Assembly (NCBI RefSeq): GCF_000313565.1
Contig: NZ_HE578923.1
Location: 1-64,000, forward strand
Direction: 5' to 3'
Source: Dielma fastidiosa
Lineage (GTDB): Bacteria > Bacillota_I > Bacilli_A > Erysipelotrichales > Erysipelotrichaceae
Length of the DNA: 64,000 nt
Under the pieces are notes generated by a model that worked only from the letters and a program-made list of their open reading frames with translations, was not told where the DNA came from and did not search any database. Of this stretch, positions 1-64,000 are shown piece after piece (the first letter of the stretch is position 1; each line of letters starts with the position of its first letter). The translations under genes were made by a program, and so were the position numbers.

Positions 1-16
1 AGCAAATCTTAATATG

Positions 17-52
17 AAAAAAAACAAGGCTTTATCTGCCTTGCTTTTTTTT
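17..52. terminator. Bidirectional Rho-independent terminator
   Basis: A hairpin with arms caaggc (25-30) and gccttg (38-43) is flanked by A8 on the left (17-24) and T8 on the right (45-52). It can therefore stop transcription from either side. On the minus strand it lies directly at the stop codon of the SnoaL-like gene. Confidence 0.8.
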
Positions 53-836
53 ATATAACATCTGTAATAGTTTGAAAAGTGAGTGATTCAAAAATAATTT
101 TGCCATCGCGGATACGCTGGGTTAATACACCAGCTTGCTTTTTGCCGCGATGCTGAAATGCGATGCAGCTCAATTCTTCAACGGCTTCTTTAACCGTTAT
201 TTTAGCGGCAGGATCAGTAAACGCATCAATTTCCGCTTTAGCTTTATGAATCAATCCTTCGCAATAATAGCGGATATCTTCTTTTCCTTCTAAAGGCCGA
301 TTGCATAGATTGGTAAGGATGACTGCATCATCCGCATAATCATTGATTAAGGCATCAACATCATGCGCCTTTAGATTATTGAAATGCTTTTCAGTTAATG
401 CCAATGCCACTGTATTTGTTGGAAATGGGTGGGCTTTGATACCTAATGAAGGCATACTTACCGGTGTTTTCGCATAGCCGCTCACATAGACAGCTTGACC
501 GTTTTCAACCATATAAGTAAATGAGGCAAAACTGGAAAATGGCGGCAGTGAGGCTACCAAAGTAATATAATTATCGGTACTCTGCCGATATAGAAAATTC
601 AGCTTTTCAACTGCATGTTCAATATCCATGCCTAATTTAACCGCAAAGGTCAGTGAATTACGCATGACGCTAGTCAGCGTATCATGGCCCATGGTTCGTG
701 TTCTCCCATCCAATCGGGTAATGGCTATCAATTCTTTTGAATAATCAGACAAGGCTTCTTCTAAATTTGAATCTTTTTTCATATTAATCATAGATTCAAT
801 ATGATGATTCATTAATTCATCCGCAGTTCTGGGCAT
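51..836 (-). CDS. Tandem SnoaL/NTF2-like domain protein
   Basis: A 261-residue protein that looks like two NTF2-fold (SnoaL / ketosteroid-isomerase-like) units in tandem. The first spans about residues 5-125 and the second about 145-255. Each opens with a helix followed by an acidic stretch and a hydrophobic strand; ALINDYADDAVILTN in the second unit is the clearest part. No signal peptide or membrane segment is seen, so it should be cytosolic. A strong AAAGGAGG lies 6 nt before the ATG. It is divergent from a TetR regulator, which is therefore its likely controller. NTF2-fold proteins bind or isomerise small hydrophobic ligands, but nothing here shows the substrate. The fold call is by pattern only. 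Confidence 0.65.
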   Translation of the reverse strand: MPRTADELMNHHIESMINMKKDSNLEEALSDYSKELIAITRLDGRTRTMGHDTLTSVMRNSLTFAVKLGMDIEHAVEKLNFLYRQSTDNYITLVASLPPFSSFASFTYMVENGQAVYVSGYAKTPVSMPSLGIKAHPFPTNTVALALTEKHFNNLKAHDVDALINDYADDAVILTNLCNRPLEGKEDIRYYCEGLIHKAKAEIDAFTDPAAKITVKEAVEELSCIAFQHRGKKQAGVLTQRIRDGKIIFESLTFQTITDVI

Positions 837-852
837 ATATTTCCTCCTTTAA

Positions 853-919
853 GATACTTGCGTATACTATTACGCATATGTATAATAAATATAAACCATG
901 GATCATTGATTATCAATGA
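853..919. promoter_or_regulatory. Candidate TetR operators in divergent intergenic region
   Basis: Two inverted repeats lie between the divergent SnoaL-like and TetR genes: tgcgta-N6-tacgca at 859-876, and a 17-bp palindrome with 8-bp arms (tcattgat / atcaatga) at 903-919. Their position fits autorepression by the TetR protein. Binding is inferred. Confidence 0.45.
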
Positions 920-981
920 CCAGAATCTGAAAACCATGTATTAATACTCACATCCGTGAAAACGTGTATAAAGGAGATTTT

Positions 982-1566
982 ATGAATAAGCCTGATCGAA
1001 GAAGTATAAAATCTGAGAAAGCGATTCAGAAAGCATTTATAGAAATGCTGATGAGCGAAGGCTTTGATGCTATTACCATTAAGGCGCTGACTGAACAAGC
1101 TGATATCAGCCGTAAAACCTTTTATCTGCATTATTTAGATAAATTTGATCTTTTAAATAAAATGGTTGATGAACGGATGGTTGAATTGGCTGAGTTGTGT
1201 GAAAGAAAAAAGGATAAGGGTTTTGTGGAGGGAACAGTGCTTTGGTTCTGTTATTTCGAAGAGCACAAAGCCTTCTTTAAAGCCTTATTTGCTACTGAAA
1301 GTACCATTGCATTCCGTTACCGTCTGCAGGCTTTTATCATGGTACAGTTAAATGATAAGCTATCAGACGCAGCTGATCATAATGAGGTACTGTGCAAATT
1401 TATGGCTACCGCGGTGCTGGGCGTTTTAGAATCCTATGTTTTGGATGAATTTAAAGCCGATATTAAAGAGATTGCTGAGCAGGTTGGCGTGCTGCTGGAA
1501 CAGATGATAATGCAGGCAAAAGCGGCGGATTCTAAGCAGTTAGATTTTGATGGCCAGTATCTTTAA
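982..1566 (+). CDS. TetR/AcrR family transcriptional regulator
   Basis: A 194-residue one-component regulator. Residues 8-60 form a typical TetR helix-turn-helix: an AFIEML helix, then ITIKALTEQADISRKTFY, then HYLDKFDLL. The rest is a helical ligand-binding and dimerisation domain of unknown ligand. I chose ATG 982 because AAAGGAGA lies 5 nt upstream; a GTG six codons earlier (964) would overlap that site. It is divergently transcribed from the SnoaL-like gene and followed after about 30 nt by an FMN-binding protein, so it may control both. Family assignment is strong; target and ligand are unknown. Confidence 0.88.
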   Translation: MNKPDRRSIKSEKAIQKAFIEMLMSEGFDAITIKALTEQADISRKTFYLHYLDKFDLLNKMVDERMVELAELCERKKDKGFVEGTVLWFCYFEEHKAFFKALFATESTIAFRYRLQAFIMVQLNDKLSDAADHNEVLCKFMATAVLGVLESYVLDEFKADIKEIAEQVGVLLEQMIMQAKAADSKQLDFDGQYL

Positions 1567-1598
1567 TAACTGATATAATGACATCAGGAGGGATGATT

Positions 1599-2039
1599 AT
1601 GATGCGAAATCCAAGCCAGACAATCGGCAATCTGATTGAAAGGGCAAGTATGACGAGTATTTCTTATATTGATGCGGAAGGTTATCCGGTCAGCCGCGCG
1701 ATGCTGCCGCCAAGAGAAAGAGAAGGAATTAAGTATTTCTGGTTTACGACCAATACATCTTCTCAAAAAATCAGTTGTTACCGCAATAATCCAAAGGCAA
1801 GTATTTATTTTGTAGATAAGCGCTTTTTCCGCGGCGTATGTCTGAAGGGGACAATGGAAGTTCTGGAAACTAAAGAAGCAAAAGAAATGTGCTGGCGTGA
1901 AGGAGATACAATGTATTATCCGGAAGGGGTTGCAGATCCGGATTACTGCATATTGAAGTTTACTGCCGAAAAAGGCCGTTATTACAGTAATTTTAAATCT
2001 GAAGATTTTGATATAGAAGAACCGCAGCCGGAAGCTTAA
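1599..2039 (+). CDS. Pyridoxamine 5'-phosphate oxidase-like FMN-binding protein
   Basis: A small (about 146 residues) split-barrel flavin-binding protein of the general-stress-protein-26 / PNPOx-like family. Visible family features are the N-terminal strand ASMTSISYIDAEGYPVSRAM, the FWFTTNTSSQKISCYRNNPKASIYF segment and the later KGTMEVLE strand. Members bind FMN, F420 or heme and act as reductases or oxidases; the substrate is unknown here. AGGAGG (1586-1591) sits 7 nt before ATG 1599, so the earlier ATGs at 1578 and 1593 are unlikely starts. It probably shares transcription with the TetR gene upstream. Confidence 0.8.
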   Translation: MMRNPSQTIGNLIERASMTSISYIDAEGYPVSRAMLPPREREGIKYFWFTTNTSSQKISCYRNNPKASIYFVDKRFFRGVCLKGTMEVLETKEAKEMCWREGDTMYYPEGVADPDYCILKFTAEKGRYYSNFKSEDFDIEEPQPEA

Positions 2040-2057
2040 TTCCCACTGCGGTTTTAT
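2021..2057. terminator. Bidirectional terminator between convergent genes
   Basis: Arms accgcag (2021-2027) and ctgcggt (2046-2052) are followed by tttta on the plus strand. The hairpin overlaps the last codons of the FMN-binding protein and serves the convergent gene pair. Confidence 0.6.
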
Positions 2058-2947
2058 TTCTTTTTGGTTTTTAATTCGGTTTTATATTGCTTGCGGTAAG
2101 CGGCCGGTGATTTGCCATACTGATTCTTAAAACTGGCTGAAAAGGCAATCGGTGATGAAAAATTATATAATTCAGAGATCTCCGCGAGGCTCATGGTCGT
2201 ATTTCTTAAATCATTGCAGATCTGCTTCATGCGAAACATCAGAATAAATTCCTTGGTGGAACAGCCTTTAATCTGATGAAAGCATTGGTAAAGATAGCTT
2301 TGTGATACATTTAAATGGGTGCATAAATCTTTAACTTTGATATTATCATGTACATGCTCAGTGATGTAATCCAGGCATTCCACAAAGATGCGCTCTTCAC
2401 TTGTATTATTGGCGGCTCGGTCGGCATTGGCTGCATAATAGGCGTTTGCATTCATCAAAATAGCAGCCAGTGCTTTTTTCAGCAATACTTCCAAATTGAA
2501 ATAATAGCCGGGTTTATCAGCATTTTGATGAGAAAAGGTTGAGAACCAAAACAGATCTTGTTCCGTAAATAATTTTGAATATACCGTCAGCTGATGGCAG
2601 CTGAACAGCTTCGCAAAGCTGTTGCGCATGAGATCTGTTTTTAAATCAAAGTGAAAAATATAAAGATGGGCTTTTTCTTCGGTAAGACAAGCAGCGGTGA
2701 ATAAGGTATATGGCGGTATGATTGCCAAATCTCCCTTTTCAATTAATAACCGCTGATCCTTAATCATCAGTTCAATGCTGCCTCTTTCAACAGCGACAAG
2801 TTTAAAATGCGGCAGAATTTCATTATTAATAATTCGGTTCTCCTGTTCAGTCCAATCCACATAGCTAAGCACACGAAAATCCAGAGACAGCAGAATCTCT
2901 GAGAGCGGATCAGGTTTTAAGAGGTCATAGGTTGCGATGTTTTTCAT
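2054..2947 (-). CDS. AraC family transcriptional regulator
   Basis: A 297-residue regulator with an N-terminal cupin-like sensor domain (about 50-110; IEKGDLAIIPPYTLFTA is the beta-barrel signature) and a C-terminal double helix-turn-helix (about 190-288). The latter includes VKDLCTHLNVSQSYLYQCF and the AraC signature region around LAEISELYNFSSPIAFSASFKNQYGKSPAAYRK. It is divergent from the flavin-reductase lipoprotein starting at 3082, with 134 bp between them, so it is likely that gene's activator. No good Shine-Dalgarno precedes ATG 2947, so the start is uncertain. The ligand is unknown and may be the reductase substrate. Confidence 0.88.
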   Translation of the reverse strand: MKNIATYDLLKPDPLSEILLSLDFRVLSYVDWTEQENRIINNEILPHFKLVAVERGSIELMIKDQRLLIEKGDLAIIPPYTLFTAACLTEEKAHLYIFHFDLKTDLMRNSFAKLFSCHQLTVYSKLFTEQDLFWFSTFSHQNADKPGYYFNLEVLLKKALAAILMNANAYYAANADRAANNTSEERIFVECLDYITEHVHDNIKVKDLCTHLNVSQSYLYQCFHQIKGCSTKEFILMFRMKQICNDLRNTTMSLAEISELYNFSSPIAFSASFKNQYGKSPAAYRKQYKTELKTKKK

Positions 2948-3033
2948 GTTATCATTTTAACATAATTTTATTAAAATTAAATATTAAGTATAAAAAGTTA
3001 TGAAAACATTAAATTTATCGAAGATTTTTGACT

Positions 3034-3044
3034 AGTTAATAACT
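3034..3044. promoter_or_regulatory. Short palindrome in AraC/reductase divergent region
   Basis: agttaataact is an 11-bp inverted repeat in the 134-bp gap between the AraC regulator and the flavin reductase. A taaaat hexamer at 3055-3060 could be a -10 element, but no well-spaced -35 accompanies it, as expected for an activator-dependent promoter. Function is inferred from position only. Confidence 0.3.
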
Positions 3045-3081
3045 TATCAAGTGTTAAAATAAGAATAGGAGGATGAAAAGG

Positions 3082-5046
3082 ATGAAAAAAATAGTAAGTA
3101 TTTGCTGTGCATTGCTGATGACAATCTCATTAGCCGCATGCTCTAAGCCGCAAAACGAAACGCCGAAAACTGATGATAATCAGCCAGTGGTTAGTGCGGA
3201 TGTGGAAAAGAGCGCTGACGTTATTATCATAGGAGCCGGCGGTGCTGGTCTTTCAGCGGCAATTCAAGCGGTTGAAAGCGGCGCTAAGAGTGTTATTATT
3301 GTAGAGAAAACAAATAATACAGGCGGTTCTTTGAATTATACAAGCGGATCGATGTCCGGCGCTGAGACAATTATCCAAGAACTTGACGGAATTGAGGATA
3401 CTAAGGAATCATTTGTTCAGGATATTTTGAAAAATGGTGCTCATAAAGGCAATGAAGAATTAATCAGAAAGTTTGTTGATGAAGATGTAGATATGATTCA
3501 ATGGCTTTGGGATCATGGTTTAAGTGATAACCAGTTCAGTACGGATAAAGAAGGTCATCGTTCAGTATTTGCCCCTGAACATGCGCTTTACAGTGTACCT
3601 AGAACTTATAAGGCCAGCCCTGATAATAAAGAAAAATATAAATCAGCGGCGCATGAAATTCTGGATACAGTGGTAGCGGGTCTTGAAAATGTAACCATTG
3701 ATTTTATGACTGAAGCGAAAACACTGATGCCTAATGATAAAGGTCAAATTTTATCGGTATTGGCGGTTAATAATGAAACAAGTCAGACAATAAAATATAC
3801 GGCAGAAAAAGGGATTATCGTTGCAACCGGCGGTTATTCAGGCAATGCCAAGCTGATGGGAGAATTTGCTGAAAATGGTGCTAGTTATCTGGCTGGCGGT
3901 TCATTTGCGGCTGATGGTTATGGTATTCGAATGATGCAGGAAGTAGGCGCTAAGGTTGATGAAGAAACAATGACTTATATTCCTACTTTCCCAATGGGAC
4001 TTGAAGTTGCGCCTGGTATTGGTTCAATCGCGCCAACCTATACATGGAAGGCCGGCGGTATCTGTGTGAATAAGAATGGCGAACGTTTCGTAGATGAAAC
4101 ACTTGCTGAAGTTGAAGAGCGTGAGGTTGCGTTGGAAGAACAGCCGGAAGCAATTCAATATGATATTTTCACTGATAAGATTATTGAAGATCTGAAAGCA
4201 GCTGGTGCTGATATGATGTGGACTTATTTATATGAACCTGAAAATGGCAAAGGCCACAGCAAGGTTGTAACTGCTGATTCAATTGAAGAATTGGCAGGCA
4301 AGCTGAATATGCCGGCGGAACAATTAGCTAAAACAGTTGAAGAGTACAATGCGGCTGTGGAAGCCGGCGGCACGGACAGCTTTGGCCGCAGCTATGACGG
4401 TACAGTGACAGCTTATAATGTTGCTGTTAATAAAATTGAAGGCGATAAATATTATGCCGTACCTTTAAAGGCATTAGTTGTTATGACTTTAGGCGGTGTA
4501 ACTGTAAATGATAAGATGCAGGTGCTTGCTGAAGATGGAACAGTCATTCCTGGCTTATATGCGGCTGGTGAAGTTACCGGCGGTATCTGGGGACGCTTTG
4601 TATCTGGCGGTACCGGTGTTATGGGACCTATCGTATTCGGCCGTCTGGCAGCCCGTGAATTAATGAGTGGTGAATTGGCTGAGGGTTATACAGCTAAACC
4701 GGCATCAAATCTTCTTGATGAAAAACTATTTGTCAGAGATGAAGCTGTGAAAACTGATCGTTTCGATATGAGTAAAGCCTTGACGGATGGTGAATATGAA
4801 GCATCTGTTGATGGCCAGGAAGGTAAAATGAATGTGAAGACAACCATTGCTGATGGTAAGATCAGTAAGGTTGAAATCGTTGAACAGCATGAAACGGAAG
4901 CCGTTGCTAAGCCAGCTCTTGAAAGTCTGCCAACAGCAATTGCTGAACAGAATTCAGTAAATGTTGATACGATAGCTGGTGCTACTTTGACATCAAATCG
5001 TATTCTTGACGCAGTTACTGATTGTTTGAATCAAGCAGCTAAATAA
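3082..5046 (+). CDS. Secreted flavin reductase lipoprotein (FAD_binding_2 + C-terminal FMN_bind)
   Basis: A 654-residue surface lipoprotein. Residues 1-20 are a lipoprotein signal with lipobox LAAC (Cys20). The FAD domain starts at VIIIGAGGAGLSAA and runs to the GLYAAGEVTGG motif near residue 500. A C-terminal FMN_bind domain carries DTIAGATLTS, whose Thr637 is the expected ApbE flavinylation site. The family transfers electrons from covalent FMN to FAD and then to an alkene-type acceptor. Two residues that fumarate reductases need seem absent: the catalytic-Arg region reads DETLAEVEER, and the His of HTMGG is replaced (VMTLGG). A non-fumarate substrate is likely. ATG 3082 lies 9 nt after AGGAGG; ATG 3073 abuts it and is rejected. 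Confidence 0.88.
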   Translation: MKKIVSICCALLMTISLAACSKPQNETPKTDDNQPVVSADVEKSADVIIIGAGGAGLSAAIQAVESGAKSVIIVEKTNNTGGSLNYTSGSMSGAETIIQELDGIEDTKESFVQDILKNGAHKGNEELIRKFVDEDVDMIQWLWDHGLSDNQFSTDKEGHRSVFAPEHALYSVPRTYKASPDNKEKYKSAAHEILDTVVAGLENVTIDFMTEAKTLMPNDKGQILSVLAVNNETSQTIKYTAEKGIIVATGGYSGNAKLMGEFAENGASYLAGGSFAADGYGIRMMQEVGAKVDEETMTYIPTFPMGLEVAPGIGSIAPTYTWKAGGICVNKNGERFVDETLAEVEEREVALEEQPEAIQYDIFTDKIIEDLKAAGADMMWTYLYEPENGKGHSKVVTADSIEELAGKLNMPAEQLAKTVEEYNAAVEAGGTDSFGRSYDGTVTAYNVAVNKIEGDKYYAVPLKALVVMTLGGVTVNDKMQVLAEDGTVIPGLYAAGEVTGGIWGRFVSGGTGVMGPIVFGRLAARELMSGELAEGYTAKPASNLLDEKLFVRDEAVKTDRFDMSKALTDGEYEASVDGQEGKMNVKTTIADGKISKVEIVEQHETEAVAKPALESLPTAIAEQNSVNVDTIAGATLTSNRILDAVTDCLNQAAK

Positions 5047-5062
5047 GCTTTAATCAATATAG

Positions 5063-5092
5063 GACCTGTCTTTTGCGGACAGGTCTTTTATT
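5063..5092 (+). terminator. Rho-independent terminator
   Basis: Stem gacctgtc (5063-5070) / gacaggtc (5078-5085) with a 7-nt loop is followed by ttttatt. It ends the flavin-reductase transcript. Confidence 0.85.
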
Positions 5093-5173
5093 AAGCTGAA
5101 GCATCATTATGAACGAAAAAACTGCTTTTATTGAGATTTTTATGAAATTGCATTAATTTTTTTATAAAATAGA

Positions 5174-5202
5174 TTGACAAACGTTTCTGGTTGTTTTACA
5201 AT
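5174..5202 (+). promoter_or_regulatory. str operon promoter
   Basis: TTGACA (5174-5179), a 17-nt spacer and TACAAT (5197-5202) form a near-consensus sigma-A promoter about 100 nt before rpsL. Confidence 0.85.
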
Positions 5203-5220
5203 TACAAAGCTAGCGTGAAT

Positions 5221-5281
5221 ATGTTCCTGAAAGATGGAACATTAATTTATGCCGTAATATGACACACCCGGAAATGTGTGT
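5221..5281 (+). promoter_or_regulatory. Structured 5' leader of rpsL
   Basis: Two hairpins lie in the leader: atgttcc/ggaacat (5221-5242) and acacac/gtgtgt (5262-5281). The second ends about 10 nt before the AAAGGAGG of rpsL. They could serve autogenous control of the str operon. I do not recognise a catalogued motif. Confidence 0.4.
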
Positions 5282-5302
5282 TAGCACGAAAGGAGGACAA
5301 TC

Positions 5303-5725
5303 ATGCCTACAATTAATCAGTTAGTACGTAAAGGTCGTACAAATAAAGTATGGGTTTCTAAATCTCCTGCTTTAAATAGAGGTTACAACTCTTTGAAGCG
5401 TCGTCCTACCGATCTGAGTTCACCACAAAAACGTGGAGTATGTACTCGTGTTGGTACAATGACACCAAAGAAACCAAACTCAGCACTTCGTAAATATGCT
5501 CGTGTTCGTTTGTCAAACGGAATGGAAGTTACAGCTTACATCCCAGGAATCGGTCACAACCTACAGGAACATAGCGTTGTATTGATCCGTGGAGGACGTG
5601 TTAAGGATTTACCAGGTGTTCGTTACCATATCGTACGCGGAACATTAGACTGTGCTGGTGTTAATGCTCGTAATCAGTCTCGTTCTAAATATGGAACTAA
5701 GAAACCTAAAGCTGCTAAGAAATAG
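5303..5725 (+). CDS. rpsL: 30S ribosomal protein S12
   Basis: A 140-residue decoding-centre protein with the Gram-positive insertion before QKRGVCTRV. It carries the conserved [11 protein letters not shown] loop; Lys56 matches E. coli Lys43, so no classical streptomycin-resistance change is visible there. KDLPGVRYH is also present. AAAGGAGG lies 7 nt upstream of the ATG. First gene of rpsL-rpsG-fusA-tuf. Confidence 0.98.
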
Positions 5726-5752
5726 CATTAATCGTGAAAGGAGGAAGTAATA

Positions 5753-6223
5753 ATGCCTAGAAAAGGACATATAGCAAAACGTGATGTGTTAGTAGATCCG
5801 ATTTACAACTCTAAGTTGGTTACTCGTTTAATCAACAAAATCATGATTGATGGTAAAAGAGGGGTAGCTCAGACTATTCTGTATAACGCATTTGATATTA
5901 TTGAAGTAAAGACAGAACGTAAACCAATGGAAGTTTTCGAACAAGCATTGGAAAATGTTATGCCGTTATTAGAACTTAAAGTACGCCGTGTCGGAGGTGC
6001 TAACTATCAGGTTCCAGTTGAAGTTTCTCAGGAAAGAAAGTTAACATTAGGTTTACGCTGGATCGTTAACTATGCTCGCTTAAGAAATGAAAAGACAATG
6101 GAGCAAAGACTTGCTGCTGAGATTATCGATGCTGCAAATGGTACTGGCGCTTCTGTTAAGAAGAAAGACGATACTCATAAAATGGCTGAAGCAAATAAAG
6201 CATTTGCTCACTACCGTTGGTAA
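5753..6223 (+). CDS. rpsG: 30S ribosomal protein S7
   Basis: A 156-residue primary 16S rRNA-binding protein of the 30S head, full length and colinear with the family ([12 protein letters not shown] at the start, [15 protein letters not shown] at the end). It is 27 nt after rpsL with AAAGGAGG in the gap, so the two are co-transcribed. In other bacteria S7 represses the str operon. Confidence 0.98.
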
Positions 6224-6238
6224 GAGGGGACTTGAACT

Positions 6239-8329
6239 ATGCCACGTGAATATTCATTAGAAAATACTCGTAACATTGGTATCATGGCTCACATCGATGC
6301 TGGTAAGACGACTACAACTGAACGTATCCTGTATTACACAGGTGTTAACCATAAAATTGGTGAAACTCATGATGGAGCTTCAACAATGGACTGGATGGCT
6401 CAGGAACAAGAAAGAGGTATCACAATTACTTCTGCCGCTACTACAGCACACTGGGCTGGTACTAAATCTCAGTACCCTGATACTCGTGTAAACATCATCG
6501 ATACTCCGGGGCACGTTGACTTCACTGTTGAAGTTGAACGTTCACTGCGTGTACTTGACGGTGCGGTTACAGTATTAGATGCTAAGGCTGGTGTTGAACC
6601 TCAGACTGAAACAGTTTGGCGTCAAGCTTCAGCTTATGGTGTACCACGTATCGTATTCGTTAATAAGATGGATGCTACCGGTGCTGATTTTGATATGAGC
6701 TGCGCTACAATTATCAACCGTTTAGGTGCTAAGAGTGCTGCTGTTCAATTGCCAATCGGTGCTGAGAGTGATTTCAATGGTATCATTGATATCATCGAAA
6801 GAAAAGCTTATGATTTCGAAGGTGATTTCGGTGTAAATATTGTTGAAATCGATATCCCTGAGAATTTAAAAGAAAAAATGGAAGTTAAGCGTCAAGAATT
6901 AATTGAAGCAATTGCTGATTTTGATGATGACTTAATGATGATGGTTCTTGAAGGTGAAGAACCAACAATCGAACAAATAAAGGCTACGATTCGTAAGGCT
7001 GTATGTACTGGTGAATTCTTCCCAGTATTCTGCGGATCTGCTTATAAGAACAAGGGTGTTCAATTAATGCTGGACGGCGTTATTGAATATCTGCCTTCAC
7101 CGCTGGATATTCCGGCAATCATCGGTAAGACTGAAGATGGTGAAGATGTAGCTCGTCATGCTAGTGACAGTGAACCATTCTCTGCATTGGCATTTAAGGT
7201 TATGACTGACCCATTCATCGGTAAGCTGACTTATTTCCGTGTTTATTCTGGTACTACTAAATCAGGTACATATGTATTAAATGCTACAAAAGGCAAACGT
7301 GAGCGTTTTGCACGTATCGTTCAGATGCATGCTAATGCCCGTAAGGAAATTGATGAAGTTTATGCAGGTGATATTGCTGCTGCCGTAGGTTTAAAAGATA
7401 CGACAACGGGTGATACTCTGTGTGCTGAAGATTCTCATATCATTCTTGAATCAATGGTATTCCCTGAACCGGTTATTCAGATTTCTGTTGAACCTAAGTC
7501 AAAGGGCGATCAGGACAAGATGACATTAGCACTTCAGAAGCTTGCTGAAGAAGATCCTACTTTCAAAACATATACAGATCCTGAAACAGGACAAACGATT
7601 ATCGCCGGTGTTGGTGAACTTCACCTGGATATCATCGTTGACCGTATGCGCAGAGAATTTAAGGTAGAAGCTAATACTGGTGCTCCGCAGATTGCTTACC
7701 GTGAAACAATCCGTCAGGCTGCTGACTGTGAAGGTAAGTACATTAAGCAATCAGGTGGACGTGGTCAGTATGGTCACGTTTGGATCAAATTCGAACCGCT
7801 TGAAGAAGGTAAAGGCTTTGAATTCGTTGATGCTACTGTCGGCGGATCAGTACCTAGAGAATACATTAAATGTATCGGTGAAGGAACTGAAGCTGCATTA
7901 GCGAACGGTTTAGTTGCTGGTTATCAGGTAATCGATATCAAGGCTACGCTGTTTGATGGTTCTTACCATGATGTCGATTCAAGTGAAATGGCTTATAAGA
8001 TCGCTGCTTCAATGGCATTAAGAGAAGCTGCTAAGAAATGTAAGCCGGTAATTCTGGAACCAATCATGTTAGTTGAAGTTACAGCTCCAACTGAATACAT
8101 GGGTTCTGTAATGGGTGATATTTCATCACGCCGCGGACAGATCAATGATCAGGAAGAAAGAGGCAATGCCGTAATGGTTAAGGCTTATGTTCCACTGTCA
8201 GAGATGTTCGGTTATGTAACAGACTTGCGTTCATTCACTCAGGGTCGTGGTAATTACTCAATGAAATTTGACCACTACTCAGAAGTACCTAAGTCTATCG
8301 CAGAAAAAATCGTTAAAAACAACGCTTAA
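6239..8329 (+). CDS. fusA: Elongation factor G
   Basis: A 696-residue translocase GTPase. G motifs are visible: AHIDAGKTT (G1), RGITI after switch I, DTPGHVDF (G3), NKMD (G4) and GSA (G5). Domain IV/V sequence extends to the end ([17 protein letters not shown]). It is 15 nt after rpsG with a GAGGGG Shine-Dalgarno. Full-length housekeeping form, without signs of the shortened tetracycline-resistance paralogues. Confidence 0.98.
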
Positions 8330-8342
8330 TTCACTTTAAATG

Positions 8343-8371
8343 TTGCTTTTATAAACAAATTGAATTAAAAT
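8343..8371 (+). promoter_or_regulatory. Possible internal tuf promoter
   Basis: TTGCTT (8343-8348), a 17-nt spacer and TAAAAT (8366-8371) lie in the 73-nt fusA-tuf gap. A separate tuf promoter would fit its usual higher expression. Inferred from sequence only. Confidence 0.4.
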
Positions 8372-8402
8372 AAACTTGATAAAATCACAGGAGGAATTTG
8401 CA

Positions 8403-9587
8403 ATGGCAAAAGAAAAATTTGATAGATCCAAAACACATGTTAACATTGGAACTATCGGTCACGTTGACCACGGTAAAACAACTTTAACTGCTGCTATCAC
8501 TAGCGTACTTGCGCAAAAAGGTCAGGCAGAATTCAAGGCTTACGATGCAATCGATGGAGCACCTGAAGAAAAAGAACGTGGTATCACAATCAATACTGCA
8601 CACGTAGAATATCAGACTGCTACTCGTCACTACGCACACGTTGACTGCCCGGGACATGCTGACTACGTTAAGAACATGATCACTGGTGCTGCTCAGATGG
8701 ATGGTGCTATTCTGGTAGTAGCTGCTACAGATGGTCCTATGCCTCAGACTCGTGAACACATTCTGCTTGCTCGTCAGGTTGGTGTTGAAAAGATCGTTGT
8801 ATTCTTAAATAAATGCGACATGGTTGATGATGAAGAATTAATCGACTTAGTTGAAATGGAAGTTCGTGAATTATTATCAGAATACGGATTTGACGGAGAC
8901 AACACTCCAGTTATCCGCGGTTCTGCATTAAAAGCTCTTGAAGGCGATGCTGCTTGGGTTGGTAAGATTGATGAATTGATGGATGCTGTTGACAGCTACA
9001 TCCCTGAACCTGCTCGTGAAGTAGACAAACCATTCTTGATGGCAGTAGAAGACGTATTCACTATCACTGGTCGTGGTACAGTTGCTACTGGACGTGTTGA
9101 ACGTGGTGTATTAAAACTTGGTGAAGAAGTTGAAATCGTTGGTATCCATGACAGCAAGAAAACAGTTGTTACTGGTATCGAAATGTTCCGTAAACTGTTA
9201 GACTTCGCAGAAGCTGGTGACAACATCGGTGCATTGCTGCGTGGTGTTAACCGTGACGAAATTCAGCGTGGACAAGTTCTTGCTAAACCTGGAACAGTTC
9301 ACCCACACACTCACTTCAAAGCTCAAGTATACGTATTAACAAAAGAAGAAGGCGGACGTCACACTCCTTTCGTTTCTAACTACCGTCCTCAGTTCTATTT
9401 CCGTACAACTGACGTTACTGGTGTAATCACTCTTCCAGAAGGAACTGAAATGGTTATGCCTGGTGACAACGTTGAAATGGAAGTTCAACTGATCGCTCCT
9501 ATCGCTGTAGAACAAGGTACTAAATTTACTATCCGTGAAGGTGGCCGTACAGTAGGTGCTGGTAACGTTACTGAAATCATTGAGTAA
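8403..9587 (+). CDS. tuf: Elongation factor Tu
   Basis: A 394-residue GTPase that delivers aminoacyl-tRNA to the ribosome. Motifs: GHVDHGKTT (G1), DCPGHADY (G3), NKCDM (G4) and RGSALKAL (G5), with barrel domains 2 and 3 complete. ATG 8403 is chosen because AGGAGG lies about 6 nt upstream; the in-frame extension to 8376 would place that site inside the gene. Last gene of the str operon, followed by a strong terminator. Its usual downstream neighbour rpsJ is about 14 kb away here. Confidence 0.98.
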
Positions 9588-9607
9588 TTGAAACCCAATA
9601 ACAATTA

Positions 9608-9632
9608 AGAGATCTTCGGATCTCTTTTTTCT
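9608..9632 (+). terminator. tuf terminator with UUCG tetraloop
   Basis: Stem agagatc (9608-9614) / gatctct (9619-9625) closes a TTCG loop and is followed by T6. It ends the str operon. Confidence 0.9.
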
Positions 9633-9649
9633 TTATGAATATAAACGAA

Positions 9650-9670
9650 AAGGCAGCACACAGCTGCCTT
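9650..9670 (-). terminator. Probable terminator of the PemK-like gene
   Basis: Stem aaggcagc (9650-9657) / gctgcctt (9663-9670) lies 10 nt beyond the minus-strand stop codon. Its minus-strand tail is only ttttcgttt, so termination may be weak. Confidence 0.5.
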
Positions 9671-9679
9671 ATTTGTACA

Positions 9680-10759
9680 TTAATTATAGAAATTCATCAT
9701 ATTCGTATCACTGAAGGATTTTGATAATTTGGCAGAAATTAAAGTATTATTAATATTATTACGAACTAATTCAAGCGGATAACAATTACTGTCACTGACG
9801 CACACCTGCTTAATAATCTCGGCTAGCTCGTCCGCTGCCATAATACCATCTAGTTTCATATAGTCTAAATTCACTTTGTGTATCCGATATTGACCATCTT
9901 CATAATCATCAAGGAAGCAGCCATAATCTCTATTCTTTTGACTATAAAGATAAACAAACCACCGATCTTGAAACGGCTCGTAAAATACCTGCCCCTGAGG
10001 ATAAAGAAACGTTACATGCACATGCGGCATAACAGATACGGACTCATATTTTGATTTCTGTATAGTACCATTTTGTCCTGTTTCAATTATATGAATATCT
10101 TTTTTAGATAGCTGCATGCATTTCTTAATTTCACTATCACGATGCAGACGCTCCTTTGAAGCATAGTCAATATAATAGACTTGTTTATTACACGCGATTG
10201 TCTGCAGAATGCTCCAATTAATAAGCTCAGCTTTTGTTAACAGTGGGTAGACATAAAAGTATGGTGTCTTGTACTTGTAGATGTAATACATTTTATCATT
10301 TGCCATGATCACCGAGCCAATGCCAATTTCAATAGACTTTTCTTTGCTATTACTTTTCTTGATTCGATCATAATCATCTTTCTCCAATGTATAGTAATAA
10401 TCTTTAATGCAGTCGAACGGAATGATGACTTCGCGGCTTAGATTAACATAAGAGGACTTTCTAAGCCTATATTTCTTATGATCAATTTCAGCCTGCTGAT
10501 AAACACTGCAGCCCAAATGCGGTTTGGATGAACAAGCATAACCCTTTACTTGATCTGCTTCAACAGCACTGATAACATAAGGCCTGATACGATGCCCGGG
10601 TTCCACATTCATAAGTTTCTGTTCGCTTAATGGCATTTTACACCAATAAACATCCCCAGGCCGAATTTCCTGATCAACCGTCTCCTGATCACACCATTCA
10701 ATGATTTGATAACATTTCGTAATTAACCATTTCTGTAAATATTTCAGCCGATGCTTCAA
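9680..10759 (-). CDS. Large PemK/MazF-like protein with long C-terminal extension
   Basis: About 359 residues from TTG 10759, which is preceded by GGTGG 8 nt upstream. The N-terminal part resembles the PemK/MazF RNase fold: IRPGDVYWCKMP, then EPGHRIRPYVIS and a following strand ending GYACSSKPH. Classical MazF toxins are about 110 residues. This protein continues for more than 230 further residues of beta-rich sequence, for example IGIGSVIMANDKMYYIYKYK and PQGQVFYEPFQDRWFVYLY, which I cannot assign. It overlaps the upstream HIRAN gene by about 60 nt, so translation is coupled. No antitoxin-like gene is adjacent. Nuclease activity is not shown; it may be only a fold relative. Neighbours: a HIRAN protein and a divergent WYL regulator. 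Confidence 0.6.
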   Translation of the reverse strand: MKHRLKYLQKWLITKCYQIIEWCDQETVDQEIRPGDVYWCKMPLSEQKLMNVEPGHRIRPYVISAVEADQVKGYACSSKPHLGCSVYQQAEIDHKKYRLRKSSYVNLSREVIIPFDCIKDYYYTLEKDDYDRIKKSNSKEKSIEIGIGSVIMANDKMYYIYKYKTPYFYVYPLLTKAELINWSILQTIACNKQVYYIDYASKERLHRDSEIKKCMQLSKKDIHIIETGQNGTIQKSKYESVSVMPHVHVTFLYPQGQVFYEPFQDRWFVYLYSQKNRDYGCFLDDYEDGQYRIHKVNLDYMKLDGIMAADELAEIIKQVCVSDSNCYPLELVRNNINNTLISAKLSKSFSDTNMMNFYN

Positions 10760-11060
10760 GTTGATCACCACCTTCCTCCAAACCAGCAATAATATATTTA
10801 TCAATCACATAAAGGACTTTAACATACTGCTTTTCTGCTATCAAATCGTAAATTCTGCCAGCACTGTATGTTCCTCGGGCAACGGTATGAATGCTGTTAG
10901 CCACATGTCCTAACACAACTCCGGTATCATTCATGACACAAATTGCTTCATCATCAAACGCATTATCAGTATCTTTCATTAATCTCAGCCGCTGGCCTAC
11001 ACAAAATGCTTCCGGGCCAAAATAATAATTACAGCCTGCTATTGTTAATGCTCTCATCAT
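10698..11060 (-). CDS. HIRAN domain protein
   Basis: About 120 residues. Nearly the whole first half is a HIRAN domain: IAGCNYYFGPEAF, GQRLRLMKDTDNAFDDEAI, then GVVLGHVANS. HIRAN domains in HLTF/Rad5-type proteins bind DNA ends, and stand-alone bacterial forms often sit near phage or defence genes. ATG 11060 is preceded by AGAGG at 5 nt spacing. The 3' end overlaps the PemK-like gene, so the two form one operon read away from the WYL regulator. No catalytic motif is present; a DNA-end or damage-sensing role is an inference from the family. Confidence 0.75.
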   Translation of the reverse strand: MMRALTIAGCNYYFGPEAFCVGQRLRLMKDTDNAFDDEAICVMNDTGVVLGHVANSIHTVARGTYSAGRIYDLIAEKQYVKVLYVIDKYIIAGLEEGGDQLEASAEIFTEMVNYEMLSNH

Positions 11061-11153
11061 TATCACCTCTTGTTATCCATATTATAAAACAATTGCTGTA
11101 CCATATTTCGCCCAGCCATCATTTGTGTTAAGATAAAAGAGGGGATATAAAAT

Positions 11154-12140
11154 ATGAATGAAAGCCGCGTATTTGCCTTAAAAATTCTAGCCATATTACA
11201 AAAATATTCTGATGAAGATCATGTATTAAGCAATCAGCAAATTCAAGATCTGCTGTTGGCTAATTATGATATCAAAATGGATCGTAAAACCTTGAATACT
11301 TATTTAAATATTATTAATGATGAAGGCATTGCAGACATCAGCATGTATCAGGATAATCGCAAGGGCTATTATTTAATCAGCCGATTATTTGAGAAAAGTG
11401 AGGTTCAGCTGCTTTGCCAAAGTATTTATTCATCGCACTTTTTATCGGCCTCTTTAAGTGATAAATTAATCAGCAAGCTATTATCAACGCAAAGCAAATA
11501 TGTTGAGAAAACCTTTAATGAGACAATGGCACAGAAAAATAAGGCTTGGAAATCAGAGAATAAACAATTTTTTCATACCATTGATATTTTGCTTGAAGCG
11601 ATAGAGAAAAAATGTACCGTAACTTTTAATTATGCTCATTATGATATCCATAAACAGCTGATATTTAATAAAGAGCAGCGATATAAAATTCATCCTTATT
11701 ATCTCGTTCAAAGCAATAATAATCTTTATTTATTATGCCGGACTAAAAACTATCAGGATATTAATGCTTATCGAATCGATAAAATATTGAATATCGAACT
11801 CACTGACGAGAAAGCTCGGCCACTGGAATATGGCTTTGACTTGCATAAGCATGTCAAACAGCGGATGTATATGTATGCGGATAAACCGGTAATGATAACA
11901 TTGCGTTTTCATTCAATGATTCTTGATGATATTATCGATATGTTTGGCAAGGAAATCATTATTCAGCCGGATCGAGAACAGAAAGATTTATTGATTACCA
12001 GAGTATGTTCATCAAAAAAGGGCATGTTGTATTTTGCCTTACAGTATCTGAATAACTGTGAAATTTTAGAACCACAGGAATTGCGTGATGAATTAATTGA
12101 ATGTCTTCATCAAGGCATTGATAAATACCAAAAGCAATAA
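11154..12140 (+). CDS. WYL-domain transcriptional regulator
   Basis: A 328-residue regulator. An N-terminal helix-turn-helix lies within residues 1-70 (MDRKTLNTYLNIINDEGI is the recognition region). A WYL domain follows at about 142-222, with YKIHPYYLVQSNNNLYLLCRT and the NAYRIDKI end motif, and a WYL C-terminal extension runs to residue 328. WYL proteins sense nucleic-acid-type ligands and often repress defence or DNA-damage genes. It is divergent from the HIRAN/PemK-like operon, 93 bp away, and is its likely regulator. Start at ATG 11154 after AGAGGGG. Confidence 0.85.
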   Translation: MNESRVFALKILAILQKYSDEDHVLSNQQIQDLLLANYDIKMDRKTLNTYLNIINDEGIADISMYQDNRKGYYLISRLFEKSEVQLLCQSIYSSHFLSASLSDKLISKLLSTQSKYVEKTFNETMAQKNKAWKSENKQFFHTIDILLEAIEKKCTVTFNYAHYDIHKQLIFNKEQRYKIHPYYLVQSNNNLYLLCRTKNYQDINAYRIDKILNIELTDEKARPLEYGFDLHKHVKQRMYMYADKPVMITLRFHSMILDDIIDMFGKEIIIQPDREQKDLLITRVCSSKKGMLYFALQYLNNCEILEPQELRDELIECLHQGIDKYQKQ

Positions 12141-12276
12141 TCTCTAATTCTATTAAATGCATTCATCCGATCAACACCGCAAAGTTTGTAAGCTTGCATG
12201 TAACTTTAAGATATACTATAATATGAATAGGCAGCGGCTTTGAAAGCCTTGTTAATCAAGAAGGGAGTTGCTTTAA

Positions 12277-12944
12277 ATGAAAAAAATAACCGATTGATCA
12301 GTGTTTTATTATCTGCGATCCTTCTTCTAGCTGGCTGCAGCAACATTGAAAAAGGACGTGACGCTATTATCGGCGCGGATGTTAATAAAGTAGGTATTAT
12401 TCATGTTACTAACGATGAGATGGTTCAATGGACAGTAAGCGGAGATGAAATTGACGCACTGAGAGAGTGGGCTTCAGGTTTAAAATTCTTACCGCATGAA
12501 TTTGAAAAGGGTAAGACGCCTTATGATACGAATACCGATGTTGAATCTTATGAATTCTATCTTACAAAAGGTGATTACCGCAATATCTCATATGCCATTA
12601 TCGATGAAAAAACCAGCTATATTTTCTATGCAGATAAATGGTATACAGTCACAAATCCATCAATACCGCCATTACAAGAGCCTGCGGAATTAACCCTTGA
12701 TAAGGTTATAGAGCTGGCAGGTAAAGGAGAAGAACTGACTTGGAGTGATTTTGAACAATATAAGAGCAAAGAAATAGGTTCAGGTTTATATATTCTGCTC
12801 TATAATATTGATGAAAACTACTATTTACTGGTAGGTGGAACCCCTGATAAAAAGCCGATGTATATCCGTTTGGTATCGGCACAGGATGAAACGAAGTACA
12901 TTGACATCAGAACTGAATCAATCAGTGATTTTATAAATAAATAA
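12277..12944 (+). CDS. Putative lipoprotein with apparent frameshift in the signal peptide
   Basis: A protein of about 220 residues with no recognised family. The best start is ATG 12277, 9 nt after AAGGGAG. In that frame ATG is followed by A7 and soon by a stop (MKKITD). One extra A would give MKKNNRLISVLL followed by LLAGC, a perfect lipoprotein signal joined to the long reading frame. The in-frame alternative is a TTG at 12240 with no proper Shine-Dalgarno and an odd N-terminus. So the gene is frameshifted, depends on slippage at the A7 tract, or contains a sequencing error. The mature part is acidic and soluble-looking, with no repeats or catalytic motif. Confidence 0.6.
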
Positions 12945-12953
12945 GATGCTATT

Positions 12954-12981
12954 GCTGTCTCATTACGGGACAGCTTTTTAT
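12954..12981 (+). terminator. Rho-independent terminator
   Basis: Stem gctgtc (12954-12959) / gacagc (12969-12974) is followed by T5. It ends the putative lipoprotein gene. Confidence 0.7.
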
Positions 12982-12989
12982 TTGCTAAA

Positions 12990-13011
12990 AGAAAAACGGC
13001 TTATCGCCGTT
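12990..13011 (-). terminator. Rho-independent terminator
   Basis: Arms aacggc (12995-13000) and gccgtt (13006-13011), with T5 on the minus strand after the stem. It ends the kinase-regulator-reductase operon. Confidence 0.7.
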
Positions 13012-13034
13012 ATAAGTTCGGTATATCTGAAATA

Positions 13035-14786
13035 TTATTTCTTTAAATGCTCATTATATGCCGTGGCAGCTGCAATCCTTCCGAAACAGACTGTATCCGG
13101 TATCGATAATGAGCCAAGCCGATTGGCACCATGAATGCCGCCGGTTACTTCACCCGCTGCGTACAGGTTAGGAATTATGTTGCCATTAGTATCAATTACA
13201 TGAGCATTCTCATCAATCTGCACACCGCCCATGGTATGATGAACCGAGACAATGCATGCAAACATCAAATACGGTCCGTCACCAATCGGTATCAAGTCGG
13301 TGCGGTTAAAGTCTGTATCAACACCCTGTGCAGCCATTTCATTATAGTGCTCAATCGTAGCTGCCAAGGTTTCATACGGGATATCGAAGAATTCAGCGCA
13401 TTCCTTTAAACTGCCCTTAATCAAAACTCCCTGATCAAGACAGCGGGCAATTTCAGAAGCGTAATCTTCTTCCAGATTCATTGACTTAGCCACTTGATCA
13501 TCAATGATTTCATAAATCATAGCGTCTTTTTGTTCAATGGCTGCCCGAGAGATGATTTCACGGGTTTCCTTCTCATCAACAAAACGCTCACCATCTTTAT
13601 TTACCAGCAAGGCATTGCCAATTAAACGCGCATAATCAACGAAGTAATAATTGCCGGTGGCTGGATTATTGATCGGATACAGCTGAATCGCATCCATATC
13701 AATCAGATTAGCACCCGCCGCCTGTGCCATAAGAATGCCATCACCGACGATTGCCGGTGAATTTGTCGTAGGAATCGAGGCATCTAAGGTTGGCCATTGG
13801 GTATTGTACTGCTGACGCATTTCCACGTTGGCAGAGAAACCGCCGGTTGCCAGTATAATGCCGCTGTCACCATAGAAATGCAGACTGTTGCCGTCACTGA
13901 CAGCTTTTATGCCAATCGCTTGGCCATTCTCCATAATGATCTCAACCGCTTTGGTATTGTAGATTACTTCAACACCTAATTCCTCGGCTTTTTGTGCCAA
14001 AGTATTTACATAAGCAGGGCCATCACCAACCGGCCACAAGGTTCTGGCAACCCGATGACCGCCGTACCATGATTGCTCATCCTTGTATTGCACACCAATT
14101 TCATCACGCAACCAATAAGCATTTTCTAATACATGATCAGCCAGTGTACGCACCAATGTTTCATTGCTTCGGCCCTGACCGGATATTAAAATATCCTCAA
14201 TAAATGCTTCCTTGCTGTCAATGATTCCTTCACTTTCCTGAACCCAGTTGTTGTAACAGGCATATTCGCCGCCGGACATGCGGGTATTGCCGCCATTGAA
14301 AGCCATCTTTTCAATAATCGTTACTTTCTCAAATCCCAGCTGCTTCGCTTGAATTGCCGCCACAAAGCCGGCCCCGCCGCTGCCGACGATTACCAAATCA
14401 GAATGCTGTTCAATGATTTTCTGCTGCTGCTCCTGCATGTTGGCATTCATCAGATCCTCCTGCGTGATACCAGCCTGCGTCAGCGCGTCCTTGACAGCAT
14501 CTATGAACCCTTGACTAGTCAGTGTAGCACCGGTGATCGTATCGACATCAATGCTGTTTTTAGATATAATCTCATCCGCCAGCTGAATCATTTTGCCGGA
14601 GAAACCCGGCACTTCACTATGCTTCACCAATTCAATATGCTCGATTTTATCATCCTTAATAACCACGTCAACAATAATCTTACCTTGTTTGCCAAACCCT
14701 TCACCCTGAAAGGTATCCGTATTATTGATACTTTGCGGCGCGCAAGCACTAAGCATCAGCAGCAGTGCCAAGAGAATTTTCTTCAT
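13035..14786 (-). CDS. Secreted flavin reductase lipoprotein (FMN_bind + FAD_binding_2)
   Basis: 583 residues. Lipobox LSAC (Cys15); FMN_bind domain about 25-115 with DTITGATLTS (Thr90 the expected flavinylation site); FAD domain from LVIVGSGGAGFVAA (about 130) to the end. Fumarate-reductase-like residues are kept: KETRE (proton-donor Arg region), SVHHTMGG (His) and HGANRLGS (C-terminal Arg). This is the order seen in soluble fumarate/urocanate-type reductases, but the substrate is not proven. The ATG overlaps the response-regulator stop (ATGA), so it is the third gene of a kinase-regulator-reductase operon. Its closest relative in the window is the divergent gene at 17335. Confidence 0.9.
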   Translation of the reverse strand: MKKILLALLLMLSACAPQSINNTDTFQGEGFGKQGKIIVDVVIKDDKIEHIELVKHSEVPGFSGKMIQLADEIISKNSIDVDTITGATLTSQGFIDAVKDALTQAGITQEDLMNANMQEQQQKIIEQHSDLVIVGSGGAGFVAAIQAKQLGFEKVTIIEKMAFNGGNTRMSGGEYACYNNWVQESEGIIDSKEAFIEDILISGQGRSNETLVRTLADHVLENAYWLRDEIGVQYKDEQSWYGGHRVARTLWPVGDGPAYVNTLAQKAEELGVEVIYNTKAVEIIMENGQAIGIKAVSDGNSLHFYGDSGIILATGGFSANVEMRQQYNTQWPTLDASIPTTNSPAIVGDGILMAQAAGANLIDMDAIQLYPINNPATGNYYFVDYARLIGNALLVNKDGERFVDEKETREIISRAAIEQKDAMIYEIIDDQVAKSMNLEEDYASEIARCLDQGVLIKGSLKECAEFFDIPYETLAATIEHYNEMAAQGVDTDFNRTDLIPIGDGPYLMFACIVSVHHTMGGVQIDENAHVIDTNGNIIPNLYAAGEVTGGIHGANRLGSLSIPDTVCFGRIAAATAYNEHLKK

Positions 14787-15517
14787 AGATTTTCCTCCCT
14801 TGTGCTGTTGGGTGTACGGCCGCGTATTTTTTTATACACTCTTGAGAAATAAAGCGGATCAGTAAAACCGCACATCAGCGCAATCTGTTTAATCGCTGCG
14901 TTCTTTTGATTTTTCAAATAGGCATCAGCAAGATCAATCCGCTGATTTGTAATATACTCATTCAGCGACTGATTTGTTGCCTGCTTAATCAATTTACTGA
15001 TGCTTGAACGTGACAGACCAAAACTATTCTGTAAGCTGTCATAATCAAGGGTCGGATCATCTAAATGATTTTGAATATAGGCTAGAAGATCCGCGGAATC
15101 ATTAGGCTGATATTGTTTCAGCAAATTGTGCTCCAAGAGACGTTTCTGATAATTATCAATTGCCTGCGCGCAGACTTCAGCTAATTCATCATCATCGACA
15201 GGCTTTAAAAGATAGAAATCAACCTTTTGTCTGATCGCCTCTTTCGCAAATTGAAAATCATCATAACCGGATATGATAATGATTGAACACATATGCTGAA
15301 GCTCACGGATTTTTTTAATGACTTCAAGACCATTCATGCCAGGCATATTAATATCCATAAACAGCAATTCCGGATGATACTTCTGCACAGCTTCTAAAGC
15401 AACTTCACCATTATCCACAAGGGCAATTACCTGAATATCCAGATTTAAAGATTCGACCTGCCGTTTTAATCCATAACGGATATTTTCTTCATCATCAACG
15501 ATCATCGTTCTTATCAT
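14783..15517 (-). CDS. Response regulator, YesN type (receiver + AraC HTH)
   Basis: 244 residues. The receiver domain carries the acidic pair DD at 8-9, phospho-acceptor Asp55 (LLFMDINMPG) and the conserved Lys in LLKPVDD. A C-terminal AraC-type HTH follows (SLNEYITNQRIDLADAYL, then IKQIALMCGFTDPLYFSRVYKK). ATG 15517 is 7 nt after AAGGAG; the TTG at 15523 is too close to it. The gene begins inside the 3' end of the kinase gene and ends overlapping the reductase start. It probably activates that reductase and the divergent one at 17335. Confidence 0.92.
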   Translation of the reverse strand: MIRTMIVDDEENIRYGLKRQVESLNLDIQVIALVDNGEVALEAVQKYHPELLFMDINMPGMNGLEVIKKIRELQHMCSIIIISGYDDFQFAKEAIRQKVDFYLLKPVDDDELAEVCAQAIDNYQKRLLEHNLLKQYQPNDSADLLAYIQNHLDDPTLDYDSLQNSFGLSRSSISKLIKQATNQSLNEYITNQRIDLADAYLKNQKNAAIKQIALMCGFTDPLYFSRVYKKIRGRTPNSTREENL

Positions 15518-17216
15518 AGTCAAACTCCTTTATCAATAAAGTAATCTTGCATCCTTCACCCTTAATGCTGTCAATCAAAATATCATTTTCCTGATTCATC
15601 ATTTTTAACCGGGTATAAACATTATGCAGCCCAAAATGCTTTGAGGTATCCGAGGAATGCAGATAATCAAGCAGCTCCTTCACTTCCTGCTCATCCATGC
15701 CGCAGCCATTATCTTCAACACTCAGCATTAAACATTCATTTTCAATCATGGCTCTGACGATAATTTTACCCATATGCGTATTTGGCTGAGTACAAGCATG
15801 GATACTGTTTTCAACCAATGGCTGAAGCAATATTTTCACAACCTGAATTGTTTCGAGTTCCTTTGGACAATAAATCTCATAATCCAGATTCTTAAAGCGG
15901 ATCTTCTGCATATCAAGATAAGCCTTCGTATGCTTAAACTCCTGTTTCAGAGAAATAACCTGCTGACCGCTTGCCAAGAAGGTACGGAAATAAGTTGAAA
16001 GAGCGGTAATTGTTTTAGCGACATCCTCAGCGCCATGCTGTTTGGCAAGCCATTTCAGATTATCCAAGGTATTGTAGAGGAAATGCGGTTTAATCTGTGC
16101 CTGCATGATTTCCATTTCCGCTCTTTGTTTCTGATTGCGCTCTTCAACAATCTGATCAATCAGCTCACTCATTTTAGAAATCATTTTATTAAAGCTCATC
16201 GATAAGTCATGAATTTCATCACGGGCATTGCCTTCATCAACATAACTTTCCAGCTTTCCGTTTTCCACAAGCTTCATAGCATTCTGAAGATTCTTGATGG
16301 GTGTCAGCACCGACGTTACCAGCATTTTCCCAAGGATAAAAATAACCGCTAAAAGGAAGAGCAGTAAAATCCACAGACCGGTCATCAGCTGATTACTTGA
16401 CTGCATCAATTCTTCATTAGATACAACTGTGGCAAAGATCCATTCCGGATAATTTTCAATTGGTGAGACAAATAACGTTGCTGCTTTGCCATTAATATCG
16501 GTGACAGGAAATTGATTACTGCTTGTTATCGCCATGATATCGATGGCATGCAGAGTTTCTTCATCAATCGTATGTGAATAGAAATATTGCGCGTTGGTAG
16601 TTATTAAATCATAATCACGGCTCATGATAAAGCTTTTGCCATTATAAACCTGCATCGTATTAACAATTTCATTTAAGCGTACAGAAGGAATTGCGGCAAC
16701 AATCAGCGCCTCTTTTTGATTCGTAATGGATTTAATCGGATAATAGAAAAGCAGTACCTCACGATTGTTGTCATTCAGCTTAGGCTTAGAGATGATGAAT
16801 TCAGAATCATCCCGATAAGCTTTTTGATAGTCCTGATTATCCATCAGATTTTCAATCGCATCACTGTTAATCCAACAGAACCCATTCTTTCCAATATAAG
16901 AAAAGGTTTCCATCACTTCACCATTATTGGTATAAGAATTAGTAAAGCGTTCGATCTGCGGTTCAATGCCGCGTACATCCATTGAAGAAAAGGCAGGAAT
17001 AGTAGATATTGTGCGATATTCAGCAGAGATTCGCTTGATCCACATGCTGACCTCCTGTGCCTTACTGTCAACGATCTGGGAAACCGTAAATGTATTGTTG
17101 GCAATATCTTTGGGCCGGTAAACTGCTTCGATGTAGAAAAACAGTGAACTGAATACAATCAGGACACTGATTAAAAAATAAAGCTGTATTTTAGTTTTGA
17201 TGCCAAGGTTTTTCAT
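15495..17216 (-). CDS. Sensor histidine kinase, LytS/YesM type
   Basis: 573 residues. Transmembrane helix about 9-31; extracellular sensor (Cache-like) about 35-275; second helix about 278-300; HAMP about 300-355; His_kinase domain with phospho-acceptor His378 in QIKPHFLYN; then a HATPase with LVENSIHAC and DNGCGMDE. The extracellular domain would sense a small molecule outside the cell, plausibly the acceptor used by the linked reductases. The response-regulator gene overlaps its end. No signal suggests truncation. Confidence 0.92.
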   Translation of the reverse strand: MKNLGIKTKIQLYFLISVLIVFSSLFFYIEAVYRPKDIANNTFTVSQIVDSKAQEVSMWIKRISAEYRTISTIPAFSSMDVRGIEPQIERFTNSYTNNGEVMETFSYIGKNGFCWINSDAIENLMDNQDYQKAYRDDSEFIISKPKLNDNNREVLLFYYPIKSITNQKEALIVAAIPSVRLNEIVNTMQVYNGKSFIMSRDYDLITTNAQYFYSHTIDEETLHAIDIMAITSSNQFPVTDINGKAATLFVSPIENYPEWIFATVVSNEELMQSSNQLMTGLWILLLFLLAVIFILGKMLVTSVLTPIKNLQNAMKLVENGKLESYVDEGNARDEIHDLSMSFNKMISKMSELIDQIVEERNQKQRAEMEIMQAQIKPHFLYNTLDNLKWLAKQHGAEDVAKTITALSTYFRTFLASGQQVISLKQEFKHTKAYLDMQKIRFKNLDYEIYCPKELETIQVVKILLQPLVENSIHACTQPNTHMGKIIVRAMIENECLMLSVEDNGCGMDEQEVKELLDYLHSSDTSKHFGLHNVYTRLKMMNQENDILIDSIKGEGCKITLLIKEFDYDKNDDR

Positions 17217-17250
17217 AACTCTATTTTATCATCATTTTAAGCATTATGTT

Positions 17251-17310
17251 CAATAATCCATTGAGTTGAGCCATTTATCCATATTCAATTGTGACGGATT
17301 TCACTATAAT
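17251..17310 (+). promoter_or_regulatory. Activator-type promoter of the second paralogous reductase
   Basis: A perfect TATAAT (17305-17310) lacks a recognisable -35. Two TTCAAT copies occur upstream, roughly three helical turns apart (near 17251 and 17284). This arrangement fits activation by the neighbouring YesN-type regulator. Inferred. Confidence 0.4.
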
Positions 17311-17334
17311 TGGGTTATCAGGAGGTAGGAGTAA

Positions 17335-19392
17335 ATGAAGAAAATCGCAAGTTTATTATTAGCCGGTTTGCTGATTGTTAGCGGCTGTGCTAAAACAGAT
17401 CAAGGCTCACAGCTTTATACAGCAGGAACTTATGAGGTTGTAACCCAAGGCTTTGGCGGTGATATGAAGGTTGCAGTGACTGTCAGTGCTGATAAAATCG
17501 AAAAGGTTGAGGTACTGGAACATGGGGAAACACAGGGTATCGGTACGAATGCTATTGAACAGCTGCCAGCAATTATCGTAGAAAAACAAAGTGCTGAAGT
17601 TGATACGGTAGCCGGCTGTACGGTATCAAGCAAGGCATTGTTATCTGCCGTGCAGGAGGCTTTAAATCAAGCAATGGGTAAAGATGCTTCTGCTAATGTG
17701 GCGGCCGATGGTGAATATGCCGTTGAGGTAAATGGTTTCCACGGCCCTATGCAGGTAAGCGTGGTTATTAAGGATGGTAAAATTACGGCAGTGAATGTCG
17801 GCAATAATGTTGAAACTGTAGGTATAGGTTCTAAAGCAATTGATGCAATGCCGCAGCGAATCATTGATGCTCAGTCAGTGAACGTTGATGTATTAACGGG
17901 TGCCAGTATTACATCAAGAGCAATTCTCTCTGGTGTAAGTGATGCGCTGACACAGGCGGGTGCTGATTTATCTGTATATTCTAAAGCGGTGGAAGTGGTG
18001 AAGAGTGAGGATAAGGAAATCAGCGCGGAAATCGTTATTATCGGTGCTGGCGGTGCTGGTCTTACTGCAGCTATCGAAGCATTAGAAAATGGTGCATCTT
18101 CCGTAGCATTAATTGAAAAGATGGATATTACCGGCGGCAACACGCGTCTGTCAGGCGGTGAATATGCAGCTCCGAATAACTGGCTGCAGGCTGGTGAAGG
18201 TATCGAAGACAGTAAGGAACAGTATTTTAATGATATTTATGAAGGCGGTTATGAACGCGGCAATAAGGAATTGATTCAGGTTATTGTTGATAACGCGCTG
18301 GAAAGTGCAGAATGGCTGAAGGATGATGTAGGGGTTGTATATCGTGACAAGATGTCATGGTATGGCGGTCACAAAGTAGCCCGTACATTATGGCCGGTTG
18401 GTGACGGACCTGTTTATGTTGATACTTTAGAAGAAAAAGCTCGTTCATTAGGTGCGGAAATTTATTTCACAACAACTGCTAATGAATTGATCCAAGATGA
18501 AAATGGCCGTGTAACCGGTGTTGTCGCTACTTATAAAGATGGTGCAACTTATACATTTAAGGCTGATAAGGGTGTTATTATGACAACCGGTGGTTTCTCA
18601 GCCAATATAGAAATGCGTGAAGCAGTTAATACTATGTGGCCAAGTCTTGATGCCAATGTACCTAATACGAATTCACCTGCCATTACTGGTGACGGTATCG
18701 TTATGGCTCAGGCAATCGGTGCAGATGTTGTAGATATGGATGCGATTCAGCTGTATCCGGTAAACAATCCAGCGACTGGCAATTACTACTATATCGATTA
18801 TGCCCGTTTAAATTCAACAGCACTGTTAGTTAACAAAGAAGGCAAACGTTTCGTAAATGAAAAGGGTACTCGTGATGTTATTTCATTAGCAACTCTGGAA
18901 CAGACAGATAAGATGGTTTATGAAATTATTGATGCGGCTGTAGTTGCTGAACAAAGGCTGTATGAAGATTATCAGGCTGAAATCGATAAGTGTCTGAAAG
19001 ACGGTGTATTGGCAATCGGTACATTAGAAGAAGTCTGCGAGCATTTTGGTGTGCCTGTGGAAGAGGTTAAGGCTACAATCGCTCATTACAATGAAATGGT
19101 TGATGCGGGCACGGATGAAGATTTCGGACGTACTGATAACTTCAATAAGATTGGTGACGGACCTTACTTCATGTTCTCTTCTGTTGTCTCTGTTCACCAT
19201 ACAATGGGCGGTGTAAAAATTGATGCGGATGCCCGTGTTCTTGACAAAGACGGCAATCCAATTGAAGGTCTGTATGCGGCTGGTGAAGTTACCGGCGGTA
19301 TCCATGGCGGTAACCGTTTAGGTTCAGTAGCTGTTTGTGACACTGTTGTATTCGGCCGTGTCGCAGCTCAAAGCGCATTAGCTCAGAAATAA
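17335..19392 (+). CDS. Secreted flavin reductase lipoprotein with two FMN_bind domains
   Basis: 685 residues. Lipobox VSGC (Cys18); FMN_bind 1 about 28-112; FMN_bind 2 about 124-210; FAD domain from IVIIGAGGAGLTAA (about 234) to the end. The second FMN motif is regular (DVLTGASITS, Thr193 acceptor). The first reads DTVAGCTVSS, with Cys95 where Ala is usual. Catalytic residues match the 13.0-kb paralogue: KGTRD, SVHHTMGG and HGGNRLGS. Tandem FMN domains could form a two-step electron wire. ATG follows AGGAGG and is preceded by an isolated TATAAT. Divergent from the kinase-regulator operon, which probably controls it. Confidence 0.9.
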   Translation: MKKIASLLLAGLLIVSGCAKTDQGSQLYTAGTYEVVTQGFGGDMKVAVTVSADKIEKVEVLEHGETQGIGTNAIEQLPAIIVEKQSAEVDTVAGCTVSSKALLSAVQEALNQAMGKDASANVAADGEYAVEVNGFHGPMQVSVVIKDGKITAVNVGNNVETVGIGSKAIDAMPQRIIDAQSVNVDVLTGASITSRAILSGVSDALTQAGADLSVYSKAVEVVKSEDKEISAEIVIIGAGGAGLTAAIEALENGASSVALIEKMDITGGNTRLSGGEYAAPNNWLQAGEGIEDSKEQYFNDIYEGGYERGNKELIQVIVDNALESAEWLKDDVGVVYRDKMSWYGGHKVARTLWPVGDGPVYVDTLEEKARSLGAEIYFTTTANELIQDENGRVTGVVATYKDGATYTFKADKGVIMTTGGFSANIEMREAVNTMWPSLDANVPNTNSPAITGDGIVMAQAIGADVVDMDAIQLYPVNNPATGNYYYIDYARLNSTALLVNKEGKRFVNEKGTRDVISLATLEQTDKMVYEIIDAAVVAEQRLYEDYQAEIDKCLKDGVLAIGTLEEVCEHFGVPVEEVKATIAHYNEMVDAGTDEDFGRTDNFNKIGDGPYFMFSSVVSVHHTMGGVKIDADARVLDKDGNPIEGLYAAGEVTGGIHGGNRLGSVAVCDTVVFGRVAAQSALAQK

Positions 19393-19429
19393 TTAAGAGT
19401 GGCTCAATGCCATCGTATTAAAATATTAT

Positions 19430-19465
19430 GAGTTCTGTCAATGATAAGGCAGGACTCTTTTTTTT
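19430..19465 (+). terminator. Rho-independent terminator
   Basis: Stem gagttctg (19430-19437) / caggactc (19450-19457) with one G-U pair, followed by T8. Confidence 0.85.
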
Positions 19466-19635
19466 GTTATGAGAAAGCTGTGAAAAGTTTAAAGGAAAAT
19501 GGAACCTGGCTTAGAATTTAATCAGGATCACGGGAGTTAATAGCCGTCTCATTATGTAGATAAATTAATATTGATAATATCTCTGCCATGATTGCATAAA
19601 AAACTGGTAATTATATTTTGTATAGGCTATAATAC
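19466..19635. other. Intergenic stretch upstream of the riboswitch
   Basis: No gene is seen. Its only clear element is a TATAAT at 19628-19633 with no good -35, likely the promoter for the riboswitch RNA that starts just after it. Confidence 0.5.
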
Positions 19636-19756
19636 AACAAAAGGGAGTAGCTTGTATCTGATAAGGATAGGGTAATCATCGTCATCACGTTGGCAGAACC
19701 AACCGGTGTTACACATTGAAGCAAGACTTTTACCGAAGGGTGTAGAAGTCTTTTTC
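19636..19756 (+). ncRNA. yybP-ykoY (Mn2+) riboswitch
   Basis: The aaagggagtag start, the internal tcatcacg segment, and the closing gcaagacttttaccg ... gtagaagtcttttt match the yybP-ykoY family. The last helix (agacttttac / gtagaagtct) is followed by T5, so it can act as a terminator. It lies just upstream of a cation/Ca2+-type antiporter, the usual class of gene for this riboswitch. Mn2+ as ligand is established for the family. Read-through on Mn2+ binding is the expected response. Confidence 0.85.
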
Positions 19757-19782
19757 TATGCCGTTATAACAGGAGGAACACT

Positions 19783-20727
19783 ATGATTTCGGTTTTGTAT
19801 CTAGTTCTTGGTTTTGTTTTATTAGTAAAAGGCGCTGATTTCTTTGTTGATGGCAGCAGTGCGATTGCGAAAAGGCTGGGGATTCCAAGCCTGATTATCG
19901 GTCTTACCATTGTAGCCTTTGGTACCAGCGCGCCTGAGGCAGCGGTTAGTATTACAGCTAGTTTGACAGGTCAGAATGAGATCGCGGTAGGCAATGTAAT
20001 CGGCTCTAATATTTTTAATTTATTATTTATCGTAGGCTTATGCGCAATGATCCGCCCATTGTCGGTGCATAAGTCAATCTTAAACCGTGATTTTCCATTG
20101 TCGATACTAGGGGCTGGGGTGTTGGTAATCTGCGGTTTAGATGTATTTTTTAATGAAGGCAGTGTGAATGTTGTCTCACGGGTTGAGGGACTTTTGCTTT
20201 TATGTTTCTTTATTGTTTTTATATATGCGACAAGCATGGCTGCGCTGAGTGATAAGCAGGCAGCTGAAACCGGCACCGATGTTTTATCATGGCCCAAGAG
20301 CTTTCTTTACCTTGGCAGTGGACTGATTGGTGTTGTTGCCGGCGGTCAGCTCGTTGTGAGCGGTGCCAGTGACCTGGCGTTAATGCTTGGATTAGGAAAG
20401 GATTTGATTGCCTTGACGATTGTGGCAATCGGTACATCACTGCCGGAACTGGTAACCTCGTTTGTAGCGACACGCAAAGGGGAAAGTGATATTGCGATGG
20501 GAAATGTCATCGGTTCTAATGTATTCAATATATTCTTTATCTTGGGAATGTCCGCAACTGTGGCACCGCTGACGATTACCAATAATACATTCATTGATCT
20601 TGGCGTACTGATTGCCGGCAGTATTATTGCCTTTATCTTTTCAAGAAAAGGTACAATTAATAAAAATTCAGGAATTGTGATGTTGTTAATGTATGCTGCA
20701 TATACGGCATATCTGATAATGCGGTAG
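19783..20727 (+). CDS. Cation/Ca2+ antiporter family exporter (CaCA, YrbG-like)
   Basis: A 314-residue membrane protein with about 10 hydrophobic helices and the two inverted alpha-repeats of the family. Repeat 1 has IVAFGTSAPEAAVS and GNVIGSNIFNLLFI; repeat 2 has IVAIGTSLPELVTS and GNVIGSNVFNIFFI. These form the ion-binding sites. Family members swap Na+ or H+ for Ca2+ or Mn2+. The yybP-ykoY riboswitch directly upstream argues for Mn2+ export. RBS AGGAGGA lies 6 nt before the ATG. Monocistronic between terminators. Confidence 0.9.
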   Translation: MISVLYLVLGFVLLVKGADFFVDGSSAIAKRLGIPSLIIGLTIVAFGTSAPEAAVSITASLTGQNEIAVGNVIGSNIFNLLFIVGLCAMIRPLSVHKSILNRDFPLSILGAGVLVICGLDVFFNEGSVNVVSRVEGLLLLCFFIVFIYATSMAALSDKQAAETGTDVLSWPKSFLYLGSGLIGVVAGGQLVVSGASDLALMLGLGKDLIALTIVAIGTSLPELVTSFVATRKGESDIAMGNVIGSNVFNIFFILGMSATVAPLTITNNTFIDLGVLIAGSIIAFIFSRKGTINKNSGIVMLLMYAAYTAYLIMR

Positions 20728-20740
20728 ATAATTGCTTGGT

Positions 20741-20780
20741 ATAAGAGCTGTGACGGTTTATGTTACAGCTCTTATTGATT
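20741..20780 (+). terminator. Probable terminator
   Basis: A long stem, ataagagctgtgac (20741-20754) / gttacagctcttat (20762-20775), has a short T-poor tail. Ends the antiporter transcript. Confidence 0.6.
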
Positions 20781-20883
20781 TAAAATGGTGACGGTGCAGC
20801 TTCATTGTATCTCGCTAACTAATTAATATAGATCAATATTTTCATGATTTTGGTTCATAAGCAAATTATTATGATGGAAAAGG

Positions 20884-20913
20884 TTGCATTCATTAATATA
20901 AGTAATATATAAT
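20884..20913 (+). promoter_or_regulatory. thiT promoter
   Basis: TTGCAT (20884-20889), an 18-nt spacer and TATAAT (20908-20913) lie just upstream of the TPP riboswitch. Confidence 0.75.
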
Positions 20914-20925
20914 AATACAGTCAAG

Positions 20926-20990
20926 ACAGGGGTGCTGAAAAGCTGAGAGAGTCCCTTTGACCTGATCTAGTTAGTACTAGCGTAGGGAGT
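20926..20990 (+). ncRNA. TPP riboswitch (THI box)
   Basis: All THI-box landmarks are present in order: caggggtgct, agctgagag, ccctttgacctgatctag, then ttagtactagcgtaggga. This class binds thiamine pyrophosphate. It precedes the thiamine transporter gene thiT, with a terminator hairpin overlapping the ribosome-binding site further down. Confidence 0.97.
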
Positions 20991-21012
20991 CAATTTCTTT
21001 TTTGATGTTCTT

Positions 21013-21035
21013 ACGCCTCATGGAGGTGTTTTTTT
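21013..21035 (+). terminator. TPP riboswitch expression platform: terminator overlapping the RBS
   Basis: Stem acgcctc (21013-21019) / gaggtgt (21023-21029) is followed by T7. The 3' arm includes the GGAGGT of thiT, so the same hairpin could end transcription and hide the ribosome site. Confidence 0.75.
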
Positions 21036-21623
21036 ATGGACAAAACTAGAAGTAATGTTTTAACAATGGTTTATGCTGCTATGTATATAGCGCTTGCCGT
21101 GGCACTGAATGCGTTTAATACAGCGATGCCGATCATTCAGATGCCTAATGGCGGTTCTTTAGAACTTTTGGTTATCGCACTGTTTATCGCATCGTATCAT
21201 CTGGGCTGGCGGTGGGGAGCGGCAATATCAGCGCTCTCATGGGTTATCGGTGTTCTGTTTGGTCTGAACAATTATATGGTTTCAGTGCCGCAGGTGCTGC
21301 TTGATTATGTGGTACCTTTTGTGGCAATCGGTCTGGCATCCATCGTGCCGGCTATTCACATCGGAAATACAAAACTCTCAAATCTTTATACCGGTGTCTG
21401 CTTCGGCATGTTTTTAAAATATATTTCGCAAGTAATATCCGGTGTGTATTTCTGGTTTCCGGAAGGAAGCGCGGCAGGCTCATGGGCTGCCTGGGCCTAT
21501 TCAGCGCCTTACAATTTCTGGTACAACCTGGTAACCTTCATTGCTGCAATTATCTTAGTGCCGATTTTGGTTAAACGTCTCAATAAGCTCAGCAGTATAA
21601 CAATGAGCGGTGTAAAAGAATAA
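21036..21623 (+). CDS. thiT: Thiamine ECF transporter S-component ThiT
   Basis: A 195-residue integral membrane protein with six predicted helices that binds thiamine outside and docks on the EcfA-EcfA-EcfT module. The ThiT signature is visible: MPNGGSLELLVIALFIASY, then YMVSVPQVLLDYVVPF. The GGAGGT site is 8 nt before ATG 21036. A TPP riboswitch upstream supports the assignment. No thiamine-synthesis gene lies nearby, and the energising ecf genes are at 48.9-51.4 kb. Confidence 0.93.
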   Translation: MDKTRSNVLTMVYAAMYIALAVALNAFNTAMPIIQMPNGGSLELLVIALFIASYHLGWRWGAAISALSWVIGVLFGLNNYMVSVPQVLLDYVVPFVAIGLASIVPAIHIGNTKLSNLYTGVCFGMFLKYISQVISGVYFWFPEGSAAGSWAAWAYSAPYNFWYNLVTFIAAIILVPILVKRLNKLSSITMSGVKE

Positions 21624-21631
21624 CTTAGCAT

Positions 21632-21659
21632 AAGAACTTCTTCGGGAGTTCTTTTTTAT
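21632..21659 (+). terminator. thiT terminator
   Basis: Stem aagaact (21632-21638) / agttctt (21647-21653) is followed by T-rich sequence. Confidence 0.8.
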
Positions 21660-21671
21660 TTAACACAGCAC

Positions 21672-21699
21672 TTGATTAAAATTTCACAATCATTATAAT
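21672..21699 (+). promoter_or_regulatory. Promoter of the fourth flavin reductase
   Basis: TTGATT (21672-21677), a 16-nt spacer and TATAAT (21694-21699), about 90 nt before the start codon. Confidence 0.65.
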
Positions 21700-21786
21700 G
21701 GTAGGTAGAGAGAGCTGGGATTGAATGAAAAGGGGAGACAGCTTTTCTTAATAAACCAGTCAGTATGACGGAGAAATGGAGGATTT

Positions 21787-23604
21787 ATGAAAAGATTATA
21801 TCGGCGGTTGTCAGCATTGGCGGTATGCTTAATGATGACACTCGCATTATCGGCATGTTCGGGACCATCTTCATCAGCATCTATTTATAAAGATGGCACA
21901 TATGCAGGCAGTGCCAAGGGGATGAATGGTGATGTTACGGTTGAAGTGAAAATAGCTTCTGATAAGATTGAGTCAGTAATTGTTACTGATCATAAGGAAA
22001 CACCGGGAATTTCTGATCCAGCTATTGAAACAGTGCCTAATGCCATTGTGGAGAAGAATTCAACGGAAGTTGATATTGTTGCTGGGGCTACTTTTACTAG
22101 CGAAGCAATCATCAATGCTGTTGAGCAAGCGCTGGAAAAGGCAAGCGGCAAAACTGTTGATGAGAATAAGGAAGATGAAAAACAGACACTTACATTTACT
22201 GATCCGGATGTCATTGTTATCGGCGGCGGCTTTTCTGGTATGAATGCGGCTTTGGAAGCAAGCACAAATGGCGCTAAGGTAATGCTGATTGAAAAGAACT
22301 CAGATCTTGGCGGTTCAATACGATATGCCGGCGGTACGCTGAGCGGCGCTGGTACTAAAATGCAGGAAGCGGCAGGTATTGAAGATACTGAAGAGAATTT
22401 TATTGCCGATATTGAAAGAATGGGCGGCGGCATTAATGTGCCTGAATTGACAGCCAAGCATGTATCTAAGGCGGCTGCAGCTGTTGATTGGATGGATTCA
22501 CTGGGGGCTGATTTTGGAGACCGTATACCGACACAGCCTGGTTCTTATGATGCATTTGGTATACCAAGAGAACATCGTGTAAGCGGTAAAGGTCAAGAGA
22601 TGGTGGCTATCGTAAAGCCGCTGCTTGAAGAAAAAGTGAATGAAGGCGTATTAGAAATATTATTAAATACTGAAGTCAAAGATATTATTATTGAAGAGGG
22701 AGCTGTAACCGGCGTTATATTAACGGATGGAACTGAATATCGCAGCAAATCAGTGATTTTGGCAACTGGCGGTTATGGTCATAATGAAACGATGCTTCAT
22801 GATTATAATTTTGAGAATGTTTTAACTGATGCACCTGAATTTGTAACAGGGGACGGCTATACATTTGCTTTAAAAGCGGGCGCTGTGTTAAACAATATGG
22901 ATTATCTGCCAGCTTATGCCGGCGGTGTGCCGGTATCTGATACAGGTTTTGTACATTCAGTGACAGCCAATAATACCGGTTATCCTAATACGATCTGGGT
23001 GGATGCGGAAGGTCAGCGTCACATGAATGAATTTGAGAATTTAGACAGTCAGAAGAAGGCCTTCTGGGCAAGTGCGCCGCACAACATCGTATGGATGATT
23101 TTTGATCAGAAAGTAGTTGACAATCAAGAACCAATCTTAAAGAAGGATGAAAACTGGAAAATGTTTAATGAAGAATTAGCTAAGGGCGAGGTTGTATTTA
23201 AAGCTGATTCAGTTGAAGAGCTTGCCAAGCTGATCAATATGGATACAGCAGCGCTTCAGGCAACCATTGATGCTTATAATGAAGGTATTGAGACAGGTAC
23301 TGATCCAATGGGCAGAACTGATGAGAGAACACCGATTGATTCGACGCTGTATGCAGTCAAGACAATTCCTTATGTTATGCTTACTAAGGGCGGTCCATTA
23401 ATGAATACGAGTGCTCAAACATTAGATAAAGACGCTCAGCCGATTCCCGGCTTGTTCCAATGCGGTGAATTAACTGGTGGTGCTAATGTCGGCGGCGGCG
23501 CTAATATTGGCGGTTTGGCTAATACAAGCTGTATCGTTTGGGGTAAGATTGCCGGCATCAACGCGGCAAACTATGCTTTGAATGGAACGATTGTGGAAAA
23601 ATAA
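21787..23604 (+). CDS. Secreted flavin reductase lipoprotein with altered active site
   Basis: 605 residues. Lipobox LSAC (Cys24); FMN_bind domain about 32-118 with DIVAGATFTS (Thr104 the expected flavinylation site); FAD domain from VIVIGGGFSGMNAA (about 139) to the end. Three fumarate-reductase landmarks are missing. The Arg loop reads NEFENLDSQKK, the HTMGG site reads VMLTKGGPL, and the C-terminal Arg motif is replaced by NVGGGANIGG. It still has the flavin sites, so it is probably a reductase for a different, perhaps bulkier or uncharged, substrate. It has its own promoter and terminator, with no regulator adjacent. RBS GGAGGA lies 5 nt before the ATG. Confidence 0.88.
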   Translation: MKRLYRRLSALAVCLMMTLALSACSGPSSSASIYKDGTYAGSAKGMNGDVTVEVKIASDKIESVIVTDHKETPGISDPAIETVPNAIVEKNSTEVDIVAGATFTSEAIINAVEQALEKASGKTVDENKEDEKQTLTFTDPDVIVIGGGFSGMNAALEASTNGAKVMLIEKNSDLGGSIRYAGGTLSGAGTKMQEAAGIEDTEENFIADIERMGGGINVPELTAKHVSKAAAAVDWMDSLGADFGDRIPTQPGSYDAFGIPREHRVSGKGQEMVAIVKPLLEEKVNEGVLEILLNTEVKDIIIEEGAVTGVILTDGTEYRSKSVILATGGYGHNETMLHDYNFENVLTDAPEFVTGDGYTFALKAGAVLNNMDYLPAYAGGVPVSDTGFVHSVTANNTGYPNTIWVDAEGQRHMNEFENLDSQKKAFWASAPHNIVWMIFDQKVVDNQEPILKKDENWKMFNEELAKGEVVFKADSVEELAKLINMDTAALQATIDAYNEGIETGTDPMGRTDERTPIDSTLYAVKTIPYVMLTKGGPLMNTSAQTLDKDAQPIPGLFQCGELTGGANVGGGANIGGLANTSCIVWGKIAGINAANYALNGTIVEK

Positions 23605-23634
23605 GTATATAAATATAAAAAAATAAATTGAATT

Positions 23635-23682
23635 AGCTCATTCGAAAGGAAACAGTATTTCTGAACGGATGAGCTTTTTTTC
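23635..23682 (+). terminator. Rho-independent terminator
   Basis: Stem agctcattcg (23635-23644) / cggatgagct (23666-23675) with one G-U pair, followed by T7. Confidence 0.8.
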
Positions 23683-23856
23683 AGAATATGCTGGCAGATT
23701 TGATGATAATAAATTTAAAATTTGGGTAAAATATATAAAATTCCTATATAAAAAGCTGTGAAATTAAATGTAACCGCTATCATTTTAGACTGTGCAGCAA
23801 AAAATTGGGGTAATTGAAAAAAAGCCGAATTTTATGGGATTTTTTTAAAAAAAGAC
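23683..23856. other. Gene-free AT-rich stretch before the S10 promoter
   Basis: No reading frame, RNA or repeat is recognised in these 174 bases. They lie between the fourth flavin reductase terminator and the S10 promoter. Confidence 0.5.
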
Positions 23857-23886
23857 TTGCAATACAGGGTTATTCTTTGCTATAAT
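23857..23886 (+). promoter_or_regulatory. S10 operon promoter (extended -10)
   Basis: TTGCAA (23857-23862), an 18-nt spacer and TATAAT (23881-23886), with the TGC extension just before the -10. Confidence 0.85.
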
Positions 23887-23891
23887 ACCTC

Positions 23892-24004
23892 TGTTACCGC
23901 GTGGACATGCGAGGTTGCCGACACACTGAGAGACGTTGTCATGACCCAGTGAGCCGGGGGAATTCGCACCGAGCGGGTCTATCACAGATATAGACGAAAG
24001 GAGA
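23892..24004 (+). promoter_or_regulatory. Structured GC-rich leader RNA of the S10 operon
   Basis: About 110 nt, clearly more GC-rich than the surroundings. Possible helices: cactg/cagtg (924-928 with 947-951 of the 23 kb block), gaccc/gggtc (23943-23947 with 23975-23979), and gtctat/atagac (23977-23982 with 23990-23995). The second helix shares bases with each of the other two, so they are mutually exclusive. The last ends next to the AAAGGAG of rpsJ. In other bacteria L4 controls this operon through its leader. I do not recognise this one as a named family. Confidence 0.5.
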
Positions 24005-24012
24005 TTTATTTC

Positions 24013-24324
24013 ATGGCAAAAAACAGCGTAAGAATTCGCTTAAAAGCTTACGAACACAGAATCTTAGATGCTAGCGCAGAAAAGATCGTTCAAGCTGCCC
24101 AGGCACACGGTGCCAAAAAGATCGTTGGACCAGTACCTCTTCCAACTGAAAAGCAAGTAGTAACTATCTTGCGTGCGGTACACAAATACAAAGATTCTCG
24201 TGAACAATTCGAAATTAGAACTCACAAACGTTTAATTGAGATTGTCGGACCTACAGCAGAAACAATCGATTCACTGAGTCGTCTTGAACTGCCGAGCGGT
24301 GTTGACATCGAGATTAAACTGTAA
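24013..24324 (+). CDS. rpsJ: 30S ribosomal protein S10
   Basis: A 103-residue protein of the 30S head that also serves as NusE in antitermination. Family sequence runs end to end ([14 protein letters not shown] at the start, SGVDIEIKL at the end). AAAGGAGA lies 8 nt before the ATG. First gene of the S10-spc-alpha cluster. Confidence 0.98.
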
Positions 24325-24341
24325 TGATGGAGGTGAACATC

Positions 24342-25025
24342 ATGAAAGGAATTTTAGGACGTAAAGTCGGGATGACACAAGTCTTCACTGAAGATGGTGT
24401 ATTAATCCCTGTAACTGTAGTAGAAGCTACACCAAATATTGTTTTACAAAAGAAAACAGTTGAAAATGATGGCTATGTTGCTGTTCAGCTTGGTTTAGAA
24501 GACATCAAAGAAAGACGTGCTACTAAAGCTGCTCTCGGACATGTTGCGAAAGTGAACACAGCACCTAAGCGTTTCATCAGAGAAATTCGCTCAGAAGAAA
24601 TGATGAGCTATGAATTAGGCAGTGAAGTTAAAGTTGACTTATTTGCCGCTGGCGAAGTAGTTGATGTTATCGGAACTAGCAAGGGTCACGGATTTACTGG
24701 TGCGGTAAAACGTCACAATCAGAAAATCGGTCCTAAGACACACGGTTCTGGTCATCACAGAGGCATGGGTTCAGCTGCAACTACTGGTCTTGGTACTAAC
24801 AAGATCGACCCTGGTTTCACAATGCCTGGTCATTATGGAACAGATCGTACAACTAACCAAAATCTTGAAATCATCAAGGTTGATGCTGAAAAGAATTACA
24901 TCCTGATCAAGGGTAACGTTCCTGGTCCTAAGAAGGGTCTGGTTATTATCCAATCTGCAAAATGCAGCAAGGGTGATAAAACAGCTAAGGTGTTAGTTGA
25001 CTACACTAAAACTGAGGAGGAATAA
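24342..25025 (+). CDS. rplC: 50S ribosomal protein L3
   Basis: 227 residues; starts [15 protein letters not shown] and contains the [22 protein letters not shown] loop that reaches toward the peptidyl-transferase centre. ATG 24342 follows GGAGGTG at normal spacing. The ATGs at 24324 and 24327 precede that site and are rejected. Confidence 0.98.
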
Positions 25026-25028
25026 AAA

Positions 25029-25658
25029 ATGCCTAATATCGTTGTATTAAATCAGGAAGGTAAAGAACTTCGCGAAATTAACCTTAATCCTGAAGTGTTT
25101 GGCATTGAGCCAAATCAGCAAGTAATCTTTGATGCCATTGTTATGCAGCGCGCATCAATGAGACAAGGTACTCACGACGTTAAAAACCGCAGAGAAGTTC
25201 GCGGCGGCGGTCGTAAGCCTTACAGACAAAAAGGAACCGGTAATGCTCGTCAGGGTTCTACAAGAGCTCCGCAGTTCCGCAAGGGTGGTATCGTATTCGG
25301 TCCTACACCTCGCAGCTATGCTTACAAATTAAACAAAAAAGTTCGTCGTCTTGCTCTTAAATCAGTATTATCTGAAAAAGTGGCAAGCAATGATATGATC
25401 GTTGTTGATGAATTGAAATTTGCTGCTCCTAAGACAAAAGATTTCATCAAGACAATCGATGCAATCGGCGCAGCTAAGAAAACATTGTTTGTTGTTTCAA
25501 GTGAAGAAGATTTCGAAAATGCTTATCTGTCAGTTCGCAACATCCCTACAATGATGATGCTGACATCTGATGGTATCAATGTTTATGACATTGTAAATGC
25601 TAACAAGATCGTGTTCACTGAAGCAGCAGTGAAATGCGTTGAGGAGGTATTAGGATAA
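25029..25658 (+). CDS. rplD: 50S ribosomal protein L4
   Basis: 209 residues, with the exit-tunnel loop region [19 protein letters not shown] intact. L4 is the autogenous repressor of the S10 operon in E. coli. It starts 3 nt after rplC, and its stop codon overlaps the rplW start (TAATG). Confidence 0.98.
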
Positions 25659-25945
25659 TGAATAACTACAGAGATATTATTATCTGTCCAATCATCACTG
25701 AGAAATCAATGAAATTGATGGAAGAAGATAACAAGGTTACATTCGAAGTTGCTAAGGGCGTAAACAGAACTCAGGTTCGTCAGGCTGTTGAAAAAATCTT
25801 CGGTGTTAATGTTGAAAAAGTTAACATGGTTAACACAAAGCCAAAAGCTAAACGTGTTGGTAAATACACTGGCACAACAAGTCCTGTACATAAGGCAATC
25901 GTTAAAATTGCTGCTGGACAAGACATCAACTTATTCGGCGAATAG
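25658..25945 (+). CDS. rplW: 50S ribosomal protein L23
   Basis: 95 residues at the tunnel exit, the docking site for SRP and trigger factor. YRDIIICPIITEKSMKL is the typical N-terminus. Translation is coupled to rplD by a TAATG overlap; GAGGAGG lies in the end of rplD. Confidence 0.97.
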   Translation: MNNYRDIIICPIITEKSMKLMEEDNKVTFEVAKGVNRTQVRQAVEKIFGVNVEKVNMVNTKPKAKRVGKYTGTTSPVHKAIVKIAAGQDINLFGE

Positions 25946-25949
25946 TCGA

Positions 25950-25978
25950 AACAGGGAAGAGTCACGCTATTTCCCTTT
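25950..25978 (+). other. Hairpin in the rplW-rplB gap
   Basis: agggaa and ttccct arms lie in the 59-nt gap, an unusually long spacing for this operon. There is no T tract, so this may be a processing or stability element rather than a terminator. Confidence 0.35.
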
Positions 25979-26004
25979 AAAATGCGTAAGGAGGAAATTA
26001 ATCC

Positions 26005-26838
26005 ATGGCGATTAAGAAATATAAGCCAACGACCCCGGGTCGTCGTAATATGTCAACACTGACATTTGACGAAATTACAACGAACAGTCCTGAACGCTCA
26101 CTGCTTGCTCCTTTAGGAAGCAAAGGTGGCCGTAACAATAACGGACGTATCACTACTCGTCACCAAGGTGGAGGCCATAAGCGCCAATACCGTATTATCG
26201 ATTTCAAGAGAAACAAAGATGGTATCCCTGCTAAGGTTGCTACTATCGAATACGATCCAAACAGATCAGCAAACATCGCATTGTTAAACTATGCAGATGG
26301 TGAAAAACGTTATATCCTGGCTCCAAAGGGATTAACGGTCGGCACAACACTGCTTTCTGGTGAAACAGCTGATATCAAGGTTGGTAACTGCTTGGAAATG
26401 CGTCACATGCCTGAAGGTACATTCATTCACAACGTTGAATTGAAACCTGGCAAGGGCGGTCAGCTGGCTCGTTCAGCTGGTGTTTCAGCTCAGATTCTTG
26501 GTATCGAAGATAAATATGTAACAGTACGTCTTGCCTCTGGCGAAGTACGTAAAATCTTAGCTAACTGCCGTGCTACTATCGGACAAGTTGGTAACGAAGA
26601 CCACAGCCTGGTAAATCTGGGTAAAGCAGGTCGCTCACGCTGGTTAGGTATCAGACCTACGGTTCGTGGTTCAGTTATGAACCCTAACGATCACCCTCAC
26701 GGTGGTGGTGAAGGCCGTACACCAGTTGGACGTAAGTCACCAATGACGCCATGGGGTAAAAAAGCTATGGGTGTTAAAACTCGTAAGAGCAAAAAAGCTT
26801 CGACTAAACTGATCGTTCGTCGTCGCAATGGCAAGTAA
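26005..26838 (+). CDS. rplB: 50S ribosomal protein L2
   Basis: 277 residues and essential for peptidyl transfer. The conserved [17 protein letters not shown] region with its key His is present near the C-terminus. AAGGAGG lies upstream of the ATG. Full length. Confidence 0.98.
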
Positions 26839-26859
26839 GCGAAAGGAGGAAATTAAAAA

Positions 26860-27138
26860 ATGAGTCGTAGTTTGAAAAAAGGACCTTTCTGTGATGAACA
26901 CTTAATGAAGAAAGTGGAAAAACTGAATGAGTCTGGTAAAAAAGAAGTAATTAAAACTTGGTCACGTCGTTCTACAATCTTCCCTCAATTCGTTGAACAC
27001 ACATTTGCCGTTTACAATGGTAAAGAACATCTTCCAGTTTATGTTACAGAAGATATGGTTGGTCACAAATTAGGTGAATTCGTGCCAACTCGCAAATACT
27101 CAGGCCATGGAGCCGATGATAAGAAAGCTAAGAGATAG
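26860..27138 (+). CDS. rpsS: 30S ribosomal protein S19
   Basis: 92 residues; [18 protein letters not shown] and [16 protein letters not shown] are family hallmarks. AAAGGAGG lies 8 nt upstream. Confidence 0.98.
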
Positions 27139-27148
27139 GAGGAAGTAA

Positions 27149-27487
27149 ATGATGGAAGTTAAAGCAACTGCAAAAACATTACGCATCCCACCTAGAAAAG
27201 CTCGTCTTGTACTTGATCTGGTTCGTGGTAAGGATGTTGAAGAAGCGAAAGCAATTTTGAAATATACATCAAATTTTGCTGCCGATGCATCATTAAAAGT
27301 ATTAAATTCAGCGATTGCCAATGCTGTTAACAACAATGGCATGGATGAAGAAAACCTGTATGTAAAAGCTTGTTACGCAAACGAAGGTATCGTATTGAAA
27401 AGATTCATGCCGCGTGCAAAAGGCAGCGCAAGCGCAATTCATAAGCGCACTAGCCACATCACATTTGTGGTTAGTGAACGTGATTAA
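27149..27487 (+). CDS. rplV: 50S ribosomal protein L22
   Basis: 112 residues. It contains the tunnel hairpin region ([19 protein letters not shown]), where macrolide-resistance changes occur in other species. AGGAGG lies 6 nt before ATG 27149. A second ATG follows at once and cannot be excluded. Confidence 0.97.
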
Positions 27488-27498
27488 GGAGGTAGCTC

Positions 27499-28299
27499 AT
27501 GGGACAAAAAGTTAGTCCAATCGGATTACGTGTCGGTGTCATTCGTGATTGGGAATCAAGATGGTATGCAGACAAAGATTATGCCGATTTATTACTGGAA
27601 GACGTTAAGATTCGTGAATTCTTATTCAAAGAGTTAAAAGCTGCTTCCGTATCAAGAATTGAAATCGAACGTTCAAAGAACCGCGTTGAAGTAATCATTC
27701 GTTCAGCTCGTCCAGGTGTTATCATCGGTACAAATGGCGAAGCTGTTGAAGTGATCAAGAAAAAACTGGTTAAATTAACAAATGGTAAGAACGTATTCAT
27801 CAAGGTAGTTGAAATTGCTAACCCTGATTTAGACGCTCGTATCGTTGCAAGAAGCATTGCCGATCAGCTGGAACAGCGTGCATCATTCAGAACTGCTCAG
27901 AAAAGAGCTATTCAAAAGACGATGCGTTCTGGTGCTAAGGGTATCAAAACTTCAGTATCCGGCCGTTTAGGCGGAGCTGATATCGCTCGTTCAGAAGGTT
28001 ATTCTGAAGGGGTTGTACCTCTTCACACATTACGTGCTGATATCGATTATGCACATGAAGAAGCATCTACTACTTATGGCCGCTTAGGTGTTAAAGTTTG
28101 GATCTGCCGCGGTGAAGTTCTGCCTGGACAAATGGTTCAGGAACCAGAAGCACCAAAACAGCCTGCTAATGATAGACGTCGCCGCAACAACAACCGTCGT
28201 CCGAATAACGGGGATCGTCGTCCTAACAACAATAACGCTAAGGCAGCTCCAGTTAAGGAAGCTGAAACAGCAGCTCCGGCAGTTGAAGGAGGAAAATAA
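27499..28299 (+). CDS. rpsC: 30S ribosomal protein S3
   Basis: 266 residues: a type-2 KH domain ([17 protein letters not shown]) and the S3 C-terminal domain. These are followed by a 40-residue low-complexity tail rich in Asn, Arg and Pro (from about residue 220), turning Ala/Glu-rich at the end. The tail exceeds the common Bacillus S3 and is likely disordered on the ribosome surface near the mRNA entry. AAGGAGG lies upstream of the ATG. Confidence 0.97.
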
Positions 28300-28302
28300 T
28301 CT

Positions 28303-28719
28303 ATGTTAATGCCTAATAGAACTAAATATAGAAGACCTCACCGTTTGAGTTACGAAGGTAAGTCAAAAGCTGGCCGTGCTGTTGCATTCGGTGAATTCGG
28401 TCTTGTTGCTGATTCTGGTAACTACGTAAGTAACCGTCAGATTGAAGCAGCACGTATTGCGATGACACGTTATATGAAACGTGGCGGACAAGTTTGGATC
28501 AAAATTTTCCCACACATGGCAATCACAAGAAAACCATTGGAAGTACGTATGGGATCTGGTAAAGGTGCACCTGAAGGATGGGTAGCAGTAGTTAAACCTG
28601 GTCGTGTTATGTTTGAAATCGGCGGCGTTGACGAAGCAACTGCTCGTGAAGCGTTCCGTCTTGCTTCTCACAAACTTCCAGTTAAATGTAAATTTGTACG
28701 TAAGGGCGAGGAGGAGTAA
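28303..28719 (+). CDS. rplP: 50S ribosomal protein L16
   Basis: 138 residues; the [14 protein letters not shown] start is the normal L16 N-terminus, which supports ATG 28303 over 28309. GGAGG is at the 3' end of rpsC. L16 positions the A-site tRNA. Confidence 0.98.
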
Positions 28720-28722
28720 CAC

Positions 28723-28923
28723 ATGACAGTCAAGGAAATCAGAGAAAAAAGCAATGCTGAATTGCTGAATGATATCGAAACGCTTAAAGCTGAACTCTTT
28801 AACCTTCGTTTCCAACAAGCAACTGGACAATTAACAAATCCTGCAAGAATGAGAGAAATTAAGAAATCTATTGCTCGTATTAAAACAGTGATGACTGAGC
28901 GCGAGCTTAGTAATCAAGATTAG
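28723..28923 (+). CDS. rpmC: 50S ribosomal protein L29
   Basis: 66 residues forming two long helices near the tunnel exit. [20 protein letters not shown] is the family signature. Starts 3 nt after rplP. Confidence 0.97.
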
Positions 28924-28937
28924 GAGGATCGAAGAGA

Positions 28938-29201
28938 ATGGAAGAAAGATCTAACCGTAAAGTTTATCGTGGAACTGTTGTTTCCGATAAAATGGATAAG
29001 ACAATTACAATCATTGTTGAAACTAAAAAAACACACCCTTTATATGGTAAACGTGTTAAATATTCTAAGAAATTCAAGGCTCATGATGAGAACAACGAAG
29101 CTAGAATCGGTGATAGAGTTGAAATTATGGAAACTCGTCCATTGTCAGCAACTAAACGTTTCCGCTTAGTTAAAGTCATCGATAAAGCCGAAGTTCTTTA
29201 G
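28938..29201 (+). CDS. rpsQ: 30S ribosomal protein S17
   Basis: 87 residues; [16 protein letters not shown] and the [12 protein letters not shown] end are family hallmarks. OB-fold primary 16S rRNA binder. Confidence 0.97.
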
Positions 29202-29220
29202 TCGCTAGGAGGTAACGTTC

Positions 29221-29589
29221 ATGATTCAAAATGAAAGTAGATTACGAGTAGCTGACAACACGGGAGCTAAAGAAGTATTAGTTATTCGTGGACTAGGTGG
29301 AAGTAAAAGAAAATTCAGCAACATTGGTGATGTTGTTGTATGTGCAGTAAAACAGGCTGCTACTGGCGGAACTGTTAAAAAAGGTGATGTTGTTAAAGGT
29401 GTAATCGTACGTACTCGCCGCGGTATCCGCCGTGAGAATGGTACTTATATCAAATTTGATGACAACGCTGTTGTACTTATCAAGGATGATAAGACACCAC
29501 GTGGTACACGTATTTTCGGACCAGTGGCAAGAGAGCTGCGTGACAAGGATTACATGAAAATTGTATCTTTGGCACCAGAAGTATTATAG
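29221..29589 (+). CDS. rplN: 50S ribosomal protein L14
   Basis: 122 residues, starting [17 protein letters not shown]. It forms inter-subunit bridges and is the site where RsfS binds. Starts the spc portion of the cluster; AGGAGG is upstream. Confidence 0.98.
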
Positions 29590-29600
29590 GAGGTGCCCTT

Positions 29601-29909
29601 GTGAAGATCAAAAAAGGTGATAAGGTTCAAGTTATTACAGGTGCTTACAAAGGCACAATCGCTGAAGTAACTAAAGTTCTTCCTAAAGAGAGCAAAGTCA
29701 TCGTTGAAGGTGTTAACTTAGTTAAGAAACACATGAAACCGACTCAAGCTAATCCGGACGGCGGAATTGTTGAAATGGAAGCTCCAATTCATGTTTCAAA
29801 TGTTATGCTGTATGACAGCAAAGCTAAAAAAGCAAGCAGAGTTGGCTTCAAAATTGCTGATGGCAAAAAAGTGCGCGTGTACAAAGCTACTGGCGCTGAA
29901 GTGAAATAG
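29601..29909 (+). CDS. rplX: 50S ribosomal protein L24
   Basis: 102 residues with a KOW motif ([19 protein letters not shown]). It starts with GTG, 7 nt after AGGAGG. Assembly initiator of the 50S subunit. Confidence 0.97.
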
Positions 29910-29923
29910 GGGGGAGCTAAGAG

Positions 29924-30463
29924 ATGAACCGCCTACAGGAAAAATACAACAATACAGTTGTAGAAAACATGATGAAGAAATTCGGGTACAAATCTGTAAT
30001 GGAAGTACCTGTTATTGATAAAGTAGTTATCAATATGGGATGCGGCGATGCTATCGCTAATCCTAAAACTTTAGAAGAAGCTGTTGCTGAACTGACTCAG
30101 ATCACTGGTCAGAAGCCGGTAATCACTAAAGCTAAAAAGTCAATCGCAAACTTCAAACTTCGTGAAGGTATGCCGATCGGCTGTAAAGTTACATTGCGCA
30201 AAGACTACATGTATGATTTCTTAGATAAGCTGATGAACATTTCACTGCCTCGTGTAAGAGATTTCCGTGGTGTCAGCAAAACGGCTTTTGATGGTCGTGG
30301 TAACTATACATTAGGTGTTAAGGAACAAATCATTTTCCCAGAAATCAACTTTGATAAAGTAAATAAGGTTCGCGGGATGGATGTTGTTATCGTAACAACT
30401 GCAAAAACAAATGAAGAAGCTAAGGCGCTGCTTGAAGAATTAGGCATGCCTTTCCAGAAATAG
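29924..30463 (+). CDS. rplE: 50S ribosomal protein L5
   Basis: 179 residues; binds 5S rRNA and contacts the P-site t[14 protein letters not shown] and [11 protein letters not shown] are family motifs. Preceded by GGGGGAG. Confidence 0.98.
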
Positions 30464-30478
30464 GGAGGACAATAAGAT

Positions 30479-30664
30479 ATGGCAAAAAAAGCGATGGTAC
30501 TCAAAGCAAATCGCCCTCAAAAGTTCTCAACTCGTGAATATACACGTTGCGAACGTTGCGGACGTCCTCACTCAGTTTTACGTAAATACAAACTCTGCCG
30601 TATTTGCTTCCGTGAGCTGGCTTACAAAGGTCAGATCCCTGGAGTGAAGAAGGCTAGTTGGTAA
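30479..30664 (+). CDS. rpsZ: 30S ribosomal protein S14, zinc type
   Basis: 61 residues with Cys24, Cys27, Cys40 and Cys43 forming the zinc ribbon of the short (type Z) S14. Starts [10 protein letters not shown]. Its C+ form implies zinc need for this subunit; no C- paralogue is in the window. Confidence 0.97.
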
Positions 30665-30684
30665 GAGATAGGAGGAATTGAGTC

Positions 30685-31080
30685 ATGATGATGACAGATC
30701 CGATTGCTGATATGCTGACTAGAGTTCGTAACGCGCTTCAAGCCCGTCACGAATCAGTTGAGATTCCAGCAAGTAAAGAAAAGATTGAAATTGCTAAGAT
30801 TTTGAAATCAGAAGGTTTCATTACTGATTATAAAGTTGAAGGCGATGTTAAAAAAGTATTAACAGTTACCCTGAAATATGGTGCTAACAACGAAAAAATC
30901 ATTAGCGGATTAAAGAGAATTTCAAAACCAGGTTTACGTGTTTACGCAAAAGTAGATTCTATTCCTAGAGTATTGAATGGTCTTGGTATCGCTATTATCT
31001 CAACATCTCACGGTCTGATGACTGACAGAGAAGCTAGAGCTAAACACGTTGGCGGCGAAGTGCTGGCTTACGTTTGGTAA
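30685..31080 (+). CDS. rpsH: 30S ribosomal protein S8
   Basis: 131 residues, with [14 protein letters not shown] at the start and [14 protein letters not shown] near the end. S8 represses the spc operon in E. coli. The ATG is 7-9 nt after AGGAGG. Confidence 0.98.
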
Positions 31081-31095
31081 TAAAGGAGAACATTT

Positions 31096-31641
31096 ATGTC
31101 ACGTATCGGTAATAAAACGATTACCATTCCTGCAGGCGTAGAGATTACGGTTGCTGAAGGGAATGAAGTGACTGTTAAAGGTCCTAAGGGAACTTTATCA
31201 CGTCAATTTGCACCGTTCTTAACAATTTCTGTTGAAGATGGTGAATGCAAAGTTATCCGTCCGGATGACAATAAAACAACAAAACAACTTCACGGAACAA
31301 CTCGTGCATTGCTGCACAACATGGTTGTTGGTGTATCTGAAGGATTCGAGAAGCGTCTTGAATTAGTTGGTATCGGTTTCCGTTCTGCTATTTCAGGTAA
31401 CAAACTGCAATTAAACATCGGCTATTCTCATCAAGTAATCTTTGATTTAGTTGATGATGTTAAAGTTGAATGTGCTTCACCTACGGAAATTGTTGTATCA
31501 GGTATTGATAAACAAAAAGTCGGTGAATTTGCTGCTAATATCCGTGCTGCTAGAAAACCAGAACCTTACAAGGGCAAAGGTATTCGCTATAAGGGTGAAT
31601 ATGTTCGTCGTAAGGAAGGTAAGACAGCAGGTAAGAAATAG
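31096..31641 (+). CDS. rplF: 50S ribosomal protein L6
   Basis: 181 residues, two repeated domains; [15 protein letters not shown] at the start and [21 protein letters not shown] at the end are diagnostic. Located near the factor-binding site. Confidence 0.98.
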
Positions 31642-31662
31642 CGAGAAAGGAGCAATCGTAAC

Positions 31663-32019
31663 ATGCTTAAGAAAGTTTCAAGAAACGATGAACGTTTACG
31701 TCGTCATGCACGTGTTCGTACCAAAGTCAATGGTACTGCTGAATGCCCTCGCTTAAACGTATTCCGTTCAAACGCACATATCCATGTGCAGATTATTGAT
31801 GATGTTGCAGGCAAAACTTTAGTTGCTGCCAGCAGTGTTGAATTGAAGTTAGAAAATGGCGGTAATGTTGCTGCTGCAGCGGCTGTTGGTACAGAAGTTG
31901 CAAAGCGCGCATTGGCTGCCGGTATTGAAAATGTAGTATTTGACCGTGGCGGATATATTTACCACGGACGTGTCAAGGCAGTGGCTGAAGCAGCCCGTGA
32001 AGCCGGACTGAAATTTTAA
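31663..32019 (+). CDS. rplR: 50S ribosomal protein L18
   Basis: 118 residues; 5S rRNA binder with a basic N-terminus ([19 protein letters not shown]) and the [21 protein letters not shown] signature. AAAGGAG precedes the ATG. Confidence 0.97.
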
Positions 32020-32035
32020 GGAGGTCATGCGAAAA

Positions 32036-32548
32036 ATGGAACGCAAACCAAGAAGAGACCGCGAACGCGAAAAAGAATTTGAAGAACGCGTCGTTACGAT
32101 CAATCGTGTTACCAAGGTTGTTAAAGGTGGACGCCGTTTCCGCTTTGCTGCTCTTGTCGTGATCGGTGATAAAAAGGGACGTGTAGGTTTCGGTACAGGT
32201 AAAGCTAATGAAGTACCTGATGCTATCAAAAAAGCCATTGAAGATGCTAAGAAGAATGTCTTCAATGTTGCTATCGTAAACGGAACAACTATTCCACATG
32301 AAATCGTTGGTAAATTCGGTGCCGGTGAAATCCTGCTCCGCCCGGCTTCAGAAGGTACTGGAGTTATCGCTGGCGGCGCTGTACGTGATGTACTGGAATT
32401 GGCTGGATTCAGCGATATCCTGTCTAAGTGCTTGGGGTCACGCACACCAGTTAACATGGTAAGTGCAACGATCAACGCTCTTCAGAATCTGAAGACAATC
32501 GAAGAAACTGCTCGTCTTCGTGATAAAAAGCCTCAGGAAATTCGTTAG
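32036..32548 (+). CDS. rpsE: 30S ribosomal protein S5
   Basis: 170 residues from ATG 32036, which is 11 nt after AAGGAGG; the ATG at 32027 is only 2 nt from that site. The [18 protein letters not shown] and [18 protein letters not shown] regions are conserved. Directly followed by rplO: the rpmD (L30) gene normally between them is missing. Confidence 0.96.
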
Positions 32549-32562
32549 AGGGAGGACAACAC

Positions 32563-33003
32563 ATGAAATTACATGAAATGAGTTATACAGAAGGAGCTAG
32601 ACGCGAAAGAAAGAGAATCGGACGCGGACATGGTTCTGGACATGGTAAAACATCTGGTAAAGGTCAAAAGGGACAAAACGCTCGCAGCGGCGGTGGTGTT
32701 CGTTTAGGTTTTGAAGGTGGACAGACACCAATCATGAGACGTTTACCAAAACGTGGATTTACAAACTTCAATCGTAAAGTATTTGCAATCGTTAATGTTG
32801 AGAGCTTAAACGTTTTCGAAAACGATACAGTTGTAACTCCTGAATTATTGATTGAAACAGGTCTTGTAAGAAAAGAACTGGATGGAATTAAAATCTTGGG
32901 ACAAGGCGAATTAGAGAAAAAATTAACTGTAAAGGCTAATAAATTTTCTGGGTCAGCTGTATCTACCATTGAACAAGCAGGCGGAAAAGTTGAGGTAATC
33001 TAA
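32563..33003 (+). CDS. rplO: 50S ribosomal protein L15
   Basis: 146 residues with the Gly-rich N-terminal arm ([19 protein letters not shown]) and a C-terminal globular domain. 14 nt after rpsE. Confidence 0.98.
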
Positions 33004-33004
33004 G

Positions 33005-34297
33005 ATGTTTGCCACAGCAGTCAACATGTTCAAAAACAAGGATATTCGTAAGAGAATCCTGTTTACATGTGCCATGTTGTTTATCTTCCGTTTCGGAGCA
33101 AACATTCCGGTTCCTAATGTTGATACAGGGGCGCTGCTGGCTGGTACGGACAGTAATTCACTGTTGGCGATGATGAACTTGCTGGGTGGCGGACACTTTC
33201 AGCAATTCTCAATCTTTGCAATGGGTGTAGGACCTTATATCACAGGTTCTATCATCATCCAATTGCTGTCAATGGATGTGATTCCGGCTTTGACTGAATT
33301 GTCAAAGCAGGGACAGACTGGACGTAAGGTCATTGACCGTTACACAAGATACCTCGGTGTCGTACTGTGTTTCTTCCAGGCAGCTACAATGACGTATGCA
33401 TTTGATAAAAATTATCATCTGCTGCTGAATAACAGTTTTGCATCTTATATCTTCGTTGCTATCGTTTTAACTGCCGGAACAATGTTCCTGCTTTGGATTG
33501 GTGACCAGATTTCAGCTAAGGGTATTGGTAATGGTGTATCAATGATCATCTTTGCCGGTATCGTTGCTAATCTGCCTGGTCAGTTTAAATCAACCTATGA
33601 TACTTTAGTAACGGCTGAAACGGCAGGTGCCAACGGCATGCTGAGTTTCTTGCTGTATATTGTTGTGTATTTGGTAATTATCGTTCTTGTTGTTTTAATG
33701 ACTGAAGCAACTAGAAGAATTCCTATCCAATATACTTCAAGTACAGTAATCAAGGGTAAAACCAATGAATTGACTTATCTGCCATTAAAGATCAACTCAG
33801 CCAGCGTTATCCCAGTAATCTTTGCTTCTTCAGTAATGATTGCACCGGTAACGATTGCTACCTTCATCACACAAAATGATTTCACGCGTGCGATGCAGAA
33901 GGTGCTGAGCTTCCAGACATGGACAGGTTTAGCCATCTATGTAGTCTTGATACTCTTATTTACTTTCTTCTACACGAATCTTCAGGTCGATCCTGAAAAG
34001 ATTTCCGAGAATCTCGGTAAATCAGGTACATATATTCCAGGTGTAAGACCTGGTGCTGAAACAAAGAATTATGTCAGCAAGGTTTTAAACCGCATAACTG
34101 TACTTGGTTCAATTTCATTGGCATTTATCGCTGTGCTGCCATATGTGATCCCATTAGTTAATCCGGCGTTTGCAAATACAAATGTTGGTTTAGGCGGAAC
34201 GGGTATCATCATCGTAGTCGGTGTTGCTCTTGAAACGGTGAAGTCATTGACCAGTCAGGCTACACAGAAAACATACCGTGGATTTATTGCTCGATAG
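33005..34297 (+). CDS. secY: Protein translocase subunit SecY
   Basis: 430 residues with 10 transmembrane helices, the channel of the Sec translocon. RFGANIPVPNVD, ISAKGIGNGVSMIIFAGI and the C-terminal QKTYRGFIAR are recognised. It begins 1 nt after the rplO stop, so its level is tied to ribosomal protein synthesis. The many lipoproteins in this window would use it. Confidence 0.98.
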   Translation: MFATAVNMFKNKDIRKRILFTCAMLFIFRFGANIPVPNVDTGALLAGTDSNSLLAMMNLLGGGHFQQFSIFAMGVGPYITGSIIIQLLSMDVIPALTELSKQGQTGRKVIDRYTRYLGVVLCFFQAATMTYAFDKNYHLLLNNSFASYIFVAIVLTAGTMFLLWIGDQISAKGIGNGVSMIIFAGIVANLPGQFKSTYDTLVTAETAGANGMLSFLLYIVVYLVIIVLVVLMTEATRRIPIQYTSSTVIKGKTNELTYLPLKINSASVIPVIFASSVMIAPVTIATFITQNDFTRAMQKVLSFQTWTGLAIYVVLILLFTFFYTNLQVDPEKISENLGKSGTYIPGVRPGAETKNYVSKVLNRITVLGSISLAFIAVLPYVIPLVNPAFANTNVGLGGTGIIIVVGVALETVKSLTSQATQKTYRGFIAR

Positions 34298-34310
34298 AAG
34301 GTGAAGGAAC

Positions 34311-34955
34311 ATGAATTTATTGATTATGGGAGGACCTGGTGCCGGTAAGGGTACGATGTCTGAAAAAATCCTGAAGAAATACAATGTTCAGCATATTTCA
34401 ACTGGAGATATCTTCAGAAATGAAATGGCGAATCAGACTGAATTAGGGATATTGGCAAAAAGCTATATCGATCAGGGACTGCTTGTACCGGATGATGTAA
34501 CTAATCAAATGGTAAAGAGCTACCTTGAGAAAACTGATCTTGGCAATGGTTATCTGCTTGACGGATATCCGCGCACCATTGATCAGGCAAAGGCCTTTGA
34601 CGAAATGACGAAGGGAACATCACTGGCGATCGGCAGAGTAATCTCGCTGAGTATCGCTTTTGAAGAACTTGCCGGCAGAGTTACAGGGCGCCGTATTTGT
34701 AAGAAATGCGGAGCAATCTATCACGTAAAATCACACCCGCCGAAAGTGGAGGGAATCTGTGATGTATGTGGAAGCGAATTGATTCAGCGCAAAGATGACA
34801 CAGTTGAAAGCTTAACTGTACGATTAGATGAATACCGCCGTCAGACAGAACCGGTTATGCTGTATTATGGCAATCAGGGACTGCTGCGCAGCGTAAATGC
34901 TAATCAGGCCATCGAAGACGTATGGAAAGATACGCAAAAAGCTTTGGAGGACTAA
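34311..34955 (+). CDS. adk: Adenylate kinase, zinc-LID type
   Basis: 214 residues. P-loop GGPGAGKGT; AMP-site STGDIFR and DGYPRT; the LID carries Cys130, Cys133, Cys150 and Cys153, the structural zinc site of Gram-positive enzymes. Converts ATP + AMP to 2 ADP. Conserved position after secY. Confidence 0.98.
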   Translation: MNLLIMGGPGAGKGTMSEKILKKYNVQHISTGDIFRNEMANQTELGILAKSYIDQGLLVPDDVTNQMVKSYLEKTDLGNGYLLDGYPRTIDQAKAFDEMTKGTSLAIGRVISLSIAFEELAGRVTGRRICKKCGAIYHVKSHPPKVEGICDVCGSELIQRKDDTVESLTVRLDEYRRQTEPVMLYYGNQGLLRSVNANQAIEDVWKDTQKALED

Positions 34956-35729
34956 ATGATTACGACCAAATCACCAAGAGAAATCGAATATATGCGTGAG
35001 GCGGGAAGAATTGTCGGTTTGGCACATGCTGCGGCTGCCTCTTTCATTAAACCGGGTGTGACGACGAAAGAAGTCAATGCGGTTTGTGAAGAGGTCATCT
35101 TAAAGCATGGTGCTGCCCCTTCATTCAAGGGACTGTATGATTTTCCGGCAGCAACCTGTATTTCGGTTAACTCGACTTTAGTTCATGGTATCCCGGACGA
35201 TACAATACTAAAAGAGGGCGATATTATTTCGGTTGATATTGGTGCCTGTTATCATGGTTATCATGGCGATTCGGCTTGGACATATGCGGTCGGCAGCATT
35301 GATGATGAAGCACAGAAATTAATGGATGTGACAAAAGCATCATTGTTTGAAGGTCTAAAATATGCGAAAGCTGGGAATCATCTGACTGATATAAGCCACG
35401 CAATTGGAGAATATGTTTATCAACACGGTTATTCAATTCCGCAGGATTATGCAGGCCATGGGATCGGAACTGAGGTTCATGAAGATCCGATTGTTCCCAA
35501 TTTTGGCCCATCAGGTCACGGTATTTTATTAAAAGAAGGTATGACAATTGCAGTTGAACCGATGGTTCATGCAGGAAGGCCGCAGACCAAGGTGCTTCCT
35601 GATGGTACTGTTCTGACTAAGGACGGTTCACTGGCAGCTCACTATGAGCATACAGTTGTGATTCTGAAAGATGGGTATGAAATTCTAACAACAACTTCAG
35701 AAAAGGAGGAACAAATTAATAATGGGTAA
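34956..35729 (+). CDS. map: Methionine aminopeptidase type I
   Basis: 257 residues. Metal ligands are visible: Asp in ISVDIGA and HGDSAW, His in [10 protein letters not shown], Glu in AVEPM and YEHTVV. Removes initiator Met. The ATG follows the adk stop directly, and the 3' end overlaps infA by 8 nt. Confidence 0.97.
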
Positions 35730-35940
35730 GCAAGATGTAATTGAGATTGATGGCGTAGTCGAAGACACGCTTCCAAACGCAATGTTTAAAGTGAAATTAG
35801 CGAACGGGCACGAAATTCTGGCTCACGTTTCTGGTAAAATCCGTATGCACTACATTCGCATTTTACCGGGGGATCGTGTAACTGTTGAGATTTCACCTTA
35901 TGATTTAACACGTGGGCGTATAACATTCCGACATAAGTAG
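35722..35940 (+). CDS. infA: Translation initiation factor IF-1
   Basis: 72 residues, the usual length; OB fold with [19 protein letters not shown] and [19 protein letters not shown] lies inside the end of map. Confidence 0.98.
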
Positions 35941-35962
35941 TCGTGAACAAGGAGGGAAACGC

Positions 35963-36076
35963 ATGAAAGTAAGACCATCTGTCAAACCAATATGCGATAA
36001 GTGCCGCATCATCAAGCGCAAAGGTCGCGTGATGGTAATTTGTGAGAACCCTAAACACAAACAAAGACAAGGGTAA
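35963..36076 (+). CDS. rpmJ: 50S ribosomal protein L36
   Basis: 37 residues ([14 protein letters not shown] at the start, KHKQRQG at the end). Cys11, Cys14, Cys27 and His32 form the zinc ribbon. AAGGAGGG lies upstream. Too short for many gene callers; fixed position between infA and rpsM. Confidence 0.97.
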
Positions 36077-36095
36077 AATGGAGGTGTAAACAAAT

Positions 36096-36461
36096 ATGGC
36101 TCGTATTGCAGGTGTTGATATTCCACGCGATAAGCGTGTTGTAGTTTCATTAACATATGTATATGGAATCGGCCCGACAACGGCTAGAAAGATTCTTGCA
36201 GACTGCGGAATCAGCGAAGATGTTCGTGTTAAGGATTTAACTGAAGAACAAGAAAACGCGATTCGTAGTAAAGTAGACGGTATTAAAGTCGAAGGTGACT
36301 TACGCCGTGAAGTTTCATTAAACATCAAGCGTTTAATGGAAATCGGATGCTATCGTGGTATCCGTCATCGTAAAGGTTTACCAGTTCGTGGACAACGCAC
36401 TAAAACAAATGCGCGTACACGCAAAGGTCCGGTTCGTACAGTAGCGAACAAGAAGAAATAG
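36096..36461 (+). CDS. rpsM: 30S ribosomal protein S13
   Basis: 121 residues; [15 protein letters not shown] at the start and [14 protein letters not shown] in the basic tail that contacts tRNA. GGAGGTG upstream. Confidence 0.98.
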
Positions 36462-36480
36462 GACGTAGGGAGGAAATAGT

Positions 36481-36882
36481 ATGGCAAAAGTAAAAAAAGC
36501 TGCCGCTGGTGCTCGTAAACGTCGTGTTAGAAAGAATATTGCTCGTGGTGTTGCACACATCCACTCTACATTCAATAACACTATTGTTACAATCACTGAC
36601 GAAAACGGAAATGCGATTGCATGGTCTAGCGCCGGTGCATTAGGATTCAAAGGTTCTCGTAAATCTACACCATTTGCTGCTCAGTTAGCTGGTGAAGCTG
36701 CTGGTAAAGCTGCAATTGATAATGGTATGAAAACTGTTGCTGTTAACGTAAAGGGTCCAGGCCCTGGCCGTGAAGCTGCAGTAAGAGCATTACAAGTAGC
36801 AGGATTAGAAATTACATTGATCAATGATGTAACTCCAATTCCACACAATGGATGTCGTCCACCAAAACGACCACGTGGTTAA
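36481..36882 (+). CDS. rpsK: 30S ribosomal protein S11
   Basis: 133 residues; [19 protein letters not shown] and the C-terminal [11 protein letters not shown] are diagnostic. Platform protein near the mRNA exit. Confidence 0.98.
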
Positions 36883-36909
36883 TTTAAACCTAAACTGAGG
36901 AGGTAAGCT

Positions 36910-37869
36910 ATGCAAAAATTCGAACGTGCACATTTTGAAGTAAAAGAGTATGTTGAGTCAGAAAGTTACGGAAAATTTGTGATTGAACCGCTTGAAAGAG
37001 GGTTCGGCCAAACAATCGGTAACGCATTAAGACGTGTTTTGCTCTCCTCATTACCGGGAGCTGCTGTATTCTCAATTAAAGTTGACGGCATCTACCATGA
37101 ATTCACATCAATTCCGGGAATCATGGAAGATGTTACAGCAATTATTTTAAATATTAAAACACTGATTATGGAGATCGACACCGATGAAGTGTATACACTG
37201 CGTATCTCTAAAAAGGGACCTGGTCCTGTAACGGGCGGCGATATTATCTGTCCGGAGGGTGTAAAGGTTCTGAATAAGGATTTATACATCTGTACATTAG
37301 AAGAAGACGGTGTACTCGAAATGGAACTTCAGGCACGTATTGGACGCGGTTATGTAAGTGCTGATACTAATAAGCAAATGTATCAGACACCAAACCAGCC
37401 GTTGGGTACTATCTATACTGACTCTATTTACACACCAATCGAAAGAGTTTCCTATCAGGTTGAACCAACTCGTGTTGGTCAAAATGCAAAATATGATAAG
37501 ATCATTTTTGAAATTTGGACTAACGGATCAATTACTCCTCAGGAATCAGTTGCATTAGGATCAAAAATTCTGATTGACCATCTTGAACTGTTAACAAACG
37601 TTCATGATGCTGTTAATGATATGGAATCAATCATGAAAGAAGCTCAGGGCGAAGTTGTCAATAAGGGTCTTGTGATGATGATTGAAGATCTTGATCTTTC
37701 TGTTCGTTCATACAACTGTTTAAAACGTGCAGGTATTCAAACTGTTGAAGAACTGACACAAAAAACAGAAGATGAAATGATGAGAGTAAGAAACTTAGGT
37801 AAGAAATCACTTAAGGAAGTTAAAGATAAAATTTATGATTTGGGCTTAAGCTTCAAATCATTTGAATAG
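36910..37869 (+). CDS. rpoA: RNA polymerase subunit alpha
   Basis: 319 residues. The N-terminal dimerisation domain contains GFGQTIGNALRRVLLSSLPGA. The C-terminal domain (about 250-315) contains LDLSVRSYNCLKRAGIQTVEEL, which contacts UP elements and activators. AGGAGG upstream. Confidence 0.98.
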   Translation: MQKFERAHFEVKEYVESESYGKFVIEPLERGFGQTIGNALRRVLLSSLPGAAVFSIKVDGIYHEFTSIPGIMEDVTAIILNIKTLIMEIDTDEVYTLRISKKGPGPVTGGDIICPEGVKVLNKDLYICTLEEDGVLEMELQARIGRGYVSADTNKQMYQTPNQPLGTIYTDSIYTPIERVSYQVEPTRVGQNAKYDKIIFEIWTNGSITPQESVALGSKILIDHLELLTNVHDAVNDMESIMKEAQGEVVNKGLVMMIEDLDLSVRSYNCLKRAGIQTVEELTQKTEDEMMRVRNLGKKSLKEVKDKIYDLGLSFKSFE

Positions 37870-37890
37870 GTGTAAAGGGAGGACATAAAC

Positions 37891-38253
37891 ATGTGGAATC
37901 GTAGATTTGGACGTACTGCTGATCACCGTAAAGCAATGCTTCGTAACTTAGCTACATCTGTAATTTTGTACGGAAGCGTTGAAACGACTGAAATGAAGGC
38001 AAAAGACTTACGTTCTGTTGTTGATGAACTGATCACTTTGGCAAAGCGCGGAGATCTTCATGCTCGCCGTCAGGCTGCCAGCTTTGTTCGCAATGCTGTT
38101 GATGAAAAAACTGGACAGACTGCAGTTCAAAAACTGTTTAATGAAATCGGACCTAAATACCAAGACCGTAAAGGTGGTTACACTAGCGTAATTAAGACTA
38201 GAAATCGCCGCGGTGATGGTGCTCCGATGGCAATTATTAAATTAGTTGACTAA
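37891..38253 (+). CDS. rplQ: 50S ribosomal protein L17
   Basis: 120 residues; [20 protein letters not shown] is the N-terminal signature. Last gene of the alpha portion, followed by a terminator. In many Bacillota the ecf genes come next; here they are about 10.6 kb away. Confidence 0.98.
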
Positions 38254-38265
38254 TTAACATGTGAA

Positions 38266-38295
38266 AGATGGCTGAGAAATCGGCTGTCTTTTTTT
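38266..38295 (+). terminator. Terminator of the S10-spc-alpha cluster
   Basis: Stem agatggct (38266-38273) / ggctgtct (38282-38289) with G-U pairs, followed by T7. Confidence 0.75.
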
Positions 38296-38400
38296 GTGTG
38301 TTTTGATTTTGATAGTGCTGGACGAGCGAGATTCTTATAATTATAATGTAAATATAGGAGTGGATGGGATAAAGTACAAAGGGAGGAGAATTAAGCCTTT

Positions 38401-39231
38401 ATGATGAAGAAATTCAGTACGATTATCAGCAGGATATTTATCCTTTTAATTGGTGCTTTCTTATTTAGAATATATATATTTTCAAGTGGATGGGAAACCC
38501 TGAATGTACTCATTGAAAACACAAGAGGTCCCTTCTACGCAGATGTTTTGATTGATAAAGAGCTAGTTTTAAATGAGCTGCCACAGCAATATTTAGGTGA
38601 TGATTTATTAGAGGACACCCACAATGATTTGCTGACCCTTAAAGATTTTGAATATGAAGGAAAGAAACCAATGCAAATGAATACTTACATTGAAGGGAAT
38701 TGGAAGCTTGGTCCTTATGAATGTAAGAATACAAAGAATGGGTGTTTATTTTCAACAGATTCCCGGATGCCTGAGACGGTACAGCTTGTACTCATGGATA
38801 AAGATCATAAATTCTATGTATCAGAACCGATAACAGAGACACTGGATAACTGTGTAAAGATTGATTTCAATACCATGAAGGTGACCTATAATCGCAACCA
38901 TATACTAAAATTCATATCCCCGCTATTATGGCTTTTACTGAGTGGAGAATTCATCGTTAGTATCATCCTAGCGAAACGAAAGAGTGAACGCGGTACAGAG
39001 TATTTAGGCAATGATAAATTAGTTGAGTTTTTCTTCTATGTGCCATATGCTATGAGTATAATCTTCCTCATACAACATGCTTATGAGCTAGATTCATTAT
39101 CCATTATTATAGGGTTAATGTTAAATATATTCTATGTCATGCAGAGTGATGATGAGGATGTAGCTCTTTGGATAGCGGCAATTAATTTCTTGATTGCGAT
39201 GCTCTGTTCATTTCTATTACCGATTTTCTAA
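38401..39231 (+). CDS. Uncharacterised membrane protein
   Basis: 276 residues with no recognised family. One transmembrane helix lies at about 9-30. An extracellular-looking region follows (about 31-175) with a single Cys pair (YECKNTKNGCLF). Four hydrophobic helices fill residues 178-276. GGGAGGAG lies about 15 nt upstream, so ATG 38401 or 38404 is the start, with some doubt. Stands alone between the alpha-operon terminator and its own terminator. Confidence 0.6.
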   Translation: MMKKFSTIISRIFILLIGAFLFRIYIFSSGWETLNVLIENTRGPFYADVLIDKELVLNELPQQYLGDDLLEDTHNDLLTLKDFEYEGKKPMQMNTYIEGNWKLGPYECKNTKNGCLFSTDSRMPETVQLVLMDKDHKFYVSEPITETLDNCVKIDFNTMKVTYNRNHILKFISPLLWLLLSGEFIVSIILAKRKSERGTEYLGNDKLVEFFFYVPYAMSIIFLIQHAYELDSLSIIIGLMLNIFYVMQSDDEDVALWIAAINFLIAMLCSFLLPIF

Positions 39232-39244
39232 CAAGCTATATTAA

Positions 39245-39290
39245 AAAAGCGTATTTTACATGGCTGAATCCATAGGAGAATACGCTTTTC
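39245..39290 (+). terminator. Terminator with long stem
   Basis: aaaagcgtatt (39245-39255) pairs with aatacgctttt (39279-39289) around a 23-nt loop, then ctattt. Confidence 0.65.
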
Positions 39291-39391
39291 TATTTCTTAG
39301 GCCGAGCCGCAAACTTTCTTTAAACACACATTCCAGCATTCTCATGCGATATTTAGATGCCTTTGTGGTATACTGTTTAATAGGTGATAAA

Positions 39392-40423
39392 ATGAAAAAA
39401 CTTCTTGTATTAAGTATGCTTCTGTTACTGGCAGGATGTAAGGGTGAACCAGCGATTGAAGGCTTTACTGAAGATCAAATGGCAGAGCTGGGGAAGCATG
39501 AGGAAGTATTGAATAAAGTAAGAGATCAATGTGAATATCAGGAGTCGGTCAGATTGATGATGGATGCCGGTGCATTTAATGCGGATGATGTAGAGCTTTA
39601 TTGTCAGATACCGCTGCGGGCTGAGCTGGTGCCGTCGCTGACTACTTTGGTTACCGCTGGTTATGATGCGGATCAGATTAAAACCCTTTTTGATTTGAAT
39701 TTCTATCGGCCGGAAAATACTGCCCGCTATTTGAATTATGCGGCTGATAATCCACAGTACAGCTTGGAAGATGTTGTAGTAAGAATCAATATCGGTTTAG
39801 ATGTGCCATTCTTTACGAATACCCATGTCATTGAGGATACGAGCGATTTCGGCATGCTGATTAATAAATATAATGAATTGCCGGAGGGCTATGAGCCAGC
39901 TGAATTGATGATAACCCCAAGTCCATGTACGATTGGTTTTCATTTTTCCTGTTCATTTAATGATCCGCAATATGTGGAAAAGACAGCGGGTGAGCATTTT
40001 CAGCAGTTAGTTGATGCGGCAGCTGAAGCTGGTATCAAGATTAATGCAATTGCATCGTATCGTTCCTATGACTATCAATACAACCTCTATCATTATTATC
40101 TGAATGAGCAAGGTCAGGAATATGCCGATCTATATTATGCAAGACCAGGACAGAGTGAACATAATTCAGGACTGGCAATCGATGTGACAATGAATGATAT
40201 GAATTATAATGAAATAGAGCTGGGCGCTGATTATCCATGGCTGCTTGAGCATATGGCAGATTATGGCTTCATCCTTCGTTATCCTGAGGATAAGACTGAA
40301 TACACCGGCTTTGGTTATGAATCATGGCATCTGCGTTATGTCGGTGAAGAAATCGCCAAGGTTGTGATGGAGAACAATTGGTGTCTGGAAGAATATTATG
40401 CGAGAATGGATGTGACAAAATGA
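39392..40423 (+). CDS. D-Ala-D-Ala carboxypeptidase, VanY/M15B family lipoprotein
   Basis: 343 residues from ATG 39392, which gives a clean lipoprotein signal (MKKLLVLSMLLLLAGC, Cys16). The 44-residue extension to 39260 lacks a ribosome site and runs into the upstream terminator. The M15 zinc site is seen in the C-terminal half: RSYDYQYNLY, then SEHNSGLAIDV (His and Asp ligands) and ESWHLRYVG (catalytic Glu and His). It would trim the last D-Ala of peptidoglycan stem peptides outside the membrane. The N-terminal half (17-190) is unassigned. The stop overlaps the capA-like start. Confidence 0.88.
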   Translation: MKKLLVLSMLLLLAGCKGEPAIEGFTEDQMAELGKHEEVLNKVRDQCEYQESVRLMMDAGAFNADDVELYCQIPLRAELVPSLTTLVTAGYDADQIKTLFDLNFYRPENTARYLNYAADNPQYSLEDVVVRINIGLDVPFFTNTHVIEDTSDFGMLINKYNELPEGYEPAELMITPSPCTIGFHFSCSFNDPQYVEKTAGEHFQQLVDAAAEAGIKINAIASYRSYDYQYNLYHYYLNEQGQEYADLYYARPGQSEHNSGLAIDVTMNDMNYNEIELGADYPWLLEHMADYGFILRYPEDKTEYTGFGYESWHLRYVGEEIAKVVMENNWCLEEYYARMDVTK

Positions 40424-41604
40424 AGAAATTAAAAATATTGCTTGCTTTATTTGTATTATGCGGCTGTCAGTCAGCACCAACTGAACCTGATGAAGTTACT
40501 GACCCGGTAGTAAAAGAGGAGACACCACCTGAGAATCAAGATGTTGTTGTGCATTTCAGCGGTGTGGGTGACAATTTGATTCATGATTCAATTTATCGTG
40601 ATGCGGATCGCCTGGCGGGTGAAATGAATGATGGCCTTTATGATTTTTTGCCGATGTATGAAGATGTCAAAGATGAAATTGAGAAATCTGATTTAGCATT
40701 CATTAATCAGGAGACAATTTTAGGCGGTGATGAGCTGGGACTGTCAGGGTATCCGACCTTTAATTCTCCGCAGTGCCTTGCTGAACAGCTGCCGGCCTTT
40801 GGTTTTAATATGATCAATCACGCGACCAATCATGCGCTGGACAAGTGGGAAACCGGTGTCAATAATGCTATTTCATTCTGGCGTCAGCAATCTGGTATTG
40901 TGATGGCAGGGATCTATGATTCATGGGAAGATCGTGCCGAGGTTAGGGTGATTGAAAAAAATGGCATTCGTTTTTCCTTTCTGGCTTATACTTATGGCAC
41001 TAACGGCATAGAATCTTATGCCGGTTATGCGATTCCATACTTTGATGAGACAGCGATCCGCGAAGATGTAGCGCGCGCCAAGGAAGTCAGCGATGTAGTA
41101 ATTGTATCGGCACATTGGGGGAATGAGAACCAATTTGAACCAAATGAATTTGAATATGAATATGCACAGCTTTTTGCTGATCTGGGCGTCGATGTTGTTA
41201 TTGGTACCCATCCGCATGTTATTCAGCCGGTGACATGGGTAACGGGTGCTTCAGGTAATAATACCTTGGTCGTTTATTCCCTGGGAAATTTTATTGGCGG
41301 AATGCTGGATATGTATAATAATTTATCTGGAATGATTTCCTTTGATTTCGTAAAAAAAGCGGATACAGAAAAGATTACCGTAGAGAATGTAAAATGGATA
41401 CCGCTTGTTTGTCATTACGAGGGAGATGCCAATGATATTATGAATACACGATTAAATTTCAAAGTATATAAGCTTAAGAATTATACCGATGAACTCGCCA
41501 GTCAGCATGGACTTAATGGCTATGAGGGACAAGTGGTTACGAAAGAGGCCTTCAGTGCACGGACTCATGAGGTAATTGGTAATATCATACCTATCGAGGA
41601 GTAA
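40420..41604 (+). CDS. CapA family lipoprotein (PGA_cap metallophosphatase fold)
   Basis: 394 residues. Lipobox LCGC (Cys16). Family motifs in order: FSGVGDNLIHDSIY, LAFINQETILGG, NMINHATNHALD, VSAHWGNE and VIGTHPHVIQP, the His/Asp/Asn set of a calcineurin-like metal site. CapA proteins are linked to poly-gamma-glutamate capsule production, but many stand-alone homologues have unknown surface roles, and no capBC genes are here. The ATG overlaps the VanY stop (ATGA), so the two lipoproteins are made together. Confidence 0.85.
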   Translation: MKKLKILLALFVLCGCQSAPTEPDEVTDPVVKEETPPENQDVVVHFSGVGDNLIHDSIYRDADRLAGEMNDGLYDFLPMYEDVKDEIEKSDLAFINQETILGGDELGLSGYPTFNSPQCLAEQLPAFGFNMINHATNHALDKWETGVNNAISFWRQQSGIVMAGIYDSWEDRAEVRVIEKNGIRFSFLAYTYGTNGIESYAGYAIPYFDETAIREDVARAKEVSDVVIVSAHWGNENQFEPNEFEYEYAQLFADLGVDVVIGTHPHVIQPVTWVTGASGNNTLVVYSLGNFIGGMLDMYNNLSGMISFDFVKKADTEKITVENVKWIPLVCHYEGDANDIMNTRLNFKVYKLKNYTDELASQHGLNGYEGQVVTKEAFSARTHEVIGNIIPIEE

Positions 41605-41606
41605 TT

Positions 41607-42188
41607 ATGGAAGCGTTAATTAAAGAGATGGAAGCATATGCGGCAGAAAATCATGTGCCGATCATGCAGCAGGAAGGCATAGAATTTTTTCAGAAGCTTG
41701 TTGAGAAGGAAGAAATAAGGAGCATACTAGAATTGGGGACCGCCATCGGTTATTCAGCAATCCAACTGGCAAGGCTGCATCCAGACATTCATGTTGTTAC
41801 GATTGAAAGAGATGAAGAACGATATCAGCTGGCTGTTGAAAATGTGAAGCGCAGCGGGTTAGAGAAGCAGATAACATGTATCTTTGATGATATCATGAAT
41901 GTGGAATTAAGTGATTCATTTGATTGTATCTTCATTGATGCGGCCAAGGCACAGTATATTCGCTTCTTTGAACGCTTTGAAGCAAATCTGAAGCCCGGCG
42001 GTGTCATCGTCAGTGATAATCTGAAATTTCATGGCTTGGTCGGCGCACCATTAATTAAATCACGCAATCTGCGTTCTCTGGTACGCAAAATTCAGGGATA
42101 CATTGATTATTTAAAAACGCGTGATGATTATGAAACGGTATTTTATGAATGCGGTGATGGTGTAGCGGTAAGTCGTAAAAGAATTTAA
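41607..42188 (+). CDS. O-methyltransferase, TrmR/YrrM-like
   Basis: 193 residues, class I SAM-dependent fold. Motif I is LELGTAIGYSAIQLA; the acidic residue at VTIERDEER binds the ribose; FIDAAKAQYIRFFE and GGVIVSDN are typical of family-3 O-methyltransferases. The B. subtilis relative YrrM (TrmR) methylates 5-hydroxyuridine in tRNA, which is the likely role here. RBS GAGGAG; starts 2 nt after the capA-like gene, so part of the same operon. Confidence 0.82.
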   Translation: MEALIKEMEAYAAENHVPIMQQEGIEFFQKLVEKEEIRSILELGTAIGYSAIQLARLHPDIHVVTIERDEERYQLAVENVKRSGLEKQITCIFDDIMNVELSDSFDCIFIDAAKAQYIRFFERFEANLKPGGVIVSDNLKFHGLVGAPLIKSRNLRSLVRKIQGYIDYLKTRDDYETVFYECGDGVAVSRKRI

Positions 42189-42250
42189 GCGAACTTCTTC
42201 CATAATCAGTAAAATGTGTTACAATAAATAAAAGAAAGTGGTGATTCAAG

Positions 42251-42928
42251 ATGAAAAAAGCATTAACTACGATTGCAATCTTAGGTGGTATTGCCGCTGC
42301 GGTTGCCTATAAATTAAAAAAAGATGAAGAAAAAAAGATCATGAAACTTGAACAGGAGCTTCTTGACGAAGAAAATAGTACAGAAAATCACGAAGCAGAG
42401 GCGGATCAGGAAGCTTGCTGCTGTGAAGCTGAACCAGAAGCAGCCTGCAGCTGTGCGGAAGAGAGCTGCGGATGTGATGAAAGCTGTACTTGTGAAGAAG
42501 GCTGCGCGTGTGAAGATGAAGCGGCATGTAGCTGCGGTGATGAAGAGGCATGTGCCTGTGAAACAGAAAAGTGTGAAGCAGCAGATCCTCAGTATCCATA
42601 TTTAAGTGCTGATGATAAAAAACGCATCGATGAAATCAATCAGGAAGTAATTGCAAATCTGGAAGAAAACGGTGATGTTCATGAAAACGAACGGCCTGTC
42701 CAGCATACGGTCGTTTTCACTAATCTTGATGATTTAGAAAACTATAAGACAGCGGTTATCAATAAAGGCTTTGTCGTAACAAAGGGCGAAGGAGCACTTG
42801 AACTTTATGTACTGCACATTGCGCCAATTGATCGCATTCAATTGATTCAAAATATTTATTATCTAGCTAATCTGGCATTAGAAATGCACGGTGTATACAA
42901 GGGCTGGAAAAGCCGCGTAAGCTACTAG
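42251..42928 (+). CDS. Cysteine-rich acidic protein with RraB-like C-terminal domain
   Basis: 225 residues in three parts: an N-terminal hydrophobic anchor (about 5-21), a Cys/Glu/Ala-rich segment (about 55-112) holding 16 Cys among many acidic residues, and a C-terminal domain (about 145-225). The last resembles RraB (regulator of ribonuclease E activity): a strand beginning HTVVFTNLDDLENYK and the ending YLANLALEMHGVYKGW. The Cys-rich linker looks able to bind several metal ions. I know no named family with this combination. Preceded by a weak GGTG site and followed by a strong terminator. Confidence 0.6.
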   Translation: MKKALTTIAILGGIAAAVAYKLKKDEEKKIMKLEQELLDEENSTENHEAEADQEACCCEAEPEAACSCAEESCGCDESCTCEEGCACEDEAACSCGDEEACACETEKCEAADPQYPYLSADDKKRIDEINQEVIANLEENGDVHENERPVQHTVVFTNLDDLENYKTAVINKGFVVTKGEGALELYVLHIAPIDRIQLIQNIYYLANLALEMHGVYKGWKSRVSY

Positions 42929-42932
42929 AATC

Positions 42933-42957
42933 AAAAAAAGGCGAAAGCCTTTTTTTC
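42933..42957 (+). terminator. Rho-independent terminator (GAAA loop)
   Basis: aaaaaaaggc and gcctttttt arms enclose a GAAA tetraloop; 10-bp class stem with T tail. Confidence 0.85.
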
Positions 42958-42981
42958 ATTCGATCAGGGGAGGTGAAGGTA

Positions 42982-44316
42982 TTGCTGAAGAAACGGCTGA
43001 ATATCGGTTTCATGTTTGTGACAGGAGCTGTGTTATTATATTTGGGTGTTATTTTTATTACGAATTGGGCATCGGCTTTGAAGCTGACTTATCAGTTTTT
43101 CAGTATTGGTATAGTTATCTTAACCCTCTCTTCAATTGGTTATCTTTGTATCAATCGCTGGAATAGCCGAAAATCGGCGCTGCTGATTCAAGTGATTGGC
43201 CTTATTATCGTTGGTCTTATTTGTTATGGTAATGTTGAGCGGCTGATGGCGTTGGTACCGGTTGTGCTTGGCTTCTGGCTGCTTATTTTAACGGTTGTCA
43301 AAGGCATTACCTCCTATTTGATGCTGCATGATCATCTGCCATATGCCCGCTCGCAGGTATTTATGACCATTCTCTATCTGCTGAGCGCGATCGCGTTAAT
43401 TTTTAACCCAAGTGATTATTCACTGGAAGTAATCATCGTCTGCGGAGCGTATTTTATCTTATATGGAGCGTTTTTCGTATTCCGTGCGCTGACTGCATTG
43501 ATTCCCGAATCGGTGATTGAAGATATCGACAATCGTTTTCAGTTAGCGATTCCAACCATGGTTGGCGCATTGCTGCCGCCGCATTTGATGAAGGTTATTT
43601 TATCCCGTTCAGAATCAGATCAGCAGCGTGAGGAATTTGATGTTATTAAAAAGGATCTGAAAAGTGATCTTGAAGTCATCGTCCATGTTGCCAAAAGCGG
43701 CCCGGCACAGCTGGGACACTGTGATTTAAGCTATCATGGCACACTGCTTTCCTATGGCTGCTACGATCCTCATGTTCGTTATCTATTTGGTACCTACGGT
43801 GATGGTGTGGCTATTTTAGCTCCTAAAGATGAGTATTTATATAACTGTCTGAAAAATGAGAATAAGGTGCTTGTGACCTTTGGCTTAGTATTAAATGACC
43901 GTCAAAAGGAACAGCTGAATCAGTCACTGTTAGAATCCTTCGCTAAGTTTGAACCCTTTAATTCAGATGAAGAATTAAAACGGCAGGGAATTGAGCCAAA
44001 AGGAATCTGCGATGATTATTTAAGCCGTGTTACCCGTAATGTACATAATTCACACTTCTATAAAATTAAAGAGGGAAAGTTTAAAACCTTTTTTGTCTTT
44101 TATACAAACTGTGTTTCCTATGTTTCCAAGCATCTCAGCAAGATAGGCTTCTCAATCCTTGATTTCAGCGGTATTATCTCACCAGGTGCTTATTATGATT
44201 TTTTAAACAATGAATTTAAAAGCGGCAAAGGCTGTGTGATTTACCGCAAGGTATATACGCCTAAAGATGCATGGCAGTTTAAAACTCATGAAAGAGAGGA
44301 CAAAACTGATTTGTAG
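42982..44316 (+). CDS. DUF308 membrane protein fused to a papain-like cytosolic domain
   Basis: About 444 residues. The N-terminal 175 residues hold six hydrophobic helices resembling the HdeD/DUF308 family. The C-terminal 230 residues are soluble. They carry a His motif (PAQLGHCDLSYHG) before a Cys motif (FYTNCVSYVSKHL), the order of circularly permuted NlpC/P60-like papain folds such as YiiX. A hydrolase acting at the membrane is possible; the substrate is unknown. TTG 42982 is 8 nt after GGGGAGG and is preferred over the GTG that overlaps that site. Confidence 0.55.
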   Translation: MLKKRLNIGFMFVTGAVLLYLGVIFITNWASALKLTYQFFSIGIVILTLSSIGYLCINRWNSRKSALLIQVIGLIIVGLICYGNVERLMALVPVVLGFWLLILTVVKGITSYLMLHDHLPYARSQVFMTILYLLSAIALIFNPSDYSLEVIIVCGAYFILYGAFFVFRALTALIPESVIEDIDNRFQLAIPTMVGALLPPHLMKVILSRSESDQQREEFDVIKKDLKSDLEVIVHVAKSGPAQLGHCDLSYHGTLLSYGCYDPHVRYLFGTYGDGVAILAPKDEYLYNCLKNENKVLVTFGLVLNDRQKEQLNQSLLESFAKFEPFNSDEELKRQGIEPKGICDDYLSRVTRNVHNSHFYKIKEGKFKTFFVFYTNCVSYVSKHLSKIGFSILDFSGIISPGAYYDFLNNEFKSGKGCVIYRKVYTPKDAWQFKTHEREDKTDL

Positions 44317-44335
44317 AAGAAATCATATTTTGTTA

Positions 44336-44364
44336 TTGACAAAATGTAAGCGTTTTAGTAAGAT
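44336..44364 (+). promoter_or_regulatory. Promoter of the beta-glucoside operon with overlapping cre-like site
   Basis: TTGACA (44336-44341), a 17-nt spacer and TAAGAT (44359-44364). The spacer contains tgtaagcgtttta, close to the CcpA cre consensus but with mismatches at its 3' end. Repression by preferred sugars is therefore likely. Confidence 0.7.
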
Positions 44365-44385
44365 GTAAGTGGACAAAGATAAATC

Positions 44386-44423
44386 GGTTTTGTTACTTAA
44401 TCAAGGTTATTAAGGCAAACTCC
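44386..44423 (+). promoter_or_regulatory. RAT: LicT/BglG antiterminator RNA site
   Basis: The sequence begins ggttttgttact and ends aaggcaaactcc, the two conserved halves of a ribonucleic antiterminator. Its 3' half is also the 5' arm of the adjacent terminator, so the two folds exclude each other. Confidence 0.85.
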
Positions 44424-44469
44424 AAAGTTGATTGTAAAGCAAGCAATCATGATGGGGTTTGCTTTTTTT
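44415..44469 (+). terminator. LicT-controlled terminator
   Basis: gcaaactcc (44415-44423) pairs with ggggtttgc (44454-44462), followed by T7. Stops transcription before the antiterminator gene unless the RAT is bound. Confidence 0.85.
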
Positions 44470-44501
44470 ATGTCCTATGGAAAGGAGTGGTTAAGAAAGA
44501 T

Positions 44502-45368
44502 ATGATGAAAAACCAATTAAAAGTGAAACGAGTAATCAATAACAACATTGTCATCGCGGAAAACTTCAAAGGCCAAGAAGTTGTCGCAATCGGCAAAGGG
44601 TTAGGGTTCAAGAAAGATAAGCATGATATCATTTCCGAAAATGAAATCAGCAAGACTTTCATTTCATTAGATAATCAAAACAAGCAAAGACTGCTGACAT
44701 TATTTGATGAAGCTCCTTATGAAATTATTGAATTAACTCAATCAATTATCGAAATGGCACAAAATGAACTGCATGCGACATTTAATGTCAATTTGGTAAT
44801 TGCTCTGGCTGATCATATCAACTTCAGTGTCAATCAATATAAATCTGGTTTTGATTCCTTTGCTTTAGTAAATGAAGAAGTCAAGCGATTTTATAAGGAT
44901 GAATATGAAGTAGGTAAAAAGGCACTGAAAATGATTAATGAAACTTTAAATATTAATTTAAAGAAAGAAGAATCAACCTCTATTGCTTTCCATTTAATAA
45001 CCGCTACTGAAAATAAGACCAACCGAGAAGCATTGAAAATCATGAAAGCTGTGAGTGAAATCATGAATATCGTTGAGACAGATTTAAGTATCGTTGTTGA
45101 TGAGGATTCAATGGCTTATTCACGATTTGTAATTCATCTTAAGTTTTTCATGAGAAGGGTTTTATTTGAAGCAACAAAACCATCGGATGAATCATTAGGG
45201 GATATTTATTCACAGATTCAGACGGGGCATGATGAAGCGAATCTTTGTGTCGATAAGATTGCCGAATATGTATCAGAAACTTATAACTGCAGTGTCAGTG
45301 ATGATGAACGATTATATCTGATTATTCATGTTGAACGGCTGCTTAAACAAGCCAAGCATAACCAATAA
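44502..45368 (+). CDS. BglG/LicT family transcriptional antiterminator
   Basis: 288 residues. RNA-binding CAT domain about 1-57 (VKRVINNNIVIAENFKGQEVVAIGKGLGF), then two PTS regulation domains at about 65-170 and 175-285. Conserved His residues occur in LADHINFS, AFHLITA, RFVIHLKFF and LIIHVER; phosphorylation of these by EIIB or HPr controls activity. ATG 44502 is 14 nt after AAAGGAG; a GTG within that site is less likely. It lies behind its own RAT, so it is autoregulated, and it leads the PTS operon. Confidence 0.92.
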   Translation: MMKNQLKVKRVINNNIVIAENFKGQEVVAIGKGLGFKKDKHDIISENEISKTFISLDNQNKQRLLTLFDEAPYEIIELTQSIIEMAQNELHATFNVNLVIALADHINFSVNQYKSGFDSFALVNEEVKRFYKDEYEVGKKALKMINETLNINLKKEESTSIAFHLITATENKTNREALKIMKAVSEIMNIVETDLSIVVDEDSMAYSRFVIHLKFFMRRVLFEATKPSDESLGDIYSQIQTGHDEANLCVDKIAEYVSETYNCSVSDDERLYLIIHVERLLKQAKHNQ

Positions 45369-45385
45369 CTTGGAAAGGAGAAAAT

Positions 45386-46780
45386 ATGGCTAAGATAGAA
45401 CCTTTAAAGCTTGCATCCGATATTATTGAAAGAGTCGGAGGTACAGCTAATATTCAGACGGTTTCACATTGTGTTACCCGCTTACGTTTTGTGTTGAAGA
45501 ACCGAAGTCTTGCAAAGGATGAGGAAATAAAGAAACTGAATGGTGTTTTGGGAGTTGTTTATGGTTCCGGACAATTTCAGGTAATTCTGGGTGAAAATCT
45601 ATTTCCGGTCTTTGATGAGATTGAAAAGCATTATGATATTCAGACGGGGGATGTCGTTGATGAAAATCATACGGAGGATTTGAATTTAAATGCTGAACCA
45701 GTAAAAAAGAATGTAAAGTATTACTTCCTTAAAGCGATTCAATTTATGTCAGCGTCATTAACGCCGTTTATCACTGTTTTATACGGTGCTGGTATGATGC
45801 GTGTTGTATTGTCACTGGCAAGCTATTTCAATCCTGATCTGGCTGCGACAACAACCTATAAGATGTTTGATTTTATTGCTCAGACACCGTTCTACTTTAT
45901 GCCGATTCTGGTAGCTTACGGGGCTTCTAAGGTATTGAAGTCAAACCCGGCATTCTCTATCACATTGGCAGCGGCCCTGCTTTATCCTGGCTTTGTCAGC
46001 TTAACGGCGGCCGGTGAAGCAGTGACGATGCTGGGCATTCCGGTTACTTTGATTGGTTATTCAAGCACTCTGCTGCCGGCGATTTTCTTATCCATCATGG
46101 CTGCATATTTAGAGAAGTTCTTCTATCGAGTAATACCAGGTGTCTTGCGAAGCGTTTTCGCGCCGCTGTGTATTTTCTTAGTGGGTTATCCAATTACGAT
46201 GATCGTATTAGGCCCTGCCGGTAATATCGTGGGCGGCTGGATCGTTAATGTCATTGTTTGGATTGAATCATTAACCGGCGGAATGGCACCTGGTATCATA
46301 GCCGCAGCTCACCCATTCTTAGTTCTGATGGGTGTTAATATGCTGATGGTACCGCCGATGACCGAATTGTTTACCGCTCAGGGATTTGATAATGTATTCC
46401 GTCCGGGCTGGATTCTGCATAACATTGCGGAAGGCGGTTCCTGCTTCGCGGTGATGATGCGTACAAAAGACGGCGATTTAAAATCAACAGCTTTATCGGC
46501 AGGCATCGGCGCTTTAGTTTCAGGCGTTTCTGAACCGGCATTATATGGTATCGGCATTCGATTTAAAACACCTATCATCGGTGTAGCTGTCGGCGGCTTG
46601 GTTGGCGGCGCGGTTGCCGGTCTGATGGGCGCACGGGCCTATTCAATGGGTTATTCAAGTATTTTAGGGGTAGTTATCTTTGAAGATACAATTGCTGCGA
46701 TTCTGGTTGCTGTTGCTGTTGCATTCATTATTTCCTTTGTGGTGACATTCTTATTATTTAAGGATGAATCTAAAGCTTAG
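45386..46780 (+). CDS. PTS beta-glucoside EIIBC component
   Basis: 464 residues. The EIIB domain (1-85) has the phospho-Cys in SHCVTRLRF. The EIIC domain (about 105-460) has about 10 membrane helices with GVSEPALYGI and the MLMVPPMTELF region. Takes up and phosphorylates beta-glucosides such as cellobiose, arbutin or salicin; the exact sugar is not evident. B. subtilis BglP carries EIIA fused at the C-terminus; here EIIA is a separate gene directly downstream. AAAGGAG precedes the ATG. Confidence 0.93.
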   Translation: MAKIEPLKLASDIIERVGGTANIQTVSHCVTRLRFVLKNRSLAKDEEIKKLNGVLGVVYGSGQFQVILGENLFPVFDEIEKHYDIQTGDVVDENHTEDLNLNAEPVKKNVKYYFLKAIQFMSASLTPFITVLYGAGMMRVVLSLASYFNPDLAATTTYKMFDFIAQTPFYFMPILVAYGASKVLKSNPAFSITLAAALLYPGFVSLTAAGEAVTMLGIPVTLIGYSSTLLPAIFLSIMAAYLEKFFYRVIPGVLRSVFAPLCIFLVGYPITMIVLGPAGNIVGGWIVNVIVWIESLTGGMAPGIIAAAHPFLVLMGVNMLMVPPMTELFTAQGFDNVFRPGWILHNIAEGGSCFAVMMRTKDGDLKSTALSAGIGALVSGVSEPALYGIGIRFKTPIIGVAVGGLVGGAVAGLMGARAYSMGYSSILGVVIFEDTIAAILVAVAVAFIISFVVTFLLFKDESKA

Positions 46781-46785
46781 CTTGA

Positions 46786-48755
<1,970 letters not shown>

Positions 48756-48762
48756 GACAGCG

Positions 48763-48796
48763 AAACCGTTTTCAATAATGAAGACGGTTTTTCTTC
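48763..48796 (+). terminator. Rho-independent terminator
   Basis: aaaccgt (48763-48769) pairs with acggttt (48784-48790), followed by T-rich tail. Ends the beta-glucoside operon. Confidence 0.75.
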
Positions 48797-48893
48797 TGGA
48801 TGGATAAAATTCAGGCGCTGCTTTACTTTGCGGTAATAATTTGCAGGAAGTGTTCAAAACAGCGGTTATTCGCATGATTTTACAACTAAATAT

Positions 48894-48922
48894 TTGTGAA
48901 GTAACAAAAAACGTTGTATAAT
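48894..48922 (+). promoter_or_regulatory. ecf operon promoter
   Basis: TTGTGA (48894-48899), a 17-nt spacer and TATAAT (48917-48922), 26 nt before ecfA1. Confidence 0.75.
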
Positions 48923-48947
48923 AAAGTGCAGACTGCGAGGTGTTTTA

Positions 48948-49775
48948 ATGAATAAAATTACAGTTAGAGACTGCACATTTTCTTATGATAAAGAACACAA
49001 TGCAATAGACGGCATTTCTTTTGATATTGAAGCGGGATCTTATACAACCATCATTGGTCATAACGGCAGCGGTAAGTCAACGATTGCCAAGCTGCTGATT
49101 GATCTGCTGGTTAAGGACAGCGGTTCAATTCAAGTTGATGGACTTGAACTGAATGATGAAAATGTATATGCGATCCGCAGTAAAATAGGTATTGTATTTC
49201 AAAATCCGGACAATCAGTTCATTGGCGCAACGGTTGCTGATGATATTGCGTTCGGCCTGGAGAATCACTGCGTAGAGAGCTCAAAGATGCAGGGCATCAT
49301 TGAGAATTTTGCGGCTAAAGTAAATATGCTGGATTACTTAAACAGTGAGCCGACACGGCTTTCCGGCGGTCAGAAACAGCGGGTGGCGATTGCCGGTGTA
49401 TTGGCGATGAATCCAGAGATTATTATTTTTGATGAGGCAACCAGTATGCTTGATCCGCAGGGTAAGGCAGAAATCAACGCGCTGATTCATGAGATTCATG
49501 AACAGAATCACCTAACGGTTTTATCGATAACGCATGATATTGAAGAGGTAGCCGGCAGTGATCATGTGCTGGTATTTGATCAAGGTCACAAGATTATGGA
49601 TGGCAAACCGGCAGATATTTTAAAACGGAAAAAGGAATTGATTGATTTAAAGCTTGATATCCCTTATGCGCTGAAATTTGTTCATGCATTACAGGATGAG
49701 GGCGTAGATATTGATGAGGTAATTACGATGGAAAGGCTGGTGGATGAATTATGTCAATTGAAATCCGCAAGCTAA
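48948..49775 (+). CDS. ecfA1: ECF transporter ATPase EcfA1
   Basis: 275 residues. Walker A GHNGSGKST, Q-loop FQNPDNQF, signature LSGGQKQR, Walker B IIIFDEAT. Energises vitamin uptake together with EcfA2 and EcfT; ThiT at 21.0 kb is one likely client. GAGGTG precedes the ATG. Overlaps ecfA2 by 25 nt. Confidence 0.96.
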   Translation: MNKITVRDCTFSYDKEHNAIDGISFDIEAGSYTTIIGHNGSGKSTIAKLLIDLLVKDSGSIQVDGLELNDENVYAIRSKIGIVFQNPDNQFIGATVADDIAFGLENHCVESSKMQGIIENFAAKVNMLDYLNSEPTRLSGGQKQRVAIAGVLAMNPEIIIFDEATSMLDPQGKAEINALIHEIHEQNHLTVLSITHDIEEVAGSDHVLVFDQGHKIMDGKPADILKRKKELIDLKLDIPYALKFVHALQDEGVDIDEVITMERLVDELCQLKSAS

Positions 49776-50605
49776 GTCATATTTATAATGAGGGTACAAC
49801 TTTCGCGTCCGTAGCCTTAGATGCTATTGATTTAACGATACAGGAATATTGTATGACGGCGATTATCGGTGAAACCGGCAGCGGCAAGAGTACGCTGGTT
49901 CAGCATTTGAATGCTTTATTGCTGCCAAGCAAGGGTGAGATTCAGATCAATGATCGAATCATAAAGGCTGATGAGAAGCCAAAGCAGTTAAAGGCGCTGC
50001 GTAAAAAGGTAGGTTTGGTCTTTCAGTTTCCTGAATATCAGCTGTTTGAGGAAACGATTTTAAAAGATGTCAGCTTTGGTCCTAAGAATTTTGGGGCCAG
50101 TGAAGAAGAGGCTGAACAGCGCGCCAAAGAGGTGCTGAAGGTTGTCGGTCTTGATGAAAGCTATTATGAAAAGAGTCCTTTTGAATGCTCCGGCGGTGAG
50201 AAGCGGCGGGTGGCGATTGCCGGTATTTTGGCGATGGACCCAGAGATATTAGTGCTTGATGAACCAACGGCGGGCCTTGATCCTAAGGGCGCTCGAGATA
50301 TGATGCAGCTGTTTGTTGATATTCAGAAAAATTATCATAAGACAATTTTGCTGGTAACGCATGATATGGAACACGTATTGTCCTATTGTCAGCATGTGGT
50401 TGTGCTATCACATGGTAAAATCAAGCGTGATTGTGATGTGAAGACATTCTTCAGTAATGTTGATGATTTAAAAGAGATGAAAATTAATCCGCCGGCGGTA
50501 ATCCGTCTGCGCGAGGCTTTGCTGGCAAAAGGATTTAAGCTTGATCCTTCATTGCTGGATATGGAAGAGCTTGCCAAACAGGTGGCAAAAGAGGTGAAAC
50601 GATGA
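49751..50605 (+). CDS. ecfA2: ECF transporter ATPase EcfA2
   Basis: 284 residues. Walker A GETGSGKST, Q-loop FQFPEYQLF, signature CSGGEKRR, Walker B ILVLDEPT. Second, non-equivalent ATPase of the group II ECF module. Start lies inside ecfA1 and the end overlaps ecfT by 4 nt, so the three are tightly coupled. Confidence 0.96.
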   Translation: MSIEIRKLSHIYNEGTTFASVALDAIDLTIQEYCMTAIIGETGSGKSTLVQHLNALLLPSKGEIQINDRIIKADEKPKQLKALRKKVGLVFQFPEYQLFEETILKDVSFGPKNFGASEEEAEQRAKEVLKVVGLDESYYEKSPFECSGGEKRRVAIAGILAMDPEILVLDEPTAGLDPKGARDMMQLFVDIQKNYHKTILLVTHDMEHVLSYCQHVVVLSHGKIKRDCDVKTFFSNVDDLKEMKINPPAVIRLREALLAKGFKLDPSLLDMEELAKQVAKEVKR

Positions 50606-51399
50606 AAAATTTTGCCTTGGGACGTTATCTGCCCATTGATTCTGTTATGCATCGTTTTGATCCGCGGGCAAAAATTGCCGCTATGCTGATATTGATGATT
50701 GCTATCTTTATTCCGGCGGGTTTTATCGGTTATGGATTAATTGGCGTTGTTGTATTGCTGGGCATCTATCTGGCAAAGATGAAATTAAACTTTATCTGGA
50801 ATGCCATGAAGCCGATGTTTTTTATGCTTGGTTTCCTGCTGATTATTAATATGCTGGTCGTTAAGACAGGAACGCCGCTAATTACCGTATTTGGGTTTAC
50901 GGTTTATTCTGACGCTCTGTCACAGACGTTCTATATTGTGGTGCGTTTGGTGCTGATGATTACTATTACCACCACGTTGACCGCAACGACTAAGCCGCTT
51001 GATCTGACGATGGGGTTGGAGGATTTAATGTCACCTTTAAAGAGGTTTCATGTACCGGCTCATGAGATTGCGATGATGATTTCAATCGCGCTGCGTTTTA
51101 TACCGACGTTGATTGAGGAAACTCAGCGAATCATCAAGGCACAGGCAAGCCGCGGTGTGGATCTTGACGAAGGAAAGCTGAAAGAGAAGATTATGGCGAT
51201 TCTATCCCTGATTGTGCCATTATTTGTTTCTTCCTTCCAGCGCGCGGAGGAATTGGCGAATGCGATGGAGGCCAGAGGGTATGTGCCGGATCATCAGCGT
51301 ACGCGTTATAAGCAGCTTGTGATGCAGCGAAAGGATACGATGCTGATTGTCTTTGCTTGCTTTGTCTGCGCGGGCATGATTGCCTTGGCGGTGTTATGA
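50602..51399 (+). CDS. ecfT: ECF transporter transmembrane protein EcfT
   Basis: 265 residues with about five membrane helices and the Ala-Arg coupling motifs QASRGVD and AMEARGY that contact the ATPases. GRYLPIDSVMHRFDPRAK is the typical N-terminus. Serves several S-components. The stop codon overlaps truA. Confidence 0.95.
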   Translation: MKNFALGRYLPIDSVMHRFDPRAKIAAMLILMIAIFIPAGFIGYGLIGVVVLLGIYLAKMKLNFIWNAMKPMFFMLGFLLIINMLVVKTGTPLITVFGFTVYSDALSQTFYIVVRLVLMITITTTLTATTKPLDLTMGLEDLMSPLKRFHVPAHEIAMMISIALRFIPTLIEETQRIIKAQASRGVDLDEGKLKEKIMAILSLIVPLFVSSFQRAEELANAMEARGYVPDHQRTRYKQLVMQRKDTMLIVFACFVCAGMIALAVL

Positions 51400-52136
51400 T
51401 TGTAAAGTGTATTGTGGCCTATGATGGATCGATGTATTGCGGATGGCAGGTACAGCCTGGTTCACCCTCAATCCAGGAAACGATTGAAAAGGCTTTAAAG
51501 AAGATGCATAAAAGAGAGGTCAGCATTGTCGGCAGCGGCCGCACGGATACTGGTGTACATGCTTTAGGACAAGTATTTCATTTTGAAACTGAATTGAAGC
51601 TGACGCCCTTCCATTGGTGCGCGGCGATTAACCGTCTGCTGCCTAAATCGATTCGCATACAGGACGCGCAGGTTATGCCTGATGATTTCCATGCTCGGTT
51701 TGATGTTGTCAGCAAGCGGTATGATTATTATGTGACCAGAGATGCGGACAACCCCTTTATTCAGAATTATATGGGTAAAGAAAGACGGGAGTTGGATCTT
51801 GAAGCGATGCGGGAGTGCGCGTCAATCTTTGTCGGCACCCATGATTTTACTTCCTTTACGAGTAATAAAATTCATGCTGAGAAAAGCCGAGTGAGAACGA
51901 TTACTCGGGTTGAGGCAGAAGCATATGAATCAGGCGTGCGGATGATTTTTGAAGGTGATGGCTTTTTGCGCTATCAGGTGCGGATGATGGCACAGACACT
52001 GATTGAAGCCGGTTTGCATCATGAGGATAAAGATAGCATTTTAAAAATGCTGGAAGCTAAGGATAAGCATGCGTGTCATTATAAGGCAGAGGCGTGCGGG
52101 TTATATTTAGTAAAGGTTAATTACGAGGAGGAATGA
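51396..52136 (+). CDS. truA: tRNA pseudouridine(38-40) synthase TruA
   Basis: 246 residues from ATG 51396, which overlaps the ecfT stop (ATGA). The catalytic Asp is in GRTDTGVHALGQ, and YDGSMYCGWQVQPG is the N-terminal signature. Modifies the anticodon arm of many tRNAs. The in-frame extension to 51357 would read through ecfT and is rejected. Confidence 0.95.
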   Translation: MIVKCIVAYDGSMYCGWQVQPGSPSIQETIEKALKKMHKREVSIVGSGRTDTGVHALGQVFHFETELKLTPFHWCAAINRLLPKSIRIQDAQVMPDDFHARFDVVSKRYDYYVTRDADNPFIQNYMGKERRELDLEAMRECASIFVGTHDFTSFTSNKIHAEKSRVRTITRVEAEAYESGVRMIFEGDGFLRYQVRMMAQTLIEAGLHHEDKDSILKMLEAKDKHACHYKAEACGLYLVKVNYEEE

Positions 52137-52138
52137 AG

Positions 52139-52924
52139 ATGAAGGCGAATTATCATACGCATACAACACGCTGTCAGCATGCGAAGGGCAGCGATGAGGA
52201 TTATGTTTTAAGTGCAATTAAAGCCGGTTATGATGAATTAGGCTTTTCAGATCATGCTCCATGGAAATATAACAGTGATTTCCATCCGACAATGCGGATG
52301 GAGCTGAGTCAGTTTGATGATTATAAGCGAAGCATTTTATCCCTGAAGGAAAAGTATAAAGATCAGATCAGTATTAAGCTGGGACTTGAGGTTGAATATT
52401 ACGAGCAGTATATGCCGTGGATGAAGCAGTTTATCAAGGAACAGGAGCTGGATTATATTATTTTCGGCAATCATTTCTATGAGACGGATGAAAATCGTTT
52501 TTATTACGGCAGTCATATTATTGATAATCAGACGATGGAGCTTTATCTGAATGATGCGATTAAAGGCATGGAAAGCGGGCTGTATGCTTATTTCGCGCAC
52601 CCTGACCTGTTTATGCGTTCACTGCGTCAATGGGATGCGCTGTGCGATTACGCGGCTCATGTGATCTGTGATAAAGCAAAGGAATTGGATATGATTTTAG
52701 AATATAATATTGCCGGTAAAATGGTTTCTGAACAATTGGGCAGAGAGCAGTATCCACATCATCGTTTCTGGGAGATCGCAGCGGATACCGGCTGTAAGGC
52801 AATCGTTGGTATGGATGCTCATGATAATCTGAATCTGGAGAAGAATGAATATTATGACAATGCCAGAGCTTATTTGAAAAAATTAGGCCTCGAGGTAGTC
52901 GATACGATTCAATTTCTGCGTTAA
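52139..52924 (+). CDS. PHP-domain phosphatase, HisJ (histidinol-phosphatase)-like
   Basis: 261 residues. Metal ligands of the PHP fold are visible: NYHTHTTRCQH (two His), GFSDHAPW, GLEVEYYEQY, then FAHPDLF and a closing GMDAHDN. Relatives hydrolyse histidinol phosphate, but without other his genes the substrate is uncertain. ATG 52139 lies 7 nt after GAGGAGG; ATG 52133 is too close. Fourth or fifth gene of the ecf-truA operon. Confidence 0.82.
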   Translation: MKANYHTHTTRCQHAKGSDEDYVLSAIKAGYDELGFSDHAPWKYNSDFHPTMRMELSQFDDYKRSILSLKEKYKDQISIKLGLEVEYYEQYMPWMKQFIKEQELDYIIFGNHFYETDENRFYYGSHIIDNQTMELYLNDAIKGMESGLYAYFAHPDLFMRSLRQWDALCDYAAHVICDKAKELDMILEYNIAGKMVSEQLGREQYPHHRFWEIAADTGCKAIVGMDAHDNLNLEKNEYYDNARAYLKKLGLEVVDTIQFLR

Positions 52925-52950
52925 TTGTGTAAAATAAATACATAATTATC

Positions 52951-52979
52951 TTGACTTTAAGGGGTTTAGCATTTATAAT
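52951..52979 (+). promoter_or_regulatory. rplM-rpsI promoter
   Basis: TTGACT (52951-52956), a 17-nt spacer and TATAAT (52974-52979). Confidence 0.88.
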
Positions 52980-52983
52980 ATTA

Positions 52984-53025
52984 AAAGGCACGTTTATGCC
53001 TTTGTAGCCCCGGAAACTACTTAGG
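52984..53025 (+). promoter_or_regulatory. L13-type ribosomal leader
   Basis: Two hairpins occur, aaaggca/tgccttt (52984-53003) and gtag/ctac (53004-53020) around ccccggaaa, just before the ribosome site of rplM. Leaders of this kind (L13 leader) control rplM-rpsI in Bacillota, probably by L13 binding. Match is by position and overall shape. Confidence 0.6.
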
Positions 53026-53040
53026 AAAGGAAGCAACAAT

Positions 53041-53478
53041 ATGCGCCAAACAACATTTACAAAACCTGCAGAAGTAACACGTCAGTGGTACGTAGTCGAT
53101 GGAGCAGGAAAGAATTTAGGACGTTTAGCTACTGAAGTAGCTGCTGTGTTACATGGTAAACACAAACCGTCATTTACACCAAACGTTGACTGCGGTGACT
53201 ATGTTATCGTAATCAATGCTGATCAGATCGTTTTAAGTGGAAACAAAATGGAAGACAAAATGTACTATAACCACTCTCAATGGAGAGGCGGCTTACGTAC
53301 ACGCAGCGCTCGCGTTATGAAGGATCAGTATACAATTGAATGGGTTGAAAGAGCTATTCATGGTATGCTTCCACACACTCGTTTAGGTGATGTACAACGC
53401 GGACATTTATTTGTCTATAAAGGTGCAGAACACCCACATGCAGCACAAAAACCAGTTGTGCTGGAGATTAAAGGCTAG
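53041..53478 (+). CDS. rplM: 50S ribosomal protein L13
   Basis: 145 residues; WYVVDGAGKNLGRLATEVA and HGMLPHTRLGDVQRG are family hallmarks. GGAAAGGAAG lies upstream. Early-assembly 50S protein; first gene of the rplM-rpsI pair. Confidence 0.98.
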   Translation: MRQTTFTKPAEVTRQWYVVDGAGKNLGRLATEVAAVLHGKHKPSFTPNVDCGDYVIVINADQIVLSGNKMEDKMYYNHSQWRGGLRTRSARVMKDQYTIEWVERAIHGMLPHTRLGDVQRGHLFVYKGAEHPHAAQKPVVLEIKG

Positions 53479-53489
53479 GAGGATAGGAT

Positions 53490-53891
53490 ATGGCTAAGAA
53501 AAATAACGTAACTTACATCGGTACAGGACGTCGTAAAACTTCTGTTGCTCGTGTCTTCATGACTCCAGGAAAAGGTAACATTTCTGTTAATGGTAAAACA
53601 TTAGAAGAATACCTTCCATTAGAAACTTTACGTATGGTTGTTCGTTCACCGTTAGAATTGACTGAAACTTTAGGACAATTTGATGTATTAATCAATGTTC
53701 AGGGTGGTGGTTACACTGGACAGGCTGGCGCTATGCGTCACGGAATCACAAGAGCTTTAATGGAAGCTAGTGCTGATTATCGTCCAGCTTTAAAAGCTGC
53801 TGGCTTTGTTACTCGTGATCCACGTGCTAAAGAACGTAAGAAATACGGACTTAAAGCAGCTCGTAGAGCACCTCAGTTCTCAAAACGTTAA
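53490..53891 (+). CDS. rpsI: 30S ribosomal protein S9
   Basis: 133 residues; [15 protein letters not shown] and the invariant end [11 protein letters not shown], whose C-terminal Arg contacts P-site tRNA. The 3' end of this gene recurs as partial copies downstream (near 54.9 and 56.6 kb). Confidence 0.98.
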
Positions 53892-53892
53892 T
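53874..53892 (+). repeat. rpsI 3'-end core repeat (possible att site), copy 1
   Basis: cagttctcaaaacgttaat at the end of rpsI recurs with a one-base indel at 56603-56620; its last 12 bases recur at 54882-54893. Position at a conserved gene end is typical for tyrosine-recombinase attachment sites. Confidence 0.5.
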
Positions 53893-53915
53893 TATTTATC
53901 GTCAAGGGACAATCA

Positions 53916-53944
53916 AGATCATCCGTTATGGATGGTCTTTTTAT
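53916..53944 (+). terminator. Rho-independent terminator after rpsI
   Basis: agatcatcc (53916-53924) pairs with ggatggtct (53930-53938), followed by T-rich sequence. Confidence 0.8.
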
Positions 53945-54153
53945 TTTGTGTTGACATTTTTTATGAAATAACCTCCATTCTTTTTACTTACTTTGAATTC
54001 ACAAAAATTACGAAGTTTTTTTAAAAAAGAATTTTTAATTGAATTTATTGTTAAATCAGGAATTTCTTGGTGTAGTATATTAAATATTTCATTACTATTA
54101 GAACCAGGATTATTCTTAATGAATATCAATATATCAAGTTCTTTTTGAGATAT
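53941..54153 (-). pseudogene. Winged-helix C-terminal fragment
   Basis: An open frame reading SQKELDILIFIKNNPGSNSN and ending NGGYFIKNVNTK looks like the winged-helix tail found at the end of AlbA-type ATP-binding or RecG-like proteins. There is no start codon with a ribosome site, and the frame lies directly after the RhuM remnant in another phase. It is probably a remnant joined by deletion. Confidence 0.45.
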
Positions 54154-54609
54154 TGACTTACTCGATCAATTGTTTCCATTAATCTTGTCATTCCTTTCGC
54201 AGGTACTTCGATAACACGATTTAAGGCTTTTAAACGTTTTTCATTAATTGCATAACCTTTAATCATATAATCCTTTAAAATACTTGTAGCCCATTTTCTA
54301 AATACGATTCCATTTGGGGGATTTAACACGATAACCAACTGCAAGAATCATATCTAGATTATATAGTTTTTTTGTATAGTTTTGAATTCCTAAATTACCC
54401 ATATGTGCGGTTTCCGCACATATGCTAGTTTTATCCAATTCACCATCTTTATATATATTACTGATGTGTCTAGAAATACGTGTCCTATCAACATGAAACA
54501 ACTCTGACATTTGTTGTTGTGACAGCCAAACATTTTCTCTATTCTCACTAACTGATACTTCTAATTCTAATTCTCCATTGTTAAAAATCACTACATCATT
54601 TTTCATCAT
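54126..54609 (-). pseudogene. RhuM family gene, frameshifted and truncated
   Basis: The first frame (from ATG 54609, after AAGGAAGGAG) gives VWLSQQQMSELFHVDRTRIS and YNLDMILAVGYRVKSP, the N-terminal half of RhuM-family proteins. It then ends early. Removing one base from the G5 tract at 54316-54320 (C5 on the coding strand) joins it to NGIVFRKWATSILKDYMIKG in the second frame. The C-terminal domain is then lost. RhuM proteins occur in genomic islands, often beside restriction systems; function here is destroyed. Confidence 0.75.
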
Positions 54610-54627
54610 AATGCTCCTTCCTTTCAT

Positions 54628-55181
54628 ATATGAGAAAAAGTAATTATTAAATTAAATGTATTCTAACATTTATCGTAATAATATAAAAGGTTATTAATTA
54701 TATACAGCTATAATAATAAATCTCCTAAAATCACAAAATTTCATATAAGGTTTCAAATCGAGAGAATATGAAATTTGGTAAAGTCGCAACAAAGCAGTAA
54801 TAAAGCTGCAAACAGATTTTTATTTTTAAAAAAGCCGATAAATAAGCCATAAAATATGACCTCATATTCTCATTCAATTAACAAAACGTTAATCGTTTTA
54901 ATGAGAAGATTAGAGAAGTATTTGGACTTTGTGAGAAGTTTGGATACTTTTTTTGTTATATAGGAAATTTCATTTTCAAGCATCAAAGGCTTGATATCTC
55001 ATTATGAAAAGGTATCTAAAAAATGATAAAAACAGATAAAATCATCGTGTGAATATGGTATACTATGAGTAACAAAAAACAATCTATTTAATCATTAAAT
55101 TCAACCTAAGCATCATCTAGTTTCCTTTGCATCAATCGAATCTCAGTGGATGCTTTTTTGTTCAAGGGGAGGGGAATATCA
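54628..55181. other. AT-rich intergenic region with repeat copy A
   Basis: No gene is seen. It contains repeat copy A (54882-54956), a TATACT at 55059-55064, and a hairpin aagcatc ... gatgcttttttg (about 55107-55158) that resembles an attenuator before the TnpB-related remnant. Confidence 0.5.
54882..54956 (+). repeat. 75-bp direct repeat copy A (rpsI-end plus terminator-like tail)
   Basis: Starts caaaacgttaat, as at the end of rpsI, and runs on through tttaatgagaagatta to a T7 tract. It matches copy B at 56610-56686 with about five mismatches in the first 60 bases. The tail has weak terminator character. Confidence 0.75.
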
Positions 55182-55493
55182 ATGAAGTGTCCATCGTATT
55201 CAAATCGCTTCTATTATAAAGAGTTATCAGAAGAGGATGCGAATTGTATTAAGAAGGATTTGATCCTGTATAACTCAATGCTTTATATGGCTTATAAGAA
55301 ACTCTATTTAACTTGTTTTCATGGTGTCAAGGATGCAGCCTCTTTACAAAAACAGTTAAAAGCAAGATATGACAAGAATGATTTCTTTCCTTTATCTGCA
55401 ATCCATGAAGCCAGAGCCCTGCTTAAAAGTAAGTTTGAAACTAATCAGCGATTGAAGAAAGAATGTACAATACGGATCGAAATAAGGGTATAA
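55182..55493 (+). pseudogene. TnpB-related protein, N-terminal remnant
   Basis: 103 residues from ATG 55182 after GGGGAGGGG. YNSMLYMAYKKLYLTCF and KNDFFPLSAIHEARALLKSK resemble the N-terminus of IS605-type TnpB-related proteins of gut Bacillota. The frame ends after ETNQRLKK, far short of the nuclease domain (usually 350-500 residues). No terminal hairpins or TnpA partner are seen. Most likely a dead fragment of a mobile element. Confidence 0.6.
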
Positions 55494-55527
55494 TAAGGAT
55501 AACTAATATTGAAAGGGGGATTTGTTT

Positions 55528-56533
55528 GTGGAAAATAATTTGTTAGAAAATGAGGCATTGGTAAATGAAATCACTAGTATTATCACAAATGCTAGAAATA
55601 ATGTTATTAAAAATATTAATAATGAATTAATTAATGCATATTGGAATATAGGGCGTATCATAGTTGAGGATGAGTTAAAATCCGAGCGTGGCGAATATGG
55701 AAAAAAACAATTAATTACACTATCAAAGACTCTTACAAATAGATTTGGGAAAGGATTTTCTCGAGCAAATCTTCAAAATATGAGGTTGCTTTATTTGAAA
55801 TATCCAAATTGCCAGACACTGTCTAGCAAATTGAGTTGGTCACATTATTGTGAATTATTATATATATCAGAAGATGACAAACGCAGTTTCTATGAAAAAG
55901 AAGCAATTAATGCAAATTGGTCAGTAAGAGAGCACTTCATTATTTGAAAGATTGTTATTATCAAATGGTGAGGCTAATAAAAAGAAGGTTCTTGAATTAG
56001 CCTTAAAAGGAAATGAAATTTCAAAACCAAAAGATATAGTAAAAGATCCTTATGTTTTTGAATTTCTTGGACTACCAGAAAATAAACCAATGATGGAGTC
56101 TGATTTGGAAGAAGCTCTTGTCAGACAAATTGAAAAGTTTCTTTTAGAATTAGGAAAAGGATTTATGTTTGTGGGAACTCAGCAAAGGGTAACATTTGGA
56201 AATACTCATTATTATGTTGATATGGTTTTCTATAATAAGATTTTAAGATCTTATATATTAATTGAATTAAAGACAATTAAATTGATGCCTGAAGCAGTTG
56301 GGCAACTTAATATGTATTTGAATTATTATGCAGCAGAAATTAATGATGAAAACGATAATCCGCCGATAGGTTTAATTTTATGTACTGATAAAGGAAATGT
56401 TGATATGCAGTATGCATTAGGAGGTTTAAGTAATAATATTTTTGCTTCAAAATATGTCACATATATGCCTGACAAAGAACAATTAATTGCTCAGGTTGAA
56501 GCTGTATTGTCGTCTAATGATAAAACAGAATAA
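55528..56533 (+). pseudogene. DUF1016 (YhcG-type) PD-(D/E)XK nuclease, broken by a small deletion
   Basis: The N-terminal DUF1016_N half (NINNELINAYWNIGRIIVE and SHYCELLYISEDDKRSFYEKEA) stops at about 55947. The C-terminal nuclease half (ESDLEEALVRQIEKFLLELG, HYYVDMVFYN, LIELKT) continues in another frame to 56533. The join SVRE ... SLFERLLL is missing about six residues of the family sequence, so a deletion near 55935 caused the frameshift. GTG 55528 lies 8 nt after AAAGGGGG. PDDEXK residues (Asp in YVDMVFYN, Glu and Lys in IELKT) are intact, so loss is recent. Confidence 0.8.
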
Positions 56534-57014
56534 GTGAATATAAGTTTTGTGAGTAGTTATGGCAATGTAACAAGTAAGAATCAAAATACTTATTGCATGC
56601 CACAGTTCTCAAACGTTAATCATTTTAATGAGAAGATTAAAGAAGTATTTGGATTTTGAGAGAAGTTTGAATGCTTCTTTTTTTGTTTTCTATCTAACAT
56701 TAACTGAGTTGGAATTAAATTAAGTATATGATGATTTTTAATCTGAAAATTTCAGAATTTATAAATATAATATTAGCAAAAGGAAATTTTGAAAATTTTA
56801 AATTACATTTAAAACTTTTGTGTTGACAAGTCAAGTTAATGAATTAATTTGAGCATTTCTGGAATGTGTTTAATATGCGATGAAATAGTGTTACAAATAT
56901 ATGTAAATTTTGTTTTTTGAAACCAGATATTTATAAAGCACTAAATAAGTGATATACTAATTATGGTTTCAAAACTAAAAAAAATTAAAGTTTCGAAAGT
57001 GAGGCTGAGCTATC
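56534..57014. other. AT-rich intergenic region with repeat copy B
   Basis: No gene is seen. It carries repeat copy B (56603-56690) and, before the ATPase gene, a lone TATACT at 56953-56958. Confidence 0.5.
56603..56690 (+). repeat. Direct repeat copy B: rpsI 3' end plus terminator
   Basis: Begins cagttctcaaacgttaat, nearly identical to the last bases of rpsI, then follows copy A to a T7 tract. Its tail forms a terminator: aagaagtatt with gaatgcttctt (about 56639-56680). This looks like the displaced original end of rpsI with its native terminator. Confidence 0.7.
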
Positions 57015-58211
57015 ATGCGTGTTGTTCGTGAACAATATTTAAATCGATTAATAAATTTAAAGGATACTCCAGATATAAAAATCATAACAGGAATACGACG
57101 TTCAGGGAAGTCAGAACTAATGTTAGCTTATATGGATTATTTAAATAAGGATAATTCGGATATTAATATTATTTATATTGATTTTATGGATTTGTCCTTT
57201 GACATATTAAAAGAGTATCATGCGTTGCATGAATATGTTGAGAAACATTATAAAAAGGACTTAAAGAATTATCTATTCATTGATGAAGTGCAAATGTGTC
57301 CAAAGTTTGAATTAGCAGTGAATAGTTTATATTCAAAAAGAAAATATGACATATATATCACTGGATCAAATGCTTTTTTGCTTGGAAATGATTTAGCTAC
57401 TCTCTTTACAGGACGTTACATTGAATTACATGTATTTCCGTTTAGTTTTAAGGAATATTGTAAATATTACAATACTATTACAGATAAAAATCAACTATTT
57501 GATAATTATTTAATAAATGGTGGTTTATCTGGATCATATGTATATAAAACAGAAATTGATAGAAAAACTTATATCAAAGAAGTCTATGAAACAATTATTA
57601 ACCGTGACTTAGTTCAAAAATACAATCTACCTGATACTCAAGTATTGGGACACTTAAGTGAATTTTTGATGGATAATATTAGTAATTTAACATCTCCTAA
57701 CAAAATAACCTCGACTTTAAATGAAAATAAAATTAATACGAATCATGTGACAATTGGAAAATATATTAAATATTTATGTAATGCTTTTGTTTTCTATGAT
57801 ATTAAACGATATGATATACGAGGCAAGAAGTATTTAGATACATCGGATAAATATTATTTATGTGATACAGGAATTCGTTATTCTATATTAGGTACACGTA
57901 ACATTGATTATGGAAGAGCGTATGAAAATATGGTTTGCATTGAATTACTTCGCAGAGGATATGAAGTGTATATAGGAAAACTTTATGAAAAAGAGATAGA
58001 TTTTGTTGCGAGAAAAGGAAGTGAACAAATCTACATTCAGGTAAGTGATAATATTTCAAATAATGATACGTTTAAAAGAGAGTATGAGTCTCTTTTAAAG
58101 ATAAAAGATGCATATCCTAAAATGATATTGGCGAGAACACATCATCCCCAATATAGTTTTGAAGGAATAAAAATCATAGATATTGCTGACTGGTTATTAG
58201 AAGAATATTAA
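57015..58211 (+). CDS. AAA ATPase with DUF4143 domain
   Basis: 398 residues. Walker A GIRRSGKSELM, Walker B LFIDEVQMC and sensor ITGSNAFLL form an AAA_14 domain (about 1-170). A C-terminal DUF4143 domain (about 200-345) follows, with LCDTGIRYSILG and a KEIDFVAR motif like a degenerate PD-(D/E)XK core. The family is widespread on islands and of unclear function. Intact frame, AAAGTGAGG upstream. AT-rich like the rest of the island. Confidence 0.88.
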   Translation: MRVVREQYLNRLINLKDTPDIKIITGIRRSGKSELMLAYMDYLNKDNSDINIIYIDFMDLSFDILKEYHALHEYVEKHYKKDLKNYLFIDEVQMCPKFELAVNSLYSKRKYDIYITGSNAFLLGNDLATLFTGRYIELHVFPFSFKEYCKYYNTITDKNQLFDNYLINGGLSGSYVYKTEIDRKTYIKEVYETIINRDLVQKYNLPDTQVLGHLSEFLMDNISNLTSPNKITSTLNENKINTNHVTIGKYIKYLCNAFVFYDIKRYDIRGKKYLDTSDKYYLCDTGIRYSILGTRNIDYGRAYENMVCIELLRRGYEVYIGKLYEKEIDFVARKGSEQIYIQVSDNISNNDTFKREYESLLKIKDAYPKMILARTHHPQYSFEGIKIIDIADWLLEEY

Positions 58212-58410
58212 TAAAGTAAAGGATTTATGGGGTGAAAACAACAAAGAATAATATTCTATCTTTATATACCTATGAAATTATTTAAGGTTATCATCTTGTA
58301 CAGTGATTCTGCCAGCAATTAATTCATCAGCTCATACATCAAATCATTGAACTATTTGATTTTATTTAGTTTATAATGAAGGATATAAAGCTAAGTGCAA
58401 GGAGAAAGTT

Positions 58411-59955
58411 ATGATTTCATGGAAAAAGGTCTTGCAGTGTTTTGAAGAAGCTGATTATCATTTGCTTAACACAAGCAATCTTTATCAAGAATATTGGTAT
58501 TTGCGAACACTTTACAGAGGACTGAGAGCCGATGATGATACCGTATTGTATGTGATTCGATTAAGTGATGTCCCTTATGTATCCTTTGCTGAAAACATAG
58601 CTGTCATTGTGATCAATGACACTGAAGGACAACCTGATTCTGAGCAGCCCTCAATGAAGGGGAATGCTATATTGCTGAATGAACAGAAAGAACTTTCCAA
58701 AGGATTTCTTAATCTAGAGGCTGAATTTCATAATCAATTCAAGATTGGCTACATCATGCAGAAGCTATTGGACGTTGTTGCCTCTGATGGCGGTATCCAA
58801 TTGATGATTGAAATGATCTCTGATTTTTTTAAAGAACCGATTGCATTGCTTGATACAGCCTTTCGTTTCATTGCCCGTTCTGAAACCTATAAACCGATCT
58901 CCGGTAAATCAATCTTTTCTGATGATGCTCATTATGGTGAAGGCTACAACAAAAGCATGCTCGAATATTTTAAAAAGAATGGTTTATTAGAAGCCATGCT
59001 TCATGCCAACGCGCCCTTTTATTTCAAGGTAAAAGAAGAAGAGATTGCGTATTATATGCCCGTTATAGTAAACAAGATCAAGGTCGCTTATTTAATTATC
59101 TATTCCAATCAGCCGGAATATGATCGAAAAGATTACTATTTAGAATTTCTGCCACTCTTCTCACAAATGATCAGCATTGAGCTTGCTAAAAGAAACTTTT
59201 ATTTATTCAATAAGGGTACCTACTACAACTACATATTCTCTTTAATCTTATCGGATGCAAAGGTTGATGTTGAGGATGTGCGTATGCGGCTGAATATCTA
59301 TGGCTATGACTTGAGATATAATTTATATCTGCTTGAAGTTGATTCCAATATAGAAGAGATTAAAAGTCTGCATAAGGATAAAATTGCTGAATCGATTCGC
59401 AATACCTTCCGCAATAGCTTTTATGTATTTAAAGAGGATCGGGTGTTTTTCTTAATCAGCAGACATAAAGATGAGCTTCTTACCTTTGATGAAATGGAAG
59501 GCTGGAATATGAGTTTAGAAAGTCAAAATCTGATTGGCGCAATGACTGGACCATTCACTGATTTTGCTGATATTCACAAACATATGAAAGAGGTAAGAAT
59601 GGTATTGGATGCTGTTTTGCAGACAGATAATCAAAAAAATCTTTATACATTTGAAGAATATCAGACTAAGTCGATGATTTCATATTTAAAGCAGGAAGAT
59701 ATCAGTTTATTTTTATATAAGCCAGTGTTAGATTTAATCGCCTATGATGAAAGACATGGAACGGAGCTTGTGGAGACGTTAAAAGAATATTTGAAATATC
59801 CAAAGGAAATTGCATTGATCTGCGATGCTCTTTGTATTCATAAGAATACTTTATATAAACGGCTGGATCGCATTGATTCAATCATGAACTGTGATTATCG
59901 CAATGGTACAGAGATCATGAAAATCGAATTAACTTTAGAAATGCTTGGTAAATAA
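58411..59955 (+). CDS. PucR/CdaR-type transcriptional regulator
   Basis: 514 residues. The N-terminal part (1-120) is an unassigned domain, the centre (about 120-290) looks GAF-like, and the C-terminus (about 450-510) is the PucR HTH: ETLKEYLKYPKEIALICDAL, then HKNTLYKRLDRID. Such proteins activate catabolic genes in response to a small molecule. It lies 154 bp upstream of the thiolase cluster in the same direction, separated by a terminator, so it probably regulates that cluster. GGAGAAAG precedes the ATG. Confidence 0.85.
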   Translation: MISWKKVLQCFEEADYHLLNTSNLYQEYWYLRTLYRGLRADDDTVLYVIRLSDVPYVSFAENIAVIVINDTEGQPDSEQPSMKGNAILLNEQKELSKGFLNLEAEFHNQFKIGYIMQKLLDVVASDGGIQLMIEMISDFFKEPIALLDTAFRFIARSETYKPISGKSIFSDDAHYGEGYNKSMLEYFKKNGLLEAMLHANAPFYFKVKEEEIAYYMPVIVNKIKVAYLIIYSNQPEYDRKDYYLEFLPLFSQMISIELAKRNFYLFNKGTYYNYIFSLILSDAKVDVEDVRMRLNIYGYDLRYNLYLLEVDSNIEEIKSLHKDKIAESIRNTFRNSFYVFKEDRVFFLISRHKDELLTFDEMEGWNMSLESQNLIGAMTGPFTDFADIHKHMKEVRMVLDAVLQTDNQKNLYTFEEYQTKSMISYLKQEDISLFLYKPVLDLIAYDERHGTELVETLKEYLKYPKEIALICDALCIHKNTLYKRLDRIDSIMNCDYRNGTEIMKIELTLEMLGK

Positions 59956-59960
59956 GCAAG

Positions 59961-59983
59961 GTGTGCTGGCGCACACTTTTTGT
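59961..59983 (+). terminator. Rho-independent terminator
   Basis: gtgtgc (59961-59966) and gcacac (59971-59976) around TGGC, followed by T5. Confidence 0.75.
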
Positions 59984-60055
59984 TTGCCTATATTGGTTTA
60001 TGTTTCTATCCTGTCACATTGCAGCGATGCTGGAAAATAAATAGAATTAAATTAG

Positions 60056-60072
60056 AAATAGTTCCACTATTT
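60056..60072. promoter_or_regulatory. Candidate operator upstream of the thiolase cluster
   Basis: A perfect palindrome aaatagt-tcc-actattt ends 37 nt before the thiolase start. It is a plausible binding site for the upstream PucR-type regulator. Confidence 0.45.
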
Positions 60073-60109
60073 ACAAGCGAATTTTTTGGTTGAAAGCGAG
60101 GAAAAAAAC

Positions 60110-61900
60110 ATGAAACCTGGAAAAGTAGCAAACAGCACAACGATTAATCCGTATAGCCGCAGTGTATCAATCATTGGCGTAGGCTGTACACCTTTTATGT
60201 ACACAATGGATAATCCTGAGACAAATGGTTTGACCGAAGGTGAATTATTCGGCTACGCGGCATTAAAAGCGATGGAAGATGCAGGTGTAAGTCCAAAAGA
60301 AGTTGATTTTTATTTCCATGGCCAGGCCAGTCCGCTGAACGGCTCTGATTATATTACACCGAATATGCAGGTAGCTAATTGGTTTGGTATGAAGGGCAAG
60401 GGCTCAATTCACCATTCAGAAGCATGCTGCACTGGATATTTAGCTTTGGAACAAGCGGTTAATGCAGTTGCCAGCGGCAAGTATAATTGTGTATTATCCG
60501 GCTGTGTTGAATTTGCGGATGGTATCGCGGTAAAGGGAATGCCTGCCTATGTGCATGAAAAATTCACGATGGATAAATTATTAGAGACTACCGCTTGGAT
60601 TTATGATCGCGCTTATACCCGTCAGATGCTGTCAGGGCCTGTTATTTGCTTTGATGATCCGGCAGTAACTTATCAAAGACAGTATGGATTAACTGAGGAA
60701 GAAATGGACAGCGCAATGATCGGTATGGCATTGGCAAGCCGTAAAAACGCTTCAAAAAATCCATTAGCCGTGAATCAGGTACCTTATGAGGAAATGGCTA
60801 AGCAAATGGGAATGGATGTACAGACATTCATGAGATCTCAATTCAATCCTAAAATGGGCCATATGCTGCGTGTATCTGGCATGGAGCTAAAATGTGATGG
60901 TGCTGCAGCGGTTATCGTTGCTTCAACTGAATGGGCAGTCAAACATAATTTGCCGCATACACCGATTGAGGTGCTGGGTATCGGAAGTGCTGCCTGTGAA
61001 GGAAATACACCGCATCTTGAAATCCGCGGTACAGAAGAAGCAATCCGCCAAGTTTATGATTTGACGGATGTAAAGCCTGAAGAAATTGATTTGTTATATG
61101 CGAATGACTTTATCATTTCAAGTCAGCTGATTGCGGCGGAAGCCAGCGGTTATATGCCAAGAGGTGAAGGCTGGAAATATTTTGTTGAGGGCAGAACGGC
61201 CTACGATGGTGATAAACCAATCAACACCAATGGCGGACGTACCTCATTTGGACACGCTCATGCTGCCAGCGGTTTAGCCGATATTTATGAAGCTGTCCTG
61301 CAAATGCGCGGTTTAGCCGGTGAAAGACAAGTGAAGAAGCTCCCGAAGACGACATTGCTACGCGGCTTTGGCGGCGGTCAGAATCTGGCAGCCATCATTT
61401 TACGCACTGATGAGGCATTAAGAAAAGACGATCAGGCGGCTGTGGTAACAGATTCACCAATCAAATTAGAGACGGCGGTTAAGAAATATTATGAAGGTTT
61501 AGAAGCAGGAAAGATTTATGGCAGAAAATGCAAGGCCTGCGGACATATTGAATGGCCGCCACATTATGCTTGCAACGAATGCGGCTGTGATGAAATGGAA
61601 TGGGTTGAAATGTCAGGCAAAGGTACCATTGAGACTATTATTCTGCCGGCGATTCTTAATGCCAAACCTGAGAATGCGGATTTGATGCCATATGCATTAA
61701 CCAGCGTCACTATGGACGGATCATCTCAGAATGCTATCGTACAAGGGGTTACTAAAGAAAATGCCGAAGAATTATGGGCCTTAATGCCAGTACCGGTAAA
61801 AGCCAAAATTATTGAAAGAGGCCAGCCAGGCAGTACGTACAAAACCGTTATTTTTGAATTAGATCAAGAAGAATTAGCGAAGAAGAAAGCGCAGCAGTAA
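60110..61900 (+). CDS. Thiolase-like enzyme fused to a DUF35 Zn-ribbon/OB domain
   Basis: 596 residues. Thiolase fold about 15-440: active-site Cys in HSEACCTGYLALEQAVNA, and the His of FGHAHAASGLADIYEA. Linker, then a DUF35 domain (about 460-590): rubredoxin-like ribbon CKACGHIEW plus CNECGCDEMEW, followed by an OB fold (GKGTIETIILPA). In archaea and in phloroglucinol pathways the thiolase and DUF35 protein are separate subunits that channel CoA substrates. A C-C bond forming or thiolytic acyltransferase is likely; the substrate is unknown. ATG 60110 follows GCGAGGAAA. Next gene 10 nt away encodes a carrier protein. Confidence 0.78.
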   Translation: MKPGKVANSTTINPYSRSVSIIGVGCTPFMYTMDNPETNGLTEGELFGYAALKAMEDAGVSPKEVDFYFHGQASPLNGSDYITPNMQVANWFGMKGKGSIHHSEACCTGYLALEQAVNAVASGKYNCVLSGCVEFADGIAVKGMPAYVHEKFTMDKLLETTAWIYDRAYTRQMLSGPVICFDDPAVTYQRQYGLTEEEMDSAMIGMALASRKNASKNPLAVNQVPYEEMAKQMGMDVQTFMRSQFNPKMGHMLRVSGMELKCDGAAAVIVASTEWAVKHNLPHTPIEVLGIGSAACEGNTPHLEIRGTEEAIRQVYDLTDVKPEEIDLLYANDFIISSQLIAAEASGYMPRGEGWKYFVEGRTAYDGDKPINTNGGRTSFGHAHAASGLADIYEAVLQMRGLAGERQVKKLPKTTLLRGFGGGQNLAAIILRTDEALRKDDQAAVVTDSPIKLETAVKKYYEGLEAGKIYGRKCKACGHIEWPPHYACNECGCDEMEWVEMSGKGTIETIILPAILNAKPENADLMPYALTSVTMDGSSQNAIVQGVTKENAEELWALMPVPVKAKIIERGQPGSTYKTVIFELDQEELAKKKAQQ

Positions 61901-61910
61901 GGAGGATACT

Positions 61911-62150
61911 ATGACAAGAGAAGCGTTAGAAAATAAAGTGCTGGAGTGTGTAGCCGTTACCTTTCGTAAAACAATTGATGAGCTGTCAGTAAATACTGAT
62001 TTTAAAGCTGATTTAGGCGGTGCATCGATTTTAATGGTAGGCTTAGCTTCATTGATTGAAAATGAGTTAGATGTTTTAATTCCGCTGCCTACGGTTGCGA
62101 CTTGCAAGAGTGTTAAAGATTTAGTGGATAAGGTAGAAGCAGAACTGTAA
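61911..62150 (+). CDS. Acyl carrier protein-like protein
   Basis: 79 residues, all helical, ACP fold (VLECVAVTFRKTIDEL, DFKADLGGASILMVGLASLIENELDV). The phosphopantetheine Ser sits in GGASI rather than the usual GxDSL, with Ala before the Ser. It may be a specialised carrier for the thiolase product or, less likely, a non-modified homologue. AGGAGG lies upstream. Placed between thiolase and Ptb-like genes, it would hold an acyl group for transfer. Confidence 0.8.
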   Translation: MTREALENKVLECVAVTFRKTIDELSVNTDFKADLGGASILMVGLASLIENELDVLIPLPTVATCKSVKDLVDKVEAEL

Positions 62151-62200
62151 ATATTATGAAAGGTATCGTAAAGATGCCTTTCTTAAATTAAGGAGGCATT

Positions 62201-63211
62201 ATGTCAGTTTTAGAAATACTAAATAATAAAGCAAAATTAAATCCGCAGAAGGTAGCATTTCCTGAAGGAACAAATGAAAAAATTATGCAGGCAGCCTATG
62301 AATGCGGAAAAGAAGGTACAATCATTCCTGTGCTGGTAGGCAATCGTGAAGAGCTAAAGCAGCTGGCAATTGAAAGAGGCTATGATGCTTCGGTATTTAC
62401 CTTTGTCGATTTGCAGGATGAAGCTTATCAAAATGAACTCATTCAGAAATATGTTTCACTGCCCAATACTTTGTTGAAAGAGAAGGCACTTCACCGCCGA
62501 CTGAGTGATCCGTTAAACTTTGCCTTGGTGATGGAGGCCGTTGATGAGGCAGCGGCAACTTTTGCCGGTATTGATACTACAACCGGCGATGTGCTGTTTA
62601 GCGCTCAGCAAATTATTGGCATGAAGCCCGGAATATCAAATATTTCATCGATTGGATTATGTGACATACCGAATTATGAAGGCAGTGAGGGGTCATTGCT
62701 TGCTATTACTGACAGTGCTGTCGCAACCAATCCAACCGCTGAAGAATTAGCTAATATTGCTATTTCAGCGTGTGATACAATGGAAGCACTCTTGGATTGG
62801 GAACCGCGGTGTGCGATGATTTCTTATTCAACATTAGGTTCAGGACAAGGTGAATTGGTGGATAAGGTAGCTCAGGCGGTGAAGATTGCCAATGAAAAGC
62901 GGCCTGATTTAGCCATCGACGGCGAGTTTCAGCTCGATGCTGCTATAAAGCCGGAAGTAGCAGCTAAGAAAGTAAAAAAGGCATCAAAGGTTGCAGGCAG
63001 GGCAAACATTCTTGTTTGGAGCAATTTAGATGTCGGCAATGTTGCGGTAAAATTAATTCAAACATTTGGCAAAGCCAATGCTTATGGGCCGATGCTGCAG
63101 GGCTTTAATAAGGTTGTCTGTGACTGTTCGCGCGGTGCACCAGTTGCTGAAATCAAAGGCAATATCGTGATTTCTGCATTGAGAGCGGCGGGGGCTAAAC
63201 ATCATGGCTAA
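62201..63211 (+). CDS. Phosphate acetyl/butyryltransferase family enzyme
   Basis: 336 residues of the PTA_PTB family: acyl-CoA (or acyl-ACP) + Pi gives acyl phosphate. Family segments VAFPEGTNEKIMQAA, SYSTLGSGQG and the Gly-rich NILVWSNLDVGNVAVKLIQ end region are present. It pairs with the kinase gene that overlaps its stop. The choice between acetyl and butyryl substrate cannot be made by eye, but the partner kinase suggests butyrate or a branched acid. AAGGAGG upstream of the ATG. Confidence 0.87.
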   Translation: MSVLEILNNKAKLNPQKVAFPEGTNEKIMQAAYECGKEGTIIPVLVGNREELKQLAIERGYDASVFTFVDLQDEAYQNELIQKYVSLPNTLLKEKALHRRLSDPLNFALVMEAVDEAAATFAGIDTTTGDVLFSAQQIIGMKPGISNISSIGLCDIPNYEGSEGSLLAITDSAVATNPTAEELANIAISACDTMEALLDWEPRCAMISYSTLGSGQGELVDKVAQAVKIANEKRPDLAIDGEFQLDAAIKPEVAAKKVKKASKVAGRANILVWSNLDVGNVAVKLIQTFGKANAYGPMLQGFNKVVCDCSRGAPVAEIKGNIVISALRAAGAKHHG

Positions 63212-64000
63212 GTATCGGGTTCTAACGATCAATCCTGGATCGACTTCTACTAAAGTGGCCGTATTTGATGATGAAACAGAAGTCTTTTCAAAAAATATTG
63301 TTCATGCTGCAGAAGATTTGGCGGCATTTGCACAGCTGACGCAGCAGAAACCATATCGGGCGGCGTTGATTTTAGAAGCGCTTCAAGAGAATGGCATTGA
63401 TTTGTCATCATTATCAGCGGTGGTCGGCCGCGGCGGCGGTTTGTTAGCGGTTGAAGGCGGTGTTTATATCATTGATGATCTTTTGCTGTCGCATGCTGAA
63501 AAGGGCGCTAATGGGGTTGTTCATCCAGCCCAATTGGGTTCCTTATTAGCGAATGATATCGCAAAGGAATATGGCATTCCGGCATATGTGGTTAATCCAC
63601 CGGATACCGATGAGCTGGAAGCTGTCGCAAGACTTACCGGGATTAAGGGTGTTTACCGCAATGTTCATTTACATGCGTTAAATTTGAAAGAAACAGCGAT
63701 CCGGCATGCTGCTGCCATGCATAAAAAGGTTGAAGAATGCAATTTTATTGTATGCCATATTGGCGGCGGTGTTTCAGTTTCAGCTCATCGTCATGGGAAA
63801 ATGATCGATGGCAATGATATTGTCGGCGGAGAAGGACCGATGGCACCGACACGCTGCGGGAATGTTCCTGCATCAGAAATCATCGATCTGTGTTTTTCAG
63901 GCATCAGCCAAAAAGAAGCCAAAGCACTTTGTACGAAAACTGGCGGGTTCGTAAGCCATCTTAATACAAGTGATGCCAGAGAGGTAGTCAGACTGGCCGA
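63204..64000 (+). CDS. buk: Butyrate kinase family protein (3' end beyond window)
   Basis: A 265-residue N-terminal part; reading continues past the window edge. MAKYRVLTINPGSTSTKVAVF is the ASKHA phosphate-binding start. AVVGRGGGLLAVEGGVY, VHPAQLGSLLANDIA and CHIGGGVSVSAHRHGKMID are typical of butyrate and branched-chain acid kinases. It turns acyl phosphate + ADP into acid + ATP. ATG 63204 overlaps the stop of the Ptb-like gene by 8 nt, so the two are translated together. Final gene of the visible thiolase-ACP-Ptb-Buk cluster. Confidence 0.88.
   Translation, partial: MAKYRVLTINPGSTSTKVAVFDDETEVFSKNIVHAAEDLAAFAQLTQQKPYRAALILEALQENGIDLSSLSAVVGRGGGLLAVEGGVYIIDDLLLSHAEKGANGVVHPAQLGSLLANDIAKEYGIPAYVVNPPDTDELEAVARLTGIKGVYRNVHLHALNLKETAIRHAAAMHKKVEECNFIVCHIGGGVSVSAHRHGKMIDGNDIVGGEGPMAPTRCGNVPASEIIDLCFSGISQKEAKALCTKTGGFVSHLNTSDAREVVRLA

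What the first reader, a model, noticed from the sequence alone, without database searches (positions are those of the whole stretch)
58411..64000. Thiolase-DUF35 fusion with its own ACP, phosphate acyltransferase and acid kinase: candidate new ATP-yielding acyl pathway
Order: PucR-type regulator, thiolase-DUF35 fusion, ACP-like protein with GGASI at the modification site, Ptb-like enzyme and Buk-like kinase. Known: Ptb/Buk make ATP from acyl-CoA. Unusual: a dedicated carrier protein and a one-piece thiolase-DUF35. Inferred: an acyl product of C-C cleavage is passed on the carrier, or on CoA, to phosphate and then ADP. A perfect palindrome before the thiolase fits regulator control. The cluster may continue beyond 64000.
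Basis: partly seen in the sequence, partly recalled or inferred. Interest (0 to 1): 0.68.

Follow-up and report, generated by a model that had tools for sequence, protein, structure and literature searches.

The report
Carrier-protein version of acyl-phosphate energy metabolism
A conserved set of genes in gut and rumen anaerobes seems to cut a carbon-carbon bond, catch the released acyl piece on its own small carrier protein instead of coenzyme A, and turn it into ATP; the enzymes are recognisable, but the arrangement is undescribed as far as I could find and the substrate is unknown.

Summary
The operon runs thiolase-DUF35, ACP, Pta, Buk and, just past the window, an esterase. The "Ptb-like" enzyme is Pta-like; the "palindrome" is most likely pucR's terminator. 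A second version elsewhere in the same genome has a separate thiolase, a DUF35-ACP fusion, Pta, Buk, transporters and a phosphopantetheinyl transferase.

One scan found 172 relatives; the best 80 are almost all Clostridia or Erysipelotrichia, mostly from gut and rumen. Of 45 loci with 4 kb on both sides, 33 carry DUF35, ACP, Pta and Buk together.

Evidence that the ACP is the working carrier: its serine is invariant (81/81); DUF35-ACP fusions exist; the window's genome lacks fatty-acid-synthesis ketosynthases, and its only three carrier domains and only transferase all belong to these clusters; all 67 cassette Ptas keep the catalytic Ser/Arg but lack two CoA-affinity arginines that the genome's ordinary Pta keeps. 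The last point is only suggestive: the genome's Ptb-like enzyme also lacks one.

Best reading: retro-Claisen cleavage onto ACP, then acyl phosphate, then ATP. Direction, carrier identity and substrate are inferred. No paper describing the set was found.

The parts
58411..59955 (+). PucR-type transcriptional regulator, probable regulator of the operon (by position)
   Evidence: PF13556 HTH_30 E 3.4e-12; PucR-like genes in the flanks of 22 of 87 loci. Control of the operon is inferred.
59958..59979 (+).
   Evidence: 9-pair stem with one G-T, loop of 4, T tract, 3 bases after the pucR stop
60110..61900 (+). Thiolase-DUF35 fusion: thiolase residues about 13-433, DUF35 about 453-594. Cys106 nucleophile, His382, invariant His70; zinc Cys 474/477/488/491
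   Evidence: Pfam, residue conservation in 88 thiolases and 89 DUF35 domains, AlphaFold pLDDT 86.5, Foldseek
61911..62150 (+). Acyl carrier protein, 79 aa, phosphopantetheine site Ser39 in DLGGASI
   Evidence: PF00550 E 5.7e-10; Ser invariant in 81 of 81 carrier domains
62201..63211 (+). Pta-like phosphate acyltransferase, proposed acyl-ACP + Pi -> acyl phosphate
   Evidence: PF01515 E 4e-84; catalytic Ser/Arg kept, Arg87/Arg133 equivalents absent in 67 of 67 cassette members
63204..64000 (+). Buk-like acyl kinase, continues to genome C1:64313; followed by an Esterase-family gene C1:64318-65052
   Evidence: NF002834 305.6 bits against a cut-off of 222 for the truncated part; full gene and next gene; best solved relative is T. 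maritima-type butyrate kinase 2, E 1e-95

Best explanation
This is a catabolic, carrier-protein-dependent substrate-level phosphorylation module. The thiolase-DUF35 cleaves a carbon-carbon bond next to a carbonyl (retro-Claisen, probably of a 1,3-dicarbonyl or an equivalent that need not carry CoA). The acyl half goes to the catalytic Cys and then to the phosphopantetheine thiol of the cluster's own ACP. The Pta-like enzyme exchanges ACP for phosphate, and the Buk-like kinase makes ATP plus a free carboxylate. Shown here: the genes, their domains, their conserved association, the invariant ACP serine, the DUF35-ACP fusions, the nearby phosphopantetheinyl transferases, and the absence of fatty-acid-synthesis ketosynthases in this genome. 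Inferred: direction, ACP rather than CoA as acyl carrier, and the type of substrate. In many Lachnospiraceae a probably cytosolic FAD enzyme and an NADH:Fe-S unit lie beside the module and may first reduce a C=C or ring bond (inference).
For: Conserved set in 33 of 45 well-flanked loci. DUF35-ACP fusions in four genomes. ACP Ser invariant 81/81. In this genome all three carrier domains and the only PPTase are in the two clusters and no FAS ketosynthase exists. Cassette Ptas keep Ser309/Arg310 and lack Arg87/Arg133 in 67/67, while the same genome's ordinary Pta keeps all four (roles of these residues in PMC6461089). Thiolase Cys106 and His382 invariant 88/88; fold like DUF35-partnered thiolases, among them the CoA-independent C-acyltransferase PhlACB. 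PucR regulators, MFS importer families and NADH-linked flavoenzymes beside the module fit catabolism.
Against: No biochemical data. The genome's Ptb-like enzyme, of a CoA-using family, also lacks Arg133, so that loss does not prove ACP use. A basal clade of thiolase-DUF35 genes has no ACP, Pta or Buk detected beside it. Kinase and acyltransferase reactions are reversible, so direction is not settled by gene content.
Confidence: 0.58

Rival explanations
1. Same catabolic direction, but CoA carries the acyl group: the thiolase is an ordinary thiolytic enzyme, Pta and Buk work on acyl-CoA, and the ACP is an accessory, for example a structural or channelling partner of DUF35.
For: All solved DUF35-thiolase relatives except the C-acyltransferases use CoA thioesters (titles and general knowledge; PMC6392133). 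Pta/Buk families normally use CoA. The basal clade has no ACP nearby. Loss of Arg133 also occurs in the genome's Ptb-like enzyme.
Against: ACP Ser invariant, PPTase genes linked, DUF35-ACP fusions, and a whole carrier apparatus kept in a genome without FAS II; Arg87/Arg133 absent in every cassette Pta.
Confidence: 0.2
2. The module runs backwards as biosynthesis: Buk and Pta activate a free carboxylic acid to acyl-ACP at the cost of ATP, and the thiolase-DUF35 transfers the acyl group to carbon of an acceptor, as PhlACB and MucABC do in making acylated natural products.
For: The nearest CoA-independent relatives of this architecture are biosynthetic C-acyltransferases. An ACP and a Sfp-type PPTase are usual in biosynthesis (general knowledge).
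Against: Neighbours are PucR regulators, OFA/other MFS or ABC transporters and NADH-linked reductases rather than tailoring or export genes; no HMGCS-like third subunit in the clusters; wide presence as a core module beside different partners.
Confidence: 0.17
3. The ACP is the general fatty-acid-synthesis or lipid ACP that happens to sit in the operon.
For: It is an ACP-family protein; PlsX-type enzymes elsewhere exchange acyl-ACP and acyl phosphate (general knowledge).
Against: No FAS II ketosynthase in this genome; score far below FAS-ACP cut-offs (26.8 against 70.45 bits for TIGR00517); the same ACP type sits beside the thiolase across Clostridia and is fused to DUF35 in four genomes.
Confidence: 0.03

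Closest known systems
Multicomponent C-acyltransferases PhlACB (PpATase, 5M3K/5MG5) and MucABC (9VBO)
   Same: Thiolase-fold subunit with nucleophilic Cys and a zinc-ribbon/OB DUF35 partner; PpATase moves acyl groups to and from carbon without CoA (PMC6392133; fold match).
   Different: They have an HMGCS-like third subunit and no dedicated ACP, Pta or Buk that I know of; about 20% identity; known roles are biosynthetic.
Thiolase-DUF35 catabolic pairs: BbsAB benzoylsuccinyl-CoA thiolase, Ltp2-ChsH2 and Sal-Shy aldolases
   Same: Two-component thiolase plus DUF35 that breaks C-C bonds.
   Different: Act on CoA thioesters; no ACP; 19-24% identity; the HDxF-motif His is Asn here.
Pta-Ack and Ptb-Buk substrate-level phosphorylation
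   Same: Same Pta and Buk families; Ser309, Arg310 and Lys283 (M. thermophila numbering) kept.
   Different: CoA-affinity arginines 87 and 133 absent in all cassette Ptas; dedicated ACP; Pta type paired with Buk type.
PlsX acyl-ACP:phosphate acyltransferase (general knowledge, not tested here)
   Same: Precedent for acyl-ACP <-> acyl phosphate exchange.
   Different: PlsX serves phospholipid synthesis and is a different family.
Anaerobic phloroglucinol pathway of Clostridium scatologenes (PMC10470551)
   Same: Reduction, then retro-Claisen opening, ending in acetate/butyrate and ATP through acyl phosphates.
   Different: Uses a cyclohydrolase, triacetate acetoacetate-lyase and CoA; the paper text does not mention an acyl carrier protein.

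Membership tests
Multicomponent C-acyltransferase (PhlACB/MucABC) | Thiolase-fold subunit with Cys nucleophile and His | tested here: met
   Cys106 and His382 invariant 88/88; fold match to 5M3K and 9VBO
Multicomponent C-acyltransferase (PhlACB/MucABC) | DUF35 subunit with Cys4 zinc ribbon | tested here: met
   Four Cys conserved in 88-89 of 89; zf-ChsH2 hit
Multicomponent C-acyltransferase (PhlACB/MucABC) | HMGCS-like third subunit in the operon | tested here: not met
   No such gene in the window operon or among the recurrent families of the 80 loci; PF00109 found nothing but the thiolase in the genome. A dedicated HMGCS profile was not run.
CoA-dependent SCP2/degradative thiolase | Second catalytic Cys (in CxG or HDCF) for acid/base catalysis | tested here: not met
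   Both motifs replaced by G[AGS]QN and NDF, invariant or nearly so
Fatty-acid-synthesis ACP | FAS-ACP curated score and co-occurring FAS II ketosynthase | tested here: not met
   26.8 bits against 70.45 for TIGR00517; no ketosynthase in the genome
Phosphopantetheine carrier proteins | Conserved modification serine and PP-binding fold family | tested here: met
   PF00550 above cut-off, Ser 81/81
Phosphopantetheine carrier proteins | Actually phosphopantetheinylated | not testable with these tools
   Needs mass spectrometry; only indirect signs
Phosphate acetyltransferase (Pta) | Catalytic Ser309 and Arg310 | tested here: met
   67 of 67
Phosphate acetyltransferase (Pta) | CoA-affinity residues Arg87 and Arg133 and curated family score | tested here: not met
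   Absent in 67 of 67; TIGR00651 255.4 bits against 311.2
Phosphate butyryltransferase (Ptb) | Curated family score | tested here: not met
   64.2 bits against 410.5 (TIGR02706)
Butyrate kinase family (Buk) | Curated butyrate kinase subfamily score | tested here: met
   NF002834 305.6 bits against 222 even for the truncated window part. Acid specificity was not tested.

The most novel reading that the evidence does not exclude
Gut and rumen anaerobes run a fermentation branch whose energy-conserving thioester is an acyl-ACP, not acyl-CoA: a thiolase-DUF35 thiolyses a non-CoA 1,3-diketone (for example from a flavoenzyme-reduced ring) directly onto an ACP, and a Pta specialised for acyl-ACP plus Buk make ATP. 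In some lineages a CocE-type serine hydrolase with its own ACP feeds a similar Pta/Buk pair.
Probability: 0.4. Interest if true: 0.88.

Novelty: new variant of a known kind. Interest (0 to 1): 0.7.

Why it matters
Substrate-level phosphorylation through acyl phosphates is textbook CoA chemistry. A widespread cluster that replaces CoA with a dedicated carrier protein would be a new way of conserving energy, and would give acyl carrier proteins a catabolic role outside fatty-acid, polyketide and peptide synthesis. It is common in rumen and intestinal Clostridia, so its substrate is probably an abundant dietary or host compound whose breakdown is not yet explained. The window's genome is a good test case: its carrier domains and its only phosphopantetheinyl transferase all belong to these clusters.

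Tried and rejected
Fatty-acid-synthesis ACP: rejected (no ketosynthase in the genome, low FAS-ACP scores). Ptb assignment: rejected. Palindrome as PucR operator: not supported, it looks like a terminator. One-piece thiolase-DUF35 as the defining novelty: rejected; most relatives have two genes, and the tree puts the fused form in two clades (L006+L040, and L055/L056/L067/L085/L089) separated by well-supported unfused lineages. Known phloroglucinol pathway: compared in text, not the same enzymes. Literature for a described thiolase/ACP/Pta/Buk cluster: searches found none (open-licence papers only). Loss of Arg87/Arg133 as proof of ACP use: weakened to suggestive after the control with the genome's own Ptb-like enzyme, which also lacks Arg133. 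A direct residue match to PhlC (His56 against the invariant His70 here) could not be checked because the PhlC alignment was not printed. The class and phylum surveys (4 of 395 and 4 of 392 genomes at E 1e-80) returned only genomes of the window's own order and gave no count for Clostridia.
Full report
WHAT IS THERE. The window ends inside an operon of five genes on the + strand: thiolase-DUF35 (60110-61900), ACP (61911-62150), Pta-family enzyme (62201-63211), Buk-family kinase (63204 to genome position C1:64313) and an Esterase-family protein (C1:64318-65052). A PucR-type regulator precedes it (58411-59955). After the esterase come opposite-strand genes that look unrelated (sensor kinase, response regulator, methionine sulfoxide reductase, by reading the ORFs), so the cluster does not continue into a known pathway. 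The phosphate acyltransferase is Pta-like, not Ptb-like.

A SECOND COPY IN THE SAME GENOME. On contig C2 lies another version, with the thiolase as a separate 429-aa protein, a 233-aa DUF35-ACP fusion, Pta, Buk, an OFA-type and two further MFS-type transporters, a CocE/PepX-type hydrolase, a PucR-type regulator, a further Buk with a further ACP, and an Sfp-type phosphopantetheinyl transferase.

CONSERVATION. One scan of genome contigs (84,980 species) with a nine-sequence alignment found 172 relatives. The 80 best are almost all Clostridia and Erysipelotrichia, most of them from gut or rumen. Of the 45 of these with at least 4 kb on both sides, 42 have DUF35, 42 ACP, 40 Pta, 38 Buk, and 33 have all four beside the thiolase (lower bounds, since ORF calling was simple).

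FUSIONS. DUF35-ACP fusions occur in four genomes (this genome, G067, G056, G018), and one locus (L093) has an ACP fused to a CocE-type hydrolase. Thiolase-DUF35 fusions occur in seven loci; on the tree they form two clades separated by well-supported unfused lineages, so fusion probably happened at least twice. Fusion of ACP to DUF35 is the strongest sign that the carrier works at the thiolase-DUF35 site.

THE CARRIER. The serine that would carry phosphopantetheine is invariant in 81 of 81 carrier domains; the residue before it is Ala in 68, where FAS ACPs have Asp (the DSL motif is general knowledge). Sfp- or AcpS-type transferases lie in the flanks of 19 of 87 loci. In the window's genome (98.5% complete) PF00550 finds three carrier domains, all in these clusters; PF01648 finds one transferase, in the second cluster; PF00109 finds no ketosynthase apart from a weak hit to the second thiolase. 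The four other cassette-bearing genomes of the family also have no strong ketosynthase hit while keeping 2-5 carrier domains; I did not locate every one of those domains, so exclusivity is claimed only for the window's genome.

THE PHOSPHATE ACYLTRANSFERASE. In M. thermophila Pta, replacement of Ser309 and Arg310 affects kcat, while Arg87 and Arg133 mainly affect Km (PMC6461089). All 67 cassette Ptas keep Ser309 and Arg310 and none has Arg87 or Arg133 (61 have Leu at 133). The same genome's ordinary Pta keeps all four. The genome's Ptb-like enzyme also lacks Arg133, so this supports, but does not prove, a carrier other than CoA.

THE THIOLASE. The AlphaFold model (pLDDT 86.5, pTM 0.90) matches SCP2-type thiolases and the thiolase subunits of DUF35 complexes: archaeal HMGCS complex, BbsAB, Ltp2-ChsH2, Sal-Shy, PhlACB and MucABC. 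Identity in the structural alignments to the listed solved proteins is 19-28%. Cys106 and His382 are invariant in 88 of 88; neither the CxG nor the HDCF acid/base cysteine is present; NDF and G[AGS]QN stand in their places, and His70 is invariant. PhlC also acts without CoA (PMC6392133). A Cys/His thiolase without the second Cys fits cleavage of an activated 1,3-dicarbonyl better than ordinary beta-oxidation (inference).

PARTNERS. In many Lachnospiraceae and Oscillospiraceae loci the cassette sits with an FMN_red protein, an FAD_binding_2 flavoprotein (24 loci; best curated neighbour vinyl phenol reductase, below its cut-off; no signal peptide seen by eye), a NuoG/GltD-like NADH oxidoreductase (29 loci), an Fe-S protein, DUF1097, an OFA transporter and sometimes an MBL hydrolase. 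Other loci have FMN_red proteins with peptide-type ABC or sugar-type transporters instead (transporter types by reading the ORFs). The core thus looks like a module that is plugged into different upstream reactions. In the window's own locus only the esterase accompanies the core.

MECHANISM. Proposed order: (optional reduction or hydrolysis) -> thiolase Cys attacks a ketone carbonyl, the C-C bond breaks, acyl-Cys -> acyl moves to the phosphopantetheine of ACP, positioned by DUF35 -> Pta gives acyl phosphate -> Buk gives ATP and carboxylate. Every arrow is inference from families; the genes, residues and associations are tool results.

RIVALS. CoA as the true carrier (0.20), a biosynthetic direction (0.17) and a stray FAS ACP (0.03) are set out in the Rival explanations section. 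A basal clade of thiolase-DUF35 genes has no ACP, Pta or Buk detected nearby, so the ancestral function may have been CoA- or otherwise-based.

NOVELTY. Each protein family is known. I found no paper describing the set (open-licence papers only). I rate it a new variant of acyl-phosphate ATP formation, with a 0.4 chance that it is truly an acyl-ACP-based energy pathway.

Noticed in passing
L007 11414-12801 and 15081-16901 (own genome C2); L028, L034, L093: A second carrier type (ACP3, motif xCKS) goes with Buk or Pta-Buk and a CocE/PepX-type serine hydrolase, and in L093 ACP and CocE are one 717-aa protein: possibly a hydrolase that hands its acyl group to a carrier instead of water.
   Followed up: partly
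own genome, whole: No FAS II ketosynthase, only three carrier domains and one PPTase in a 98.5% complete genome.
   Followed up: yes
L009 4496-8910 (own genome C4): A Ptb-like/Buk pair lies beside what look like UbiX- and UbiD-type genes, suggesting another acid or aromatic pathway.
   Followed up: no
L105 (Eubacterium plexicaudatum ASF492): The NuoG-like, Buk and other genes of the cassette are split into several frames, by decay or sequencing error.
   Followed up: no
L039 about 5182-7182 and L068 about 20111: A very divergent second thiolase with its own ACP (motif GVSS/GTSS) upstream: a possible separate subfamily.
   Followed up: no
L043, L045, L052, L071, L075, L091, L095 (Parasporobacterium and relatives): Basal thiolase-DUF35 clade with no ACP, Pta or Buk found beside it.
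   Followed up: partly
window 57015-58211: AAA_14/DUF4143 ATPase in an AT-rich stretch just before the operon, probably a recent insertion.
   Followed up: no
conserved cassette neighbourhoods, e.g. L110 14542-15045: A DUF1097 membrane protein of unknown function recurs beside the cassette (26 of 87 loci): possibly a transporter or channel for substrate or product.
   Followed up: no
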